Part shown: positions 1 through 64,000 of the stretch, one piece after another
Layout: each line of letters begins with the position of its first letter
Position numbering within the stretch: position 1 is the first letter of the stretch
From: Thiomicrorhabdus sp. 6S3-12
GTDB taxonomy: Bacteria > Pseudomonadota > Gammaproteobacteria > Thiomicrospirales > Thiomicrospiraceae
DNA: 64,000 bases
NCBI RefSeq assembly: GCF_017571475.1
Contig: NZ_JAGETW010000009.1
Coordinates: 62,001-126,000 of the forward strand
Direction: 5' to 3'
The notes under the pieces: generated by a model
Told to the model about the DNA's origin: nothing
What the model saw: only the letters and a program-made list of their open reading frames with translations
Databases searched by the model: none
Position numbers and translations under genes: made by a program

Positions 1-23
1 TATACATGTTTTGCTGAACACCT

Positions 24-110
24 GCCCAGGTGGCGAAATTGGTAGACGCAGGGGACTTAAAATCCCCCGGTAGAAATACCGTGCCGGTTCGATTCCGGCC
101 CTGGGCACCA
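24..110 (+). tRNA. tRNA-Leu (anticodon UAA)
   Basis: This is a class II tRNA of 87 nt with CCA encoded in the DNA. The acceptor arms GCCCAGG (24-30) and CCTGGGC (100-106) pair exactly. The anticodon loop CTTAAAA is closed by a GGGGA/TCCCC stem, putting anticodon TAA at 58-60. The variable arm is long (CGGTAGAAATACCG), as expected for leucine tRNA, and the T-loop GGTTCGATTCC is canonical. It stands alone, and no integrase or direct repeat marks it as an integration site. Confidence 0.97.
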
Positions 111-274
111 TTTATACTTCTTTATTCTTCTCAAGTTTCCAAGCAGATACTCTGCGATTTTTTTCGTCTGTAACTCCCTAAGCATGTAACTCTGTCGATT
201 ACTTAATTCGGATGAAGAGTTCCTGTACTTGAATGCTAAACACGTTACGACTTTATTATTGGTTTGTATGGCTC

Positions 275-703
275 TCAGCTCGTTTTGCTGATGAGATGGT
301 AAGCAAAGTCGATCCAGCACAGTATCAACACCAGTCCTCCGAACAAGAAAGCCTTTCTGCGTTTTGCCAGATTATTTGCGCCAAGGTGCACTGTCGTATG
401 CCAGAGCCGGGATACAACAAACAGCCAGCCGAGAACAAGTTGCAGCGGATCGAGACTCTGCGTGACATACACTGAAAGTACCAGAAGATAGAACAGGATC
501 GGCAATTCGAATAGGTTTTGATAGTGTTGTTCGGTTTGCGTCAGCGTATCCGGTAATTTCCCTCCGCGATTATGAAGAAAATAGCGCGGGTTTAAACCCT
601 CATGTGCAACTGCTTTGAAGCGTAAAAAGAGCATTCTTAAGCCGGTGTAAAAAGTTAATCCAAGCATGACCAGCATAGGATAAAAGATAAGATGCTGTTG
701 CAA
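275..703 (-). CDS. MAPEG family membrane protein
   Basis: This 142-residue protein is predicted to span the membrane four times, with hydrophobic segments near residues 5-25, 60-80, 82-100 and 115-135. The size, the segment layout and a charged, Arg/Asn-containing loop after the first segment (around FKAVAHEGLNPRYF) match the MAPEG family (membrane-associated proteins in eicosanoid and glutathione metabolism). Many bacterial MAPEG proteins have no known substrate, and none can be assigned here. The gene diverges from a TetR regulator across an 89-bp gap holding a perfect palindrome, so that regulator probably controls it. The family call is fairly safe; glutathione-dependent chemistry is not shown. 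Confidence 0.8.
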   Translation of the reverse strand: MQQHLIFYPMLVMLGLTFYTGLRMLFLRFKAVAHEGLNPRYFLHNRGGKLPDTLTQTEQHYQNLFELPILFYLLVLSVYVTQSLDPLQLVLGWLFVVSRLWHTTVHLGANNLAKRRKAFLFGGLVLILCWIDFAYHLISKTS

Positions 704-758
704 AATAGACTCCTTTAAGACCTTGTTAGTGGTTGTGATTTATCATAATTCTGCTAAC

Positions 759-778
759 AATATGTTCAAGAACATATT
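759..778. promoter_or_regulatory. Palindromic operator candidate between MAPEG and tetR genes
   Basis: AATATGTTC-AA-GAACATATT is a perfect 9-bp inverted repeat with a 2-bp spacer. It lies in the divergent gap, 56 bp from the MAPEG start and 15 bp from the tetR start. Size and position fit a TetR-family operator that would repress both genes. Binding by the neighbouring TetR protein is inferred from position. Confidence 0.65.
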
Positions 779-792
779 TTGGGGGAATGGCA

Positions 793-1371
793 ATGGCATG
801 GCCGCAGATGCAAAAGGCGAACACCAGAAAGCAGATTCTTGAATGTGCCGCCCAGCTTTTCAGTGAAAAAGGTTTTGACCGGGTCTCCATTGACGATGTG
901 ATGCGTAATGCGGGTCTTACCAGAGGCGGGTTTTATGCTCATTTTCATTCTAAAGAAGCTCTGTACGCAGAAGCGATTAAGATGGCTGCACAGCGAAGTG
1001 TGGCGGCAAAATTACCCGAAGCGTCGCTGACGGATACAGAAAAATTGCACTTTCTGCTGAGTAAATACCTCAATGTTATGCATCTGTCTGCCGATGAACC
1101 GTCTTGCCCGTTGGCCTTTATGGCGACGGATGTTGCGCATCAGAATGATGAAGTGCGCGATGTTTACACCAGGATTTACAAGCGGCTGGTTGTTTTTATC
1201 GCAAAACTGATGGGAGAGTCTGCAGACAGTGATCGGGTCTTAGCCTTGACGGCTATGATGATCGGCGGTGTGGCGGTGGCAAATTCACTGCAGGACGAGA
1301 AAATGGTAACGAAGCTGTTAGCGGCGTGCCGCAAGTTCGGGGATGAGTTGATTCAGGATGAAAAAGGTTAG
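793..1371 (+). CDS. TetR/AcrR family transcriptional regulator
   Basis: This is a one-domain repressor of about 192 residues. The N-terminal TetR helix-turn-helix covers roughly residues 10-58 (TRKQILECAAQLFSEKGF, then a recognition helix around LTRGGFYAHFHSKEALY). The rest is a helical ligand-binding region with a Cys in the stretch SADEPSCPLAF. An ATG at 787 is also in frame, but GGGGGA at 781-786 would lie only 0-1 nt from it. ATG 793 has proper spacing and is preferred. The gene diverges from the MAPEG gene with a 9+9 bp palindrome between them, which suggests self-repression and control of MAPEG. The ligand is unknown. Confidence 0.88.
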   Translation: MAWPQMQKANTRKQILECAAQLFSEKGFDRVSIDDVMRNAGLTRGGFYAHFHSKEALYAEAIKMAAQRSVAAKLPEASLTDTEKLHFLLSKYLNVMHLSADEPSCPLAFMATDVAHQNDEVRDVYTRIYKRLVVFIAKLMGESADSDRVLALTAMMIGGVAVANSLQDEKMVTKLLAACRKFGDELIQDEKG

Positions 1372-1422
1372 CATCGTCGATGCATAGTCGGCCTTAGGAG
1401 GCCAAGTCAGATTCGACAGCAG

Positions 1423-4155
1423 TTAATGGCTTGGTTTACGGTTGTATTGCCGTATATAACCGACGATTTCCGAGTAGGGCTGCGGCTTTGAGAACAGATA
1501 GCCCTGGTAGAGATGACAGCCCATCTTTTCCAGAATGTGTTTGTGTTCTTCGCTTTCTACGCCTTCGGCAACAATGTCCAGACCCAGTTCGTTGGCGAGT
1601 GCGATGGTATTTTTCGTCAGTACCGCAGCGCTTTTGTCTTCGAGAATTTCAAACACAAAGGATTTATCGATTTTAACCTGGGAGAAAGGCAGGTTTTTCA
1701 AACTCAGCAGCGACGAGAAGCCGGTACCGAAATCATCCAGTGCAAACTGAATTCCTTTGTTAATAAACATTTTCATCAGTTTTTCTGCGGTCATGGCATT
1801 TGAGATAACCATGCTTTCGGTTAATTCGAATTTAAGCAATCCTTGCGGAATATGATAATTCTGCAGCAGGCCGGAGACTCGATTGTAGAATTCGTCCTGA
1901 TAGAGCTGTTTGGCGCTGACGTTGACCGAAATCGGAATGCCGCTCAACACTGTCGACGCCTGCCATTTTTCAATGGTATGGCAGGCTTCCTCTATGACCC
2001 AGAGTCCGAGTTCTTCGATGAAACCGCTGTCTTCGGCAAGCGGAATAAAGTCATCCGGGAACAGCAGTCCGTATTGCGGATGGTTCCAGCGAATCAGCGC
2101 TTCAACGCCTTTAACTTGCTTGCTGCGATCGTGTTGAGGTTGGTAATACAGGGTGAATTCGCGATTTAACAGGGCGGTTTTGAAACGGGTCTGCAAATCT
2201 CTGCGACGACTGAATTTTTCCAGCAGGGTTTTAGTCAGAAATTGAACCTGATTGTGGCCATGCTGTTTCGCTTCATGGGTGGTGCTTTCCGCACTTAGAA
2301 GAATGTTATCGACCGTGGTTAAGCCGTTGTTGCCGAAGGTCAGGGCTCCAATGGATAGGCCGATATGATATTCTTCCTGATTGATTTTGATCGCCTTACT
2401 GGTCAATTGCAGTAATTTCGCGCTAAGATCACGAAGTTTCTGTTCAATTTCCTCGTCGCTGCCGATATCCAGTAGCAATATACCAAAACGGTCGCTGCCG
2501 AAACGGGCAAGAACTTCGTTGGCCTGTAATAGCGACTTCAGTTTTGCGGAAAAGATTTTCAGCAGCTGGTTGCCGAGCTCGAATCCTTCAATGTCGTTGA
2601 TGAACTTAAAGCGGTTGATATTGATATACAGAAGACCGCCGCTCTTTTCCGAGCACAGAGCGCTTTTCAGATTCGCTTCCAGATAGTTCTCAAACAGGCT
2701 GCGGTTGACCAGTCCGGTAAGCGAGTCATAGGAAGATAGAAGTTTGATTTTTTCCTGGTCTTTTTTATGTCCGGTGACATCGTAGAAAGAACCGACAAAA
2801 AAGCGGATCTTGTGGAAGTTGTCTTCGACAACGCTGATGGTCAGATTCTCACAGTATTCCTCGCCGTTTTTCTTGCGGTTCCAGATCTCTCCCTGCCATT
2901 TACGCTTACTTAGAAGTTCGTCCCACATTGCGCTGTAGAATGCTTTGTCCTGCCTGCCGGAGCTTAAAAGCGACGGCGATTTTCCGATGACTTCTTCCTC
3001 TTTATAGCCGGTTAAACGGGTGAATTCGGAATTCACTTTACAGATTTTGCCTTTAGCGTTGGTGATCAGCATCGCGGTTTTGGCGTCAAAAACGTTGGCA
3101 GCGATTAATCGTGATTGAATGTTGCGTATTAAAATCAGACCGATAATACTCAGGAAGAGAAAAATCAGCGTAGTGAGTGCAATATTGAGCAGTAAATCGT
3201 TCTTTAAGCGGTCCAGCAGAGGCGCTGATGAACGAGCTACCACATAACCGAAGAAATGATTGGAGAGATCGTTGATCGGTGTAAACGTAATCGTATAGGA
3301 ATGGCCTTGCAGATTTTGAGTTTCAATAAATTTCTGTTTAGTGTCGAGTTTTTCGAGAAGATTGCCGTTGGCCGAAATGCTCTCCAGTGAGGATAGAAAA
3401 ACCGCGGACAGCGGCGCCTTATCGAAAAAATATTCGCGGTTCGGGTCTTCCAGGTACCAGCCCGGAGCGAAATCTAAACTCTTGTAACTGTCCTTAAAGT
3501 CCTCAAGCAGCATGTTTTTTAAGCCCGGAGTCAGCAGAAATGCGAGCTCTTGCGAGGCATCCAGTGCGTTAAAGTTTTTCTTGATCTGTTCGAGTTTGGT
3601 GCTGAGTTCGAAAGCGCCAATATGGTGTCCATGGATGAACAGCGGTTGCACATAGCGATAGCCGGATACCACTTTGCCGAGTTCGAAACCGGAAACCACT
3701 TTTTTATAGGTGTTGACCAGACGATATGAGTTACGGACTTCATTGAGGTTGTCTCCGAAGTGCTCCGGGGCGTGCATCCGTAAAAAACTGGTGCCGTCAG
3801 GCAAAACGAAGTGTAGCTGATGGATACCGGTTTCACGCAATTTTTCATAATAAGGCTGCATCAGATCGTACAGTTGTCTGCGCAAAACTGCGCGCTGAGG
3901 ATGATCTGCTTGTGAGGCACGATTAATAATGGAGAGGATTTGCGGATTTTCGGAGATAAACGTTGCGCTGGGCTTGTCGTGATCGATCAGAATGGCAGCT
4001 TTCCACAATTCGTCGAATTTAAACCATTTATCCTCAATAAGGTGTTCTTGATGAGCGGTATTGCGCTCGAGAATATAGAGTATTGAGGTCAGATAACCGA
4101 CACCTAAAACGAGTGCAAGCAGCGACTTGAGCATTTTAGTATTGGTTAAGAGCAC
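1423..4155 (-). CDS. Membrane c-di-GMP phosphodiesterase (dCache-PAS-degenerate GGDEF-EAL)
   Basis: This is a 910-residue sensor enzyme of the inner membrane. A first TM segment (about residues 9-28) and a second (about 322-345) bracket a periplasmic region resembling a double-Cache sensor, with a segment LHFVLPDGTSFLRMHAPE typical of such domains. A PAS domain follows (about 355-465), then a GGDEF domain near 475-640 and an EAL domain near 655-900. The GGDEF active-site loop reads GSDRF (near residue 552), so cyclase activity is unlikely. The EAL domain keeps EALIRW, NVSAKQL, ELTES, DDFGTGFSS and EGVE, so it should hydrolyse c-di-GMP. It is monocistronic and divides tetR from the dapE operon. 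The signal sensed is unknown. Confidence 0.92.
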   Translation of the reverse strand: MLLTNTKMLKSLLALVLGVGYLTSILYILERNTAHQEHLIEDKWFKFDELWKAAILIDHDKPSATFISENPQILSIINRASQADHPQRAVLRRQLYDLMQPYYEKLRETGIHQLHFVLPDGTSFLRMHAPEHFGDNLNEVRNSYRLVNTYKKVVSGFELGKVVSGYRYVQPLFIHGHHIGAFELSTKLEQIKKNFNALDASQELAFLLTPGLKNMLLEDFKDSYKSLDFAPGWYLEDPNREYFFDKAPLSAVFLSSLESISANGNLLEKLDTKQKFIETQNLQGHSYTITFTPINDLSNHFFGYVVARSSAPLLDRLKNDLLLNIALTTLIFLFLSIIGLILIRNIQSRLIAANVFDAKTAMLITNAKGKICKVNSEFTRLTGYKEEEVIGKSPSLLSSGRQDKAFYSAMWDELLSKRKWQGEIWNRKKNGEEYCENLTISVVEDNFHKIRFFVGSFYDVTGHKKDQEKIKLLSSYDSLTGLVNRSLFENYLEANLKSALCSEKSGGLLYININRFKFINDIEGFELGNQLLKIFSAKLKSLLQANEVLARFGSDRFGILLLDIGSDEEIEQKLRDLSAKLLQLTSKAIKINQEEYHIGLSIGALTFGNNGLTTVDNILLSAESTTHEAKQHGHNQVQFLTKTLLEKFSRRRDLQTRFKTALLNREFTLYYQPQHDRSKQVKGVEALIRWNHPQYGLLFPDDFIPLAEDSGFIEELGLWVIEEACHTIEKWQASTVLSGIPISVNVSAKQLYQDEFYNRVSGLLQNYHIPQGLLKFELTESMVISNAMTAEKLMKMFINKGIQFALDDFGTGFSSLLSLKNLPFSQVKIDKSFVFEILEDKSAAVLTKNTIALANELGLDIVAEGVESEEHKHILEKMGCHLYQGYLFSKPQPYSEIVGYIRQYNRKPSH

Positions 4156-4262
4156 TCTTTCTCCAAAGTTTGATTTTACGGTGGTTTGAATTGTGGAAAA
4201 GGGCTTTATCGGAGCGAATCAATCGCGAGCAGCGATATAAGCCTAATATTTATGTGGATTCT

Positions 4263-4285
4263 ACAGATAAATTGCTTTTATCTGT
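4263..4285. repeat. Perfect 9-bp inverted repeat upstream of the EAL gene
   Basis: ACAGATAAA and TTTATCTGT flank a 5-nt loop, about 110 bp upstream of the phosphodiesterase start. Neither strand shows a following U-run, so a terminator is unlikely. An operator or a leader hairpin are both possible. Confidence 0.4.
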
Positions 4286-4379
4286 ACAGTAAAAAAAATA
4301 ACGCTTGTTAGTCGTTTATTCAATAAAGCAACGCGATTCGCAGTTGGTTGAAAATGGACAACGTTAATTGAAGGTAAAG

Positions 4380-4397
4380 ACGCGGTCTACACCGCGT
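4380..4397 (-). terminator. Hairpin downstream of the dapE operon
   Basis: ACGCGGT-ctac-ACCGCGT is a 7-bp GC-rich stem with a tetraloop, 43 nt beyond the stop of the small membrane-protein gene. Read on the minus strand it is followed by CTTTACCTTC, a poor U-tract, so termination is plausible but weakly supported. Confidence 0.4.
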
Positions 4398-4439
4398 TTT
4401 GACAAATGGGGGTAGAGAGATAGGTAAACCAGTTTCTGA

Positions 4440-4688
4440 TTAGTGCTGTCGATCCAGACGTTCAATCGGGAAAAGCGCATCGAATGCGGCGCCAAGCCCG
4501 TAAACGAAAACAAAAATCAGTACAAACACAATCAGAATCGAGCGAGCAGTTTTGTTGTCGATAAATTTTGCTTTCCAGTTTTCGCTTTTGACCAGCGGCC
4601 AGATAAAGTAGAGAAATATAAGCAGTGCAAAAATCTGCAGAGCAATCAGAAAATACTGTACGCCAGCCGGTAGGTCATTTTCCTGCAC
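4440..4688 (-). CDS. Small two-TM membrane protein of unknown function
   Basis: This is an 82-residue protein with two hydrophobic segments, about residues 11-32 (FLIALQIFALLIFLYFIWPL) and 49-70 (ILIVFVLIFVFVYGLGAAF). A basic loop joins them (KSENWKAKFIDNKTARS), and the tail is charged. I do not recognise the family. The gene begins 12 bp after the dapE stop on the same strand, so it is almost certainly co-transcribed with dapE. Nothing in the sequence ties it to lysine synthesis. Codon use resembles its neighbours and the reading frame is clean. Confidence 0.7.
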   Translation of the reverse strand: MQENDLPAGVQYFLIALQIFALLIFLYFIWPLVKSENWKAKFIDNKTARSILIVFVLIFVFVYGLGAAFDALFPIERLDRQH

Positions 4689-4700
4689 GAGAATTCCTTT

Positions 4701-5834
4701 TTATTTAACCAACAGATTGATCATGATCTGATAATAGATGTCGGTCAGTTTATTCAGATCTGACACGCTGACGCATTCATTCACTTTGTGAATAGTGTCG
4801 TTTAAGGGCCCCAGTTCGATCGTTTGAGCGCCGGTCGGCGCGATAAAACGTCCATCGGAGGTTCCGCCGCCGGTCGACAGCTCCGGTTCGTAGCCGACAA
4901 TCGAATGACACGCCTGTTTAACGGCTTGAATGAGTTCACCGTCTCCCTCGGTGATAAACGGGTTGCCGGAAAGATTCCATTCAAGGTCGTAGTCCAGATT
5001 GTGATGGTCGAGCACAGCCTGCACGCTTTGCTGTAGCGCTTCTGCGGTATGTTCGGTCGAGAAGCGGAAATTAAACAGGACTTCAATTTCTCCCGGAATA
5101 ACGTTGGTGACGCCAGTTCCTGCATGGATGTTGGAAACCTGAAAAGAGGTCGGCGGGAAATATTCGTTGCCGTGATCCCAGTTAATGTTAACCAGTTGCT
5201 CCAGCGCCGGCGCCAGATTATGAATCGGGTTGTCAGCAAGATCCGGATAGGCGATATGTCCCTGAATGCCTTTTACGATCAGCTTGCCGTTCAAGGATCC
5301 GCGGCGTCCGTTTTTGATTGAATCGGCCAGTTTTTTAGAGCTGGAAGGTTCGCCAACCAGGCAGTATTCGAATTTTTCGTTACGCGCTTCGAGCGTTTCG
5401 ATCACTTTTACCGTACCGTCAACCGCCGGGCCTTCTTCGTCACTGGTGATCAGAAAGGCGATTGATCCTCTGTGCTCAGGGTAGGATTCGACAAAGCGTT
5501 TGCTTGCCGCCATAAAACAGGCGATGGAGCTCTTCATGTCGGCTGCGCCGCGACCGTACAGCATATCACCTTCGATATGGGCTGAAAACGGCGGGAATGT
5601 CCAGGCGTCCAGCGGCCCGGTCGGTACGACATCGGTATGACCGGCAAAGACCAGGCAAGGGCTTTCGTTACCGCGGCGAGACCAGAGATTCGTGACTTCC
5701 CCAAAAGGCATGGATTCGTTTTTGAATCCCAGAGGCTCAAGGTAGTCTGCAATCATCTGCTGACAGCCTTTATCATCTGGGGTTACGGAATCAACTTGAA
5801 TTAATGCTTGGGCCAGGTCAATGGTTTCGCTCAT
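4701..5834 (-). CDS. dapE: Succinyl-diaminopimelate desuccinylase
   Basis: DapE removes succinate from N-succinyl-LL-2,6-diaminopimelate in the succinylase branch of lysine and peptidoglycan-precursor synthesis, in the cytoplasm. At 377 residues it matches the usual length. M20 metallopeptidase motifs are all visible: AGHTDVVPTGP (metal His and catalytic Asp, near residue 67), GRGAADMKSS (bridging Asp), DEEGPA (catalytic Glu and metal Glu), GEPSSS (metal Glu) and the C-terminal STGGGTSDGRF with a later TIHKVNE (metal His). The lid/dimerisation domain lies between roughly residues 180 and 295. It sits 100 bp downstream of the Spx-like gene. The partner enzyme DapD lies nearby, on the plus strand. 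Confidence 0.97.
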   Translation of the reverse strand: MSETIDLAQALIQVDSVTPDDKGCQQMIADYLEPLGFKNESMPFGEVTNLWSRRGNESPCLVFAGHTDVVPTGPLDAWTFPPFSAHIEGDMLYGRGAADMKSSIACFMAASKRFVESYPEHRGSIAFLITSDEEGPAVDGTVKVIETLEARNEKFEYCLVGEPSSSKKLADSIKNGRRGSLNGKLIVKGIQGHIAYPDLADNPIHNLAPALEQLVNINWDHGNEYFPPTSFQVSNIHAGTGVTNVIPGEIEVLFNFRFSTEHTAEALQQSVQAVLDHHNLDYDLEWNLSGNPFITEGDGELIQAVKQACHSIVGYEPELSTGGGTSDGRFIAPTGAQTIELGPLNDTIHKVNECVSVSDLNKLTDIYYQIMINLLVK

Positions 5835-5934
5835 GACTCTCTCATTTGGTAGTGTTTTTTTGAAGAAATTTTATTTTAGGCATTGAAGGCGTTTTTGAGA
5901 AGCATAACGCACAGATGCTGTACGGTTTAATGTT

Positions 5935-6282
5935 TTATATCAACTGTTTGTATTCAGCTTCTTTAAAACCGATTAGCAGGGCGTCGCCTTTCTCAAGTAC
6001 CGGGCGCTTGATCAAGGTCGGCTGCTGCAGAATGATTTCCAATGCTTGCGGCGAGTTTTCCAGCAGAGCGGCTTTTTGCTGTTCGTCAAGATTGCGCCAG
6101 CTGGTACTGCGTTTATTGATTAGGTCGGTAAGTGTGACCTTTTGCAGCCATGCATTGACCTGCTCTGTCTCCAGTCCGTCCTTACGAAAGTCATGAAACT
6201 GATAGGGGACGTTCTGTGAGTCTAGGAACTTGCGGGCTTTTTTAATCGTGTCGCAATTGGCGATGCCGTACATTGTCGTCAT
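5935..6282 (-). CDS. ArsC/Spx family protein (YffB-like)
   Basis: This 115-residue thioredoxin-fold protein opens MTTMYGIANCDTIKKARKFL. The single Cys (residue 10) sits in NCDT, as in E. coli YffB, rather than in the CxxC of Spx or the CSKS of arsenate reductase. It also has DFRKDGLE and KRPVLEKGDALLIGF, which match the ArsC-fold C-terminal strand with Arg. YffB proteins commonly sit next to dapE, as here, but their activity is not settled and a glutathione-dependent thiol reductase has been suggested. It is probably transcribed with dapE and the small membrane protein, from a promoter in the gap shared with dapD. Confidence 0.88.
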   Translation of the reverse strand: MTTMYGIANCDTIKKARKFLDSQNVPYQFHDFRKDGLETEQVNAWLQKVTLTDLINKRSTSWRNLDEQQKAALLENSPQALEIILQQPTLIKRPVLEKGDALLIGFKEAEYKQLI

Positions 6283-6430
6283 TGGAATGGCTTCTCCGTT
6301 TTGATCCGTTAAAGTCGGGCAATTATACGGCTTTATGATTCGTTGTGAAAAATACTCTGTTGAAATAGTCGCTTAAAATTCTGTGCACCATAACTTTGAC
6401 TTGTGCCTGGCGAAATTACCGGTTTGATTT

Positions 6431-6459
6431 TTGTATCTCTACGGCCGACAGGTTATACT
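6431..6459 (+). promoter_or_regulatory. Sigma-70 type promoter of dapD
   Basis: TTGTAT (6431-6436), a 17-bp spacer and TATACT (6454-6459) lie 42 bp before the dapD ATG. The hexamers and spacing are near consensus and orientation is correct. Confidence 0.6.
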
Positions 6460-6501
6460 CTCGGGTTTATCTGTTGTTAACCTTGTAAAGAGATTTGAAT
6501 T

Positions 6502-7401
6502 ATGACAATCAAGCGAATTGGACACCGTTATAGCGATGCAAAAACCGGCGTTACATTGGATGTGTGGTTTCCGCGCTCTAATAAAGAGATTGCGCGTAAC
6601 TGTTTGGCTCTTAAGGCGGGCATTATCAAAAGCGATTTTGTTACCGTAGAGATCGAATCAGTCGACGATGCGCCAAAATCTGCTGAAGAAGCGTATCTTC
6701 GTCTTCACCTGCTATCTGAATGTGCCTATAAGCCGCATGACATCAACCTGGACGGTGTTTTCGGCCTGTTGACCAATGTCGCTTGGACCAATGCCGGTCC
6801 TGTTTTGCCGTCGGAAGTTGAAAACCTGCGTGAAGCGATCCAGGAAGAAATGCTTCAGTTGACTGTGACTTCGATCGATAAATTCCCGCGTATGGTTGAT
6901 TACGTGATACCGGAAGGTGTTCGTATCGGTGATGCCGACCGTGTTCGTCTTGGGGCTCACCTTGCACCGGGAACAACGATCATGCATGAAGGGTTTGTTA
7001 ACTTCAATGCCGGTACTTTGGGGCAGTCAATGGTTGAAGGCCGAATTTCTGCCGGTGTTGTGGTGGACGATCATACCGATATCGGTGGTGGTGCATCGAT
7101 TATGGGAACGCTTTCCGGTGGCGGTAAGCAGGTAATCTCTATGGGGCAGCGCAACCTGTTGGGTGCAAATGCCGGTCTGGGTATTTCCCTGGGTGACGAC
7201 TGTATTGTGGAATCCGGATTGTATCTGACCGCGGGTACCAAGGTTCAGATGCCTGATGGTTCTGTTGTTTCTGCTCGCGAACTGTCTGGACAATCGAAAC
7301 TGTTGTTCCGTCGTCACAGCCAAACCGGTCAGGTACAGGCAATCGTAACCGACGGTACTCTATGGGGTGGACTAAATAGCGTTCTGCACAGTAACGACTG
7401 A
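6502..7401 (+). CDS. dapD: 2,3,4,5-tetrahydropyridine-2,6-dicarboxylate N-succinyltransferase
   Basis: DapD succinylates tetrahydrodipicolinate with succinyl-CoA, the step that commits carbon to the succinylase DAP route; DapE acts later in it. The 299-residue protein has an N-terminal mixed domain (about residues 1-135) and a left-handed beta-helix of hexapeptide repeats (about 140-260), with motifs such as VRIGDADRVRLGAHLAPG, FNAGTLGQSMVEGRIS and TDIGGGASIMGTLSGGG. It resembles the Pseudomonas/actinobacterial DapD type more than the enterobacterial one, but is shorter than the roughly 344-residue Pseudomonas form. It has its own promoter and a terminator, so it is likely a single-gene unit. 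Confidence 0.95.
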   Translation: MTIKRIGHRYSDAKTGVTLDVWFPRSNKEIARNCLALKAGIIKSDFVTVEIESVDDAPKSAEEAYLRLHLLSECAYKPHDINLDGVFGLLTNVAWTNAGPVLPSEVENLREAIQEEMLQLTVTSIDKFPRMVDYVIPEGVRIGDADRVRLGAHLAPGTTIMHEGFVNFNAGTLGQSMVEGRISAGVVVDDHTDIGGGASIMGTLSGGGKQVISMGQRNLLGANAGLGISLGDDCIVESGLYLTAGTKVQMPDGSVVSARELSGQSKLLFRRHSQTGQVQAIVTDGTLWGGLNSVLHSND

Positions 7402-7442
7402 TTTATCCCCGCTTGTCGTCCGGCCGTTCCGGCTGGGCGTAT

Positions 7443-7470
7443 AAGGCGTCAGGCTTCTCCTGCGCCTTTT
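7443..7470 (+). terminator. Rho-independent terminator after dapD
   Basis: AAGGCG-T-CAGG, a 5-nt loop CTTCT and CCTG-CGCCTT form a stem with one bulged T, followed by TT and CCC. It lies 42 bp after the dapD stop. Confidence 0.6.
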
Positions 7471-7600
7471 CCCAACTTTATTTCTTAACGTATTGCACGT
7501 TTTTTCCAGATATCTCATTGATGTTGTCAGTCAGTGTCTTTTAGCAGGCGCTTGCGCTGATATAATGCGTTGGATTTTTAATTTAATAGTGAAGGGTCGT

Positions 7601-7978
7601 ATGTCAGCTGTATTCGGAATGGATCATATTAGCCTTTTGGTGCAGGATGCGGACAAAGCCGCAACTTTTTATCAGAATATTCTTGGCCTTACTGTGCTTG
7701 AACGCCCGAACCTTGGTTTTCCCGGTTTCTGGTTGGATTTTGGGGCAGGACAGTCACTGCACCTGTTGCAGGTAAGTCGAGAGCATGTTCTCAATGATCG
7801 GCTCCCGGAGCATGGCGGGCGTGATTTTCATTTTGCCCTGCGGGTCAGAGAACTGGAGAGTTTTGTCGATAAGCTGGAACAGGCGGGAATCGCTTATACG
7901 AAAAGCCGTTCCGGAAGAAAAGCGTTGTTTTTCAGGGATTTGGACGGCAATGCAATTGAATTGACTCAGGTTGATTGA
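7601..7978 (+). CDS. VOC (glyoxalase/bleomycin-resistance fold) protein
   Basis: This 125-residue protein is made of two beta-alpha-beta-beta-beta units. It opens with FGMDHISLLVQDADKAATFYQNILGL, where His is a likely first metal ligand, and ends KALFFRDLDGNAIELTQ, which supplies the usual terminal Glu. A middle HFALRV may supply a second His. Substrate cannot be deduced; dioxygenase, isomerase and thiol-transferase members share this fold. An in-frame upstream ATG (7493) would add 36 residues, but a TATAAT at 7561-7566 lies inside that extension and the VOC fold starts only after 7601. The ATG at 7601 follows GAAGGG. Confidence 0.85.
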   Translation: MSAVFGMDHISLLVQDADKAATFYQNILGLTVLERPNLGFPGFWLDFGAGQSLHLLQVSREHVLNDRLPEHGGRDFHFALRVRELESFVDKLEQAGIAYTKSRSGRKALFFRDLDGNAIELTQVD

Positions 7979-8102
7979 TTTGCAGAATTGATTTGCAATT
8001 TAGCCGGTACACTTGCTCTGGCAGAGAGTGGAATCGGCTATGTCTCCCGTGGTTGCAGAGATTAAATGGCCGCAGTGTCCTACTGTGCGGTCACTGCTGG
8101 AT

Positions 8103-10745
8103 TTAATCTTCGATCGTTTCGATCAAGGCATCGCGCAAGCGGGCCTGATTTTCACTGGCGGTAATGGCTTTATCGTCTGTATCGCTGATAATAAACCAGT
8201 CTTCCGCTTTCTCACCGACCGTTGTGATTCTGGCGTCATGCAATCTGATATGGCACGAGCGCAGCGCGAATCCGATCCGCGATAAAAGTCCGGGTGCGTC
8301 CTTGGTCGAAATATGCAGTTCGCTGCGGTGTTCATTGAGCTTTTCGATATGAATTTCCGTCGGCGTCTCGAAGCAGCGTATCCGGCGATTAAGGAAGTTG
8401 CTTTGAGCAACCGGTTCCATACCGTCGCCCAGCATATGCTTACGAATCGTATCGCAGATCAATGCAGTATCCTGTTCTTTGACGGCTTGATGCTCATCCC
8501 TGGTCAGGAAATACATTATGACCAGCGTCATGCCGTCATTGCTGCTGAAAATACGCGCTTCCATAATGTCCATTTTCAGACGGTCGAGTGCCGAGGTGAT
8601 ATTGGCAAACAGATAGTCTCTGTCCGGCATGTAGATCAGCAGCTCAGAGGCGCCACGCGGACTTTTGGCCCGAACCATGACATGGATCTGATTGCGGTCT
8701 GCAAGAAATAGTTGTTCGGTAATCCGGGATACGCTGTTCGGACTCTGCCGGCTGAAAAATTCGCTGTCGGCCATGCTGTCCCAGAAAGGCTGGTAGGCGG
8801 TGTAGTTGATTTCGCGTTGCGATAACTGTTCTTTGGCTTTTTCCTGAGTTTGCAGCGCTTTCATCGCCTTGTTTTTGGGCGCGTTTGAACTGAGTGCCAG
8901 CGCTTTCGATGTTTCGTTGTACAGTTCCAGGAAGAGTGAGTTTTTCCAGTCGTTCCAAACGTCGTTTGAGGTTGCGCAGACATCAGCTACCGTCAATAGA
9001 TATAAGTGGTTAAGGTGCTCCTGATCGCCCATTAAGGAGGCGAACTCATTAATGGTTTTCGGGTCGCTGAGGTCTTTGCGTTGTGCGACATGCGAAAACT
9101 CCAGATGGTAGCGAACCAGCCAGCTGATCATTTTCTGATCTTTGACGGGAAGGTTATGCTCGCGGGTAAAGACGGCGGCATCTTCAGCTCCGACAATTTC
9201 GTGTTCGCCTTTTCGTCCTTTGGCAATGTCGTGAAACAGTCCGGCCAGAAATAAAACTTCTGGACGACAGATCTGTTTGGCAATCTGGTGTGCTGTCGGA
9301 AACTCGTAGGCGTAATCATCGACGAAAAAACGGCGCAGATTACGGATGACTAGAATGGTGTGGTCGTCAACTGTATAGGCGTGAAAGATATTGAACTGCA
9401 TCAGCCCGCTGATTTTCTTGAAAACCGGCAGATAGCTGTCCAAAATGCCGTAGCTGTGCATACGTTTGATGGATGCGTAAACCCCTTTGGGTTGCCGGAA
9501 TATCTCGATAAACAGAGCTTTGTTAATCGGGTCGGCACGGAATTGTTCGTTGATATAGTGCAAATGGTCGCGGATCGAGCGTATCGCTGTCGAGCGCAGG
9601 CCATTGATATGCGGAAGATTGGCCAGAGCGACAAACATCTCGAAAATCGCCGTCGGGTTGACTGAAAAAACATCTTCAGAAGTGATGTCCAGATAGTCGT
9701 TACGAATACAGAAACGGTTGTTGATCGGAATTACGGTGGCTTCATCTGGCTCAAACAGTTCTTCACGGAAGTGCTGCAACAGAATTTCATTCAGTTTAAC
9801 CACGCTTTGCACATTGCGGTAATAGCTGCTCATGAACTGCTCAACCGCCATTTTTTCCGGATTGTCCTGGTAACCGAATTCGCTCGCTATCTGCTGTTGA
9901 AAGTCGAACTGCAAACGCTCTTCACGGCGGCGCTTCAGGTGTTGCAGCGCGAAGCGGATACGGTTCAGATATTTATTTGCCGCTTCGATTTCGACATACT
10001 CTTCGGTAGTCAGAAAGTTGCGCTGGACTAGCTCGTTGAAGGATTTAACGCGGAAATAGCGTTTGGCGACCCAGTTGATCATGTGAATATCACGCAGGCC
10101 GCCGGGACTTTCCTTAATGTTCGGTTCCAGTTGATAGGTCGTATCCTGAAAACGGTGATGGCGTTTTCGCTGTTCTTCAAGCTTGGCGCTGAAAAACTCT
10201 TTGATCGGCCAGAAATCATTTCTTGCCCAGAGACTGATTAGGCTCTGGAATGCCTGGTAATTCCCTGTGATCCAGCGCGCTTCCAGCAGATTGGTAGCGG
10301 TGGTGACGTCTTTTAAGCCTTCTTCATAACAGTCGTCGAGACTGCGGATAGAGTGGCCGACATCAAAGCCGAGATCCCATAAAAAAGTGATGAATTCCGA
10401 TAGACTGCTTTGCAGTTTGTCAGAGTTTTCGGCAATAACCAGCAGATCGATGTCCGAATAGGGATGCAGTTCGCCACGCCCGTAACCGCCGACGGCGATC
10501 AGTGCAGCATCGGGATCTTGAACGAAGTTTGACCAGATTTTTTTAAGAATCTGATCGACAAAGCTGGCTCGCTCCTTCAAGAGTTCCGAAACCGGTGCGC
10601 CCGCTTCATACTGTTTAAACTGGTAATCGACAAAGCGCTGGATAACATTTCGCCCGGCCTTTATTTTATCCAGATTCGACATTTCCGGATCGAGAAGGGC
10701 GCTGATAAATTGAGGCAGGGAGGGGCGGTGTATATCGCTGAACAT
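8103..10745 (-). CDS. glnD: Bifunctional uridylyltransferase/uridylyl-removing enzyme (PII regulator)
   Basis: GlnD senses glutamine and adds or removes UMP on PII proteins, setting nitrogen assimilation. The 880-residue protein has the full architecture. The nucleotidyltransferase domain carries GGYGRGELHPYSDIDLLV (about residues 86-103). The helical linker region has ESPGGLRDIH. The HD hydrolase domain has FLAGLFHDIAKGRKGEHE (about 500-517). Two C-terminal ACT domains follow (about 700-780 and 805-880, the second beginning ELHISTKDAPGLLSRIG). It lies 90 bp downstream of map on the same strand, the reverse of E. coli, where glnD follows map divergently placed from rpsB. Start ATG follows AGG. 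Confidence 0.97.
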   Translation of the reverse strand: MFSDIHRPSLPQFISALLDPEMSNLDKIKAGRNVIQRFVDYQFKQYEAGAPVSELLKERASFVDQILKKIWSNFVQDPDAALIAVGGYGRGELHPYSDIDLLVIAENSDKLQSSLSEFITFLWDLGFDVGHSIRSLDDCYEEGLKDVTTATNLLEARWITGNYQAFQSLISLWARNDFWPIKEFFSAKLEEQRKRHHRFQDTTYQLEPNIKESPGGLRDIHMINWVAKRYFRVKSFNELVQRNFLTTEEYVEIEAANKYLNRIRFALQHLKRRREERLQFDFQQQIASEFGYQDNPEKMAVEQFMSSYYRNVQSVVKLNEILLQHFREELFEPDEATVIPINNRFCIRNDYLDITSEDVFSVNPTAIFEMFVALANLPHINGLRSTAIRSIRDHLHYINEQFRADPINKALFIEIFRQPKGVYASIKRMHSYGILDSYLPVFKKISGLMQFNIFHAYTVDDHTILVIRNLRRFFVDDYAYEFPTAHQIAKQICRPEVLFLAGLFHDIAKGRKGEHEIVGAEDAAVFTREHNLPVKDQKMISWLVRYHLEFSHVAQRKDLSDPKTINEFASLMGDQEHLNHLYLLTVADVCATSNDVWNDWKNSLFLELYNETSKALALSSNAPKNKAMKALQTQEKAKEQLSQREINYTAYQPFWDSMADSEFFSRQSPNSVSRITEQLFLADRNQIHVMVRAKSPRGASELLIYMPDRDYLFANITSALDRLKMDIMEARIFSSNDGMTLVIMYFLTRDEHQAVKEQDTALICDTIRKHMLGDGMEPVAQSNFLNRRIRCFETPTEIHIEKLNEHRSELHISTKDAPGLLSRIGFALRSCHIRLHDARITTVGEKAEDWFIISDTDDKAITASENQARLRDALIETIED

Positions 10746-10798
10746 ACAGGACCTACTGGTTTAAGCTAATTTACGGAGCCAAGGTAAGGTTTGTCTAT

Positions 10799-10823
10799 CC
10801 GGCAGTAGCACAGCTGCTGCCGG
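10799..10823 (-). other. Strong hairpin in the map-glnD gap
   Basis: CCGGCAGTAGC-ACA-GCTGCTGCCGG is an 11-bp stem with one G-T pair and a 3-nt loop, 12 nt after the map stop. No U-run follows on the minus strand, so it is more likely an mRNA-stabilising or partially terminating element that sets map and glnD levels apart. Confidence 0.5.
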
Positions 10824-10835
10824 AGGAGGACGGCA

Positions 10836-11621
10836 TTACTCTGGTAGGAATGGTGTCTCGCCCTGGCGCATGGTGAAAATTTCATAACCGTCTTCGGTTA
10901 CGGCCAGAGTATGTTCCCATTGTGCGGAGAGTTTACGGTCCTTGGTAACGACCGTCCAGTTATCCGGTAACAGTTTGACGGCGGCTTTGCCGAGGTTGAT
11001 CATCGGTTCGACGGTGAAAACCATGCCCGGTTTCAGTACGATGTCTTTAAGTTCTTCGGATGCGTAGTGCAAGACCTGAGGCTCTTCGTGGAATTCGGCA
11101 CCGATACCGTGACCACAGTATTCGCGTACCACTGAATAGTTATTGGCTTCGGCATGTGTCTGGATCGCCTTGGCAACATCATACAAAGTGGCATTCGGTT
11201 TGATCTGCTCAATGCCAAGCCACAGACATTCACGGGCAACCTGACACAGGCGGTGGGCAAAAGGTTTTACCTCGCCGATTTCGAACATCATGCTGGTGTC
11301 GCCGTGATAGCCGTCCTTGATGACCGTGACATCGATATTGACGATGTCGCCTTTTTTCAGCTTTTTAGTAAAGTCCGGGATTCCATGACAGACAACCTGA
11401 TTGATCGAGATGCAGCTTGAAGCTGGAAAACCGTGATAGTTCAAGGTGGCAGGTACCACTTCCAATTCATTAGTCATGTAATCATGCATGATCTGGTTCA
11501 GTTCACCTGTTGAAATCCCCGGTTTCATGTGCGGGGCAATCATATCCAGAACATTAGCGGCCAATTGACCAGCAACGCGTAATTTTTCAATCTCTTCAGG
11601 GGTTTTAATTTTAATGGTCAT
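10836..11621 (-). CDS. map: Methionine aminopeptidase, type I
   Basis: Map removes the N-terminal methionine from nascent proteins. The protein has 261 residues, typical for the bacterial type Ia enzyme. The five metal ligands can be placed: Asp in GDIVNIDVTV, Asp in DGYHGDTSMMF, His in GHGIGAEFHEEP, Glu in MVFTVEPM and Glu in SAQWEHTLAV. The substrate-contact His is in NYHGFP/VCHGIP. It diverges from rpsB across a 229-bp gap, the conserved gammaproteobacterial arrangement. It is probably the first gene of a map-glnD unit. Confidence 0.97.
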   Translation of the reverse strand: MTIKIKTPEEIEKLRVAGQLAANVLDMIAPHMKPGISTGELNQIMHDYMTNELEVVPATLNYHGFPASSCISINQVVCHGIPDFTKKLKKGDIVNIDVTVIKDGYHGDTSMMFEIGEVKPFAHRLCQVARECLWLGIEQIKPNATLYDVAKAIQTHAEANNYSVVREYCGHGIGAEFHEEPQVLHYASEELKDIVLKPGMVFTVEPMINLGKAAVKLLPDNWTVVTKDRKLSAQWEHTLAVTEDGYEIFTMRQGETPFLPE

Positions 11622-11668
11622 GAAATCTCGTTTTTGTTAAGTTCGGTTAGCTTTTTGTTCAGAAAATA

Positions 11669-11697
11669 TTGAGAAAAACGGTTGGTTATGGTATAAA
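11669..11697 (+). promoter_or_regulatory. Promoter of the rpsB operon with GC-rich discriminator
   Basis: TTGAGA (11669-11674), exactly 17 bp, then TATAAA (11692-11697), 154 bp before the rpsB ATG. The discriminator that follows (TGCCGCGCC) is GC-rich, as in stringently controlled ribosomal promoters. A long untranslated leader of about 145 nt would result; in enteric bacteria S2 feeds back on the rpsB leader, and the same is plausible here. Confidence 0.7.
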
Positions 11698-11850
11698 TGC
11701 CGCGCCTCTCAGATGAGAGAAATTTTAACAGAAAATCCGCACGTTTACCGATACATAAAACGGGGTGCTGACTAAATCCTGTGCCAAGGCTTTTTTCAGT
11801 TCGTTTTTATGGGTATACGGAGGCCTAACCCACTATATTGGAGAAAAATC

Positions 11851-12591
11851 ATGGCAAAAGTTACCATGCGTCAAATGCTGGAAGCCGGTGTTCACTTCGG
11901 TCACCAAACTCGTTACTGGAATCCTAAGATGTCTGAGTACATCTTCGGTGAGCGCAACAAAATTCATATCGTTAACCTTGAGAAAACTCTTCCAATGTTC
12001 AACGACGCCCTAAATTACATGGGTAGCATTGCAGCTAACAAAGGAAACGTTCTATTTGTTGGTACTAAACGCGCTGCGAGTGAATTGGTTGCTCAGGAAG
12101 CACAACGTTGCGGCATGCCTTATGTCGATCACCGTTGGTTGGGTGGTATGTTGACTAACTTCAAAACCATCAAGCAGTCTATCAAGCGTCTAAAAGAGCT
12201 TGAAGCAATGGAACAGGACGGTACTTTCGAAAAGATCACTAAGAAAGAAGCGCTGATGATGACTCGTCAGAAGCAGAAGCTTGAGCTTTCTCTTGGTGGT
12301 ATTAAAGATATGCGTGCCATGCCTGATGCGATCTTCGTTATCGATACCGGTAATGAAAAAATCGCTCTGCAGGAAGCTAAAACACTAGGTATTCCGGTTA
12401 TCGGTGTTGTTGATACCAACAACGATCCGCGTAATGTTGACTATGTTATCCCTGGTAACGATGATGCAATCCGTGCGATCAGCCTATACCTAAGCGCAGC
12501 TGCTGATGCGATCAATGAAGCGAAAGCTTCGATCACTACAGCGGTCGAAGGCGATGATTTTGTTGAAGCTGAAGAAAAAGCAGCTGAATAA
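11851..12591 (+). CDS. rpsB: 30S ribosomal protein S2
   Basis: S2 is a late-assembling small-subunit protein. From ATG 11851 the protein has 246 residues and opens [20 protein letters not shown], the canonical S2 start. Family motifs are present throughout: [31 protein letters not shown] and [14 protein letters not shown]. An in-frame ATG 42 nt upstream exists, but GGAG at 11840-11843 is well placed for 11851 and the extension matches no S2. It heads the rpsB-tsf-pyrH-frr run, with a hairpin before tsf. Confidence 0.98.
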
Positions 12592-12604
12592 TCTCTGAGC
12601 TCTA

Positions 12605-12637
12605 TCACCGGTTTGCCAAAAGTGGGCCGGTGATTTT
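12605..12637 (+). terminator. Attenuating hairpin between rpsB and tsf
   Basis: TCACCGG (12605-12611) and CCGGTGA (12627-12633) form a 7-bp stem followed by TTTT. It sits in the 90-bp gap between rpsB and tsf. A partial terminator at this place would give more S2 than EF-Ts transcript. Confidence 0.6.
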
Positions 12638-12681
12638 CCCTCCCAGTTTCTTAACCCTTATAAAAACTCAAGGAATCAAAC

Positions 12682-13569
12682 ATGGCAATTACTGCTGCAA
12701 TGGTAAAAGAACTGCGTGAAATCACTAGCGCAGGTATGATGGATTGTAAAAAAGCGCTGGCAGAAACTGACGGCGACATGGATGCGGCGATCGAATTCCT
12801 GCGTAAAAAAGGTATGGCGGGTGCTGATAAGAAAGCCGGTCGTCTTGCTGCAGAAGGTGTAATCGCAATCGCTATCGCTGATGACAAGAAAACTGCGGCA
12901 ATCGCTGAAGTTAACTGTGAAACTGACTTTGTTGCTAAAGGTGACGAGTTCAAAACTTTCGCAGATGAAATCGCAGCTATCGCTCTGGCGAATAAAACTA
13001 CGGATATCGATGCTATCATGGGTCAGACTATGGCTAGCGGTAAAACCGTTGATGAAACCCGTCGTGAGCTGATCGCTAAGATCGGTGAAAACATGGGCTT
13101 GCGTCGTGTTGAAATCATTGAAACCAATGGTGAAATCGGTCAGTACCAGCACGGTGAGAAGATCGGTGTTGTTGTTGCTATGGACGGTGGTGATGAAACG
13201 CTTATCCGTGACGTTGCTATGCACGTTGCTGCTGCTAAGCCACAAGCGGTTTCTGCTGACGATCTAGACGCAGCTGTTATCGAGAAAGAACGTGCGTTCC
13301 AAATCGAACAGGCTCAGTCTTCCGGTAAGCCAATGGAAATTATCGAGAAGATGATCGAAGGGCGTATGCGTAAATTCGTCGGTGAGATCACTCTACTAGG
13401 TCAGTCTTTCGTTAAAGATCCTGATCAGACTGTTGAGAAGCTTTTGAAAGCGAACTCTGCAATGGTTACTACATTCGTTCGCCTTGAAGTAGGTGAAGGT
13501 ATCGAAAAACAAGAAACCAACTTTGCAGACGAAGTTGCTGAAGCGGCGAAAGCAGCTCAAGGTTCTTAA
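12682..13569 (+). CDS. tsf: Translation elongation factor Ts
   Basis: EF-Ts is the nucleotide exchange factor that regenerates EF-Tu-GTP. The protein has 295 residues. The N-terminal UBA-like domain opens AITAAMVKELREITSAGMMDCKKAL. The TDFVA motif of the core that contacts EF-Tu is present (CETDFVAKGDEF, near residue 79), followed by the two subdomains and the coiled-coil and C-terminal module (SFVKDPDQTVEKLL). AAGGA precedes the ATG at good distance. It is followed by a strong terminator, so pyrH and frr are likely transcribed from their own promoter as well as by read-through. Confidence 0.98.
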   Translation: MAITAAMVKELREITSAGMMDCKKALAETDGDMDAAIEFLRKKGMAGADKKAGRLAAEGVIAIAIADDKKTAAIAEVNCETDFVAKGDEFKTFADEIAAIALANKTTDIDAIMGQTMASGKTVDETRRELIAKIGENMGLRRVEIIETNGEIGQYQHGEKIGVVVAMDGGDETLIRDVAMHVAAAKPQAVSADDLDAAVIEKERAFQIEQAQSSGKPMEIIEKMIEGRMRKFVGEITLLGQSFVKDPDQTVEKLLKANSAMVTTFVRLEVGEGIEKQETNFADEVAEAAKAAQGS

Positions 13570-13584
13570 TCGTCCTTGTTGAGA

Positions 13585-13626
13585 AAAACCATGGGGATCA
13601 GTGTTTCTGACCCTGTGGTTTTTTTG
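13585..13626 (+). terminator. Rho-independent terminator after tsf
   Basis: The stem pairs AAAACCATGGGG-ATCAG with CTGA-CCCTGTGGTTTT with small imperfections and runs into a T7 tract, starting 15 nt after the tsf stop. Confidence 0.85.
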
Positions 13627-13709
13627 TATTAATTTTAAGAGTAATTTGTAAATAGCTTTAATTATCAGGTATTTACAAATTGTTTTTAACCCTTTTCTTA
13701 GGATGAGTT

Positions 13710-14429
13710 ATGGCTCTTAAATATAAGCGCATATTGTTGAAGTTTAGCGGTGAAGCCCTGATGGGCGATGGCGAGTTTGGGCTTTGTGCACAAACCTTGC
13801 GCAAGGTTGTCAAACAGGTCAAAGATTTACGTGACCTGGGTGTCGAGGTCGGGATTGTTGTCGGCGGCGGTAATATTTTCCGCGGTGCACAGATTCAGGG
13901 TTCGGGCATTCAGCGTACCACCGGTGATCACATGGGGATGATGGCGACGGTTATCAATGCCTTGGCCCTGCGTGATGTTATCGAATCGATGGATATCAAG
14001 GCTCAGGTGCTTTCGGCCATGTCGATCGAAGGTATTTCAACCGGCTTTAATGCGAATCTGGTTAAAAAACAGTTAAGTAATGGCGAAGTGGTCATTTTTG
14101 CAGCAGGGACAGGCTCGCCTTTCTTTACCACCGATACGGCTGCAGCGCTCCGTGGTGTGGAAATCGATGCGGATATCGTTTTGAAGGCGACCAAAGTTGA
14201 CGGGATTTACACTGCAGATCCGAATAAAGATCCAACTGCAGAGCGCTACACCGCTTTGACTTACGATGAAGTCATTCAGAGAAATTTACAGGTTATGGAT
14301 ATGACGGCGTTTGTGCTGTGCCGTGATCATAAGATGCCGATTCGAGTTTTTGATATGTTTAAGGATCAGGCGGTTATTCGAATTGTTCAAGGTGAGGATG
14401 AAGGCACCTTGGTGAGCTCAGGAGAATAA
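13710..14429 (+). CDS. pyrH: Uridylate kinase
   Basis: PyrH phosphorylates UMP to UDP and is distinct from CMP kinases; in gammaproteobacteria it is GTP-activated and UTP-inhibited. The 239-residue protein is of the amino-acid-kinase fold. It shows [12 protein letters not shown] at the N-terminus, [13 protein letters not shown] for the phosphate loop, [16 protein letters not shown] for UMP binding and [17 protein letters not shown] for the nucleotide base. The stop is 2 nt before the frr ATG, so pyrH and frr are translationally close and form one unit. Confidence 0.97.
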
Positions 14430-14431
14430 AA

Positions 14432-14989
14432 ATGTTAAATGAAATTCAAAAAGACGCTAAGGAAAGAATGCAGAAGTCTTTCGAAAACCTGGAAACGAAT
14501 TTCGCCAAAATTCGTACCGGGCGCGCACACCCGTCTATTTTAGACAGTATTATGGTCGAGTATTACGGTTCCGATGTTCCGTTGAGCCAGGTTGCCAATA
14601 TTAATGTTGAAGATGCGCGTACTCTTACGGTTCAACCGTGGGAGCAGCCAATGGTTGCCAAGGTCGAAAAAGCGATTATGACTTCTGATCTTGGGGTAAA
14701 TCCGGCAACGACCGGTAACCTGATTCGCATCCCGTTGCCGCCGCTGACCGAGGAGCGTCGTCGTGACCTGACTAAGGTTGCGCGTGCCGAAGCGGAGCAG
14801 GCGCGTGTCGCTATCCGTAATGTACGTCGTGATGCCAATAACGATGTTAAGAACTTGCTGAAAGATAAAGAGATTACTGAGGATGAGGCGCGACGCGCCG
14901 AAGATCAGATTCAAAAAATTACTGACGATGTGGTCAAGAAAGTCGACGACCTTCTTGCCGATAAAGAAACATCGTTAATGGATCTGTAA
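14432..14989 (+). CDS. frr: Ribosome recycling factor
   Basis: RRF splits post-termination ribosomes together with EF-G. It has 185 residues, the standard length. Domain I is a three-helix bundle whose first helix includes [20 protein letters not shown]; domain II is the beta-sandwich around [20 protein letters not shown] to [16 protein letters not shown]. The conserved C-terminal helix runs to [19 protein letters not shown]. It follows pyrH directly and is closed by a strong terminator 90 nt later. Confidence 0.97.
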
Positions 14990-15082
14990 TCGTTTCTGCG
15001 ATTCCCGACATTCTCTACTCGGTAAAGCCGTTCGCTATTTGGGCCGGAATAGGGCATAATTAGCGAATTTGGTAGAATATGA

Positions 15083-15117
15083 AAAAGCCAAAAATCGAAT
15101 AGGTTTTTGGCTTTTTT
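15083..15117 (+). terminator. Rho-independent terminator after frr
   Basis: AAAAGCCAAAAA (15083-15094) pairs with TTTTTGGCTTTT (15104-15115) around a 9-nt loop and ends in a T-run. It separates frr from the uppS operon and rules out uppS starts upstream of 15118. Confidence 0.85.
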
Positions 15118-15140
15118 ATTGGTTTTTTATTTCTAAATTG

Positions 15141-15890
15141 ATGCAGGGTGTGACATTGCCTGACAAATTGACTGAAACTCATGTTCCTCAGCATATCGCG
15201 ATTATTATGGACGGTAATGGACGCTGGGCTAAAAAACGGCTCCTTCCGCGTTTTATCGGGCACCAGAAGGGCTTGAAAGCCGTTAAGCGGACCATTACCC
15301 ATTGTGCCAAGCGTGGCGTCAAAGCTTTAACACTGTTTGCCTTCAGTACGGAAAACTGGCGACGTCCGAAAGACGAGGTCAATAAGCTTATGTCGATGTT
15401 TCTAACCGCTTTGCAGAAAGAGGTTAAAAAACTGGACGATAATAACGTGCAGCTACGGATTATCGGTGATCGCTCAGGCTTTAGTCAGGAAATTCAACAG
15501 CATATCGAAAAGGCGGAGGCCTTGACTCGCGATAACGATGGCTTGGTGCTGAATATTGCCGCCAATTACGGCGGTCAATGGGATATTGTCGAGGCGGTCA
15601 AAGCCTGGCAGGCAGCGAATCCCGATAAATCGCTTCAGGAGCTGACGGTCGATGAGCTAGGGCAGTACATCGCCAATGCAGACCTGCCTTTGCCTGACCT
15701 GTTGATTCGTACCGGCGGCGAGCAGCGAATCAGTAATTTCCTGATTTGGCAGATGGCTTATTCGGAGTTGTATTTTACCGATGCCCTGTGGCCCGACTTC
15801 GGTTCGGAAGAGCTGGATAAAGCGATCGATTCCTTTAGCAGTCGCGAACGCCGCTTCGGACGAACCAGTGAGCAGGTGCAGCAATGTTGA
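15141..15890 (+). CDS. uppS: Undecaprenyl diphosphate synthase (cis-prenyltransferase)
   Basis: UppS condenses isopentenyl units onto farnesyl diphosphate to make the C55 carrier for peptidoglycan and O-antigen. Family motifs are complete: HIAIIMDGNGRWAKKR with catalytic Asp, FAFSTENWRRP, NIAANYGGQWDIV, DLLIRTGGEQRISNFL and ELYFTDALWPDF. An in-frame ATG at 15069 would lie before a strong terminator, so 15141 (249 residues) is preferred. GTG 15150 is a further option, since no clear ribosome-binding site precedes 15141. It overlaps cdsA by 7 bp. In E. coli dxr lies between frr and uppS; it is missing here. Confidence 0.95.
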   Translation: MQGVTLPDKLTETHVPQHIAIIMDGNGRWAKKRLLPRFIGHQKGLKAVKRTITHCAKRGVKALTLFAFSTENWRRPKDEVNKLMSMFLTALQKEVKKLDDNNVQLRIIGDRSGFSQEIQQHIEKAEALTRDNDGLVLNIAANYGGQWDIVEAVKAWQAANPDKSLQELTVDELGQYIANADLPLPDLLIRTGGEQRISNFLIWQMAYSELYFTDALWPDFGSEELDKAIDSFSSRERRFGRTSEQVQQC

Positions 15891-16696
15891 TTCCTCGGAT
15901 ACTCACTGCGCTGGTTCTGGTTTTTATTGTTGTCGGCGGCGTCTTTTATGCCTCGGATAGCGTTTGGTACTCAGGGGTGTTTGTTCTCGCTGCACTTGCT
16001 TTATGGGAGTGGGCGAAGCTTTCCGAATGCCGTTCAATACTGCCAAAACTGCTGTTTGTAGCGGTTTCTATCGTTCTGATTTACCTCCTGTATCCGTTAA
16101 TTGACGGTTCTGCTTATCTGCCGGTGACAATTCTCGTCTTGCTATCGGTTTTTTCTGTTGTTGCTCGCTATCAGCGGACCCAGGGACGTGTTGGACTGAA
16201 TTCAAAGCCTTTAATGTTGTTGTTGAGTTTTGCGCTGACACTGATATTTATTACGGCTTTGCTTGCTCTGCACGCTAGCGTGGCGCCAGAGATATTGTTA
16301 CTCAGTATGGCGATAGTGTGGGCAATGGATACCGGTGCCTATTTCAGCGGTCGGGCTTTCGGAAAGCGTAAACTGGCTAGTTACGTCAGTCCGGGCAAAA
16401 GTTGGGAAGGTGTCTGGGGCGGTGCATTGAGCGCCTTTATCCTCTCTTATGTCGTGCTTTCGAATGTTTTGTCTGGGATGACGCTTTTGGAACAGATATG
16501 GGTTTCACTGGCGCTGACTTTGATTGCTTTGCTGTCCGTATTTGGTGACCTGTTTGAAAGTGTTCTTAAACGTCAGGCTGATATAAAGGACAGCGGTTCG
16601 ATTCTTCCCGGGCATGGAGGTATCCTGGATCGGATTGATAGCCTGCTGGTCGCGATACCTTTGACTTACCTGCTCTGGTCCGTATATACGGTTTGA
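15884..16696 (+). CDS. cdsA: Phosphatidate cytidylyltransferase
   Basis: CdsA makes CDP-diacylglycerol from phosphatidic acid and CTP, the branch point for all membrane phospholipids. The 270-residue integral membrane protein shows about eight hydrophobic segments and the family signature near residues 205-265, including SVFGDLFESVLKRQADIKDSG and ILPGHGGILDRIDSLL with the metal-binding aspartates. The ATG lies inside the uppS stop region (7-bp overlap), indicating translational coupling. It is followed 25 bp later by rseP. Confidence 0.96.
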   Translation: MLIPRILTALVLVFIVVGGVFYASDSVWYSGVFVLAALALWEWAKLSECRSILPKLLFVAVSIVLIYLLYPLIDGSAYLPVTILVLLSVFSVVARYQRTQGRVGLNSKPLMLLLSFALTLIFITALLALHASVAPEILLLSMAIVWAMDTGAYFSGRAFGKRKLASYVSPGKSWEGVWGGALSAFILSYVVLSNVLSGMTLLEQIWVSLALTLIALLSVFGDLFESVLKRQADIKDSGSILPGHGGILDRIDSLLVAIPLTYLLWSVYTV

Positions 16697-16721
16697 TTGA
16701 ATTGATTTAAAGGACAGCTTT

Positions 16722-18119
16722 GTGGACTTTTTATGGTCTTTAGTCGGCTTTCTCATTGTTATCGGCATTCTGGTTACATTGCACGAATGGGGGCATTTCC
16801 AGGTGGCGCGCTGGTTCAATATCAAGGTTGTCGAGTTTTCAATCGGTTTCGGCAAGGCGCTTTACCAGAAGCAAAAAGGCGAGACAAACTATAAGATTGC
16901 GATGATCCCTTTGGGCGGTTTTGTGCGCTTTACCGATGAGCGCGAAGGGCCGGTTGCCGATGAGGATTTATCAAGGGCATTTAACCGTCAAAGCGTTTAT
17001 AAACGCTTTGCTGTGGTTGCGGCCGGTCCTTTGATTAATATTCTTTTTGCATGGTTGATTTTTATTGTGATCTATCTGTTAGGAATCAATACATTAAAGC
17101 CGACTATTGAAATGATTCCCGAAGGTACGCCGCTTTCTCAGGTGCTTAGCATGCAGCAATTGCAGTCGCATGGACAGAAAGATGGCCTGTGGGAGGTCGT
17201 TGCGGTTAACGGGAAAACGGTTAACGCCTGGAATGAAGTTAATCAGCAGTTGATGTTGGCTATGATCGACAAACGATCCAATGTCGATTTGCAGTTGCAG
17301 GAAATGTATAGCGGGCAAACCGTACAGGTTCCGGGTCTGGATATTCGTTCACTGGATCTGAATGCAGCCGATACAGACTGGCTGACCGTTCTCGGTTTTG
17401 TCCCTGCGCCTCCGCGGATTCCTGCCGTCATTGATCGAGTTCTGCCGGAAGGGCCGGCGGCAAACTCCGGCCTTCAGCCGGGTGATAGAATTACGGCGAT
17501 CGATCGTTCTCCGGTCGAGAACTGGGGCGAATTCGTTAAAATCGTTCAGGATAAACCGGATGAAACGGTGAATGTTAGCTATTTGCGTGATCGCGTTGAG
17601 TATCAGGTTGCGATTCATCTTGGTAGTGTATTGAAAGAGGAGCGCCGGGTTGGTCAGGTAGGTCTTGGCGTGCGTTTTGACCGCCATGCGATGGCGCCTT
17701 TCAGTAACCAGATCAGTTATGATTTGAGCGGAGCGATTGAAAAAGGCTGGCAGCGCATGCAGGACCTGACCTATATGAGTCTGCAAATGCTTAAAAAGAT
17801 GCTGTTCGGCGAAGTCAGTCTGCAGCATTTATCCGGCCCGATCAGCATCGCTCAGATGTCCGGTCAGGCCGTGCAGAGCGGTTTGATTAGTTTCCTGGGC
17901 TTGCTGGGACTTCTCAGCCTGAGCATCGGTATCCTAAATTTACTGCCAATACCTGTTTTAGACGGCGGTCATTTGCTATATTACCTCGTCGAAATGATAA
18001 AAGGCTCCCCGGTGAGCGACAGATTTATGCAATATGGTCAGACGGTCGGGTTATTCCTGATTCTCAGTCTCACGCTGCTTGCTATATTTAATGACATTTT
18101 AAGAATATCCAATGGTTAA
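16722..18119 (+). CDS. rseP: Site-2 intramembrane zinc metalloprotease RseP
   Basis: RseP cuts the transmembrane anti-sigma factor RseA and remnant signal peptides within the inner membrane. The zinc site HEWGH is at residues 21-25 in the first TM segment (E. coli has HEFGH), and the second metal motif NLLPIPVLDGGHLLYY is near residue 405. Two PDZ domains lie between them (about 110-210 and 215-300, the latter with EGPAANSGLQPGDRI). At 465 residues it is slightly longer than the E. coli enzyme. It starts with GTG. It overlaps bamA by 8 bp. Confidence 0.95.
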   Translation: MDFLWSLVGFLIVIGILVTLHEWGHFQVARWFNIKVVEFSIGFGKALYQKQKGETNYKIAMIPLGGFVRFTDEREGPVADEDLSRAFNRQSVYKRFAVVAAGPLINILFAWLIFIVIYLLGINTLKPTIEMIPEGTPLSQVLSMQQLQSHGQKDGLWEVVAVNGKTVNAWNEVNQQLMLAMIDKRSNVDLQLQEMYSGQTVQVPGLDIRSLDLNAADTDWLTVLGFVPAPPRIPAVIDRVLPEGPAANSGLQPGDRITAIDRSPVENWGEFVKIVQDKPDETVNVSYLRDRVEYQVAIHLGSVLKEERRVGQVGLGVRFDRHAMAPFSNQISYDLSGAIEKGWQRMQDLTYMSLQMLKKMLFGEVSLQHLSGPISIAQMSGQAVQSGLISFLGLLGLLSLSIGILNLLPIPVLDGGHLLYYLVEMIKGSPVSDRFMQYGQTVGLFLILSLTLLAIFNDILRISNG

Positions 18120-20415
18120 GATGAATCCTGTAAACTTTAGAAAAACCACCCTTGTTGCCGCTCTCTCGGCGAGTTTGCTAGCACCTGCAATTGCCAACGC
18201 CTTTGTGGTTGAGAAAATTGTCGTTGAAGGGGCGAACCGTATCGGTTACGAAACCATCAACAGTTATCTGCCGATCAGCAAGGGACAGTTTCTTGATTCT
18301 GCCTTGACCCAACAGACCATTGAGCGTCTGTACAAAACGGGCTTCTTCGACAATGTGTCCATCTATCAACGCGGACAGGGCGAGATGGTGATCAAGGTTG
18401 AAGAGCGTCCGTCGATTGCCGAAGTCAAAATCGAAGGGAATAAGCTGATCGAAACCGACATCCTTCAAGATGCCTTGCAGAGTCTTGGCGTCAAACAGGG
18501 TCGAATCTATAACCAGCTTGATCTTGACCGGATTATCATCGACCTGAAACGACGTTATCAGAACCAGGGTTATTACGCCGCTTCGGTCGAAATCGAAAGC
18601 AAAGAATTACCGCGTAACCGTGTTGATCTGAAAATTAAAATCATTGAGGGTGAGCCGGCAAGTATGGGGCGCATTACTCTGGTCGGTAATGAAGTCTATT
18701 CGGACCGTCGCCTCAAAGGGCAGATGTCCTTAGGCGAGGGCGGGATTCTTGGTACCGGTGATTCTTATTCCAAGCCTAAGCTTGAAGCCGATCTTGAAAA
18801 AATCCGTTCTTTCTATCTGGATCGCGGTTACGCGCAGTTTAATATCGTTTCATCTCAGGTCTCGCTGTCGGTCGATAAAACACGCGTCTTCACAACGATT
18901 AATATGCAGGAAGGCGACCGCTTTACTTTGAGTGAAGTGAAGTTTACCGGCGAAACCATTCTGACTCTCGACGAGATTGATCAGCTGGTCGATGTCCGAG
19001 CGGGAGATGTATTTTCGCGCAGCAAGATTATCAACGCCGTCAACACCATCCGCGAACGTCTCAGTGAAGAAGGTTATGCTTTTGCCGAAGTGACGCCGGA
19101 TACAGTAATAAATCCGCAAGATAAAACCATGTCGGTCACCTTTAAAGTCGAGCCGAAAAACCGCGTCTATATTCGCTATATCGACTTTGAAGGCAATACC
19201 CGTACTCGTGACCATGTTATTCGTCGTGAACTGCGTCAGTTGGAAAGTGCGCCTTACTCGCTTAAAGCAGTGCGCCAGTCGCAATCGCGACTTGATCGTC
19301 TGGGCTTTTTCAAAAGCAGTAAGATCGAAACCAAACGCGTTTCTGACGACCAGGTTGACCTGATTGTCAAAATCGAAGAGCAGCCAACCGGGTCTTTTAC
19401 CGCCGGTATCGGCTACTCTCAGCTTGACGGAGCAAGTTTCAATATCGGGCTTTCCGAACGTAACTTTATCGGTAGCGGTAATAAGCTGGATCTGCAGGTT
19501 GCAACCAGTGCGGCCAGAAAAACGGCTGATATCGGCGTAACCGACCCATACTTCACCGAAGATGGTGTCAGCCTTGGGATGGGAGTCTACTACCGTGAAA
19601 TCGATGCCGAAGAGCTGGATGTCGCGGACTACACGACCAACAACTATGGTGTGAAAGCCAGCATCGGTTATCCGTTGAACGAAGACGATTCGATTCGCTT
19701 CGGTCTGAAGTTGGATTCTCAGGAGCTGGTCTGTAACTCTGATTTTACCTACTGTCACGATTACATCGATCAGTATGGCTCGGACACTAATTCTGTTCAG
19801 GCGAGCTTGAGCTGGGTGCGTAATACCACCAACAGTTTCTACTTCCCGAGTAAAGGGCGCAAAGCTTCGGTATCTCTGGAAGCGGTCGTCCCGGGAACTT
19901 CCGATGCGCCATTCTATAAAGTGTTTGCCGAAGAGAACCTTTATCTTCCTATGACGGAAAATCTCTCATTGCACTTCAAAGGTGGCTTTGCCTACGGTGA
20001 CGGTTACGGCGATATCGACACACTGCCTTTCTATGAAAACTTCTATGCCGGTGGTATCGGAACCGTGCGCGGTTTTGAACCGAACTCGCTCGGAAATCGT
20101 TTCGATTTGACTCAGGACGGAAGTGACCGTCCACGAGGCGGTAATACTCGCGTTCTGGGAACGATTGAGATTATTTCGCCTACGCCGTTTATCGAAGACT
20201 CCAGCAACCAGCGTATTTCCTGGTTCTTTGACGCCGGTTACGTCTTTGAAGATATCAATGACGTAGACACTACCGAACTGCGTTCGGCGGTCGGTATCGG
20301 TTACTCCTGGATTACTCCTGTAGGGCCTTTGACGTTCAGTTTGGCACAGCCGGTCAACTCCAAGTCTGATGATAAAACCCAGGCATTCCAATTTACGCTT
20401 GGGACAGCCTTCTAA
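18112..20415 (+). CDS. bamA: Outer-membrane protein assembly factor BamA
   Basis: BamA is the core of the machine that folds beta-barrels into the outer membrane. The 767-residue precursor has a signal peptide ending SLLAPAIANA, five POTRA domains (about residues 28-425; the first begins VVEKIVVEGANRIGYETI) and a 16-strand barrel from about 430. The barrel holds the conserved loop motif with VRGFEPNSLG and FYAGGIGTVRGF, and the protein ends with Phe (TLGTAF), the barrel-assembly signal. ATG 18112 overlaps the rseP stop; ATG 18121 after the stop is an alternative, both before the signal peptide. skp and lpxD follow. Confidence 0.97.
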   Translation: MVKMNPVNFRKTTLVAALSASLLAPAIANAFVVEKIVVEGANRIGYETINSYLPISKGQFLDSALTQQTIERLYKTGFFDNVSIYQRGQGEMVIKVEERPSIAEVKIEGNKLIETDILQDALQSLGVKQGRIYNQLDLDRIIIDLKRRYQNQGYYAASVEIESKELPRNRVDLKIKIIEGEPASMGRITLVGNEVYSDRRLKGQMSLGEGGILGTGDSYSKPKLEADLEKIRSFYLDRGYAQFNIVSSQVSLSVDKTRVFTTINMQEGDRFTLSEVKFTGETILTLDEIDQLVDVRAGDVFSRSKIINAVNTIRERLSEEGYAFAEVTPDTVINPQDKTMSVTFKVEPKNRVYIRYIDFEGNTRTRDHVIRRELRQLESAPYSLKAVRQSQSRLDRLGFFKSSKIETKRVSDDQVDLIVKIEEQPTGSFTAGIGYSQLDGASFNIGLSERNFIGSGNKLDLQVATSAARKTADIGVTDPYFTEDGVSLGMGVYYREIDAEELDVADYTTNNYGVKASIGYPLNEDDSIRFGLKLDSQELVCNSDFTYCHDYIDQYGSDTNSVQASLSWVRNTTNSFYFPSKGRKASVSLEAVVPGTSDAPFYKVFAEENLYLPMTENLSLHFKGGFAYGDGYGDIDTLPFYENFYAGGIGTVRGFEPNSLGNRFDLTQDGSDRPRGGNTRVLGTIEIISPTPFIEDSSNQRISWFFDAGYVFEDINDVDTTELRSAVGIGYSWITPVGPLTFSLAQPVNSKSDDKTQAFQFTLGTAF

Positions 20416-20474
20416 AAACTGGCAAACTTAGGGGCATTCAGCTCCAAACAAAGCGTATTAGCGGAGTTTTACTG

Positions 20475-20506
20475 CTAAATTATCAGCAAGCCTGATGATA
20501 ATTTAG
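20475..20506 (+). other. Perfect 11-bp stem in the bamA-skp gap
   Basis: CTAAATTATCA (20475-20485) and TGATAATTTAG (20496-20506) pair perfectly around a 10-nt loop that itself contains the start of a competing CAG/CTG pairing. It lies 60 bp after bamA and 38 bp before skp. No U-run follows, so it could be an operator or an RNA element that tunes skp expression. Confidence 0.5.
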
Positions 20507-20544
20507 GGTAAAATCTCCAAAACTATAGATAATAGGATGGATCG

Positions 20545-21087
20545 ATGTTTAAACCTTATTTCCTGATTGTCGCTTTCTCTTTATTGGCAATGATTTCCCA
20601 AGCAAATGCCGCTGAAGATAAGCCGGTGAAATTGGGAGTTGTTAATGTCGCCCTGTTACTTGAGCAGGCGCCTCAAGCTGAATTGGCCACGGAAAAATTA
20701 AAGAAAGAGTTTTCCAAAGAGCAGCAGGAACTGAAAAACCTGGCGAAAAAGCTTGAAAGCGAACAGGCGGAGTACGAAAAAAACAAAAACGTCATGAGCA
20801 ATGCGCAGCGTGCAACTAAAGAGCGCGAATTAACCATGATGACTCGTGAAATTCAGCGCCGTCGTAACGATATCCAGGAACTGATCAATCTGCGTCGCAA
20901 CGAAGAACTGGCAAAAATCCAGAATCTGGTGAATGAAGCCATCAAGACCATCGGAGAAAAACAGGGCTTTGACCTGATTCTCTATGAAGGAATTGCCTAT
21001 ACCAATAGTCGCATCGATGTCACTAAGGACGTTTTACAGTATTTGAGAACGGAATCTCAAAAAAAACGTTCTGATTTCAACAAATAA
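20545..21087 (+). CDS. skp: Periplasmic chaperone Skp/OmpH family
   Basis: Skp is a trimeric periplasmic chaperone that holds unfolded outer-membrane proteins on the way to BamA, the product of the upstream gene. The 180-residue precursor has a signal peptide cut after QANA (residue 22) and a long charged helical region with coiled-coil tentacles (about residues 50-135, rich in EQQELKNLAKKLESEQ-type sequence). The body strands GVVNVALLLEQAPQ and GFDLILYEGIAYTNSRIDVT match the family. It is followed closely by lpxD. Confidence 0.93.
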   Translation: MFKPYFLIVAFSLLAMISQANAAEDKPVKLGVVNVALLLEQAPQAELATEKLKKEFSKEQQELKNLAKKLESEQAEYEKNKNVMSNAQRATKERELTMMTREIQRRRNDIQELINLRRNEELAKIQNLVNEAIKTIGEKQGFDLILYEGIAYTNSRIDVTKDVLQYLRTESQKKRSDFNK

Positions 21088-21102
21088 CAACAAGGCTGTT
21101 TT

Positions 21103-22140
21103 GTGCGCATAGACTCTTTACTTTCGGTACTGGACCGTAACCAAATCGACTATCAGTTTTCTGGAGATAAATCGGTAGAGATCAATAGAGTTGCCGGTCT
21201 GGATAATGCAAGCCAAGACAGCCTGAGTTTTCTCAATTCAAACAAATTTATCGACGCTTTGAATCAGACCCTTGCCGGGGTTGTGGTGCTTCGCAGCGAG
21301 TATCAGGCGCAATGCCCGACCAATTCGATTTCCGTAAATGATCCTTATTTTGTCTATTCTTTGCTCGCACAGGTTGTTTATCCGGATGCGGCGCCTTTTA
21401 CCGGTGTGGCGGAAAGTGCTTCGGTCGCGCTGACGGCCGAGCTTGAAGAGCAGGTCTGCATCGAGGATCAGGTTGTCGTTAAGGAGAATGTCGCAATCGG
21501 CCGGCAAACCTGGGTTCAGTCGGGAGCAGTGATTCATCGTAATGTTAAGATCGGCGCAAATTGCAAGATCGGTTCCAATGTCGTCATTCATGAAAATTGC
21601 ATTATCGGCGATCACACCCGCATAGAATCCGGGGCGATTATCGGTGGTGACGGTTTCGGCTGGGCGCCTAATCGCGGTCAATGGTCCAAAATTCCACAGG
21701 TCGGGCGCGTGCTAATCGGTAACCATGTTTCGATCGGCAACAACAGCTGCGTCGATCGCGGAGCAATCGAAGATACGGTTATCGAAGATCATTGTATAAT
21801 CGATAATCTGGTGCATATCGCGCACAATGTCGTTATCGGTGAAGGCTCGGCCATCGCAGGACAGGTCGGTTTTGCCGGTACCACCAAAGTCGGTAAACAT
21901 AATATTATCGCCGGGCAGGCGGGGTTTGCCGGACATCTGAGCACGGCCGATAACTGTCATTTTGCGGCCAAGTCAGGTATTACGCAGACCGTTAAAAACC
22001 CCGGTGCCTATTCAGGTTTTCCTGTTCAGGATACGGCAAAATGGCAGAAGCAGATCGTACGCCAGAGAAATCTGGACAAGATGGCGATGCAGATAAAAGA
22101 ATTACAAAAACAACTTAAAGAACTACAAAATAATAATTAA
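21103..22140 (+). CDS. lpxD: UDP-3-O-acylglucosamine N-acyltransferase
   Basis: LpxD adds the second 3-hydroxyacyl chain to UDP-3-O-acyl-glucosamine in lipid A synthesis. The 345-residue protein has an N-terminal uridine-binding domain (about residues 1-100) and a long left-handed beta-helix of hexapeptide repeats (about 105-300) with the catalytic His in [14 protein letters not shown]-terminal helix ([26 protein letters not shown]) completes it. Translation starts at GTG, 15 nt after the skp stop. The hexapeptide repeat and the context with fabZ-lpxA make the call secure. Confidence 0.97.
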
Positions 22141-22157
22141 TAAAACTGGATACTCTT

Positions 22158-22595
22158 ATGATGGAAGTAAAAGACATTTTTGATTATTTGCCGCATCGCT
22201 ACCCGTTTTTGCTGGTTGACCGAGTAACCGAATTTACTCCGAATGAGAGTCTAAAAGGTTATAAAAATATCACTTTCAATGAGCCGCAATTCACCGGCCA
22301 TTTTCCTAATAACCCGATTATGCCGGGTGTGATGATTATCGAAGCTATGGCGCAATGTACGGGCATCCTTGCTTTCCGCAGTCAAGGTGTCAAGCCTGAC
22401 GGAACCTCTATGTACTATCTGGCTGCCGTCGATAATGCGCGTTTCCGTCAGCCTGCCGTTCCCGGCGACCGTCTGGATTTCGAAGTTAAGGCTTTGGGAA
22501 ATAAACGTGGTATCTGGAAATTTGAATGTACAACCAAGGTTGACGGTAAAGTCATCGCTTCAGCCGATCTGATGTGTGCAGAAAGAAAGGTATAA
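22158..22595 (+). CDS. fabZ: 3-hydroxyacyl-ACP dehydratase FabZ
   Basis: FabZ dehydrates 3-hydroxyacyl-ACP during fatty-acid elongation and competes with LpxA/LpxD for the hydroxyacyl pool, which explains its place between them. The 145-residue hot-dog protein opens [18 protein letters not shown] and carries the active-site His and Glu in [22 protein letters not shown]. Two adjacent ATG codons (22158, 22161) are possible; CTGGA at 22146-22150 fits either. The stop is 3 nt before the lpxA start. Confidence 0.97.
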
Positions 22596-22598
22596 GTT

Positions 22599-23369
22599 TT
22601 GATCCATCCGACAGCAATCATAGACCCGGACGCGAAAATCGCCGATGACGTTGAAATTGGTCCTTTCTGTGTCGTTGAAGGCGATGTTGAAATTGGTGCC
22701 GGCTGTAAATTGGAATCCCATGTTGTCATTTCCGGCCCGACACGGATAGGTCAAAATAATCATTTCTATCCGTTCGGTTCGATCGGTGCGGCGCCTCAGG
22801 ATAAGAAATATGCCGGTGAAAAAACCGAACTGATTATCGGTGACAATAATACTTTCCGTGAGAACGTGACCTTGAATCGCGGTACGATCCAAGATCTTGG
22901 AAAGACTATTATCGGCAACGATAACTGGGTGATGGCGGGCGTTCATATTGCGCACGACTGTATTATCGGCGACCACACCATTATGGCCAATAATGTTGCA
23001 CTTGCCGGGCACGTCGAAGTACAGGATTGGGCTATTCTCGGCGGTTATTCGCTGGTACACCAGTTCTGCCGGATCGGGCGGCATTCCTTCTGCGGCATGG
23101 GCAGTGTCATCAATCAGGATGTTCCGGACTTTATTGTCGTCTCCGGCAATATTGCCGAAGCCCGATCAGTTAATCTGGAAGGTTTGAAACGCCGTGATTA
23201 CGATGCCGAGCAGAGATCGTTGGTCAAAAAAGCCTATAAGGTCATCTACCGTCGCGGTCTGTCGGTAAAAGAAGCGGTGCAAGAATTGCAGAAGCTTGAA
23301 GATTCGAAAAATACCCTGCAGCATCTTATTGAATTTCTTCAGAACTCCGAACGGGGCATTACACGCTAA
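22599..23369 (+). CDS. lpxA: UDP-N-acetylglucosamine O-acyltransferase
   Basis: LpxA transfers 3-hydroxyacyl from ACP to UDP-GlcNAc, the first step of lipid A synthesis. The 256-residue protein is a hexapeptide beta-helix (about residues 1-185) followed by a helical C-terminal domain. The catalytic His is in VMAGVHIAHDCIIGD. The start codon is TTG (22599), placed 8 nt after GAAAGG; the decoded N-terminus IHPTAIIDPDAKI is exactly where LpxA proteins begin, and no ATG is near. The weak start may reduce LpxA relative to FabZ, which is inference. Confidence 0.96.
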   Translation: MIHPTAIIDPDAKIADDVEIGPFCVVEGDVEIGAGCKLESHVVISGPTRIGQNNHFYPFGSIGAAPQDKKYAGEKTELIIGDNNTFRENVTLNRGTIQDLGKTIIGNDNWVMAGVHIAHDCIIGDHTIMANNVALAGHVEVQDWAILGGYSLVHQFCRIGRHSFCGMGSVINQDVPDFIVVSGNIAEARSVNLEGLKRRDYDAEQRSLVKKAYKVIYRRGLSVKEAVQELQKLEDSKNTLQHLIEFLQNSERGITR

Positions 23370-23428
23370 GTCCGCTCTGAATTCTCCAGAATTGTTCTGC
23401 GTCGACTTATGATCGGAATATTACACTG

Positions 23429-24601
23429 ATGTCTCACAACAGCAACGACTCGATTACCATTGCCCTGGTTGCCGGAGAAGCTTCCGGCGACACGCTCGGG
23501 GCAGACCTCCTTACCGAACTCAAATCTCGCTATCCTAACGCTCGTTTCGTCGGTATCGGCGGGCCGAAGATGATCGCATTGGGCATGGATTCCTGGTACC
23601 CGATGGAAACCTTGTCGGTTATGGGTTTTTTCGAGGTGCTGAAACGCCTGCCGCAGCTTCTCAAACTGCGCAAACAACTGATACAGCGTCTTATCCAGTT
23701 GAATCCGGACGTTTTTATCGGGATCGATGCGCCGGATTTCAATTTCACTGTTGAAAAAAAGCTCAAACAGCAGGGGATTAAAACCGTCCATTATGTCGGG
23801 CCCTCTGTGTGGGCCTGGCGGGAAAAGCGTTTGCAGAAAATTAAACGCGCCGTTGACGGTGTTCTGGTTTTATTCCCGTTTGAACCGCAATATTATCACC
23901 GCTATCAGATTCCGGTCGAATGTGTCGGTCATCCTCTAGCGCAGCAAGTGCCGGAAGTTCCAAGTAAAGTCAGTGCGCGCAGTCGTCTCGGGCTTGCCGA
24001 AGATAGCCAAGTGACCGCTATATTGCCCGGGTCGCGGATGAGCGAAATCAATCAGATGATCGATCCTTATCTGCAGTCAGCTTCGCAGTTGCTTGAATCC
24101 TATCCGAGAATGCGTTTTGTTATTCCAGTGATTCATGATCGAGCCCGCCGGAGAATCGAAGAGGCGCTCGATCAATGGCAGTTGAATAAGCAGGTTTTGT
24201 TGCTGCAGGGGCAGGCTCAGCTGGCTTTGGAAGCCTGCGATCAGGCTCTGGTTACTTCCGGGACGGCAACGCTCGAATGCGCATTAATGCGCCGTCCATT
24301 GGTTCTGGCGATCAAAGTGCATCCGCTTTCGTATTGGATAATGTCTCGTCTGGCAACGACGAAATGGATCGGATTGCCAAATATTCTCGCGCAGCAGGAT
24401 ATTGTTCCGGAACTGATTCAGGAACAGGCGACGGCGGAAAAAATCTCGGCAGCGCTGGCAAACTTGATTGAATCCGAAGCGATCCGGGAAAAGCAGCTGG
24501 GATGCTTTGAACAACAATATCAGCAACTTAAACAGCCTTCCGCACAGATTGCCGCAGACGCAATCGGGCGTTGGGCAGGAATAGGCAGCGAAGCACAATA
24601 A
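23429..24601 (+). CDS. lpxB: Lipid-A-disaccharide synthase
   Basis: LpxB joins 2,3-diacylglucosamine-1-phosphate and UDP-diacylglucosamine into the lipid A disaccharide at the inner membrane. The 390-residue GT-B type (GT19) protein has the N-terminal [15 protein letters not shown], the middle [19 protein letters not shown] and [21 protein letters not shown], and [12 protein letters not shown] near residue 275 for the donor site. It is 60 bp after lpxA. The stop TAA shares its last base with the ATG of rnhB. Confidence 0.97.
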
Positions 24602-25224
24602 TGAAAACCACACAACAGATCGATCTTTTTGCCGACGAATCGCCGGAGGCGTCACAGGTTATCGTCGGTGTCGATGAAGTTGGACGCGGTCCGTTGATTG
24701 GCGATGTGGTGGCGGCGGCAGTGATTCTGCCAGAAGATTGCATTTTGCCGCTCGCGGACTCCAAAAAATTGTCTGAGAAAAAGCGCGAACAGTTGTTTGA
24801 GCAGATCTGTGAACAGGCTGTTGCTTACAGTATTCAGGTTGCCTCTCCGGCAGAGATCGATGCGTTGAATATTCTGCAGGCGACCATGCTGGCCATGACG
24901 CGTGCCATCGAGTCGGTGGCGTCGCAATCCGGATTTGATCTGGTGCTGGTGGACGGGAATCGTTGCCCGGATATTAACTATCCATGTCAATCGGTTATCA
25001 AAGGGGACGCTAAGGTTAAAGCGATTTCCGCAGCATCGATTCTGGCCAAGGTTTATCGTGACCGGCAAATGCTCGAACTGGATCAACTATACCCTGAGTA
25101 CGGGTTTGCCAAGCATAAAGGATACCCGACGGCAGAGCACATGAGCAGACTGCAAACCTTGCCCGTGCTTGAGCAATACCGCCGCTCTTTCAAACCGGTT
25201 CGACTGCTTCTTGAACGGAGCTAG
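24601..25224 (+). CDS. rnhB: Ribonuclease HII
   Basis: RNase HII nicks RNA-DNA hybrids and removes misincorporated ribonucleotides. From ATG 24601 the protein has 207 residues. It shows the catalytic DE pair in [21 protein letters not shown], a further Asp in DLVLVDGN, and [20 protein letters not shown]. An in-frame ATG 30 nt upstream lies inside lpxB; 24601 overlaps the lpxB stop by one base and is the natural choice. In E. coli dnaE follows; here the run ends and a 137-bp gap leads to cheV. Confidence 0.96.
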
Positions 25225-25361
25225 TCGTTCAACCCTGTTGTTAAATTGGCCAATATCAATTGTTTTGATAAAACCCTGTTTATACTTGGGAAAATCCGTC
25301 GCTTTCCGTTAGAATCTGAATAACTTTCATTCGAATATTAACTTCTTAGACAGGCTTACTT

Positions 25362-26336
25362 ATGACCACCACTCTGGAACAAGTCGAAAAAACCGCTCAG
25401 TTAAGTAAAAACAATCAGTTAAGTCTGATGATTTTTCAGGTACAGTTTGGCAATGACGACTATCATCCTCCTTACTACGGTATGAACGTTTTTAAGGTTA
25501 GAGAAGTTCTGGAAGGGCGCAGTTATCCGGTTTCTCCGATGCCGGATACAAATGATCTGATTGAAGGCATGATCGAATTGCGCGGGCAGTATCTGCCGGT
25601 TATCGATCTTCCGCAATGGATGGGCTTTCCGATGAGCCCGGAAGAGCGCGAAAAATCGATTATTATCGTGTCCGATTTCAGTCACAACTTTGTCGGTTTA
25701 CGCGTGTCGCATATTCATGGCGTTGAAGAGAAAGACTGGTCCGATATTCATCCGGCCGGTAATTACAATATCAATGTAAATACCAATCAGATTATCAACC
25801 ATACCTATCTGGATAACAGCGATACATTGTGTTTTATCCTGGATATCGAAAAGCTGCTGATCGAGGCGATGCCCAGCATGGCCAAAAAAATCTTTTCGTC
25901 GGCGAAAGAAATCGCTATCGAAGAGAATATGTTTGTTCCGGAGCTTTACCAGAAAACCATTCTTTTTGCCGAAGACTCCAAGGCTATTCAGAAATATATG
26001 GGGATGGTTTTCGATCAGCTTGGGTTGCGATTCAAAGCCTTTGAAAACGGACGTCTGCTGCTGGACTATATCGACGGTCTGGAGGATATGGATTCGGTGT
26101 CGATGGTCTTTACCGATCTGGAGATGCCGGTTGCTTCGGGACATACCGTTATTCGCGAATTGCGCGAGCACAGCAAAACGCACGATATTCCGATCGTCGT
26201 TCATACCTCAATGACCAGCGAAAACAATACGCGTGAAGTTTTGAGTATGGGGGCTAACTACTTTATCGGTAAAGTTGACACCGATATGATCGTCGATACG
26301 ATCAAAAAAGTTCAGAACGATTTCTATGCAAATTGA
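25362..26336 (+). CDS. cheV: Chemotaxis coupling protein CheV (CheW-receiver fusion)
   Basis: CheV couples chemoreceptors to CheA and carries its own receiver for adaptation. The 324-residue protein has a CheW domain (about residues 15-165; LSLMIFQVQFG, VFKVREVLEG, GMIELRGQYLPVIDL) and a response-regulator receiver (about 195-320). Phosphoacceptor Asp252 lies in FTDLEMP; other key residues are the acidic pair in FAEDSKA, Thr in VHTSMT and Lys in FIGKVDT. No other chemotaxis gene is adjacent. A bidirectional terminator follows. Confidence 0.93.
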   Translation: MTTTLEQVEKTAQLSKNNQLSLMIFQVQFGNDDYHPPYYGMNVFKVREVLEGRSYPVSPMPDTNDLIEGMIELRGQYLPVIDLPQWMGFPMSPEEREKSIIIVSDFSHNFVGLRVSHIHGVEEKDWSDIHPAGNYNINVNTNQIINHTYLDNSDTLCFILDIEKLLIEAMPSMAKKIFSSAKEIAIEENMFVPELYQKTILFAEDSKAIQKYMGMVFDQLGLRFKAFENGRLLLDYIDGLEDMDSVSMVFTDLEMPVASGHTVIRELREHSKTHDIPIVVHTSMTSENNTREVLSMGANYFIGKVDTDMIVDTIKKVQNDFYAN

Positions 26337-26421
26337 GTGTCGTTTTGAGCGCTTTGAATTGTGTGTTGTGAGTAAAAGATTATGCTGAAATGAGATGTGT
26401 GGATTTTTACACGCCGGAAAC

Positions 26422-26453
26422 AAAAAAAGCGCCTGATCAGGGCGCTTTTTTTC
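26422..26453. terminator. Bidirectional terminator between cheV and rpmJ2
   Basis: AAAAAAGCGCC-TGATCA-GGGCGCTTTTTTT forms a stem with T-runs on both strands, midway between two convergent genes, so it can end both transcripts. Confidence 0.88.
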
Positions 26454-26471
26454 TGCGGCTAAGCCTAAATA

Positions 26472-26597
26472 TTAACGCTGACGCGCTTTGAATTTAGGGT
26501 TAGTTTTGTTGATAACATAAACCTTACCACGACGCTTAACAACCTGGCAGTCTTTGTGGCGGTTTTTAGCAGATTTTAGAGAAGATAAAATTTTCAT
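26472..26597 (-). CDS. rpmJ: 50S ribosomal protein L36, zinc-independent (C-minus) type
   Basis: This is a 41-residue protein, [20 protein letters not shown] and on to KFKARQR, matching the type B L36 paralog (E. coli YkgO). The classical L36 zinc ribbon (CxxC...CxxxxH) is absent; only one Cys remains (in HKDCQ), so it should not need zinc. A longer in-frame extension upstream (to 26747) is not L36-like and should be discarded. TTGGA lies about 10 nt before the ATG. Such paralogs often replace the zinc form under zinc starvation through Zur; I see no clear Zur box, but a perfect palindrome lies 53 bp upstream. Confidence 0.92.
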
Positions 26598-26649
26598 CAG
26601 ATATATCCAATTTTTAGTGCCGGATATTTCAAAACCAATCCGACTTAAG

Positions 26650-26663
26650 TTCAAATATTTGAA
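26650..26663. promoter_or_regulatory. Perfect 14-bp palindrome upstream of rpmJ2
   Basis: TTCAAATATTTGAA reads the same on both strands. It lies 53 bp upstream of the L36 start and about 210 bp upstream of the helicase gene. It could be an operator; no regulator can be named. Confidence 0.4.
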
Positions 26664-26875
26664 GCCGCGGATTATAAGTTCTTTTCGAACGGAAGTCCAG
26701 CCTGCAGGCGCAAAAATTATCCTATATTTATCGACAGCTTTATACACAGCTCAACTTTAATGAATTAAGGCTGTGAAATAGAGCGTTTTGCTCCCTTTTC
26801 GGCGTTATATGATGGCCTCAAGATTGAGCCAATATGCAGTATAATGGCCGGAAATTTTTTTATTGGCAACCAGTT

Positions 26876-28834
26876 ATGGCTTCGGGCAAAAAAAACAAAA
26901 AGACAACTCAGGTTACTGATTTAACGATCGAAGCGGTGATGGGCGCCGACGGTGTACTGAGTGAGCAGGTGGACGGCTACGCACCGCGTGAAGCACAGAT
27001 CGAGATGGCTAATGAGGTCGCGGAACTGATTGAACAGCAGGAAACCTTACTTGCCGAAGCAGGTACCGGTACCGGTAAAACTTTCGCTTATCTGGTACCG
27101 GCGCTCTTGTCCGGGAAAAAAGTGATCGTTTCCACTGCCACCAAAACGTTGCAGGAGCAGCTGGTGCAAAAGGATTTGCCGATGCTGTACAAGGTGTGCG
27201 GCATCAAAGGCAAGCCGCAACTGCTTAAAGGCCGCGATAATTATATCTGTCCGCAGCGTCTGGAAATTACCGAAACCGTGGAGCAGCATTCTAAGGAAGA
27301 TTGGAAAAAGCTGGAATTGATTCGCGACTGGGTTGAAGAAAAGACCCTGAGCGGAGATCGCGCGGAACTTTCCGAAATCCCTGAATCCGATCCTATCTGG
27401 CGTAAAACCTGCGCCCGTCTGGAATTCTGTCAGGCGGCCGATTGTTCGAGCGATTTAGGTTGTTTTTATCCCGAGCAGAAGCAGAAAGCTCAGGAAGCCC
27501 AAGTCCTGGTGGTAAACCACCATCTTTTTTGTGCCGATCTGGCGCTTCGCGAACAAGGGTTCGGCGAACTGCTTCCGGAAGCGGAAATTTATATTTTCGA
27601 TGAAGCACATCAGCTCCCGGATATTGCCGCACAGTTTCTAGGCTTCAGCATTTCACGCTCGCAGCTTGACGAGCTGGTTCGTGATATTGTCAGTGCGCAG
27701 AAAGCGGAAGCGCCCGAATCGCAATCCATCAGCGATCAGGCACACCTGTTCGGCGAACAGGTTAAACTGCTTAGCGAAGCATTGGGCAAATGGGAAAAAC
27801 GCTGGACCTGGGAACAGTTGGAAACCCAGGCTGCGTTTCAACAGCAGTTAAAGCGCCTTATTCAGTCACTTACTCAACTGGCTGATAATCTTAAAAAACT
27901 CAGTGAACGCGGCAAGCAGATCGCTTCGGTACACAAGCGTTCTAAAGAATTCCTAGAGCAATTGATCGATTGGCGTACGGAAGCGAATGAAAATAAAATT
28001 CGTTGGGTTGAGTCTTCAATGGGGCGTTTCCGTCTGTTTCTGACGCCGTTGAATGTTTCCGCTCCCTTCAGTCGTCAGCGTGAAGCGATCGGCGGTGCCT
28101 GGCTGTTTACTTCGGCTACTCTGAGTGTGCGTAACAATTTTGATTACTTTGCCAAGCGTCTTGGACTGAACGATGCCAAAACGGCGAACTGGCTGAGTCC
28201 GTTCGATTACCGTACTCAAGGGGTTATCTACCATCCGATCGGTCTGCCCGAGCCGAAAGATCCGCGCTATATCAAAATTTGTTTGCGTGCCGCCTGGCCG
28301 CTATTAAAAGCCAGCGATGGTCGGGCATTCTTACTCTTTACCAGTCACCGAGCTTTGCAGGAAGCACGTGAGATATTAAAAGAACACTGGCACGGCACGC
28401 TTCTGGTTCAGGGCGAACAGCCTAAATCCACGCTGTTGCAGCGTTTCCGCGAAGTTGAAGCGCCGATTCTTTTGGGTACCAGCAGTTTCTGGGAAGGGGT
28501 GGATGTTAAAGGAGAGGCGCTCAAACTGGTGGTGATCGACCGTATACCCTTTGCACCGCCTGATGACCCGATTGTGCAGGCGCGCGAAGAGTTTCTGAAA
28601 GAAAAAGGTTTGAATGCCTTTGTGCACTTCCAGCTGCCGGAAGCGGTTATCGCTATGAAACAGGGCGCCGGTCGTCTTATTCGCGATGTCAATGACCGCG
28701 GTGTGCTTATGCTTTGCGATCCGCGTTTGTCGTCGAAGGGGTATGGTAAAACCATCGGTGACAGCCTGCCGCCTTTTTCCTGGGTTTACAGCCCGCAGGA
28801 AGCTTTGAAATTACTAGATAATACAGCTGATTGA
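26876..28834 (+). CDS. yoaA: DinG/YoaA-family ATP-dependent 5'-3' DNA helicase (XPD-like, Fe-S)
   Basis: This is a superfamily 2 helicase of 652 residues related to YoaA and DinG, probably acting in repair of damaged forks. Motifs: YAPREAQIEMA (Q-like), LLAEAGTGTGKTFAYL (Walker A), FDEAHQLPDIA (DEAH), SATLSV, and the C-terminal QGAGRLIRDVNDRG (motif VI). Four cysteines around CPQRLE and TCARLEFCQAADCSSDLGC are placed for the 4Fe-4S domain. An in-frame ATG at 26834 precedes a TATAAT at 26840-26845, which makes it an unlikely start; ATG 26876 is chosen though its ribosome site is weak. YoaA resembles it better than DinG in length. It is followed 1 nt later by tsaB, as yoaA and tsaB are paired in E. 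coli. Confidence 0.92.
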   Translation: MASGKKNKKTTQVTDLTIEAVMGADGVLSEQVDGYAPREAQIEMANEVAELIEQQETLLAEAGTGTGKTFAYLVPALLSGKKVIVSTATKTLQEQLVQKDLPMLYKVCGIKGKPQLLKGRDNYICPQRLEITETVEQHSKEDWKKLELIRDWVEEKTLSGDRAELSEIPESDPIWRKTCARLEFCQAADCSSDLGCFYPEQKQKAQEAQVLVVNHHLFCADLALREQGFGELLPEAEIYIFDEAHQLPDIAAQFLGFSISRSQLDELVRDIVSAQKAEAPESQSISDQAHLFGEQVKLLSEALGKWEKRWTWEQLETQAAFQQQLKRLIQSLTQLADNLKKLSERGKQIASVHKRSKEFLEQLIDWRTEANENKIRWVESSMGRFRLFLTPLNVSAPFSRQREAIGGAWLFTSATLSVRNNFDYFAKRLGLNDAKTANWLSPFDYRTQGVIYHPIGLPEPKDPRYIKICLRAAWPLLKASDGRAFLLFTSHRALQEAREILKEHWHGTLLVQGEQPKSTLLQRFREVEAPILLGTSSFWEGVDVKGEALKLVVIDRIPFAPPDDPIVQAREEFLKEKGLNAFVHFQLPEAVIAMKQGAGRLIRDVNDRGVLMLCDPRLSSKGYGKTIGDSLPPFSWVYSPQEALKLLDNTAD

Positions 28835-28835
28835 T

Positions 28836-29594
28836 ATGTCCAATACACAAAAAACCATTCTTGCGATTGATACCTCCACGGTTGCCTGCTCGGTTGCTTT
28901 GCGCCACCAGGAAGAAACCTATGCCATTCATGAAATGACGCCGCAGAAGCACGCCCATAGAGTGCTGCCGATGATCGATGAATTGCTGCAGCAGGCCGGT
29001 ATTCACGGCGAAAGTGTCGATCTTATCGCTTACGGAGAGGGGCCAGGGGCTTTTACCGGAGTACGTATCGCTGCTGGCGTGACTCAGGGATTGGCTTTGG
29101 GCTGGAATAGCGACTTCGTGGGCATTTCTTCACTGGAAGCGATGGCGTATCAGAGTGTGCTGTTTGAAAGTCGTCAAAAGCCGTTACAATGGTGTGCGCT
29201 GATGGATGCGCGCATGAATGAGATATATTTGCAACAAGGTTTGTATGACCCGGCTGCGGAGGTTCCGTGGCAAGCCGAAAAAGCCGTTTTGATTTCGCCT
29301 CTGGAGGTGATTGAACAACTTGAGGTATTGCAGAGACAGGCACAGGGGAAAGGGCACGGCTTCTTGATTTTCGGTGATATCACCCGCGAATATCCTGAAA
29401 TCGCCGATAACGCCGCCTATCGGGAAGTACAGCCGAATGCGATGGCGATGCTTAATTTGGCCGGAATTTATCTGTCGCGTAAGCAGTCATTGCAACAGGG
29501 GTTGCCGGTTCCATTGTATTTGCGTAATCAGGTTGCCGAAACGATTCAGGAGCGTCAAGCGAAGCAGTTGCTAAAAGAGCAGGAAGAGAAATAA
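28836..29594 (+). CDS. tsaB: tRNA threonylcarbamoyladenosine synthesis protein TsaB
   Basis: TsaB is the inactive ASKHA-fold partner that, with TsaD and TsaE, installs t6A37 on ANN-decoding tRNAs. It has 252 residues. The N-terminal ILAIDTSTVACSVALR and THE HAHRVLPMIDELLQQAG segment and VGEGPGAFTGVRIAAG (here AYGEGPGAFTGVRIAAG) are family signatures. The catalytic metal residues of TsaD are missing, as expected. The gene begins 1 nt after yoaA, so the two are one operon. Confidence 0.94.
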   Translation: MSNTQKTILAIDTSTVACSVALRHQEETYAIHEMTPQKHAHRVLPMIDELLQQAGIHGESVDLIAYGEGPGAFTGVRIAAGVTQGLALGWNSDFVGISSLEAMAYQSVLFESRQKPLQWCALMDARMNEIYLQQGLYDPAAEVPWQAEKAVLISPLEVIEQLEVLQRQAQGKGHGFLIFGDITREYPEIADNAAYREVQPNAMAMLNLAGIYLSRKQSLQQGLPVPLYLRNQVAETIQERQAKQLLKEQEEK

Positions 29595-29797
29595 TAATAC
29601 TTTCTGCAAGCCTTGAATTTTGTAACGATTCTTTATTGCAAGGCTGCTTAATTTATAGTCAATGGTGGAAAAGTCGTTGATGATAAAGCATTTATTGGCC
29701 TTACAAAAAGATTGCGCACACGCTTATCCACAGTTTCTGTGAACAACCGCAAAACATGCTTCCTTTCACGGGATGCCAGCAAGTTTGAGGAGATGAT

Positions 29798-30271
29798 ATG
29801 AACAAGTCCTATCAACATCTATTGGTCGCAGTGGATTTTTCCGATTCCAGCCGCGCCGCACTTAATCGGGCGCTAAAACTGGCGAAGGATCTACAGGCTA
29901 AAATCACTCTGATGCATGTGGTAGAGCTGCCGGTAAATCCGGTTTTGGAAGATATCGCCGTAACCGGACTTCCTGGTCTTTGGGATGAGGAGTTAACCAA
30001 GCAGTGGCTTGATGTTGCCCGTAAACAGTTGGATGAATGGATGGCGACAATACCGCAGGATTCTCGTCAAAGGCTGCAAATAGAGGCTAAAATTCAGATC
30101 GGCCATCCCGTTCAGGAGTTATGCGATTATGCCAGCCAGCATCAGGTCGATTGTATTTTGATCGGATATCATGGGCATTCCGCCTTGCGCAATCTGATCG
30201 GCAGCACCAGCCGTTCGGTATTGATCGAAGCGGAATGCGATGTGTTAAACGTTAAACTGACTCAGAAGTGA
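29798..30271 (+). CDS. Universal stress protein (UspA family)
   Basis: This 157-residue protein has a single Usp domain. It opens HLLVAVDFSDSSRAALNRALKLA and has the nucleotide-binding signature near the C-terminus: GYHGHSALRNLIGSTSRSVL, which fits Gx2Gx9G(S/T), so ATP binding is likely. UspA proteins act under starvation and oxidative stress with mostly unknown partners. AGGAG at 29786-29790 gives a strong ribosome site. It lies 14 bp before an unknown exported protein, probably co-transcribed. Confidence 0.9.
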   Translation: MNKSYQHLLVAVDFSDSSRAALNRALKLAKDLQAKITLMHVVELPVNPVLEDIAVTGLPGLWDEELTKQWLDVARKQLDEWMATIPQDSRQRLQIEAKIQIGHPVQELCDYASQHQVDCILIGYHGHSALRNLIGSTSRSVLIEAECDVLNVKLTQK

Positions 30272-30284
30272 AATCGAAAAAATT

Positions 30285-31172
30285 ATGACCGAGCTAAAAC
30301 AGACAACTCAAACAATGCATCTATTGGTCGCGTTCTGCGCAGCACTGATGGCTTTTGCCGTCTCCTCCGCGCAGGCCAAAATGAATGTTCATCAATTCAA
30401 ACCGGGCGATACGGTTTTCGTGGCTTTTCCGGCCGGGAATATCAAGGACGACGCATTTATTGTGGGGACGGTCCAACGTCTTGAAAAAAACGGCGATTAT
30501 CTGATTGAAGTGCAGGATTATGTTGAAGGCCATGATTACGGCAGCTCCTGCATTCCGATGATTAAAAAAGAAGATCCCGAGGCTATGGCGCTGGGTTACG
30601 GAGCAGGCTGGGAAGTATGGAAAGATACCACTAAACTGGACAAGCAGCGTCTGCATTATGTTGTACCGCGTGCGCAGAGTATGAAGCTGGGCGAGGGTAA
30701 GCACTATTTTGTTGAGCGCAATAATCTGTATATCGTTTTCGGTCGATGGAAGTCCGATGCGCCGGTAATGACGCTTGATCGCATCGCCCGTGCGCAGCGT
30801 GAAGCGCAAAATGCCGGTCTGGAGGAGTTGGTGCCGGTATTTGATCTTGTTAAGTACCATCGTAAAGTTTTTTACGATACGAATAATCGCCCCTTATACG
30901 CTTTTGAAAGAATTGCGCCGGCGATCACGATGCTCGAACAGGTGCAGAAGATTTTCGACCAGCATCCCCAATTACAGAAGTTATGGCAGGCGAAAAGCCG
31001 CGACTGGAAAAAGATTTCCGAGAGTACTTATGACTATTTTATGATCGAAGCGATCGACAAAGTATTGTTCGACGCGGCGGATCAGTTATATGAAGAGGGC
31101 ATTGAAAATGCCGGTACAGACAAGGTAGAGCGACTGCGTCAGCTAACCAAGAGCATACGCAGAGACAAATAA
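30285..31172 (+). CDS. Exported protein of unknown function
   Basis: This 295-residue protein has a signal peptide. The hydrophobic core LLVAFCAALMAFAVSS ends in SAQA-KMN, a good signal peptidase I site near residue 31. The start could be ATG 30285 or ATG 30315, which gives a tighter signal; neither has a strong ribosome site. The mature protein begins with a segment QFKPGDTVFVAFPAGNIKDD that resembles a beta-barrel chromo/SH3-like strand pattern, then a middle DYVEGHDYGSSCIPMI with a lone Cys. The rest is mostly helical and charged. I do not recognise a family. It follows uspA by 14 bp and is closed by a strong terminator. Confidence 0.75.
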   Translation: MTELKQTTQTMHLLVAFCAALMAFAVSSAQAKMNVHQFKPGDTVFVAFPAGNIKDDAFIVGTVQRLEKNGDYLIEVQDYVEGHDYGSSCIPMIKKEDPEAMALGYGAGWEVWKDTTKLDKQRLHYVVPRAQSMKLGEGKHYFVERNNLYIVFGRWKSDAPVMTLDRIARAQREAQNAGLEELVPVFDLVKYHRKVFYDTNNRPLYAFERIAPAITMLEQVQKIFDQHPQLQKLWQAKSRDWKKISESTYDYFMIEAIDKVLFDAADQLYEEGIENAGTDKVERLRQLTKSIRRDK

Positions 31173-31186
31173 GCCGCCTGTAAACG

Positions 31187-31220
31187 AAAAAAGCCATATA
31201 TCGTTGAATATATGGCTTTT
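31187..31220. terminator. Terminator after the unknown exported protein
   Basis: AAAAAAGCCATATAT pairs with ATATATGGCTTTT around a 6-nt loop. The T-run on the plus strand and A-run on the other allow action in both directions, so it may also end the cytochrome transcript. Confidence 0.85.
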
Positions 31221-31244
31221 GTTTGTTGGCAGATCCGAATTTTA

Positions 31245-31523
31245 TTAAGGTTTCGGGTGTTTATAGTATTCCTGATTGAGATAGTCCGCCAACTGTTCCA
31301 CTTCATCCTCGAACATTCCGGTGTTCAGGTTGTTGTTACAGAATGCGACCGCTTTGACAAGTTTCTCATAGGTCGGGGTTTTGACCGGATCATAAGGTTG
31401 GGACGCGTGACACTTCATACAGTTTGCACTGTCGTGGAGTTCCTGGCCCGGATGTGGTTCGGCAAGAACCGGAAGTGAAAACAGCCCGCTTGCCAATACG
31501 GTTAAGGGTAAACTTCTCTTCAT
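31245..31523 (-). CDS. Periplasmic monoheme cytochrome c
   Basis: This 92-residue precursor has a signal peptide cut near VLA-EPHP (about residue 21). One heme site CMKCH is at residues 35-39. A Met in NTGMFEDEVEQLADYLN is a possible sixth ligand. A further Cys lies in AFCNNNLN, a pattern I associate with small gammaproteobacterial cytochromes that have an extra Cys before CxxLxxxxFDDEV, ending in YYKHPKP. An in-frame ATG further up (31589) would add 22 residues, but GGAGG lies just upstream of 31523. It diverges from ycaO. Electron partner unknown. Confidence 0.88.
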   Translation of the reverse strand: MKRSLPLTVLASGLFSLPVLAEPHPGQELHDSANCMKCHASQPYDPVKTPTYEKLVKAVAFCNNNLNTGMFEDEVEQLADYLNQEYYKHPKP

Positions 31524-31682
31524 ATAGCCTCCTTCAGTCGCTCGAAATATGACAGAAATACCTGAATAAAATGCTAGGTTGTTCTTCATTCTACTGATTT
31601 ATCTTAATAACCACTCATTAAAATTACTTAGCCAAAAATAAGCAAACTTATACTGAAAAATACGAATAACGAGGAGCGTTCT

Positions 31683-33431
31683 GTGAGCGAAGCAACTTTT
31701 ATTAAAGGCAAGGTGAAACCCCTTGAAGAATCCATATCCCATCTCAGTTCGATACTGTCCGAAGTCGGGTTTGATATCCGTGAAGGCTTGAAATTAAACC
31801 CGGTTCCGGGAATTCACTCGCTGCATATTTATGAAAACAGTTGCCCGGGAATTTTTACCAACGGTAAGGGGGCTTCGGAAAAAGCCACGCTAGCCAGCGC
31901 ACTGGGCGAATATCTTGAGCGACTGTCGACAAATTATTTCTTTTCCGACTACTGGTTGGAAAACGATTTTGCGGCCAGCAAAAACGACTGGTTGTATTAT
32001 CCGAACGAAAAATCGTATGACCGCGAAAATTTCAAGCAGATGCTAAATCCCGAATTGTGGCGGTTTTATTCCGATTTGAGTCACAGCGAGGAATATGCGG
32101 ATTTTGCCGAAGACGATTTCGAGTTCGATACTTTTTTAAGTCTGAATGATCATGTCGATCAAATTCGAGCTCTGCCATTAATTTCGCAGAAGACAGGCGA
32201 GACCTGCTATTTCCCTATGAACCTGCTCAGTAACCTGTATGCCAGTAACGGCTTGTCTGCCGGTAACAGCGCGCTTGAGGCGCAGGTTCAGGGTCTGTCC
32301 GAGGTATTCGAGCGATGGGTTAAAAACCGTATTTTGCGTGAAAACATTTGTCTGCCGCTGGTTCCGCAGGAAGTCCTTGATCAGTTTCCGCAAGTCGTTA
32401 CAGCGATTGCTGCACTGCAGGAAGAAGGGATTTATACCGAAGTGCGCGATGCTTCATTGGGCGGTGTTTTCCCGGTTATGAACGTCACGCTGTTCCATCA
32501 GGCAAGCGGCCGTTGTTTCGCTTCATTCGGCGCGCATCCGATATTTGAAGTTGCCGTGGAAAGAACGCTTACCGAATCACTGCAAGGCCGCCATCTTAAA
32601 GAGCTGGATGGCTTCCAGACACCAAGTTTCGATCAGTTCGATGTCGCATCGGACGAAAACATTGAAAACCACTTTATCGACTCCAGCGGGCTGATCCACA
32701 GTCATTTCGTGGCCAGAGATTTCGATTACGAATTTGTCGCCTGGGATTTTACCGGCAATGTTGAACAGCAGTGGACACATCTCTGTGAACTGGTCTATCA
32801 GCAGGGTACGGATGTGTATGTCGCCAATTACAATCATTACGGCTTTGAAGCGTGCAGAATTATCGTTCCAGGGATGTCCGAAGTTTATCCTAAACACGAA
32901 ATTGTCGATGCAAATCAGAATTTTGGACGTCTGTTGCGAGAAGCGCTGTTAACTTATCCAGATCATCAGGATCCACTGCAAATTGTCGATCTCATTGATC
33001 AATTAGGTTTAAGTGATCACCAGGGAGTCGCTTCCTTGATCGGGCTGATGGCCGATAAGGGGAGTTTCTGGGCCGGTATAAATTGCCTGCAGCTTAAATT
33101 CTGGTGCTTGTTGGCCGCGCAGGAATACGAGGAAGCACTGGAATCGCTCGGTGGCGTGTGGTTCTTTATTGATCCGAACGATAAGCGATATTCGATCTAC
33201 AAAGCCTTTGAATTTGCCTTGGAAATCATGCTCTCAGAAACGACTGACGGAATCCAGGATACAAGCGCAGTTCAGGCTCTATTCGGTAATCAGGTTGCCG
33301 ATAAGGTTTTAGCCCATCTTGACGGATCCATGCAGTTCTGGGGGGCTCCAACCGGAATACGAATCTTTTCCAGCTCCGTACAGCATCAGACCATGCTGGA
33401 AATCTATCGTGCTGTAAACAAATTCAAGTGA
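31683..33431 (+). CDS. ycaO: YcaO-domain protein (RimO-associated type)
   Basis: This 582-residue protein matches E. coli YcaO in length and in motifs. YcaO enzymes activate amide oxygens with ATP. E. coli YcaO has been linked to beta-methylthiolation of ribosomal protein S12 by RimO, but its own reaction is unknown. Visible conserved blocks are GKGASEKATLASALGEYLERL (near residues 60-80), SAGNSALEAQVQGLSEVFERW (ATP/Mg site, near 190-215) and NVTLFHQASGRCFASFG. No peptide substrate, ThiF/Ocin or dehydrogenase gene lies nearby, so it is not a thiazole/oxazole-peptide cluster. Start is GTG after GAGGAG. A promoter for the next gene lies just past its stop. Confidence 0.92.
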   Translation: MSEATFIKGKVKPLEESISHLSSILSEVGFDIREGLKLNPVPGIHSLHIYENSCPGIFTNGKGASEKATLASALGEYLERLSTNYFFSDYWLENDFAASKNDWLYYPNEKSYDRENFKQMLNPELWRFYSDLSHSEEYADFAEDDFEFDTFLSLNDHVDQIRALPLISQKTGETCYFPMNLLSNLYASNGLSAGNSALEAQVQGLSEVFERWVKNRILRENICLPLVPQEVLDQFPQVVTAIAALQEEGIYTEVRDASLGGVFPVMNVTLFHQASGRCFASFGAHPIFEVAVERTLTESLQGRHLKELDGFQTPSFDQFDVASDENIENHFIDSSGLIHSHFVARDFDYEFVAWDFTGNVEQQWTHLCELVYQQGTDVYVANYNHYGFEACRIIVPGMSEVYPKHEIVDANQNFGRLLREALLTYPDHQDPLQIVDLIDQLGLSDHQGVASLIGLMADKGSFWAGINCLQLKFWCLLAAQEYEEALESLGGVWFFIDPNDKRYSIYKAFEFALEIMLSETTDGIQDTSAVQALFGNQVADKVLAHLDGSMQFWGAPTGIRIFSSSVQHQTMLEIYRAVNKFK

Positions 33432-33442
33432 TAGAGTAAAGA

Positions 33443-33471
33443 TTGTTTATTGTCTTGTGAAAACATATAAT
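33443..33471 (+). promoter_or_regulatory. Promoter of the repeat-lipoprotein gene
   Basis: TTGTTT (33443-33448), exactly 17 bp, then TATAAT (33466-33471), starting 11 nt after the ycaO stop. It predicts an mRNA start near 33478 and a leader of about 140 nt. Confidence 0.65.
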
Positions 33472-33485
33472 TAGCGTCCTTTTTT

Positions 33486-33592
33486 AAGGTTCTACTATTC
33501 CTTTTTGTAAAAAAAGAAGAACCTTTAATTGCCGATTTCGGTAAGAAAGCTGTGACATTGCTACCTATAGAAGGCTATAGCCTGCAGGTAGC
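33486..33592 (+). promoter_or_regulatory. Structured leader of the repeat-lipoprotein mRNA (two hairpins)
   Basis: Hairpin one pairs AAGGTTCT (33486-33493) with AGAACCTT (33518-33525) and has an inner CTTTTT/AAAAAG stem. Hairpin two pairs GCTACCT (33560-33566) with AGGTAGC (33586-33592) and encloses the palindrome GGCTATAGCC and two copies of CTATAG. The AAGGAG ribosome site follows at 33608-33613. The first could also serve as the ycaO terminator. A regulated leader is inferred. Confidence 0.4.
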
Positions 33593-33620
33593 GATGTCTG
33601 GCGAAGCAAGGAGCTTTTGT

Positions 33621-35645
33621 ATGAAAAGAAGAGAATTTATGACGCTGGCCGGCCGTTTGGCGGCCGCAACATCGCTACCGGTTTCACTCGTCGGCTGCGG
33701 TGGCGGATCGGACAGCACTGCGGTCAATCTCAGCAGCATCGACGCCAGAGTTGCAACCACAAACGATCAGCTGACGGATGTATCAGCGGTCAATAATGAT
33801 CTTCAGGTTGAAAACAGTCAAATTATCGCAAGCTCTTCCCCCGCATCAGCAGCAACTGCACGCAGCACGACGGTCTCCAGCAGTATTGCCGATTTTTTCC
33901 ATTCCCGTTCGCCGAATGACTTCCTGCCTTATAACCATTATCTATCAGATCCGGATTCGGATAATATTTGGCAAGATCTGATTCACTCCCAGCAACAGGC
34001 GTATGATGATTTTGAACATCAATTAGCCAAGTTGATGGCGACTTTCCGTCTATATGATTATAAAAATCCCTACGCCAGTACCGATGCGGTTTCCCCGATA
34101 GGAATCACTCAGGCACAAGCAAGAGGTGCGGCGCAATCCGAATTGACTGACGAAGAGCAGGAATTATTTTCGGCGGTTGATCGTATTCTGGATAATATTC
34201 AAGACTACATCGCATCTTATGGCCTCAAGTGGGTAGTCGATTTCATTACACCGGTTTTAAAAGCGTTGTACGAAATAATTGTCAGCGCGGATGTGCTTAA
34301 ACAGCTGGTTATCCAGTTTCTTGCGCAGCTGTTTTTGGAACGCTTTCTTGAGGCGGTGACGGAAAATGCTTTACAGGATTTGAATTTCGATTCGAAAGGT
34401 CAAACCATGTTGAGCTTTGCAAAAATGTCGGTTGCGGCCATCTCGGTTCTTGCTCTTGATCGCATTGACTACTTGTCGGCGGATAATTCGCAGGAAGCGG
34501 TCAATTACATGACGACCTATCTGACTGCAGGCAATCTGATCGCGCGTCTGTTGATAACATGGCTCGAGCTGTCACAGGCAATGGTCACGACTACGGTGAG
34601 TACAGCCACAGCGGAAATTCGCACGGCAATTGATGCGGATGAAGGAAGTCAGGTTGGTGGTAATGAGGCGTTGGGAACAGAACTCAGAACCAATGCCGCG
34701 ATTTTGGCGATTACCGGTTTTACAATCAAGCAACTGCTAAGCACTTTTATCGACATTGATAATAAACAAACGGTCAGTGCCGAATTCGCTGAGGATGGCA
34801 CTGCCTTGCCGTTCAGCTTTTTGTTTCAATCGCCGATTACTCTGGCGGATCAGGCGATAAGCCGTTTCAGTTATAACAATATTGATTTACAGACTAACCT
34901 CCAAAGTATTCTCTCGCGTTTTGTCGATCAGACTTATGCCTCTGAAAATGTTGACGAAGAGACCGATCTTCAGGCGGAAGTGGATGCCATCGCCGCACTG
35001 CACATTAATACCCGTACCAGCCTTTCCGAGCAAATCATCGCCGAGACTGCCAGTATCGAAACGGACGCCTATAATTTCGCACTGGAACTGGCACAGCTGG
35101 CATTTGAATTTACCAGCAATACGGAAGAAGATGCTTACCTTTTTGCCAGCCAGATGGCGGAATATGCCTATAACTTTACGATGGATATTGAAGAAGATGC
35201 CTATAACTTTGCTATGCAGGGGATGGAGTACGGATACCTGTTTGCTTCCCGCGGCGAAGAGGTCGGCATAATGGCTGACCGCATCCTCTGGATGGCTGTC
35301 CAGATCGGTGTTATGGCCGATCGCATCGGCGAGATGGCGGATAGAATTGTCTATACAGAGCAGTTGATTGTTTATACGGAAATGCTGATTCTGGATTTTG
35401 GCGTGCTGATCTACGGTGTTATCAAACAGATTACCAATCTGATTCTGAGCGGAATGGCGCTCATTCTGGATCGAGATTGGTATACACCGGATTCAGAAGA
35501 TTTAATTCTTAGCACGATCGACAAGAACGTAACGGCAATGTTGGAGAATATGCAGGCGTATTCGCTTGCAGTACTCGAAAATCAAAGAGCACTGCGGGAA
35601 ATTACCCAGGACGCCATTGATACCATTCCCGAACTGTCTGCTTAA
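33621..35645 (+). CDS. Predicted Tat-exported lipoprotein with tandem 11-mer and GxMADRI 7-mer repeats
   Basis: This is a 674-residue protein I cannot name. ATG 33621 follows AAGGAG at good spacing; an in-frame ATG 69 nt earlier lacks one. The N-terminus MKRREFMTLAG has a twin-arginine motif, and LVGC at residues 23-26 is a lipobox with Cys26 followed by GGG, so a Tat lipoprotein is likely. Residues 30-110 are Ser/Thr/Ala-rich and linker-like, 110-480 are helical with hydrophobic patches (IIVSADVLKQLVIQFLAQLF). Residues 482-547 hold six 11-residue repeats (DAYNFA...) and 549-604 eight 7-residue repeats (GIMADRI, GVMADRI...). The short tail to 674 is helical. It is followed 22 bp later by a LolA-like gene. 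It may be a cell-surface or outer-membrane helical lipoprotein; function unknown. Confidence 0.85.
   Translation: MKRREFMTLAGRLAAATSLPVSLVGCGGGSDSTAVNLSSIDARVATTNDQLTDVSAVNNDLQVENSQIIASSSPASAATARSTTVSSSIADFFHSRSPNDFLPYNHYLSDPDSDNIWQDLIHSQQQAYDDFEHQLAKLMATFRLYDYKNPYASTDAVSPIGITQAQARGAAQSELTDEEQELFSAVDRILDNIQDYIASYGLKWVVDFITPVLKALYEIIVSADVLKQLVIQFLAQLFLERFLEAVTENALQDLNFDSKGQTMLSFAKMSVAAISVLALDRIDYLSADNSQEAVNYMTTYLTAGNLIARLLITWLELSQAMVTTTVSTATAEIRTAIDADEGSQVGGNEALGTELRTNAAILAITGFTIKQLLSTFIDIDNKQTVSAEFAEDGTALPFSFLFQSPITLADQAISRFSYNNIDLQTNLQSILSRFVDQTYASENVDEETDLQAEVDAIAALHINTRTSLSEQIIAETASIETDAYNFALELAQLAFEFTSNTEEDAYLFASQMAEYAYNFTMDIEEDAYNFAMQGMEYGYLFASRGEEVGIMADRILWMAVQIGVMADRIGEMADRIVYTEQLIVYTEMLILDFGVLIYGVIKQITNLILSGMALILDRDWYTPDSEDLILSTIDKNVTAMLENMQAYSLAVLENQRALREITQDAIDTIPELSA
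35064..35432 (+). repeat. Coding tandem repeats: six 11-mers then eight 7-mers
   Basis: From 35064, 33-nt units encode DAYNFALELAQ, LAFEFTSNTEE, DAYLFASQMAE, YAYNFTMDIEE, DAYNFAMQGME and YGYLFASRGEE, pairing into three 66-nt (22-residue) units. After one Val, 21-nt units encode GIMADRI, LWMAVQI, GVMADRI, GEMADRI, VYTEQLI, VYTEMLI, LDFGVLI and YGVIKQI, each ending in Ile. DNA identity is modest, so the repeats are old and kept at protein level. Confidence 0.9.
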
Positions 35646-35667
35646 CTGAAAGATGTGATCGATTAAT

Positions 35668-36420
35668 ATGCGTTTTTCTGCTTTTAAATCTATCGTGCCG
35701 TTGAGTGTCTTTTGGCTGCTTGCTTCATCTACCGTCTCGGCAGGCGAGGAAAGTGCATTATACGAGGAAGCGGTGAAAATATTCGCACAGCCGAAAATAT
35801 CGCTTACCGTTGATTCTCATATTCAATTTTCCGAGGATACTTTCGAGGAGCGCAGTTTTTTTCTGGCCAAGTATGATCAGGATGCCAGGCGTTCATTGCT
35901 TATCCGTTTTCTTGAACCGGACGACATCAAGTGCACAGCGGTGTTGATCAACAGCGATGTCGGTACAACCCAGCGCTATGCCTATTTTCCCGCTCTTAAA
36001 AGGCTGCGCGTCATTCCGGATTCGGAAAAGGGTAATGAGGTTTTTGGAATCGGGATCTCCTATGAGGATCTCGGTGAGCCTCAAGGGCGGTTCGAACCTC
36101 TGGAAACGGTTGAACTGAATGGACGTTTAAGTTATCAACTTACGATGCTTGAGGGCGATCGGAAGGAAGTGTATTTTATCGACAAAAACTCGCATCAGTT
36201 TTATCAGATGCGGGTCTATAAAGGTCGTGAGTTGCAAAAAAAGGTCATTATCAATGAGATGCAACCGTTTTTCGGTGAGCCTTTAATCACTTCGTGGCAG
36301 ATTGAATATCCGTCAAGCGGTAAAAAGATATCGTACCGGGTACGAAAAAACTCGGTCAGTCAGGCGTTTAGCGGCGAAATCTTCCAAAAAAACAAATTGA
36401 AGCGCTGTAGAACGCTTTGA
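35668..36420 (+). CDS. LolA-like outer-membrane lipoprotein-sorting family protein
   Basis: This 250-residue exported protein has a signal peptide ending STVSA (about residue 25). The mature part follows the LolA-like (outer membrane lipoprotein-sorting protein) pattern of an incomplete beta-barrel: LLIRFLEPDDIKCTAVLINS, QRYAYFPALKRLRVIP and VFGIGISYEDLG are typical of the family, which is usually found beside RND/MMPL permeases. It probably binds a lipid or an acylated protein in the periplasm. It follows the repeat lipoprotein by 22 bp and converges on the permease gene with a 19-bp gap. True LolA is expected elsewhere; this is a paralog of unknown cargo. Confidence 0.85.
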   Translation: MRFSAFKSIVPLSVFWLLASSTVSAGEESALYEEAVKIFAQPKISLTVDSHIQFSEDTFEERSFFLAKYDQDARRSLLIRFLEPDDIKCTAVLINSDVGTTQRYAYFPALKRLRVIPDSEKGNEVFGIGISYEDLGEPQGRFEPLETVELNGRLSYQLTMLEGDRKEVYFIDKNSHQFYQMRVYKGRELQKKVIINEMQPFFGEPLITSWQIEYPSSGKKISYRVRKNSVSQAFSGEIFQKNKLKRCRTL

Positions 36421-36439
36421 ACGATGTTTTCGAAAGCAA

Positions 36440-38293
36440 TCATGCTGGCGAACGGGACAGATAGGTTCTAAAGAGCGTCGGCAGCAGCAGTATGCTCAGT
36501 AGAAGATGGCTGCAGAGCAAAATAGCTAATTCCATACCAAAGAAATGCAGAACGCCCTGCATAAAAAAGGCCATCAGCATCAGGCTTGCGATCATGATCA
36601 GGTTTGAAAGTACGACCGGTTTAAAGACCGTTCTGAAACAGTCTTTTTCATGGTTTTTGTAAGTAAGGGCTATATGAATCAGATTGTCGGACACGATTCC
36701 GACAAACAGTATGGCTGAAATCAGACTGATCACCGAAAGTTCAAAACCGAAAATCATATGCAAGAGCATGAATATCATCAGGCTAAGCGCAATGGGCAGA
36801 AGGGTAACCAATGCCCGCAGTCGTTTGAACAGAATGGCGAATAGAGCGCTGAGTAGCAGCAGAATGTTAAACAGGCTGTAGGCTGTTTCAAGGATAAATC
36901 GGTTTTGATAGGTTTCAGCCATCGATGTATGACCCAATAGTTTTACCGTAAATCCCGACCGCTTCAGGTCGGCATGGTCCATCGTGGTTTTTAGTTCGAC
37001 CAGGGTGGAAACCGGTTCGAGCAGACTAATTGCCCCTATAAAGAAGGTGTTTCGGCCGTCATTGCCAAACAGAAACCTGTCCAGCCCCATCATGTCGTTT
37101 GCCAGCTTGAACTGGGAAAACTTGCGAGAATCCGTTGCGGATAACGGCTCGTCACTGAATTGCCGGTAGGCAGAGCCCATATCAAACAAGGTCCGATATT
37201 TGATATCCGTCTCTTTAAACAATTGCGCGATAAAATTCTGATACTTCAAGGTGCACTCCAATTCGCGCAAAGAGCACTCATTCGAGTGAATTTGCATCAT
37301 AAACGGCTGGGCAAGAGAAACGTCTGCTTCAAACTGTAAAATTTGTTGATGTTGCGATGACAGGCTCAGCGGATTGAGTTCTACCGCAACGGGCTTAGTC
37401 TGGTAGGCAACCAGACACGTAGCACCTAGCAGTAATAGCCCCGTCCAGATAAATGACGCTTTGTAGACGATAGGTTTGAACCGGAACCAGTTAAGAGTCA
37501 GGCGAGTCTGATCAATAAATTGCAGTCGGATAGCTAGATAAAAGGCCAAGACACTGATCCAAATGGTTAATGCGTAACCGAAGTCGCTGACTAAACCGAA
37601 GTCGGACAGGTATAGGAGTATTCCACTTAACCAGGTGGTGGCGACCGATACAATGAAGCTAAGGCGAAGCGATTTTGCATCCAGCTTATTGAAATACAAT
37701 TGATTCAGCAGGGTAAAAACATAGATGTAGACAAACAGAAGAGCGAGTAAGGACGCAGGGTTCAATTCGATCGAGTAAAACTGAATTATGCCTAGTAACA
37801 AAACCGAGAAAAGGGCGATTTCCAGCAGTGCGTTCAATAAAAAGCGATACCCGGTCAGAAAAAAAATGCCCAAAATAATTACCGGTATAAACAGCCACAG
37901 ATAGTGCAAGAGTTCCTCGACAAACTCTTTCGATAAGATCGCACCGATTACCGGCGGACCCAGAATTTTATTCTCTTTAAGGAACTGTAAAATCCCAGGC
38001 TGTTTATCAATCGAATAAATTAATAGCGAGTTGTATTGCTCGTCCTGCTTGGAGGGGATGGCGATAAGCTGTTTCACCAGTCCCGATTGCTCAAGATCTG
38101 CGGCCTCTCCGGGATTGTGGCTACTGACGAAGAGGTAGCGCTGACTGAGTTTGAGCTCTTCGACAGTTGATTCTGTAATGGTCTGCGGGAAAAATTTAGT
38201 GATGTCGGTTTGCGTAAAAGTCAAATGACTGCCAAGCAGTAGACTGAAAATGATACTGATCAGGATGACGGTCAATTTAGCCAGATTAATCAA
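36440..38293 (-). CDS. Short RND/MMPL-family membrane permease
   Basis: This 617-residue inner-membrane protein has an RND-like layout of 12 predicted TM segments: one near residue 10, five between about 125 and 255, one near 275 and five in the last 150 residues. Two periplasmic domains of about 100 and 190 residues are much smaller than in typical MMPL proteins (about 770 or more). The second half has the family TM signature FVGIVSDNLIHIALTY with an Asp; the first half lacks it. No stop or frameshift was seen, so it is a natural short form. ATG overlaps the upstream barrel gene stop by 4 bp. Cargo is probably a lipid or hydrophobic molecule, inferred from the LolA-like neighbour. Confidence 0.82.
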   Translation of the reverse strand: MINLAKLTVILISIIFSLLLGSHLTFTQTDITKFFPQTITESTVEELKLSQRYLFVSSHNPGEAADLEQSGLVKQLIAIPSKQDEQYNSLLIYSIDKQPGILQFLKENKILGPPVIGAILSKEFVEELLHYLWLFIPVIILGIFFLTGYRFLLNALLEIALFSVLLLGIIQFYSIELNPASLLALLFVYIYVFTLLNQLYFNKLDAKSLRLSFIVSVATTWLSGILLYLSDFGLVSDFGYALTIWISVLAFYLAIRLQFIDQTRLTLNWFRFKPIVYKASFIWTGLLLLGATCLVAYQTKPVAVELNPLSLSSQHQQILQFEADVSLAQPFMMQIHSNECSLRELECTLKYQNFIAQLFKETDIKYRTLFDMGSAYRQFSDEPLSATDSRKFSQFKLANDMMGLDRFLFGNDGRNTFFIGAISLLEPVSTLVELKTTMDHADLKRSGFTVKLLGHTSMAETYQNRFILETAYSLFNILLLLSALFAILFKRLRALVTLLPIALSLMIFMLLHMIFGFELSVISLISAILFVGIVSDNLIHIALTYKNHEKDCFRTVFKPVVLSNLIMIASLMLMAFFMQGVLHFFGMELAILLCSHLLLSILLLPTLFRTYLSRSPA

Positions 38294-39708
38294 AACTTAA
38301 CCTTTAAACGCATTGAGAAAGAATTGGGAGCATATTCCTGTTTGTCATGCAGCAGATATTCAAAAGCGATCTGCAAATCTTTTTTGTCCAAAGCCAGCTT
38401 TACCAAATCGGCTTTAATCGAATTTTCCTTGACGCGGGCCGCCGTCAAAACATTCTGAAAGGTGAATTCCCAGCCGTCTTTATGCCATGGTTCAAGTTCA
38501 AGCAACCAGAAAGCGACACTGCTGGCCGCATCGACCTTATCGTAATACGAATACTGTAATTCCAGGCTGGTATAGAATCCGTTGCGGTAATCCGCGCCAA
38601 AACCGAGAGTCGCTTGGTTGGTTACCCGGTCAAGAAGCGGAAGCTTGTCCCGGTAACTTAATTCGCCTCTTAAGCCGAACTGGTTCCAGGAGGTTTCATA
38701 ATAAGCGGCGGCCTGATAAAAACGTTCGAATTCCATCTGCACGATGGGCGAATTATCGTCATTTTGCAGATACTGTTCGATATAGGAGGCTTTATCGGAG
38801 CTGTCAGTAGACGCCAAGTCATTTAACAACTCCGGGTTGATCTTTATCAGCGGAATTTTCGCTAAGCCGCTGAACGCAGAAAAGCCGATAATGAAATTGT
38901 CGCGGGTTATTAAATGATTGATGCCGACGGTGGAATTCTCGAACGAGTGTTCGGTATCCGGCCAGTTTTCGCTGAGGTATTTACTGACTGCCGCCTTGCC
39001 GTTGTCTTCATACACCGGCAGCAGAACTTTTTCGCCCACCAGATTCAAGTCGTCATTACCGGTGTTAACCATTAAGAACGGAATGAAGACGTTAAGGCCG
39101 TATTGATAAAAACCGCTGTTTATTGCGTATTCTTCCTTGTTCAGGGGCTTGAAGTGCAGACTGGTTGTCGCTTCATCGTTGTTATACCAATTGAATTGTG
39201 CCATCCAGGCCGGAGCAAAGCGCAGATTAATGTTGGTTTCATCGTAATAGTTTAGTTGTAACTCATTCAACGGGTTGATGTTGCCAAGGTAATCAAGCGT
39301 ACCGATTTTTGAAACAAATTTACCGATTCGATAATCAAAGTGCTCATTCAATGAGGCAAATGAGAAATGGTTTATGGAAAAGTTATCGTCAGTGCGACGG
39401 GACTCTGTTAAATCCAGTTTCAGACCGTAACTGAGTTCATAGTCGGAGCCGAAATAGGTGCCTTCATGCAGTCCTAAAAAAACATCCGCTAAAAGTTTTC
39501 CGTTGAAATAATGTTGGTGACGAATACTGTGACGGATATCCAGTCCCTTTCCGATACTGGCCAATTCCTGCAGTAGCGGCTCTCCGGATGCGACGGGAAT
39601 GTCAGAGTCTTCGATTGACATAGCCTGTACAGAAGAAATGGAAAAAAGGATAGAAAATGCAAGTGTCTTGAAAGTGTGTCGGAGGAGAGCTTCGCGTTGA
39701 AAATGCAT
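38290..39708 (-). CDS. Predicted outer-membrane beta-barrel protein
   Basis: This 472-residue precursor has a signal peptide ending SSVQA (about residue 29). The mature chain alternates polar and aromatic residues in amphipathic strands and ends in Phe (SMRLKVKF), a barrel-insertion signal. A stretch YRIGKFVSKIGTLDYLGNINPLNELQ resembles the DUF1302/porin-like families found beside RND permeases and LolA-like proteins; the match is by eye and uncertain. An in-frame ATG 183 nt upstream lacks any signal-like sequence next to it, so 39708 is chosen. It overlaps the permease gene by 4 bp, so both are one operon. It may form the outer-membrane step of the pathway. Confidence 0.8.
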   Translation of the reverse strand: MHFQREALLRHTFKTLAFSILFSISSVQAMSIEDSDIPVASGEPLLQELASIGKGLDIRHSIRHQHYFNGKLLADVFLGLHEGTYFGSDYELSYGLKLDLTESRRTDDNFSINHFSFASLNEHFDYRIGKFVSKIGTLDYLGNINPLNELQLNYYDETNINLRFAPAWMAQFNWYNNDEATTSLHFKPLNKEEYAINSGFYQYGLNVFIPFLMVNTGNDDLNLVGEKVLLPVYEDNGKAAVSKYLSENWPDTEHSFENSTVGINHLITRDNFIIGFSAFSGLAKIPLIKINPELLNDLASTDSSDKASYIEQYLQNDDNSPIVQMEFERFYQAAAYYETSWNQFGLRGELSYRDKLPLLDRVTNQATLGFGADYRNGFYTSLELQYSYYDKVDAASSVAFWLLELEPWHKDGWEFTFQNVLTAARVKENSIKADLVKLALDKKDLQIAFEYLLHDKQEYAPNSFSMRLKVKF

Positions 39709-39782
39709 TGAATTAGTTTTATTAAGAACACTTTTTAAAACCGTATTATTAACGAAAAGGATTTGGGGAATAAGCAAGCCTT

Positions 39783-39800
39783 TTTTATACGGGTATAAAA
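39783..39800. promoter_or_regulatory. Perfect palindrome upstream of the barrel-permease operon
   Basis: TTTTATAC-GG-GTATAAAA is a perfect 8-bp inverted repeat with a 2-bp spacer, 75 bp upstream of the barrel gene start. Either half can also read as a TATA-like -10 element. A regulator site is inferred. Confidence 0.45.
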
Positions 39801-39864
39801 TCTGGAAGGATGACTGAAGGGCGCACGAACGGCTGGAGAGGGCTGGATAAGATTTAAGTGCGAA

Positions 39865-39886
39865 GAGGCGGAGTAAGTTCCGCCTC
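39865..39886 (-). terminator. Hairpin after the DUF481 gene
   Basis: GAGGCGGA-gtaagt-TCCGCCTC is a perfect 8-bp GC-rich stem with a 6-nt loop, 14 bp beyond the DUF481 stop. The downstream U-tract is poor, but position supports termination. Confidence 0.55.
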
Positions 39887-39899
39887 GACATAAATAAGT

Positions 39900-40646
39900 T
39901 TAGAAGTCGTATACCAGTGTAATGAGTGTCTGGGTATCCAGTTTCAGTGCGCCGTCGGCCGGATCGGAGTTGTGACGGTATTTATAACCGACACTCAGAC
40001 GCAGTTTTTCTGCCATTTTGACTTTGACTGCGGTGTTGGCTTCGGTTTTTGTGTTCGCTTCACCAAAGGTCGCGGTTACATCCTGTGAGAAGTCCGCGTA
40101 TTGAGTTAATTTGTGGTTGACTTCGGCTTTAAAGCGTCCGATTACCTGGTCTTCAGAGCCGTTACCGAACTCGTCCGAGTAATCGATGGTCTGATAACCC
40201 ACACCCAGTTCGACAAGGAATTGCGTGCTTGGTGTTTTGTACAGCTCTTTACCCAGACCCAACGTATAGGTCGCGTCCAGATCAACGCCTTCAAATTTAC
40301 TCTTTTCAAAACGCGCGCCAACGAAGCTGTAGTAATTGTGCGCTTCGTTGTAGAAGCGATTCATCTGTGCATCCAGAAGATAACGTTCTTGCGTCTGGAT
40401 ATCGTTTTCAGATTTATAGTTGGCTTCGATCAGTGTTTTGATTTCGTACACCGGCTGGGTGTATTTGGCTTTTAATGACCCGTATAGCGAGGTACTGACG
40501 GTATTTCCGTCGGAATCGCTGTAACCGAGTTCACCGGAGCCACTAAGACCGTCAGCCATGACCGGAGTCGCCAGTACAGCCGTCAGTAAGGTGGATAGAG
40601 CGATGCTGGATTGTTTGGGTGTAGAGTTGTGACGATTTAAGTGCAT
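39900..40646 (-). CDS. DUF481 (YdiY-like) outer-membrane protein
   Basis: This 248-residue precursor has a signal peptide ending TPVMA (about residue 31). The mature chain fits DUF481, a small outer-membrane barrel family of unknown function: GSGELGYSDSDGNTVSTSLYGSLKA at the start, YSFVGARFEKSKFEGVDLDATYTLGLG in the middle and a C-terminal Phe (TLVYDF). Some members were named salt-induced proteins. It runs on the minus strand, separated from the barrel-permease operon by a hairpin, so membership in that system is doubtful. It diverges from accA over 298 bp. Confidence 0.88.
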   Translation of the reverse strand: MHLNRHNSTPKQSSIALSTLLTAVLATPVMADGLSGSGELGYSDSDGNTVSTSLYGSLKAKYTQPVYEIKTLIEANYKSENDIQTQERYLLDAQMNRFYNEAHNYYSFVGARFEKSKFEGVDLDATYTLGLGKELYKTPSTQFLVELGVGYQTIDYSDEFGNGSEDQVIGRFKAEVNHKLTQYADFSQDVTATFGEANTKTEANTAVKVKMAEKLRLSVGYKYRHNSDPADGALKLDTQTLITLVYDF

Positions 40647-40944
40647 ATTAAATTCCTTGGTTTGTTAACCGTAACCGTCGAAAACGGATATTAACGGTCG
40701 TCGAAAAATTCGGTTCGCTATTATTCAGGAAATAATAATAAACTGAAAGTTTGAAAGGTCAATTTTCGCCCCGGATGGCATTTTGTGGGCATTATTGTTT
40801 GCAAATACAAGCGGTTACGCGCTTTGAGCAGTGGAAGTGATGACAAAAAGCCTTTAAAGGCAGCAAGTTTTGTTAAAATGCGCGAATAATTTGCATTGTT
40901 ATAAATTGCACCGTGTCAAACTGTCTGAAGATGGATAAAGAATT

Positions 40945-41898
40945 ATGAAGTTAGATTTTTTGGATTTTGAACAGCCTATCGCTGAACTGGAAGCAAAGAT
41001 CGAAGAATTGCGTCACTTGGAAAGCGACGATATGGATCTGGTGCATGAGATTTCGGCGTTGGAAGAGAAAAGCACAAAATTGACGCAATCTATTTTCAGC
41101 AAACTCAGTGATGTTCAGATCTCGAAGCTCTGCAGACATCCGCAGCGTCCTTATGCGCTGGATTATATTCCGCGTATCTTTACTGAATTCAAAGAACTGC
41201 ACGGTGACCGAGCTTTTGCCGATGATGAAGCGATTGTCGGTGGTCTGGCAAGAATCGACGGCCAGTCGGTAATGGTGATTGCGCAGGAGAAAGGACGTGA
41301 TACCAAAGAGAAGATTCGCCGCAATTTTGGTATGCCGCGTCCAGAAGGTTACCGCAAAGCGCTTCGTCTGATGAAAATGGCGGAACGTTTCAATCTGCCG
41401 ATCCTGACCTTCATTGACACTCCGGGCGCTTATCCGGGTATCAATGCCGAAGAACGCGGTCAAAGTGAAGCCATTGCCCGTAATCTGATCGAAATGGCGG
41501 AACTTAAAGTTCCGGTTATCTGTACGGTGATCGGTGAAGGTGGTTCCGGTGGTGCTTTGGCAATCGGTGTCGGCGACGTCACCATGATGATGCAGTATAC
41601 GACTTACTCGGTCATTTCACCGGAGGGTTGTGCGTCGATTCTATGGAAGAATGCCGCCAACGCTGCCGACGCAGCGGAAGCGCTTGGTATTACCGCCACG
41701 CGTCTCAAGGAACTTGGGCTGGTCGATGAGATTATCGAAGAGCCTCTTGGCGGGGCGCATCGTAATTATGATAAAGCGGCGGAAAGCTTAAAGTCTGCAA
41801 TTCTGTCTCAGCTGGCCGCTCTGAAAACGCGTTCGATTGACGATCTTCTCGGCAGTCGCTATGAGCGTTACATGAACTATGGAAACTTTGAAGGTTAA
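40945..41898 (+). CDS. accA: Acetyl-CoA carboxylase carboxyltransferase subunit alpha
   Basis: AccA with AccD transfers the carboxyl group from biotin to acetyl-CoA, the first step of fatty-acid synthesis. The 317-residue protein has the N-terminal helices ([18 protein letters not shown]), the crotonase-fold core with [30 protein letters not shown]-type sequence (here [13 protein letters not shown]) and [15 protein letters not shown]. The family's oxyanion residues are in place. A 298-bp gap with no clear promoter separates it from the DUF481 gene. tilS follows by 82 bp, as in E. coli, where the two lie close. Confidence 0.97.
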
Positions 41899-41980
41899 AT
41901 TGTTTATGAAACTGCATTCCTGTCGCAAGGGTGCAGTTTGCTTGCTACCTTCGGTTTCAGTTTTTCTTTTCGTTTGATCT

Positions 41981-43453
41981 ATGTCCGATTCCGCCAGCGA
42001 TTCTGCAACACCTTACTACTGTATCCATAACACCAGTCTGCTGGACGAGAGAGAAGGGCGCGATCATGATAAATTGATCGGCTCAGCATTTTCAGAAAGA
42101 CTGCACACGCTTCTTCGGAAAACCGGTACGGAAAGTCCTTCACTGGTTGTTGCATTGAGTGGCGGACTCGACTCGGTTGTACTGCTGCATCTCTGCTCAA
42201 AATTATCCATTTCGTGCCGCGCACTACATATTAATCACCAGTTGCAGGCCCAATCGGCCGGCTGGGAAGTCTTTTGTGGCGATGTGTGTCGACAGTGGTC
42301 GATTCCTTTTAAGTCGGTTAATGTCAGTATTTCTTCCCGCAATCGTCAGGGGCTGGAAGCGGTAGCGCGTCAAGTACGCTATCAGGCGCTGTTTTCCGAT
42401 CTTGCCGAGAATGAAGTTCTGTTAACTGCACACCACGAAAACGATCAGGCGGAAACCTTTTTACTGAACAGCCTGCGTCAAACCGGAATCGGCGGTTTGT
42501 CCGCCATGCCCGAAATTCAGCAAAAGCAGCATAAATGGTTGATCAGGCCGCTATTGGCGTTTACCAGAAACGATCTGATCGCCTACGCTAAAAGCCACAA
42601 TCTTCAGTGGGTCGAGGATCCAAGCAATGAGCATTTAATGTTCCGTCGTAACTGGCTAAGACAGAAGATCGTTCCTGAACTGCAACGAGAAGTTCCCGGC
42701 GTGGTACATAACCTTGCGGAAACTGCAAAAAACGCCCAGGAAAGCCAAGATCTGCTTGAACGCTTGGCCCGACTGCAATTGCAGCCTGAATTGGCGACAG
42801 CACTCTACCTGAAAAAGCACCCGGCGCTCGATTGGCCTGAGCATAAAAATCTTCTGCAGTACTGGCTCAAGCATATTGCCGGGCACAAGATTCTTGTTAA
42901 TCGCCAGCATTTTTCATGGTTGGAACAGTATTGGTATCAGTCGTTCGACGCAAAGAATCAGAAGCTTGCCTATAAATTACCGCAAGGGCATGAATTTAGA
43001 ATCTACAAAGACCGGTTGTATCTGCTCAAAGAGCCTGGCGCTCAGCGGTTTGATTCTTCAGCATTCATCGACTCTTTATTTTTGCCTGTTAATGAAGAGA
43101 AGCATTGGTGCTTCCGGGGAACTGAACAGCTTAAAGGGCGGTTGCATGCTGCGGATATTCGCCCCTTGTCTGAGGTGAAAACGCACAGTGCATTCCCGTT
43201 TTCCCGCAAAGAGCTGAAGACTTTTTTTCAGGATCAGCAAATTCCGTCCTGGGAAAGAATCAACTGGCCGGTACTGGTGGTGCATGAACATAGGCATCAG
43301 TCTGATGGCGATACTCCCGGTTTTAGCGTACTGGGATTACCAAACAAACAGGGGGCAAACGGCGTTTTGGCAGGCGTCGATCAGAGCGAATTATGGCAGT
43401 GCCTGGGATTGCTTTCCGATGTTGCGGAAATGCAGGCGTCCGGCAAGCGATAA
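41981..43453 (+). CDS. tilS: tRNA(Ile)-lysidine synthase
   Basis: TilS converts C34 of tRNA-Ile(CAU) to lysidine, changing it from Met to Ile decoding. At 490 residues it is longer than E. coli TilS (432); the extra is mainly an N-terminal tail of about 50 residues before the PP-loop LVVALSGGLDSVVLLHL. Other motifs: ALHINHQLQAQSAGWEVFC, LTAHHENDQAETFLL, RPLLAFTRNDLIAYA and VEDPSNEHLMFRRNWLRQKIVPEL. A helical and C-terminal domain follow (about 235-490). ATG 41981 sits well in the gap after accA; a later start near 42110 cannot be excluded. Confidence 0.95.
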   Translation: MSDSASDSATPYYCIHNTSLLDEREGRDHDKLIGSAFSERLHTLLRKTGTESPSLVVALSGGLDSVVLLHLCSKLSISCRALHINHQLQAQSAGWEVFCGDVCRQWSIPFKSVNVSISSRNRQGLEAVARQVRYQALFSDLAENEVLLTAHHENDQAETFLLNSLRQTGIGGLSAMPEIQQKQHKWLIRPLLAFTRNDLIAYAKSHNLQWVEDPSNEHLMFRRNWLRQKIVPELQREVPGVVHNLAETAKNAQESQDLLERLARLQLQPELATALYLKKHPALDWPEHKNLLQYWLKHIAGHKILVNRQHFSWLEQYWYQSFDAKNQKLAYKLPQGHEFRIYKDRLYLLKEPGAQRFDSSAFIDSLFLPVNEEKHWCFRGTEQLKGRLHAADIRPLSEVKTHSAFPFSRKELKTFFQDQQIPSWERINWPVLVVHEHRHQSDGDTPGFSVLGLPNKQGANGVLAGVDQSELWQCLGLLSDVAEMQASGKR

Positions 43454-43548
43454 GATTCCGCAGGGTCAATTCAAAATAGCTTGAACAGCGATAACCTTAA
43501 GCCGTTTACACAATTAAGCTTTTTTACGGTGCTTTTTTGGGAAACGCA

Positions 43549-43577
43549 TTGCTGAATACGCACTTATAGGCTATAAT
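43549..43577 (+). promoter_or_regulatory. Promoter of pyrG-kdsA
   Basis: TTGCTG (43549-43554), a 17-bp spacer and TATAAT (43572-43577) lie 69 bp before the pyrG ATG. Confidence 0.65.
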
Positions 43578-43646
43578 GCGCTTCCATTCTGATGACTCAA
43601 ATACTTAATTCTTTAAGTTCTTTTTTTCTTCAAAAAGTGACCCTAG

Positions 43647-45281
<1,635 letters not shown>

Positions 45282-45285
45282 AAGT

Positions 45286-46128
45286 ATGCAGCTATGTCAT
45301 TTTGAAGCAGGTCTGGATAAGCCTCTTTTTCTGATTGCGGGTCCATGCGTCATTGAATCTGAAGAGATGGCGCTGTCGACGGCCGCCGCTCTAAAAGAGT
45401 TGACCGATGAACTGGGAATTCCGTTTATCTATAAGTCTTCTTACGATAAAGCGAACCGTTCATCGACGAAAAGTTTCCGCGGATTGGGAATTGAAGAAGG
45501 CTTGCGCATTCTGCAGAAGGTAAAAGACGAAATCGGTGTGCCGGTTCTTACCGATGTTCACGAAGATACCCCATTGGATGAGGTGGCTTCGGTTGTCGAT
45601 GTAATGCAAACTCCGGCGTTTTTGGTTCGACAAACCAACTTTATTCAGAATGTCTGCCGTCAAGGATTGCCGGTCAATATCAAAAAAGGCCAGTTTCAGG
45701 CGCCTTGGGATATGGATCAGGTAGTCGCTAAAGCCCGTGAAGTCGGCAATGAGCAGATTATGGTCTGCGATCGCGGTACTTCTTTCGGCTACAATACGCT
45801 GATCTCCGATATGCGTGGTTTGGCGCAAATGCGCAGCACCGGTTGTCCGGTGGTCTTCGATGCAACGCATTCGGTTCAGCAGCCGGGTGGTCAGGGAACG
45901 ACTTCCGGCGGTCAGCGTGAAATGGTTCCGGTTCTGGCACGTGCTGCAATTGCAGCAGGTATTTCAGGTGTCTTTATGGAGACGCACCCGGATCCACAGA
46001 ATGCCTTGAGCGATGGCCCTAATATGTGGCCTTTAGGCAATTTGAAACCACTCCTTGAAACCATGAAAGAACTGGATCAGGTGGTTAAGAAGCACGGCTT
46101 TATTGAAAACAGCCTGCTGGACATTTAG
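45286..46128 (+). CDS. kdsA: 3-deoxy-8-phosphooctulonate (KDO8P) synthase
   Basis: KdsA condenses phosphoenolpyruvate and arabinose-5-phosphate to KDO8P for the lipopolysaccharide core. From ATG 45286 the protein has 280 residues and opens [20 protein letters not shown]. Motifs: [72 protein letters not shown] and [16 protein letters not shown]. An in-frame ATG inside pyrG (45169) is discarded. It lies 4 nt after pyrG and is closed by a terminator, separating it from eno. Confidence 0.97.
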
Positions 46129-46141
46129 TTATTCAATTTTT

Positions 46142-46179
46142 AAAAGCCCTGAATTTTTATTAATTCGGGGCTTTATTTT
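46142..46179 (+). terminator. Rho-independent terminator after kdsA
   Basis: AAAGCCCTGAATT pairs with AATTCGGGGCTTT over 13 bp (one T-G pair) around a 6-nt loop and is followed by ATTTT. It starts 14 nt after the kdsA stop. Confidence 0.85.
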
Positions 46180-46253
46180 GAAAGTTCATTAAAATGTCAT
46201 CACAACACCTTAAAATTGATGGATACATTCAAGAGTTTTTAGATTTACATTAA

Positions 46254-47549
<1,296 letters not shown>

Positions 47550-47577
47550 ATAGCTCGAATTAATCGGTTATTGATAT

Positions 47578-47598
47578 TATCCTGCTGAATGCAGGATA
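47578..47598 (+). other. Hairpin between eno and ftsB
   Basis: TATCCTGC-tgaat-GCAGGATA is a perfect 8-bp stem with a 5-nt loop, 29 bp after eno and 32 bp before ftsB. No U-run follows, so it may separate or stabilise the two messages rather than end them. Confidence 0.5.
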
Positions 47599-47629
47599 TA
47601 AAATGAAACCACGTTTTAAGGAGATTAGG

Positions 47630-47986
47630 ATGAAATTAAAATACCTTAATTACCTCTTGATCTTCTTAAGCGTGGTTTTTCTTTTGCGTTTACTGTCGTC
47701 CGACGGTGGTTTTAGCGATTATCTGCAAGCGAAACAACAGCTTAACGAGATCGATCGAACGCTGGCCGAACAGCAGCAGCAAAACAGTCTGCTGAAACAG
47801 GAAGTCAACGAGTTGCAAACTTCCGATGAAGGTATTGAAACCATTGCACGTCAAGTGCTGGGTATGGTTAAGCCGAACGAAGTCTTTATCGAAGTGATTC
47901 CATTGGCTCCAATCACGATTCAAAACGATCCCGAAGATGAATCGGCTTTACAGGATGATCGGCAGGATAGCGATCAGACTTCCTGA
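47630..47986 (+). CDS. ftsB: Cell division protein FtsB
   Basis: FtsB is a bitopic membrane protein that links FtsL and FtsQ in the divisome. From ATG 47630, after a strong AAGGAG, the protein has 118 residues. It shows a TM segment (about residues 5-22, LNYLLIFLSVVFLLRLL), a coiled coil with QLNEIDRTLAEQQQQNSLLKQ (about 36-65), and the conserved ending IETIARQVLGMVKPNEVFIEV. A further in-frame ATG at 47603 has a weaker site. The C-terminal tail of about 25 residues is acidic and longer than in E. coli. ispD and ispF, which follow in E. coli, are missing here. Confidence 0.92.
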   Translation: MKLKYLNYLLIFLSVVFLLRLLSSDGGFSDYLQAKQQLNEIDRTLAEQQQQNSLLKQEVNELQTSDEGIETIARQVLGMVKPNEVFIEVIPLAPITIQNDPEDESALQDDRQDSDQTS

Positions 47987-48055
47987 TTAAAGTCAGTTCA
48001 CTTCTATTCGAATCTTTTTAAGGCTATCGAAACAATCTTTTTTCGGTATTCTTTT

Positions 48056-48085
48056 CCCTTTAATATTTCTCCCTTTAATATTTCT
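48056..48085. repeat. Exact 15-bp tandem duplication
   Basis: CCCTTTAATATTTCT occurs twice head to tail in the gap between the convergent ftsB and Smr genes. It looks like a simple slippage product. Confidence 0.9.
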
Positions 48086-48123
48086 CAGTAAATTTCGTTA
48101 AGTTTTTAATTCTGAAAGGATTT

Positions 48124-48669
48124 TTAGGACTTGAGCAGGATATTTACAGCTCCGACGCCACCGTCTTTTTCTGCAGCACTGCTAAATGCGATTACCGGAC
48201 CACACTGGCGTAGTATCTGGTTTGTCAGGTTTTTTAGTATCGGAAAATCATTTTCCGAGTTATAGCCTTTACCGTGAATGATGCGGATGAAACGTAATTT
48301 ATGCGCTATGGCATCGGCCAGAAAGCGGTTTAAAAGGATTTCGGCCTGTTCTTCGGTATTACCATGCAGATCCAGTACTGCCTGCACGGCAAAATCCCCG
48401 TTTTTAAGACGGTTGATTTCGCGAAGCTGGACGCCTTTTTGTGAATACAGCAGTTTGTCGAAGGCGCCGACTTTGGCAAATATCTTTTTGCGATCCAATT
48501 CCAGTTCAGGATGCGTTTTGTGCATGCGTTTCCTTTTGCTGTCTCTGAGGAGCCGCTTGCTTTTGGCGATCTGTTCTTCCCGGTCGTAAGATTCGATTTT
48601 ATTCGACTTTTTGAGGGGAGTAACATCGCTCATTGCTGCGGCGAAAAGGTCTTGGTCGTCATTGCTCAT
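48124..48669 (-). CDS. Smr-domain protein (SmrA/DUF-Smr family)
   Basis: This 181-residue protein has a charged N-terminal part (about residues 1-85) and a C-terminal Smr domain (about 90-178) with LDLHGNTEEQAEILLNRFL and the HGKG motif in IRIIHGKGYNS. Smr domains are found in MutS2 and in stand-alone nucleases of uncertain role; E. coli SmrA and SmrB are the closest architectures, and SmrB cleaves mRNA at collided ribosomes. Which of these it matches cannot be settled by eye. It lies between ftsB and surE, opposite in strand to both. Confidence 0.88.
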   Translation of the reverse strand: MSNDDQDLFAAAMSDVTPLKKSNKIESYDREEQIAKSKRLLRDSKRKRMHKTHPELELDRKKIFAKVGAFDKLLYSQKGVQLREINRLKNGDFAVQAVLDLHGNTEEQAEILLNRFLADAIAHKLRFIRIIHGKGYNSENDFPILKNLTNQILRQCGPVIAFSSAAEKDGGVGAVNILLKS

Positions 48670-48761
48670 AATTTCGAGAAAGTTTTATTGGGTTATTTTG
48701 CTAAAGCCTGCCGGTATGGTTTATATTATTAGGCTGAAATTTAACATGTATTGTAAACTGA

Positions 48762-49535
48762 ATGAAAATTCTTATCTCGAATGATGACGGCCATTTCGCC
48801 CCCGGCATTCAAACCCTCTTGCAGAGTTTGCAAGGGCATCCGACTATTCAATCCCTGATTTTAATCGCTCCGGATCGTAATCGAAGTGCAGCAAGTAATT
48901 CGCTGACGCTAGTCAATCCTTTACGCCTTCATCTGGTTAAGCAGGATGAGAAAAACAACACAACGCAGTACAGCGTTAACGGAACCCCGACAGATTGTGT
49001 TCATTTGGGTGTTAACGGTGCCCTCGGATTTCAACCGGATATGGTGATTTCCGGAATCAATGCAGGGGCGAATATGGGGGACGACGTGCTTTATTCCGGC
49101 ACAGTCGCAGCGGCAACGGAAGGGCGCTTTCTGGGCAAACCATCAATTGCGATATCGCTTTGCGGAGAAACTAATTTCGATAGTGCGGCGCATTATTTTT
49201 TAAGAATTTTCAACGATTTGGCCAATATTGAGTTGGCATCCGATACGATCCTTAATATTAATATCCCCGATCTTCCTCTCGAGCAGATAAAAGGGGTTAA
49301 GGTAACCCGTCTGGGGCGGAGGCACGCTTCGGAACCGGTCGTCAGTCAGTTGGATCCCCGAGGCTTGCCTATTCACTGGATCGGTCCGGCCGGAAGCGCG
49401 GCCGATTCAGCCGAGGATACCGATTTTTATGCAGTTGAACACGGTTATGTCTCGATTACGCCACTGAAGATTGACTTGACTCATTATCAGGCACTGCAAA
49501 ATCTAAAGGCTTGGGCCGACAGGATTTCAGATTGA
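48762..49535 (+). CDS. surE: 5'-nucleotidase SurE
   Basis: SurE is a metal-dependent nucleotidase and exopolyphosphatase. The 257-residue protein opens MKILISNDDGHFAPGIQTL with the metal-binding DD pair, then LIAPDRNRSAASNSLTL, NGTPTDCVHLGV and VISGINAGANMGDDVLYSGTVAAATEG. The surE-pcm-nlpD order is conserved. pcm begins 5 nt after its stop. Confidence 0.96.
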   Translation: MKILISNDDGHFAPGIQTLLQSLQGHPTIQSLILIAPDRNRSAASNSLTLVNPLRLHLVKQDEKNNTTQYSVNGTPTDCVHLGVNGALGFQPDMVISGINAGANMGDDVLYSGTVAAATEGRFLGKPSIAISLCGETNFDSAAHYFLRIFNDLANIELASDTILNINIPDLPLEQIKGVKVTRLGRRHASEPVVSQLDPRGLPIHWIGPAGSAADSAEDTDFYAVEHGYVSITPLKIDLTHYQALQNLKAWADRISD

Positions 49536-49540
49536 CCTTT

Positions 49541-50245
49541 ATGCAGCAGAATTCAGATCAGAGAATCCAATTCGAAATTTGCCGGCAATATGATGGTGTC
49601 GGAATGACCTCTCCGCGCAAGCGCCAGAAACTCATTACTCAGCTGCAGGCGCAGGGCGCTTTAAAGACAGCAAAAGTCGCGGAAGTCATGAATATGATTC
49701 CGAGGCATCTATTTGTCGATCCGGCATTTTCCCACCGTTCTTACGAAGATTGTGCGCTGCCTATCGGCCACGAACAGACGATTTCCCATCCTTCAACTGT
49801 CGCGATTATGACTGAGTGGCTGTTTTCCGACACCGGCAACCCCGTTCACAAGGTGCTTGAAATCGGTACCGGATCCGGATATCAGACAGCGATCTTGTCG
49901 GCTTTGTGCGATCAGGTCTGCACCGTTGAACGCATCCCTGATCTGAGTCGCCAGGCGCAGCAAAAATTACAGCAGCTGCAGGCCGGTAATGTCGAGTTTT
50001 TCACTGCGGACGGGCACTGGGGGCTGCCTGGCTATGCCCCATTTGATGCGATTATTTCTGCAGCCTCTCCGGAAACGCTACCGTACGAACTGGTCGAGCA
50101 GTTAAAAATCGGAGGTCGCCTTGTTATGCCGATCGGCTCTCATCCGCAGCATTTGTATGGTTTTATCCGGCATCAGGATCGACTGGAGCAGATTGCTCTC
50201 GGTGATGTTTCGTTTGTTCCAATGCGTAAAGGAGTTGCGCAATGA
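49541..50245 (+). CDS. pcm: Protein-L-isoaspartate O-methyltransferase
   Basis: Pcm methylates isoaspartyl residues in aged proteins so that they can be repaired. The family core runs from about residue 30: AEVMNMIPRHLFV, YEDCALPIGHEQTISHPSTVAIMTEW (substrate loop) and VLEIGTGSGYQTAIL (SAM site). ATG 49541 gives 234 residues; ATG 49604 gives 213, closer to the E. coli length of 208. TTG 49511 is a poor option because it lies inside surE. It overlaps yqaA by 4 bp. Confidence 0.94.
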   Translation: MQQNSDQRIQFEICRQYDGVGMTSPRKRQKLITQLQAQGALKTAKVAEVMNMIPRHLFVDPAFSHRSYEDCALPIGHEQTISHPSTVAIMTEWLFSDTGNPVHKVLEIGTGSGYQTAILSALCDQVCTVERIPDLSRQAQQKLQQLQAGNVEFFTADGHWGLPGYAPFDAIISAASPETLPYELVEQLKIGGRLVMPIGSHPQHLYGFIRHQDRLEQIALGDVSFVPMRKGVAQ

Positions 50246-50823
50246 AAATTTTTACGCCACTGTACGATAAGGTTTTGCAGTGGGCCGCGCATCCCAAAGC
50301 TACCCGTTATCTGGGCGGGATGAGTTTTGCCGAGTCTTCGTTTTTTCCGGTTCCGCCCGATGTAATGCTGATGCCGATGAGTCTGGCCAAGCCGCAACAG
50401 GCTTTTTATTTTGCATGGATCGCCACCTTATTTTCCGCTCTCGGCGGTCTCTTGGGTTACGCCATCGGTTATTTTGCGATGGATATGATTCAGCCTTTAA
50501 TTGTCGAACTGGGCTATCAGCCTAAGCTGGATGCCGCTCAGGCCTTTTTTGATCAGTACGGCGTCTGGGTTGTTTTTATTGCCGGATTCAGTCCGATACC
50601 TTATAAGGTCTTTACAATATCGGCCGGCGCCAGTGCAATGGCATTATTGCCGTTTATCATTGCTTCTATAATCGGACGCGGAGCGCGTTTTTATCTGGTT
50701 GCAGGCCTGATGCGCTGGGGCGGAGCCTCTTTTGAACCGGTTATCCGCAAGTGGGTCGATTGGATTGGCTGGGCGCTGGTAGCGCTTATTGTGCTGGCAA
50801 TCGGCTGGCACTATCTTAAATAA
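50242..50823 (+). CDS. yqaA: YqaA family membrane protein (DedA-related)
   Basis: This 193-residue integral membrane protein has an SNARE-associated/DedA-like core. It opens with a segment containing GGMSFAESSFFPVPPDVMLMPM, where an acidic residue and FFPVPPD match the DedA-type re-entrant motif, and then about four hydrophobic segments. A second motif GFSPIPYKVFTISAGA lies near residue 115. DedA proteins are implicated in lipid-carrier flipping; YqaA itself is uncharacterised. It overlaps pcm by 4 bp and precedes nlpD, an order seen in Xanthomonas-type genomes. Confidence 0.9.
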   Translation: MKIFTPLYDKVLQWAAHPKATRYLGGMSFAESSFFPVPPDVMLMPMSLAKPQQAFYFAWIATLFSALGGLLGYAIGYFAMDMIQPLIVELGYQPKLDAAQAFFDQYGVWVVFIAGFSPIPYKVFTISAGASAMALLPFIIASIIGRGARFYLVAGLMRWGGASFEPVIRKWVDWIGWALVALIVLAIGWHYLK

Positions 50824-50993
50824 TGTATTCGGCCGTTAAATAAATTAACTGCCGGCGATCCTTATACGCTTAAGGTCTCGATAATCTATTTTGGCGTCCG
50901 ATGGTTGCAATTGACTGCTGAATTACTCATGATTAGAGTCATCAATGATTAGTAACAATTAACAACCAATACAAAAAATTACTTCGGTTCATT

Positions 50994-51788
50994 ATGGAAA
51001 CCTATCTGAAAAAAAATCTCCCGCTGATTGCTGTTGTCTCAGTTTCGTTGCTGCAGCTTCAAGGTTGTAGTTCTCCTCTTAAATACGATCCATCAGCACG
51101 TGACGACGGCAGGCCAGCTCCGGTACTGAAAAGTCAGCCGGTAAACGGCGCAAATTCCTGTTCCAGTGTCTATATTGTCAAACCCGGCGACAGTCTGAGC
51201 CGGATCGCCGAAAAATGTCAGGTGTCGCTCACGCTTTTGCAGGAAGTCAATCACATCAGTCGTGCCGACCTTATTTATGTCAATCAGGAACTAAAAATCC
51301 CTTATTCAGACCAGACGTCGCCCTACGACACCTCGGTTAATGCGGAAGGGAGTGGTGTCGATACTTATCAGCTCAGTCGTGAGCCGGCGTATTCCGAAGA
51401 CCTGAGTGCCGATCCGGTTGCGCACTGGTCCTGGCCGATGAGTAAACAGACGGATTACCGTTTTATTCGTGACGAGCATGGAATCAGTGCTTTGGAAGTT
51501 TACGGTTTTATCGGCCAGAAAGTATATGCTATGACGGAAGGTGAGGTCGTTTTTGCCGGCGATGGTATTACCGAATACGGCAATATGATTATGCTTAAAC
51601 ATCCGGATGGTAAATTATCTGTATATGCGCACAATCAGCGCTTACTGGTGAAAAAAGGGGATAAAGTACGGTCCGGAGCGCAGATTGCGACTATGGGATC
51701 GACTGGCCTTACCGACAGGCCTAAGTTATATACAGAGGTTCGCTATCACGGGCAGAAGATTTCAATCAAAAAAGTTTTGGGCGAGTAA
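50994..51788 (+). CDS. nlpD: LysM/M23-type lipoprotein NlpD (amidase activator)
   Basis: NlpD activates the amidase AmiC during septum splitting. The 264-residue precursor has a lipobox LQGC near residue 25, a LysM domain (about residues 58-102: YIVKPGDSLSRIAEKCQVSL) and a C-terminal M23 fold (about 165-262). The M23 catalytic set is incomplete: AHNQ keeps one His, but the usual LHFE segment reads LYTEVRYHG, so no hydrolase activity is expected, as in NlpD and EnvC. In E. coli rpoS follows; here no sigma factor gene is found. Confidence 0.93.
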   Translation: METYLKKNLPLIAVVSVSLLQLQGCSSPLKYDPSARDDGRPAPVLKSQPVNGANSCSSVYIVKPGDSLSRIAEKCQVSLTLLQEVNHISRADLIYVNQELKIPYSDQTSPYDTSVNAEGSGVDTYQLSREPAYSEDLSADPVAHWSWPMSKQTDYRFIRDEHGISALEVYGFIGQKVYAMTEGEVVFAGDGITEYGNMIMLKHPDGKLSVYAHNQRLLVKKGDKVRSGAQIATMGSTGLTDRPKLYTEVRYHGQKISIKKVLGE

Positions 51789-51884
51789 GAGTTAATTCAG
51801 TTAGACAAAGGGTATTCTCTGTTCGACTTGTAAAAGGGCGTGCCTCCTCAGTTAAGCGACATGCCCTCACTCACTTGCCGTAAT

Positions 51885-52265
51885 TTATCCCGCGTTTGCG
51901 AAAATCAGCGCCAGTGCGACGTCACGATCTTCGGTCGTAATTACATTGAAAGTCCTGCAGGCGGCATCGTTTGCCATCACTTCCAGTCCGACCCCTTTAC
52001 CGGCACAATGTGCAAATAGAGAAGGGTGCGGAAAAACCTGCTGTTCTCCTGTGCCAAGAATAATGACTTCAGGCTGCGTCTGTAATATTTCATCCAAAAG
52101 TGCCGTCGTCAGCTGGTCGATATGTTTGACCGACCAATCCGGATAGACTTCGTGCTGGTTTAAAAACAGACTGTGACGGTATTCGTCGGCATTGATTCTC
52201 ACCAGGCCGGATTCATAGTGTTTTACCACATTGATATTGGAGTCGCGGTGCTCTGTAAATTTCAT
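51885..52265 (-). CDS. DUF498/Mth938 family protein
   Basis: This 126-residue cytoplasmic protein belongs to the Mth938/AAMDC-like fold family. Conserved pieces are YESGLVRINADEYRHSLFLN, PEVIILGTGEQQVFPHPSL and GLEVMANDAACRTFNVIT. Members have no known reaction, although a fold with a central strand and a conserved GTG loop suggests ligand binding. ATG 52265 begins the domain; an ATG 45 nt upstream adds an unmatched 15 residues. It is divergent to alaC across about 245 bp. Confidence 0.86.
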   Translation of the reverse strand: MKFTEHRDSNINVVKHYESGLVRINADEYRHSLFLNQHEVYPDWSVKHIDQLTTALLDEILQTQPEVIILGTGEQQVFPHPSLFAHCAGKGVGLEVMANDAACRTFNVITTEDRDVALALIFANAG

Positions 52266-52479
52266 AACGATGGCCCTGAATTTAGTGATTGAACAGCGAT
52301 CTCTGTACAAAGTGAGCAGAGGTCTGTTTTAAATGCTGATTGGCCGTTATTAAAGCCGATTCGGCATGGATTTTCAATTGACGAAAAATCAGGATGCTGT
52401 ATCATTATCGTTTTACTTTAACCCCCTCTTTTTAAGCATGTCTGAGTGGTTAACCGATCCCTGTGATCCAAGTTGGCTG

Positions 52480-52494
52480 ACTCAACAATTGAGT
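52480..52494. promoter_or_regulatory. Palindrome overlapping the alaC ribosome-binding region
   Basis: ACTCAA-CAA-TTGAGT is a perfect 6-bp inverted repeat ending 1 nt before AGAAGG, the ribosome site of the favoured alaC start. A repressor site or a translational hairpin is inferred. Confidence 0.4.
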
Positions 52495-52509
52495 AGAAGG
52501 CATCCTTTC

Positions 52510-53706
52510 GTGGCAGACGAATTTCAAAGAATCAAAAGACTCCCTCCATATGTATTTAACATAGTCGGCGAACTGAAGGCAGAAGCCCGTCGTCGCGGCG
52601 AAGACATTATCGATTTCGGTATGGGTAATCCTGATCAGGATACGCCAAAACATATCGTCGATAAGCTGATCGAAGTGGTGCAGCGCGAAGGCACGCACCG
52701 TTATTCGGTTTCACAGGGGATTCCTCGTCTGCGCAAAGCGATCTGTAACTGGTATAAAGACCGTTACGACGTCGATCTTAATCCGGACAGCGAAGCAGTT
52801 GTGACCATCGGTTCGAAAGAGGGATTGGCGCATCTGGCTCTGGCTACCGTAGATAAAGGGGATACCGTTCTGGTTCCGAATCCGGCTTATCCGATTCACC
52901 CGTACGGTTTCGTCATTGCCGGTGCCGATATCCGTCATGTGCGCATGACACCGGATACCGACTTCTTCGAAGAGTTGGAAAAAGCGATCAAAGACAGCTG
53001 GCCGAAGCCGAAAATGCTGGTGCTTAACTTTCCGGGCAACCCGACGACCGACACTATCGAGCTGGATTTTTTCGAGCGCGTGATCAAAATCGCCAAGGAA
53101 CATAATATCTGGGTTATTCATGACTTGGCTTATGCGGATATCGTATTCGACGGATATAAAGCTCCGTCAATCATGCAGGTCGAAGGAGCCAAGGATATTG
53201 CGGTCGAATTCTTTACCTTATCTAAAAGCTACAATATGCCAGGTTGGCGCGTAGGCTTTATGGTCGGGAATCCTGATCTTGTCCATGCACTTAAACGTAT
53301 GAAGTCTTACCTTGATTACGGTACATTTACTCCGATTCAGGTTGCCGCTATTGCCGCGCTTGAAGGGCCGCAAGATTGCGTTCAGGAAATCTGCGATATG
53401 TACAAATCTCGCAGAGATGTTTTATGTCAAGGTTTGAACGCAGTTGGCTGGGAAGTAACTCCGCCGAAAGCGACTATGTTTGTCTGGGCGAAAATTCCGG
53501 AGCCATACCGTGAAATGGGCTCTCTTGAGTTTTCCAAAAAGCTGCTTCAGGAAGCCAAAGTAGCGGTTTCCCCAGGTATCGGTTTCGGTGACTATGGTGA
53601 TGACCACGTACGTTTCGGTTTAATTGAAAACGAACACCGTACCCGTCAGGCAATTCGCGGTATCCGCGACATGTTCCGCAAAGACGGCCTGATTAAACAA
53701 GATTAA
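52510..53706 (+). CDS. alaC: Alanine transaminase (AlaC-type aminotransferase)
   Basis: This PLP enzyme is close to E. coli AlaC in sequence, as in [46 protein letters not shown] and [19 protein letters not shown] (PLP lysine in SKSYNM). AlaC makes alanine from pyruvate and glutamate. GTG 52510 is chosen because AGAAGG lies 9 nt upstream and the resulting 398 residues match the family length and N-terminus. ATG 52366 and ATG 52438 are in-frame alternatives that add 48 or 24 unusual residues. hom begins 33 bp after the stop. Confidence 0.93.
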
Positions 53707-53739
53707 AAAAACAAATTTAAACTAGGATCCAACCACATT

Positions 53740-55050
53740 ATGAAAACCTATAAGATCGGTCTTTTAGGGCTTGGTACAGTCGGCGGCGGAACCGTCAACA
53801 TTCTGCAAAATACCCTTAATGAGATTGAGCGCCGTTTGGGACATACGATTGAAGTCAGTATTATTGCTGTTCGTGCCCTGAACCGTGCACGTCCGGTGGA
53901 TACCACCGGTATTCAGATGACCGAAAACCCTCATGATGTCGTTAACCATCCCGAAGTGGATATTGTTGTTGAACTAATGGGTGGTACCGGACTGGCTAAA
54001 GAGTTGGTCAGTCAGGCGATCCGCAACGGCAAGCATGTCGTTACCGCTAACAAGGCAATGATCGCCGAGTTTGGTAACGAATTGTTTGCTCTGGCCGACG
54101 AAAATAATGTCATCGTTAACTACGAAGCGGCAGTTGCCGGCGGCATTCCGATTATCAAAGCTTTGCGCGAAGGCTTGGCAGCCAATAAGATTGAATGGCT
54201 GGCCGGGATTATTAACGGTACGGGTAACTACATCCTTACCGAGATGGAAGAGCCGGATGCTGACTTTGATAAGGTGCTGAAAGTCGCTCAGGAGCTGGGT
54301 TACGCGGAAGCGGATCCTACTTTCGACGTTGAAGGTATCGATGCTGCGCACAAGTTGACCATTTTGGCTTCTATTGCGTTCGGTATCGAGCTGCAATTCA
54401 ATAAAACCTATACCGAAGGTATCAGTCGCATTACGGCCGAAGATATCCATTTTGCCGACCAGTTCGGTTATAAGATTAAGCACCTTGGTATTGCCAATCG
54501 TACCGAAAATGGTTTCTCGCTTCGTGTACATCCGTCATTGGTCAAGAAAGATGTTTTGATCGCTAACGTTAACGGCGTAATGAACGCGGTCATGGTAAAA
54601 GGCGACCATGTCGGTCCGACTATGTATTATGGACCGGGTGCCGGTGCCGGGCCAACGGCCAGTGCGGTTGTCGCAGATATTATCGATGTGATCCGAGCGC
54701 AGTCGATGACTGTCGAAGATCGTGTCCCCGGTCTTGGATTTAAAGCGGATCAGCTGGCGCAGGCGCCGGTAGAATCGATCGATGAAATCCATTCGGCTTA
54801 TTATCTGCGCTGTTTTGCGAAGGATAATGCCGGTGTTCTGGCGCAGATTACGACAAAACTGGCCGAGCTGGAGATTAATATTGAGCACCTGCATCAGGAA
54901 CCATCGGAAGAAAATCCAGACGACGCCACTTTAGTCATGCTGACCGAACAGGTGAAAGAATCCAAGCTTAACCAAGCGCTTGAAGCTTTGATTGCGCTTG
55001 AGGTGGTTGATTCCGAAATTCAACGTATTCGTATTGCCGATCTGGGTTAA
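53740..55050 (+). CDS. hom: Homoserine dehydrogenase
   Basis: Hom reduces aspartate semialdehyde to homoserine, on the path to threonine and methionine. The 436-residue monofunctional enzyme has the NAD(P) motif GLLGLGTVGGGTVNIL, the substrate segment AGGIPIIKALREGLAANKI, GIINGTGNYILTEM and GPGAGAGPTASAVVADI, and a C-terminal ACT domain (about residues 350-430) for threonine feedback. It shares the strand with alaC and thrC. A terminator follows. Confidence 0.97.
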   Translation: MKTYKIGLLGLGTVGGGTVNILQNTLNEIERRLGHTIEVSIIAVRALNRARPVDTTGIQMTENPHDVVNHPEVDIVVELMGGTGLAKELVSQAIRNGKHVVTANKAMIAEFGNELFALADENNVIVNYEAAVAGGIPIIKALREGLAANKIEWLAGIINGTGNYILTEMEEPDADFDKVLKVAQELGYAEADPTFDVEGIDAAHKLTILASIAFGIELQFNKTYTEGISRITAEDIHFADQFGYKIKHLGIANRTENGFSLRVHPSLVKKDVLIANVNGVMNAVMVKGDHVGPTMYYGPGAGAGPTASAVVADIIDVIRAQSMTVEDRVPGLGFKADQLAQAPVESIDEIHSAYYLRCFAKDNAGVLAQITTKLAELEINIEHLHQEPSEENPDDATLVMLTEQVKESKLNQALEALIALEVVDSEIQRIRIADLG

Positions 55051-55076
55051 AAAACCGATTGTCAGGTGAAGCTTGT

Positions 55077-55102
55077 AAGCCAGTGATATCGCTGGCTTTT
55101 TT
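55077..55102 (+). terminator. Rho-independent terminator after hom
   Basis: AGCCAG-T-gatatc-G-CTGGCT is a 7-bp stem (one T-G pair) with a 6-nt loop, followed by TTTTTA. It lies 27 nt after the hom stop. Confidence 0.8.
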
Positions 55103-55120
55103 ATTTAAAGGTTTTGGTTT

Positions 55121-56167
55121 ATGCCAGTGACACAGTCTTTAACTCTATGGATCCCCGGTCTTCTGCATCCGCAGCGTATCGATGAGGCTCAAGATGCCCT
55201 GAAGTCGCTTGAGTTGCCGCATTTACAAAAGCTATTAAGCAGGGCGGATTACCGTTTATCCAAGCCTCGTACCTTTGAAAATCAGGCCTGTTATCTTTTT
55301 CATCAGACGGAAAAATTGCCCAGCGCAATTACACGGGCTTCCGTATTGCTACCTGAAGCCTTTGAGAAGGGGGCTGACGAATTTTGGTTAAGTGTCGATC
55401 CGGTGCAGATGATTCCGGATCGGGATACGCTTATCCTTTTTCCGGCCAAAGATCTTGCGATTACCGAAGAAGAATCGCGGGCGCTGCTGGAAAGTTTTAA
55501 CCGGCATTTTGCTCAGGACCGTGTAGAACTTCTTTATGGGCAGGCCGACCAGTGGTTTATGCGCGTTAAGCAGCCAATCGATCTACAGGCAACCGATCTG
55601 CACGACGTCGCTTACCGAAGTGTTACTGACGCATACCCGCAGGGAAATGCCGCTAATTACTGGCGTCAACTGATCAATGAAACGCAGATGCTTTTTTACA
55701 GTCATCCGGTTAACGAATCGAGACGCAATAAAGGTTTTCCTGAGATCAACAGTATCTGGCCTTGGGGCGAAGGTTCACTGCAGCAACACCTTATCAAAGA
55801 GCGTTCTGCTGCTTGTGTCTGTGCCGATAATGCTTATTTACAAGGGATGGCAAAATTGTGTCACGCCCAATCTACATCGTCGATCAACTCCTATGAGCAA
55901 TGGCAGGCACAGACGATTGACGGTCATAGCCTGGTTTATCCTGACGACCTTTGTACCGCGATTCCAAACATGCAGCTGGAAGAATGGTTAGCCGCGCTCC
56001 AGCAGGTCGAAAACGAATGGGCAAAACCAATCGATGAAGCCTTGCAGAAAGGGGGCTTGGGGAATGTGTTTTTGGATTTAGGTGCCGGTAAACAGTTTTA
56101 TCTGACAAAACGTAAAATTAAACGTTTCTGGCGCTGGAAGAAAAACTGGCGGGCGCTTTGCAATTAA
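55121..56167 (+). CDS. RpfE-like conserved protein (phosphoglycerate-mutase-like annotation)
   Basis: This 348-residue protein matches, by eye, a group annotated as RpfE homologs or cofactor-independent phosphoglycerate mutase. The signature is YWRQLINETQMLFYSHPVNESRRNKGFPEINSIWPWGEG, here split as INETQMLFYSHPVNESRRN (near residue 186) and INSIWPWGEG. An N-terminal WIPGLLHP and a C-terminal NVFLDLGAGKQFYLTKRKIKRFWRW are also typical. Metal-binding residues of true iPGM were not identified, so the catalytic name should be doubted. It lies between hom and thrC but is bounded by a terminator before and a 128-bp gap after. Confidence 0.7.
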   Translation: MPVTQSLTLWIPGLLHPQRIDEAQDALKSLELPHLQKLLSRADYRLSKPRTFENQACYLFHQTEKLPSAITRASVLLPEAFEKGADEFWLSVDPVQMIPDRDTLILFPAKDLAITEEESRALLESFNRHFAQDRVELLYGQADQWFMRVKQPIDLQATDLHDVAYRSVTDAYPQGNAANYWRQLINETQMLFYSHPVNESRRNKGFPEINSIWPWGEGSLQQHLIKERSAACVCADNAYLQGMAKLCHAQSTSSINSYEQWQAQTIDGHSLVYPDDLCTAIPNMQLEEWLAALQQVENEWAKPIDEALQKGGLGNVFLDLGAGKQFYLTKRKIKRFWRWKKNWRALCN

Positions 56168-56295
56168 TCCCGCTGCTAAACAGGACATCATTACCGAGCA
56201 GCAGAAGCATTTTTTAAGGATATTCGGTATAATTCCGCAAATTATTGAATTCTAATTAAAATAACAAAATTTCAGTCTTTTAAATAAGGTAACCC

Positions 56296-57771
56296 ATGAA
56301 CTTTATTGAAACCCGTGGCAACGACGGTCAAAAACCGAGCAGCATCACTTTTTCTCAGGCCATTCTGAGTCCAATGTCTTCATTCGGCGGTATTTACTCG
56401 CCGGAAAGCTTACCGTCTTTCGATCAGAAATTCCTGAGCGCACATGTCGATTCCGGTTATAAGAAACTGGCCAAGGATATTCTGAATTCTTTCGAGATTG
56501 ATATTGATGAGTCGGTAATTGATGCGGCACTGGCGCTGTATGATGACTTCGACGATCCAAGTAATCCGGTACCGGTGGTAAAAGTATATGACGATCTGTA
56601 TGTCAGCGAGTTGTACCACGGGCCGACTCGTGCCTTCAAAGATATGGCGCTGCAACCGTTTGGTAAGGTCTTGTCTGCCGTTGCCCAGGGGCGTAATGAA
56701 AAATACCTGATTTTGGCTGCAACAAGTGGTGATACAGGGCCTGCGGCACTTGAAACCTTTAAGAATCGCGACAATGTTCAAGTTGCCTGTCTGTATCCTG
56801 ACGGCGGCACTTCGGATGTACAGCGTTTGCAGATGGTAACCGAAGATGCCGCAAACCTTAAAGTTATCGGTATTCATGGTGACTTTGACGATGCACAGAG
56901 CGCTTTGAAGACGCTACTGGTTTCCGAGAAATTTAAAAATGCTTTGCAGGCACACAACATTTCGCTTTCGGCGGCAAATTCGGTCAACTTCGGACGCATT
57001 ATCTTTCAGACGATTTACCATGTTTACAGCTATCTGGAACTGGTTCGCCAGGGAGCGATCGAAATGGGTGATCAGGTTTATCTGAACGTACCGAGCGGAA
57101 ACTTCGGAAACGCTTTGGGCGGTTACTATGCAATGAAAATGGGATTGCCGGTTAAGCAGATTCATATCGCGTCCAACCAGAACAATATTTTGACTCAGTT
57201 TATTACCACTGGTGAATATGATCTGCGTGAATCCAAGGTCATTCCGACCACGTCACCGGCGATGGATATTTTAAAGTCCTCGAATATCGAGCGTATTCTG
57301 TTTGACCTGTTCGGCGCAGAGCGTACCAAAGAGCTTATGCTTCAGTTGGATAGCGATAAATATTACAAACTGAATGCCGATGAGCTGGCGCAAGTTCAGG
57401 AGATTTTTGCCGCTGATTTCTGCAGCGACGAAGAAGGGCTGGCTTACATCAAACAGGCGTTTGAGGTGAACTATCTGATGTGTCCGCATACGGCGACGTG
57501 TTTCAAAGCTTACGATACTTGTCGTCAGGATAAATCCATCAAGACAATTGCCTATTCGACTGCTGAGTGGACCAAATTTTCTCCGGTAATTGCTTATGCT
57601 TTGACTGGCGAAAAGCCGGAACATGATAAAGAAGCTTTGGAAATGATTGCGCAGAAAGCTGGTGTACAGATTCCGACGCAGATTGCGCAGCTGTTTGATA
57701 AAGCGATTGCACAGAAAACCGTAGTCAACAAAGATGAGATTGAGCAGGCAATTTTGGATTTCCTGAAATAA
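56296..57771 (+). CDS. thrC: Threonine synthase
   Basis: ThrC converts O-phosphohomoserine to threonine. The 491-residue PLP protein is the long fungal/gammaproteobacterial form: N-terminal FIETRGNDGQKPSSITFSQAIL, the PLP lysine in HGPTRAFKDMALQPFG (near residue 115), ATSGDTGPAALETF and FGRIIFQTIYHVYSYLEL. With hom upstream it completes the route from aspartate semialdehyde except for ThrB, which is not in the window. AAGG precedes the ATG, and a strong terminator closes it. Confidence 0.97.
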   Translation: MNFIETRGNDGQKPSSITFSQAILSPMSSFGGIYSPESLPSFDQKFLSAHVDSGYKKLAKDILNSFEIDIDESVIDAALALYDDFDDPSNPVPVVKVYDDLYVSELYHGPTRAFKDMALQPFGKVLSAVAQGRNEKYLILAATSGDTGPAALETFKNRDNVQVACLYPDGGTSDVQRLQMVTEDAANLKVIGIHGDFDDAQSALKTLLVSEKFKNALQAHNISLSAANSVNFGRIIFQTIYHVYSYLELVRQGAIEMGDQVYLNVPSGNFGNALGGYYAMKMGLPVKQIHIASNQNNILTQFITTGEYDLRESKVIPTTSPAMDILKSSNIERILFDLFGAERTKELMLQLDSDKYYKLNADELAQVQEIFAADFCSDEEGLAYIKQAFEVNYLMCPHTATCFKAYDTCRQDKSIKTIAYSTAEWTKFSPVIAYALTGEKPEHDKEALEMIAQKAGVQIPTQIAQLFDKAIAQKTVVNKDEIEQAILDFLK

Positions 57772-57834
57772 TCTCAGATTAAGATTAATAGGCGGCGGTT
57801 ATTTAACGAATAGATCGCAGCTCTTTAATATTCG

Positions 57835-57875
57835 AAAACGCTCCGGGGTTTATCAATAAAACCCGGGGCGTTTTT
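57835..57875 (+). terminator. Rho-independent terminator after thrC
   Basis: AAAACGCTCCGGGGTTT pairs with AAAACCCGGGGCGTTTT apart from one mismatch and one bulge, around a short AT loop, and ends in TTTTTG. It starts 63 nt after the thrC stop. Confidence 0.85.
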
Positions 57876-58327
57876 GTTTTCGGCAGCAAATTAAAGAAGC
57901 AGCAGGATTTGTCTGGGTGTTAGAGATGCAGTCAGTGATAACTTGAGATTTTGTTCATTTGCACAAAATACAAAATAAAGTGAATAAACCGAAACTCGGT
58001 ACATACCGCTGATTGCCATTCAATAGCCGTATAGTGCTCTTTTATTTTACTTATTCTATATTCGTATAATGTATATTATGTTAAATACGTTATTATTTTA
58101 ACTTACCATTGATCTGTTTGAGCACGCTCTACTCTACTCTCTGTGTTGTGCAGATTCGGTATTGCCGTCCGTAATGGTTAGCAGCCGCTTTGGGTAAAGT
58201 TGCTTTTCTTAGTTTTTCTTAGTTTTTCTTAGTTTTTCTTAGTTTTTCTTTTGCGATGCATACAAAAGCAAACCTTGTTCTATTTAGCGAAGACCTGCTC
58301 TTGTTTGTTGTGTCGTGCAGGTAAAAT
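57876..58327. other. Gene-free intergenic region
   Basis: This 452-bp region is AT-rich and lies between the convergent thrC and arsC genes. No coding frame of note is present on either strand. It contains a phased T-tract repeat (separate entry) and several TATAAT-like clusters near 58050-58090 without matching -35 elements. It could hold a small RNA, but nothing proves it. Confidence 0.6.
58203..58250. repeat. 10-bp tandem repeat with phased T-tracts
   Basis: AGTTTTTCTT occurs four times exactly (58211-58250), preceded by a partial copy (CTTTTCTT, 58203-58210). The T4/T5 runs recur every 10 bp, which is one helical turn, so the DNA should be curved. On the minus strand it reads as phased A-tracts 78-125 bp past the arsC stop. 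Confidence 0.92.
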
Positions 58328-58690
58328 TTAAGCGATCAGTTCGTTGACCTTTTCCGGCGGCCGGCCGATAACGGCACGGTTTTGATAAACAATAATCGGA
58401 CGTTCAATTAACTTTGGATGATCTGCCAGAATCTGTAACCACTCCTGGTCCGTTTTGTTATCGTCTTTCGCTAAGCCCAATTCTTTAAAAAGTGTTTCGC
58501 CTGTTCGCATGATTTCAAACGGACGACACGCGAGCATACTGCAAATATCAGCCAGACGCTCTTTTGACGGAGGATTGTCCAGATAACGAATTTCCTGAAT
58601 TTCGTCGTCGGTGAATTTGGTTTTTAAAATCTCTAAAGCGCCACGACTCTTTGAACAGCGTGGATTGTGGTAAATCTCGATTTTAGACAT
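58328..58690 (-). CDS. Arsenate reductase (glutaredoxin-type) ArsC/YfgD family
   Basis: This 120-residue protein has the ArsC fold. It opens EIYHNPRCSKSRGALEIL with Cys12, the catalytic position of the glutaredoxin-coupled arsenate reductases, and ends IERPIIVYQNRAVIGRPPEKV, which supplies Arg residues that bind the oxyanion. YfgD-type proteins share these motifs, and arsenate activity has not been shown for many. No ars operon gene (arsB, arsR, acr3) is nearby, so a role in arsenic resistance is uncertain. It is the last gene of the dusA-xseA-xseB-arsC run on the minus strand, starting 43 bp after xseB. Confidence 0.88.
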   Translation of the reverse strand: MSKIEIYHNPRCSKSRGALEILKTKFTDDEIQEIRYLDNPPSKERLADICSMLACRPFEIMRTGETLFKELGLAKDDNKTDQEWLQILADHPKLIERPIIVYQNRAVIGRPPEKVNELIA

Positions 58691-58733
58691 GAATTGCGTC
58701 CTGCTTTTTACTTATACGATGAATGATTTGAAA

Positions 58734-58952
58734 TCAGGCGTCAGATTCTGAATTTTGTTCCAAGCGCTGACTAAGCGCTTTTTCGACTGCTTCAATTCGT
58801 TCTTTGCAAGCGTGGTATGCCTTGCTTGCTTCATCCACCATCGGAATCAATTGATCAATGTCCACTTCCTGGTTGTGCGCCAGTTTGTTAGCGATTTCTT
58901 GCAGTTTCTGATAATTCTGTTGGAAATTTTGATTGTTTTGATCCATCGTCAT
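58734..58952 (-). CDS. xseB: Exodeoxyribonuclease VII small subunit
   Basis: XseB binds several copies to XseA to form exonuclease VII. The 72-residue helical protein shows the family layout: FQQNYQKLQEIANKLAHNQEVDID, then a second helix with KAYHACKERIEAVEKAL, where the Cys corresponds to the usual position before the last helix. It lies 50 bp after xseA on the same strand, supporting a functional pair. Sequence is divergent, like its partner's. Confidence 0.88.
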   Translation of the reverse strand: MTMDQNNQNFQQNYQKLQEIANKLAHNQEVDIDQLIPMVDEASKAYHACKERIEAVEKALSQRLEQNSESDA

Positions 58953-59002
58953 GTCTCGTTGTAATATCTCGTTAATCTGGCAGTATTGCTTGTAAATAGG
59001 TA

Positions 59003-60661
59003 TCAGTTCTGGTTTTTATCAACGGTTACGCTGATATTACCATCCTTAAACTGAATCGCTAATTTGTCTTGCTCAAGAGCTTGCTGTTTACTTACAACGG
59101 TTCTGCCCTCCTGATCGCTGACAACAGCAAACCCCCTTTCGATCTGCACTTTTGGCCCGGCATTCAGTATCATCGCCATCCAATCCTGCATCTGCTGCTT
59201 GCTGGAGCGTACTCGGCTATAGGCCTGTTGGTTTATCTCTTTTTCAAGGGTGAAAAGACGCTGTTTCTGGCGTTCGATTTGTTGTTCGCCGTTCTGTCTT
59301 ACCTGTTGAATAAGCCAGCTAAGCATATGTTTTTCTTGGGTAATTTGATTTTGTGCAAGTTGTTCGATCCGGGTGAATGGTACCAAAGTAACCTGTTTCC
59401 AGTGATTCAACGTATATTGGCTCTGTTGTTTGACCTGTTGCCATAAAGCTTCACTTTGGCGCTCAAGACGAATGATTTCTTGTTGGGAGACTCTCTGAAT
59501 TCGCAGCCAATTCTGTTGAGCATTCATTGCCTGTGATTGAATCTGCTGCCAGATAAAGTGAATTACTTTACTGGGCGTATCAAAACGGCTGTGCGCTACT
59601 TCATCAAGAATCGTGGTATCGCGTTCATGGCCGATTCCGGTTAAAACCGGTATTGGCATTTCGGTAATCTGTTTAGCCAGACTGTATTCATTGAGCTGAT
59701 GCAGATCCAGTTTCGCTCCGCCGCCGCGAATAATCACTAAGGCATCGTAGTTTTGATTTTGATGACACTGCTGAAATTCTTTAAAAGCCCGGGCAAACTC
59801 TTTCTCGACATGTTCACCTTGAAAGCTGCTGTAGAAGTAGTCAAAGTGGCACAGTTTGCAACGACTCAGTTTGTCCGCATCTGCTTGAAAATCGCCCAAA
59901 CCGGCCGCATTCGGCGGTGCAACGACGGCAATCCGGAAAAAATCTGTGCTTAATGCCAGCTTTTTATTGTTGCCATAGACCCCTTCGGAAACCAGTTTCT
60001 GGCGAATATCCCTGACTTTCTGTTCCAATTCGCCAAGACTGAAGCTGCTGTCGATCTCCTGAATAACCAGTGACAGGCCGTACTGTGAATGGAATTGAAC
60101 TTCGCACAACATCAGTAGCTTTTGTCCGGCGCAGAGTTGCATTTGTGTTTCCTGCTGAAACTTTTGCAGCACATAAGGCGCTTGGCTTTTCCAGATAACG
60201 GCTCTGGCATTAGCGATAGAACGACCGCTTGCATCGGTTTCGTTTAACTCCAGGTACTGGTGCCCTCTGCGCTCATTAATGCTGCCAACTTCGGCTACGA
60301 TCCAGTGCCCGCCGGCGAAGTTCTGCCAGATGACCTGTTGTATGCGGTTCAGAAATTGCGAGAGTGTCTGGCCTTTTTGCACTTCAGTGGCTTGATCTAC
60401 CAAGGAGTCGGATTGTTGATGTGCGCTGTAGGCCGCCTGTTCAAAAAAACCGTTTTGCTGCGGGCGTTCTTGTATTGGCTGTTCGGTTTTTGCAGACGGA
60501 GCGGCATAAGAAGCTGTTTGATCCGTCAGCCATTGAGTAAATTGTGATTGTTGTTCCTGTAATTCTTCCGGGATATACCACTTTCTTGCAATGGGATCCC
60601 AGCGTGCGCCGAGACTTTTCGCTTGATCTTTTTGGGCAAAAGGAACGTTTAGGTAAATCAT
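59003..60661 (-). CDS. xseA: Exodeoxyribonuclease VII large subunit with N-terminal DUF5710 domain
   Basis: XseA degrades single-stranded DNA in both directions and, with XseB, makes short oligonucleotides. The 552-residue protein is longer than E. coli XseA (456). Residues 2-45 (YLNVPFAQKDQAKSLGARWD, then WYIPEEL) match DUF5710, a domain usually found in plasmid primase- and ssDNA-related proteins. After a Gln-rich linker comes the OB-fold (about 75-175). The catalytic core (about 190-380) has RGGGAKLDLHQLN near 313 and GIGHERDTTILDEVAHSRFDTPSK near 340. A helical coiled-coil domain and C-terminal strand follow. The canonical RGGGSxEDLW is altered to RGGGAKLDLH. It starts 20 bp after dusA. 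Confidence 0.87.
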   Translation of the reverse strand: MIYLNVPFAQKDQAKSLGARWDPIARKWYIPEELQEQQSQFTQWLTDQTASYAAPSAKTEQPIQERPQQNGFFEQAAYSAHQQSDSLVDQATEVQKGQTLSQFLNRIQQVIWQNFAGGHWIVAEVGSINERRGHQYLELNETDASGRSIANARAVIWKSQAPYVLQKFQQETQMQLCAGQKLLMLCEVQFHSQYGLSLVIQEIDSSFSLGELEQKVRDIRQKLVSEGVYGNNKKLALSTDFFRIAVVAPPNAAGLGDFQADADKLSRCKLCHFDYFYSSFQGEHVEKEFARAFKEFQQCHQNQNYDALVIIRGGGAKLDLHQLNEYSLAKQITEMPIPVLTGIGHERDTTILDEVAHSRFDTPSKVIHFIWQQIQSQAMNAQQNWLRIQRVSQQEIIRLERQSEALWQQVKQQSQYTLNHWKQVTLVPFTRIEQLAQNQITQEKHMLSWLIQQVRQNGEQQIERQKQRLFTLEKEINQQAYSRVRSSKQQMQDWMAMILNAGPKVQIERGFAVVSDQEGRTVVSKQQALEQDKLAIQFKDGNISVTVDKNQN

Positions 60662-60681
60662 AGTGATAGCTTGCTTTCCTG

Positions 60682-61770
60682 CTATAGGCTCTGAATATTT
60701 TCTCTTTGCGCCAATTGTTCTGCCATGCGTTCGATCTCGTCTTCCACGATGCGCAAAGCTTCTTGCAGCGTGTCCAGCCCCGCTTCTGCCTTAAAGGCAT
60801 TCTGACTTAAATAACGGCGCCACATACGTCCGCCCGGCAAACCATGGAAAAGGCCAAGCATATGTCGGGTCACTTGAATCAGTTTACCGCCTTGCTGTAG
60901 ATGATTTTCGATATAGTCATACATCTGTTCGACAATTTCCTTGCGCGTTAAAATCGCTTCGTCAGAGCCGTATAGCAGGTGATCGGCTTCAGCAAGCAGA
61001 TAAGGTTGCTCATAAGCGCTTCTTCCGATCATGAATCCGTCTAATGCAGGAAGATTATGGTAGTTTTCAAGATGCTGCATACCGGATTGCAGGGTTTTGA
61101 TGCCGCCGTTAATGGCGATCGGGAGTGCGCTATATGCCTGTTTAACCTGGTGCACCAGATCGTAATTCAATGGCGGTATTTCGCGATTTTCTTTCGGCGA
61201 GATGCCTTGCAGCCATGCTTTGCGGGCATGAATAATAACTCCGTCGGTGTTGACCTCATTGAGTGCTTCGACAAACTGGAAAATAGTTTCCGCTTCGTTT
61301 TGTTCATCGATGCCGAGACGACACTTGACGGTGACCGGAAGTTGCGTCGAGCTTTTCATGGCATCGACCGCTTCGGCAACGATTTTCGGCTGAGCCATCA
61401 GGCAGGCGCCAATCATATTGTTTTGAACACGGTCACTCGGGCAGCCGACATTTAAGTTAACTTCACTGTAGCCCCATTCTTCGGCAATGGCCGCACATTG
61501 CGCCAGTTCAGCCGGATTGCTTCCGCCGAGTTGAAGTACAACCGGCGCATCGTTTTTATCCTGTCCGAGGAAACGCGGCAGGTTATTGCCGTAGATAATC
61601 GCTCCGGTCGTGACCATTTCACTGTACAGCCAGGTATTTTTGCTCAATTTACGGTGGAAGTGACGACAATGTCGATCCGTCCAGTCCAACATAGGGGCAA
61701 CAGAAAAGTGCTGCGCGCTGTTCTGTTTATAAGGTTTGGCATTATTAGGTGTTAAAAGCGTGGCTGACAT
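60682..61770 (-). CDS. dusA: tRNA-dihydrouridine(20/20a) synthase DusA
   Basis: DusA reduces U20 and U20a in the D-loop of tRNAs using FMN and NADPH. The 362-residue protein opens with HFSVAPMLDWTDRHCRHFHR and YSEMVTTGAIIYGN, then VVLQLGGSNPAELAQCA, VNLNVGCPSDRVQNNMIGACLM (catalytic Cys in the SGCPSxRVQxGxFGACLM-type motif), VKCRLGID and GFMIGRSAYEQPYLLAEAD. The substrate and flavin sites are complete. It is the first gene of the minus-strand run. Downstream are xseA and xseB; the link is probably only transcriptional. Confidence 0.95.
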   Translation of the reverse strand: MSATLLTPNNAKPYKQNSAQHFSVAPMLDWTDRHCRHFHRKLSKNTWLYSEMVTTGAIIYGNNLPRFLGQDKNDAPVVLQLGGSNPAELAQCAAIAEEWGYSEVNLNVGCPSDRVQNNMIGACLMAQPKIVAEAVDAMKSSTQLPVTVKCRLGIDEQNEAETIFQFVEALNEVNTDGVIIHARKAWLQGISPKENREIPPLNYDLVHQVKQAYSALPIAINGGIKTLQSGMQHLENYHNLPALDGFMIGRSAYEQPYLLAEADHLLYGSDEAILTRKEIVEQMYDYIENHLQQGGKLIQVTRHMLGLFHGLPGGRMWRRYLSQNAFKAEAGLDTLQEALRIVEDEIERMAEQLAQRENIQSL

Positions 61771-62015
61771 GGACTATTCTAGTTCTGGTTATCGAATGGC
61801 GCCTATTTTACTGTTTTTCAAATCAAGCTGCAGAAGTACAATCCAAATAAGCGTGGTAACGATTATTTACGGTGCAGTCGGCACTTTCTTATAAGTGAGC
61901 GGTATGCGTATCAATTTGTCATACTGTGATCAATTTAGAGTGTTTTTGTTGATTGGAGGCAATAATTGAAGCCGGAAAGTCGCTATGCTGATAGTAATTA
62001 AATCGGATGTTATAT

Positions 62016-64000
62016 ATGACGAGCTGCACCGCCTTTACAAGATCTCTTTTTCTAACGTCACTCTTCGTCGTCCTGTCACTATTTGCCATGCGAATACAGG
62101 CTGCACAAAATGTCACCGATCCGGTCGACCGCAAGCAACTTACTCCCGTAAAAGTACAGCTTAACTGGCATCACCAATTTCAGTTTGCAGGGTTTTATGC
62201 CGCTATCCAGCAAGGCTACTATCATCAATCCGGATTAGATGTCGAATTGCTACCCTGGAGTCCGGGCGTCTCAACAGCGCAGCAGGTAGAAGACGGTAAA
62301 GCTGACTTTGGCATCAGTGTGAGTTCGGTGCTGATTGATATCGCCAAGGGCAAAGATCTGCAGATGGTAATGACGTCCTTTCAGTATTCGCCATTGGTTT
62401 TGTTGTCTCATTTCCCCCTTACTGATTTAGAGCAGTTCGCCGGAAAAACGGTGATGCATAACGGTGGCATACAGGTTAAAAGTCTACTTGCCAATAGTAC
62501 CCTTCCAAAATCGCTAATGCCTAAAGAAGTTTATTCCTCCGGGAACCTGCAGGATTTTATCGACGGCAAAGTGGATTTTTATGGCGCTTATGTTTCCAAT
62601 GAACCTTTTATTCTGCGGAATATGAGGGTTCCTTTCTACACAGTTGATCCTAAACGCTACGGTATTCAGAGCTATTCGGGGCTGGTCTTTACCAGTTCCG
62701 CTTTGGCCAGAACACAACCCGATCTGGTTGAAAAATTCCGTAAAGCGACCATTAAAGGCTGGGAGTTCGCAATCGCTCACCCGCAGGAAGTTATAAACTA
62801 CCTGATTCAGCACTACCCGGTAGATAAATCGCAAAGTGACCTGTTAAACGAAGCCAAAAGCCTCAAAGAATTTGTTCAGGTCGGCAGCACGCCAATCGGG
62901 CATCTTGATCAGCTGAAAATTCTTGCGATTCTCTCAGACGCGCTCAATCTTGGGATTATTAGTCAGAATGAATATCAGAAGATTAAGAATTCCAATATTA
63001 TTTTCGATAAAAATACCCAACTTTTTACTTATGAAGAACAGCAGTATTTAAAAAATAAACGCACTTTAGTTGTCAGTGATACCCTGCATTACCCGCCTTT
63101 CAATATGGTAAATGCACAAGGAGAAAGCCAAGGCTTGGTTACCGACTACATGCTAGCAATCAAACGCTTGCTTGGCGTTGAGATTATTTCCGAGTCGCAA
63201 GTATTTCCTGATGACAATGACTCTATTGATCTTATCCCAGCTATTTCGGAAACCCCTGCTCTGAAATCCAAGTATTTGTTTACCAAGCCTTACCTTAGCT
63301 TTCCATTGGTTCTTGTCGGTAGAGGCGGAGATAACAGTGGGTTTATCCAAGATTTTTCTGCTCTTAGCGGTTACAGTGTTGCTGTGCTCAAGGATAGCTT
63401 CCCACAAGAATATCTGACGTTTCACTATCCGAATATCAACCTTGTACAGGTGGGCTCCCTAAGAGAAGGGTTGCGCAAAGTGCAATATGGCGAAGCGATT
63501 GCTCTGGCGGACAATTTAGTTGCGATCAATTATGCAGTGCAGACCGAAGGTTATACCAATTTTCAGATTATCGGTCAGTCCGAGCATAAATACCCTTTTT
63601 CCATGGCCGTCAATCGAGATGAGCCGCTCCTTTATTCCATTATTCAAAAAGCATTGCAGTACATTAAAGATAGCAATCGTCAAATCGGTTACCAGAAATG
63701 GTTGAAAGTACCGGAAGTTCGAATCTTTAATTACCAGCTGCTAATGCAGTTGATGTTGCCATTGCTGCTTGTCATTATTCTGCTGACTACCCTACTGATT
63801 TCCTATCATCGAAAACAGCGCTATCTCAAGGAAATCTATGAGCTTTCTTATGCTTCACTGATTGATGCCACTACTATGAAGATCATCTGGAGCAGTAAGG
63901 CCTACGGGAAACTCAGCGGCTATGAAACGGAAGAACTAGCGGGCATGCCTTATCTTAAATTAGCGAGTCAGAAAGTTACCTCCGATGTTATTCAATCGAT
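62016..64000 (+). CDS. 5' part of a membrane sensor: NMT1/THI5-like, SBP_bac_3, TM and PAS domains (cut by window end)
   Basis: An open frame runs from ATG 62016 to the last base with no stop (661 complete codons). The protein has a signal-like N-terminus (LFLTSLFVVLSLFAMRIQA) and an NMT1/THI5-like binding domain (about residues 40-330: KVQLNWHHQFQFAGFYAAIQQGYY). A SBP_bac_3-type domain follows (about 345-565: YLKNKRTLVVSDTLHYPPFN). A TM segment (about 575-597) precedes a PAS domain that begins near 605 (SLIDATTMKIIWSSKAYGKLSGYE) and runs off the edge. Such proteins usually continue into GGDEF, EAL or histidine kinase domains, so a GGDEF/EAL or kinase end is expected, not seen. Start has no clear ribosome site. 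Confidence 0.88.
   Translation, partial: MTSCTAFTRSLFLTSLFVVLSLFAMRIQAAQNVTDPVDRKQLTPVKVQLNWHHQFQFAGFYAAIQQGYYHQSGLDVELLPWSPGVSTAQQVEDGKADFGISVSSVLIDIAKGKDLQMVMTSFQYSPLVLLSHFPLTDLEQFAGKTVMHNGGIQVKSLLANSTLPKSLMPKEVYSSGNLQDFIDGKVDFYGAYVSNEPFILRNMRVPFYTVDPKRYGIQSYSGLVFTSSALARTQPDLVEKFRKATIKGWEFAIAHPQEVINYLIQHYPVDKSQSDLLNEAKSLKEFVQVGSTPIGHLDQLKILAILSDALNLGIISQNEYQKIKNSNIIFDKNTQLFTYEEQQYLKNKRTLVVSDTLHYPPFNMVNAQGESQGLVTDYMLAIKRLLGVEIISESQVFPDDNDSIDLIPAISETPALKSKYLFTKPYLSFPLVLVGRGGDNSGFIQDFSALSGYSVAVLKDSFPQEYLTFHYPNINLVQVGSLREGLRKVQYGEAIALADNLVAINYAVQTEGYTNFQIIGQSEHKYPFSMAVNRDEPLLYSIIQKALQYIKDSNRQIGYQKWLKVPEVRIFNYQLLMQLMLPLLLVIILLTTLLISYHRKQRYLKEIYELSYASLIDATTMKIIWSSKAYGKLSGYETEELAGMPYLKLASQKVTSDVIQS

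Follow-up and report, generated by a model that had tools for sequence, protein, structure and literature searches.

Our comparative analysis showed that four adjacent genes in the 64,000-nucleotide window (the whole stretch of DNA analysed) constitute one evolutionary unit, a real cassette, coding for a Tat-type repeat lipoprotein (REP), a LolA-like carrier (LOLA), a short RND-type permease (RND) and a putative outer-membrane beta-barrel (BARREL). This combination appears not to have been described before within the searches made, which included a literature search for 'MADRI' that was swamped by the name of the city and carries no weight. REP itself appears to be an undescribed lipoprotein, a new kind of component whose amphipathic repeats are 11-residue units and heptads. 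The proposal of an undescribed system, made in the sequence-only reading, thus holds for the combination and for REP, within the libraries searched, but the partner genes resemble known exporters. As for function, we tentatively favor, at somewhat less than even confidence, a line that moves a hydrophobic or amphiphilic molecule from the inner to the outer membrane, with REP as the outer-membrane acceptor or scaffold in preference to REP as the cargo.

The four-gene cassette and its distribution

The features of the locus are as follows.

33621..35645, plus strand: REP, lipoprotein with a Tat-type signal, 674 aa (open reading frame, motifs, repeats)
35064..35264, plus strand: 22-residue (2 x 11) repeat block of REP, residues 482-548 (lag-22 self-identity, hydrophobic moment)
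35265..35477, plus strand: heptad MADRI block of REP, residues 549-619 (lag-7 self-identity, cross-phylum conservation)
35668..36420, plus strand: LOLA, LolA-like carrier, 250 aa (PF17131 match)
36440..38293, minus strand: RND, short RND-type permease, 617 aa, TTG start (profile matches, hydropathy)
38290..39708, minus strand: BARREL, putative outer-membrane beta-barrel, 472 aa (AlphaFold, Foldseek)
33515..39577, no strand: block absent from the same-genus genome G020 (blastn against L145)

The arrangement agrees with the sequence-only reading throughout: LOLA starts 22 bp behind REP, LOLA and RND converge across a 19-bp gap, RND and BARREL overlap by 4 bp, and the lengths given earlier for REP (674 residues) and the permease (617 residues) are correct. 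An upstream ATG at 39891 would extend BARREL to 533 aa. Between 33.6 and 39.7 kb, there was no gene beyond these four; the cassette has neither an ABC transporter gene nor an AmeC gene, and no biosynthetic gene that would name a cargo adjoined the cassette in the window.

In a set of 142 genomes, which includes the window's own, cassette-type REP, BARREL and RND shared the same five genomes (G000, G007, G008, G019 and G022), all of one genus, in which the cassette was thereby carried by five of 32 genomes. The convergent order of the window was retained in G008, G019 and G022; in G007 the cassette was broken, with REP in two frames and both RND and LOLA truncated. The complete cassette was also found, in the same convergent layout, in two Campylobacterota chromosomes (G344 and G227), and two MAGs labelled Campylobacterota held an incomplete cassette in which no barrel was seen (G142) and a cassette lying across two contigs with REP cut at the contig end (G143). 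The four genes thus co-occur across two phyla and beyond a single genus, the check that the sequence-only reading had asked for in several genera, and cassette-type REP was always accompanied by cassette partners (nine of nine genomes, counting G142, G143 and G007). Each of the four gene trees, with G007 present in the barrel tree alone and G142 missing from that tree, needed one change only between the gammaproteobacterial and the Campylobacterota copies. In the close relative G020, nearly the whole block was missing, with 8 bp in its place and about 44 barrel codons kept; in blastn against L145, the flanks of the block were 89.6% and 86.5% identical. The two cassette-bearing phyla include many sulfur oxidisers.

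An origin in defence systems or phages found no convincing match, with best E values of 0.011 in PADLOC (Csm3) and 0.032 in PHROGs, and none of the 33 places in viral contigs that fitted the pattern was a relative. A plasmid search with the permease returned no match, and one with REP returned three haloarchaeal plasmids only, over 40 residues.

A lipoprotein with 22-residue and heptad repeats

The N-terminus of REP (MKRREF...LVGC26-G) combines a twin-arginine motif with a lipobox in which Cys26 is followed by Gly, and an RRxF motif with a lipobox-like Cys and a following Gly, read by eye, occurred in all eight REP homologues with a readable N-terminus. Behind it lie a variable N-region (residues 23-474), an amphipathic array of 22-residue units (482-548), the heptad MADRI array (549-619) and a helical tail. 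Self-identity reached 51% at lag 22 in residues 482-548 and 41% at lag 7 in residues 549-619, neither value being equalled by any of 1,000 shuffles, and the description of a Tat/lipobox protein with unusual tandem repeats was therefore borne out. The hydrophobic moment of the 22-residue block peaked at 98.6 degrees (one of 1,000 shuffles was as high), and that of the heptad block did not rise above shuffles (180 and 196 of 1,000). The repeats are confined to the protein level: Tandem Repeats Finder listed no DNA array, and DNA-level repeat finders returned nothing meaningful. Repeats of 11 residues fit the 11/3 helix geometry and are the amphipathic device of perilipins. REP shares this 11/22-residue period and the moment at 98.6 degrees with perilipins and apolipoproteins, but differs from them in its lipoprotein signal and in the heptad block behind the 11-mers, and no sequence relation is claimed. 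The AlphaFold model of REP was all-helical and of low confidence (mean pLDDT 49), too poor for Foldseek, which was run with the barrel model alone, and REP matched no family in Pfam (E 0.1) or NCBIfam.

Conservation is extreme in the heptad block. Identity over residues 549-612 amounted to 87% among members of the genus and to 83% across the phyla, making this the best-conserved part of the cassette, whereas the permease, the carrier and the barrel were 26-30% identical between phyla; these comparisons exclude the broken G007 copies, use partial sequences for REP of G143 and RND of G142, and use G344 and G227 proteins trimmed by hand to plausible starts. The heptad module also extends well beyond the cassette. 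The remark in the sequence-only reading that GxMADRI-type heptads occur in other uncharacterised proteobacterial proteins proved right, since they are present in many other unannotated proteins, including short relatives without the cassette, also in haloarchaea, and giant relatives that contain several modules; Anaerolineae have the module as well. In the Campylobacterota sample, the module was detected in eight of 200 genomes. Where the module core could be aligned, its insertions and deletions have lengths divisible by 7, and the module bears no family name in Pfam, NCBIfam, PADLOC or PHROGs. Many proteins contain the module without the trio, so that its function does not have to be tied to the molecule carried by the trio.

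Partner proteins and related systems

LOLA was the only one of the four proteins with a Pfam family, and NCBIfam contained no family for any of them. Its match to PF17131 (LolA_like; E 3.3e-16; 59.9 bits, where the curated cut-off is 30) showed LOLA, at the level of sequence, to be a member of this family; it also matched PDB 3bk5 (E 2.2e-6), and its score against DUF1329 (14.9 bits) lay below the cut-off of 23.1. For BARREL, the AlphaFold model (mean pLDDT 58, 19 strand elements) suggested an outer-membrane beta-barrel fold, and porins ranked first in Foldseek with an E value of 4.7e-7, yet with a TM-score of about 0.3 from a low-confidence model. BARREL matched no family in Pfam (E 0.1), DUF1302 included, or in NCBIfam.

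The profile matches place RND within the RND superfamily, as judged from its sequence and those of its homologues. RND or its profile (A2) matched frames at E values of 1.2e-8, 2.4e-7 and 2e-6, and these three large frames, the ones submitted to Pfam and covered there up to the ends of their loci, were ACR_tran proteins. The cassette profile of RND also matched the MMPL permease of genome G275 (E 1.6e-10; weak in pairwise BLAST, E 0.008), so that both kinds, ACR_tran and MMPL, are among the matches, and RND may group with either HAE3 or HAE1. A direct comparison of the profile with a Sulfurimonas MMPL protein gave no match, none of four cassette permeases matched an RND family in Pfam, and RND itself had no match in Pfam (E 0.1) or NCBIfam. 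Among solved structures, the best-ranked for the RND profile was HpnN, an HAE3 RND protein for hopanoids, aligned in its C-terminal membrane part; HpnN is an 877-aa chain, and the match (E 0.13) was not significant. Hopanoid cargo, prompted by this rank, is disfavoured: PF13249 (SQHop_cyclase_N) was present in none of 11 genomes.

A simple hydropathy scan of RND was compatible with 12 TM segments (TM1 at 1-29, a loop at about 30-123, five TM at 124-262, TM7 at 278-299, a loop at 300-465 and the rest at 466-612), a layout that fits two 1+5 TM repeats with loops after TM1 and TM7, although the scan printed 10-13 segments over seven homologues as neighbouring segments merged or split. The two loops are small (about 95 and 165 aa), in keeping with the small periplasmic domains noted earlier. 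In the RND superfamily, the proton relay uses acidic residues of TM4 as well as TM10. The window permease lacks the first of these: no Asp or Glu occurs in the core of its hydrophobic segment four (residues 182-198, LLALLFVYIYVFTLLNQ), as the sequence-only reading had remarked of the first-half TM Asp. Asp536 in the second half was invariant in eight of eight homologues. Proton coupling of RND is therefore putative. Glu158 in the third segment, which had escaped the earlier notice, was kept in all seven homologues covering the position and might stand in for the missing residue.

For two related gene sets, no counterpart of REP was seen or is described. In G275 (L153), an operon of LolA_like, small barrel and MMPL genes has genes for an NRPS, a thioesterase and a phosphopantetheinyl transferase in its neighbourhood, along with a TonB receptor. 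All three of its proteins are related to the cassette partners (HMM E 2e-10, 8e-10 and 2e-10), but its permease is larger (766 aa) and matches MMPL, its genes form one co-directional operon in contrast to the convergent cassette, and G275 is not among the eight of 200 genomes with a heptad-module match. The second set is AmeABCD of Castellaniella defragrans, which, according to the available portion of its description, performs monoterpene efflux, presumably exports small molecules that are hydrophobic and lowers monoterpene tolerance when deleted (PMC6394551). It likewise joins an outer-membrane protein, a LolA-superfamily periplasmic protein and an RND protein in one gene cassette. In that same portion, however, AmeA is a DUF1302 and AmeB a DUF1329 protein, neither of which was met in the window cassette, the periplasmic protein AmeC is without counterpart there, AmeD is an HAE3 protein of 787 aa compared with 617 aa for the window permease, and no Tat lipoprotein is described; the window genes are, moreover, convergent. 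Together with the trio beside the NRPS genes, AmeABCD as described there suggests that LolA-superfamily/RND/barrel sets can serve small molecules.

Possible functions of the cassette

Our preferred reading draws on the co-occurrence and shared convergent order of the genes, the gene trees, the missing block in G020, these relatives, the N-terminal motifs of REP and its repeat periods, and we infer for it the direction of transport, the order of hand-over, the proton coupling, the outer-membrane location of REP and the binding target of its rod. RND, powered by the proton gradient, would draw the molecule out of the inner membrane, LOLA would ferry it through the periplasm inside a greasy cavity, and BARREL would let it cross the outer membrane or deliver it into that membrane. 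REP would be exported folded by Tat and anchored in the outer membrane via its acylated cysteine, where the rod formed by its 11- and 7-residue helical repeats could bind the delivered material or polymerise on it. Several results weigh against this reading: curated families contain no match for RND, REP or BARREL; RND resembles no solved structure significantly, matches both ACR_tran and MMPL proteins and lacks the fourth-segment Asp; the models of REP and BARREL have low confidence; no biosynthetic gene adjoins the cassette in the window; and the heptad module occurs in many proteins without the trio and has a hydrophobic moment no higher than that of shuffles. The earlier suggestion that the lipoprotein is either the cargo or the display scaffold of a dedicated pathway therefore survives in its scaffold half. 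A dedicated pathway as such agrees with a four-gene unit in two phyla and with the missing block in G020; REP as its cargo is not our first choice.

Were REP the cargo, RND and LOLA would act as a private Lol pathway that takes acylated REP to the outer membrane or the surface together with the barrel. This alternative, which we consider unlikely, accords with the nine of nine genomes in which cassette-type REP was met only with cassette partners and with the lipoprotein-sorting name of LOLA's family. The resemblance to LolABCDE lies in the LolA-type carrier family, but the cassette has no ABC transporter. By the lipoprotein sorting rule, a Gly following the acylated Cys suits the ordinary route, and the N-region of REP, only 29% identical within the genus, in our view gives a dedicated machine few fixed features to bind apart from the acylated cysteine. 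We placed this alternative behind the export reading because the related trio exists without REP beside NRPS genes, because of AmeABCD, as far as its available description goes, and because canonical LolA (PF03548) is encoded elsewhere in 10 of the 11 genomes examined, including eight of the nine cassette carriers.

REP might instead form a polymeric fibre or layer held together by the heptad array, with the trio supplying a lipid that its display requires. The heptad block stays near-invariant while all partners diverge, as self-assembly would predict, and the indels in multiples of 7 and the several modules of the giant relatives point the same way; the REP model, however, yields helices of low confidence only, and we regard this explanation as improbable.

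Elemental sulfur is an attractive cargo, on grounds of taxonomy and of literature available in part. The trio would export sulfur-bearing or sulfur-dissolving amphiphiles, and REP rods, with their perilipin-type 11-residue amphipathic repeats, would coat S8 particles at the surface. The named MAGs with cassette genes are labelled Thiomicrorhabdus, Thiotrichales, Sulfuricurvum and Sulfurimonas, and extracellular S8 is reported, in the available portions of the articles, for a Thiomicrorhabdus strain (PMC10608990) and for a Sulfuricurvum strain, where the mechanism is termed 'somewhat enigmatic' (PMC6890823). SoxB, however, did not clearly track the heptad module: it was found in five of seven module-bearing gammaproteobacterial genomes, the window's own included, compared with 153 of 369 when E 1e-40 was the threshold (hypergeometric P 0.11, not significant; P 0.095 with the 148 above the family cut-off), and in five of six (P 0.047) when the weak module match G374 (E 1.4e-4) was dropped afterwards. 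The presence of the module in haloarchaea and Anaerolineae, and of the cassette in just five of 32 same-genus genomes, also argues against sulfur, which we consider quite improbable. The bolder claim that the cassette is the missing extracellular-sulfur machine, exporting sulfur or a sulfur-dissolving amphiphile with REP as a perilipin-like S8 coat at the surface, is a long shot.

It is scarcely credible that the genes are neighbours by chance, or that an ordinary efflux pump lies beside an unrelated lipoprotein. Although each protein class is common (of the 142 genomes, 67 have RND-like and 46 have LolA-like matches), the order and orientation are alike in two phyla beside unlike genes, and nearly the whole block is missing from the close relative G020.

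Our findings point out a helical module that spans several bacterial phyla and haloarchaea and is nameless in the libraries searched, and they extend the RND-LolA-barrel systems, a class that has been tested little, by REP as a component of a new kind. If the cargo is related to sulfur, the placement of S8 outside the cell by sulfur bacteria, called 'somewhat enigmatic' in the available portion of PMC6890823, would become testable.

A cassette with a patchy distribution

In the window, genes for a repeat lipoprotein (REP) and a LolA-like carrier (LOLA) converge on those for a short permease (RND) and an outer-membrane barrel, and the positions, 22- and 19-bp gaps, and 4-bp overlap of the sequence-only reading were all exact.

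33621-35645, plus strand: REP
35668-36420, plus strand: LOLA, 22 bp after REP
36440-38293, minus strand: RND, 19 bp from LOLA
38290-39708, minus strand: barrel, overlapping RND by 4 bp

The cassette is flanked by a YcaO protein (31683-33431; near the S12 accessory-factor model, with 697.8 bits against a cut-off of 700) and, on the other side, by a DUF481 protein (39900-40646).

Among 142 genomes, including the window's own (2.55 Mb in 19 contigs), cassette-type REP was found in five, being split over two frames in genome G007. The barrel was present in the same five, and a sixth, G020, gave a match of 46 residues; the cassette-type permease (E < 1e-20) was again present in those five, with only its first 176 residues kept in G007. 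LOLA relatives at E < 1e-20 were limited to the same five genomes of the 142 searched, and LolA-like matches including weaker ones occurred in 46. The co-occurrence suggested from sequence was thus borne out, with REP, barrel, and permease confined to the same five of 142 genomes plus copies in Campylobacterota; the four genes are a real cassette. Since G000-G031 count as one genus by the kinship column, the carriers represent 5 of the 32 genomes of the window's genus, and the cassette is absent from 27.

Gene order and orientation were retained in G008, G019, and G022, and the window's flanking genes were found beside the cassette in none of these three. The cassettes of G008 and G019 share one site, at which four compared flanking genes were 83, 76, 65, and 50% identical, whereas the four cassette genes were only 39-44% identical; the cassette therefore evolves fast. 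In G007, the cassette has decayed: the REP fragment measures 229 residues, and permease and carrier break off at an insertion sequence containing a transposase-like frame (L062 1-949 and L146 6888-8003, at both broken ends), although assembly error could be part of the cause. Judging from flanks aligning at 89.6% and 86.5%, G020 appears to be a close relative of the window genome, in which 8 bases replace 6,063 bases (window 33515-39577) and about 44 first barrel codons remain. This residual barrel start favours deletion over a never-filled site. Counterparts of the YcaO and DUF481 genes are both present in G020.

In a second phylum, a barrel-profile search of 200 Campylobacterota genomes (the phylum of G154, Sulfurimonas indica) matched three: G344, G227, and G275. 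The first two hold the complete four-gene cassette, arranged convergently as in the window, and their contigs measure 2.56 and 2.25 Mb. REP-LOLA-RND was also found on 4.3- and 3.6-kb contigs of metagenome-assembled genomes labelled Sulfuricurvum (G142) and Sulfurimonas (G143), short contigs that could be misbinned; a separate contig of G143 carries the barrel and permease start adjoining a purA-like gene, and no barrel was seen in G142. In the trees of all four genes, one branch separates gammaproteobacterial from Campylobacterota copies, which gives no indication of recent inter-phylum transfer.

The repeat protein and its heptad module

In all eight REP homologues whose N-terminus could be read, RRxF is present, as is a lipobox-like Cys with Gly as the next residue. 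Residues 482-548 form three 22-residue units, with self-identity of 51% at lag 22 and 38% at lag 11 (0/1000 shuffles) and a hydrophobic moment peaking at 98.6 degrees, which 1 of 1000 shuffles equalled. From residue 549, the MADRI heptad block (the module, 549-619) shows 41% self-identity at lag 7 (0/1000 shuffles), and its hydrophobic moment did not exceed that of shuffles (180 and 196 of 1000). AlphaFold modelled REP as long helices, with a low mean pLDDT of 49.

Mean identity (%), within genus / between phyla
REP N-region: 29 / 24
REP 22-mer block: 62 / 61
REP heptad block: 87 / 83
REP tail: 58 / 49
LOLA: 42 / 30
RND: 40 / 26
Barrel: 36 / 27

The contrast between the heptad block and its diverging partners suggests that the block may be constrained by something that stays constant while all partners change, either itself or an invariant ligand.

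Searching public genomes for the C-terminal domain yielded 62 loci, many with sulfur-cycle titles (Sulfurimonas, Thiovulum, Sulfurovum, Desulfobulbaceae, and Sulfurivirga) and others from Anaerolineae and Nitrospirota. Forty residues of a haloarchaeal plasmid protein (WP_246975995.1, Natribaculum luteum; L168 5704-6189) were 70% identical to the heptad block. Indels in the aligned module core come in multiples of seven. The module is rare in the genome samples (7 of 369 gammaproteobacteria; 8 of 200 Campylobacterota), and no cassette partners were detected at E 1e-3 near loci L070-L127 (up to 8 kb per side, often less).

By eye, no signal peptide was visible in the Thiovulum and Sulfurimonas module proteins; the L071 protein, the one computed among these versions, has clean 11-residue repeats. 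In Sulfurimonas (L071, L072, L074, and L075), this 11-residue/MADRI protein is adjoined by small uncharacterised genes, with an MMPL-ABC ATPase-ABC-2 permease row farther away (Pfam on L072 only). The similar Thiovulum protein (L070, L073, and L076), whose N-terminal part resembles phage-type KilA-N/Bro by eye, lies near rpsF- and ssb-like genes, and also an rpsR-like gene in L070 and L073. Sulfurovum-group proteins of 2,341 and 2,399 aa (L116 4053-11240; L118 4032-11234) contain repeated units with MADRI blocks and a C-terminal stretch resembling RTX calcium-binding repeats by eye. G080, a gammaproteobacterium from a different family, encodes a short MADRI protein (L063 7759-8589) between trpE- and trpG-like genes.

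Proposed export function and candidate cargo

The cassette permease had no Pfam match; it or its profile matched large frames assigned to ACR_tran by Pfam and also the MMPL protein of G275. It is RND-type and may belong to either the HAE3 or the HAE1 branch. Asp536 is kept in all eight homologues. The permease had been read as lacking the first-half transmembrane Asp, and its fourth segment is indeed free of acidic residues, but Glu158 in the third segment is kept in 7/7; a first-half acid is therefore present, at an unusual place.

G275, which is not among the eight Campylobacterota genomes with a module match, carries a REP-less operon (L153 7656-11903) of a LolA-like gene, a barrel smaller than the cassette's, and a 766-aa MMPL permease. 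Nearby lie part of a nonribosomal peptide synthetase (NRPS; AMP-binding, PP-binding, and thioesterase domains), another thioesterase, a phosphopantetheinyl transferase, and a gene for a TonB receptor, and the operon perhaps exports a siderophore-like or lipid-linked product. The same three classes, RND, LolA-superfamily carrier, and outer-membrane barrel, occur in AmeABCD, the monoterpene efflux system of Castellaniella defragrans, whose deletion is reported to lower monoterpene tolerance and raise net Nile Red influx in CCCP-treated cells (PMC6394551). Because of AmeABCD and the trio beside the NRPS, we propose that carrier, barrel, and permease would together export a product that is hydrophobic or amphiphilic, which REP would receive or coat at the outer membrane. 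All transport steps are what we infer; linkage, conservation, the LOLA and RND families, and repeat periods are observed. A Thalassolituus protein that combines MMPL and LolA-like domains was reportedly up 42-fold on a C28 alkane, which again places this pairing close to hydrophobic matter, although the authors proposed that it transports a porin (PMC6304351). Against export, the permease may be non-pumping, the barrel structure model was poor, and no cargo gene adjoins the window cassette.

The sequence-only reading had REP as cargo or display scaffold of a dedicated pathway; a lipoprotein cargo is possible, but canonical LolA was present in 10 of 11 genomes, the cassette-less G020 included. 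Sulfur is a bolder reading of the cargo: Thiomicrorhabdus lithotrophica is reported to secrete alpha-S8 (PMC10608990), and Sulfuricurvum kujiense to make S(0) that extracellular organics stabilise, some of the particle envelopes containing amide groups, although S(0) particles were also obtained with E. coli spent medium (PMC6890823). It stays only a bold reading because the association of SoxB with the module among gammaproteobacterial genomes was not significant and the cassette is missing from 27 of the 32 genomes in the window's genus. Hopanoid cargo was rejected, as PF13249 matched in 0 of 11 genomes.

REP and the module belong to no family in Pfam, NCBIfam, PHROGs, or PADLOC, and no description of REP, the module, or the four-gene combination was found in the literature covered, which mostly excluded subscription journals. 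As far as these searches reach, the proposal of an undescribed system thus holds for these, but not for the trio, which is a variant of an already known kind. Export by the trio, with REP as receiver or coat, is by analogy the working model that we consider most likely.
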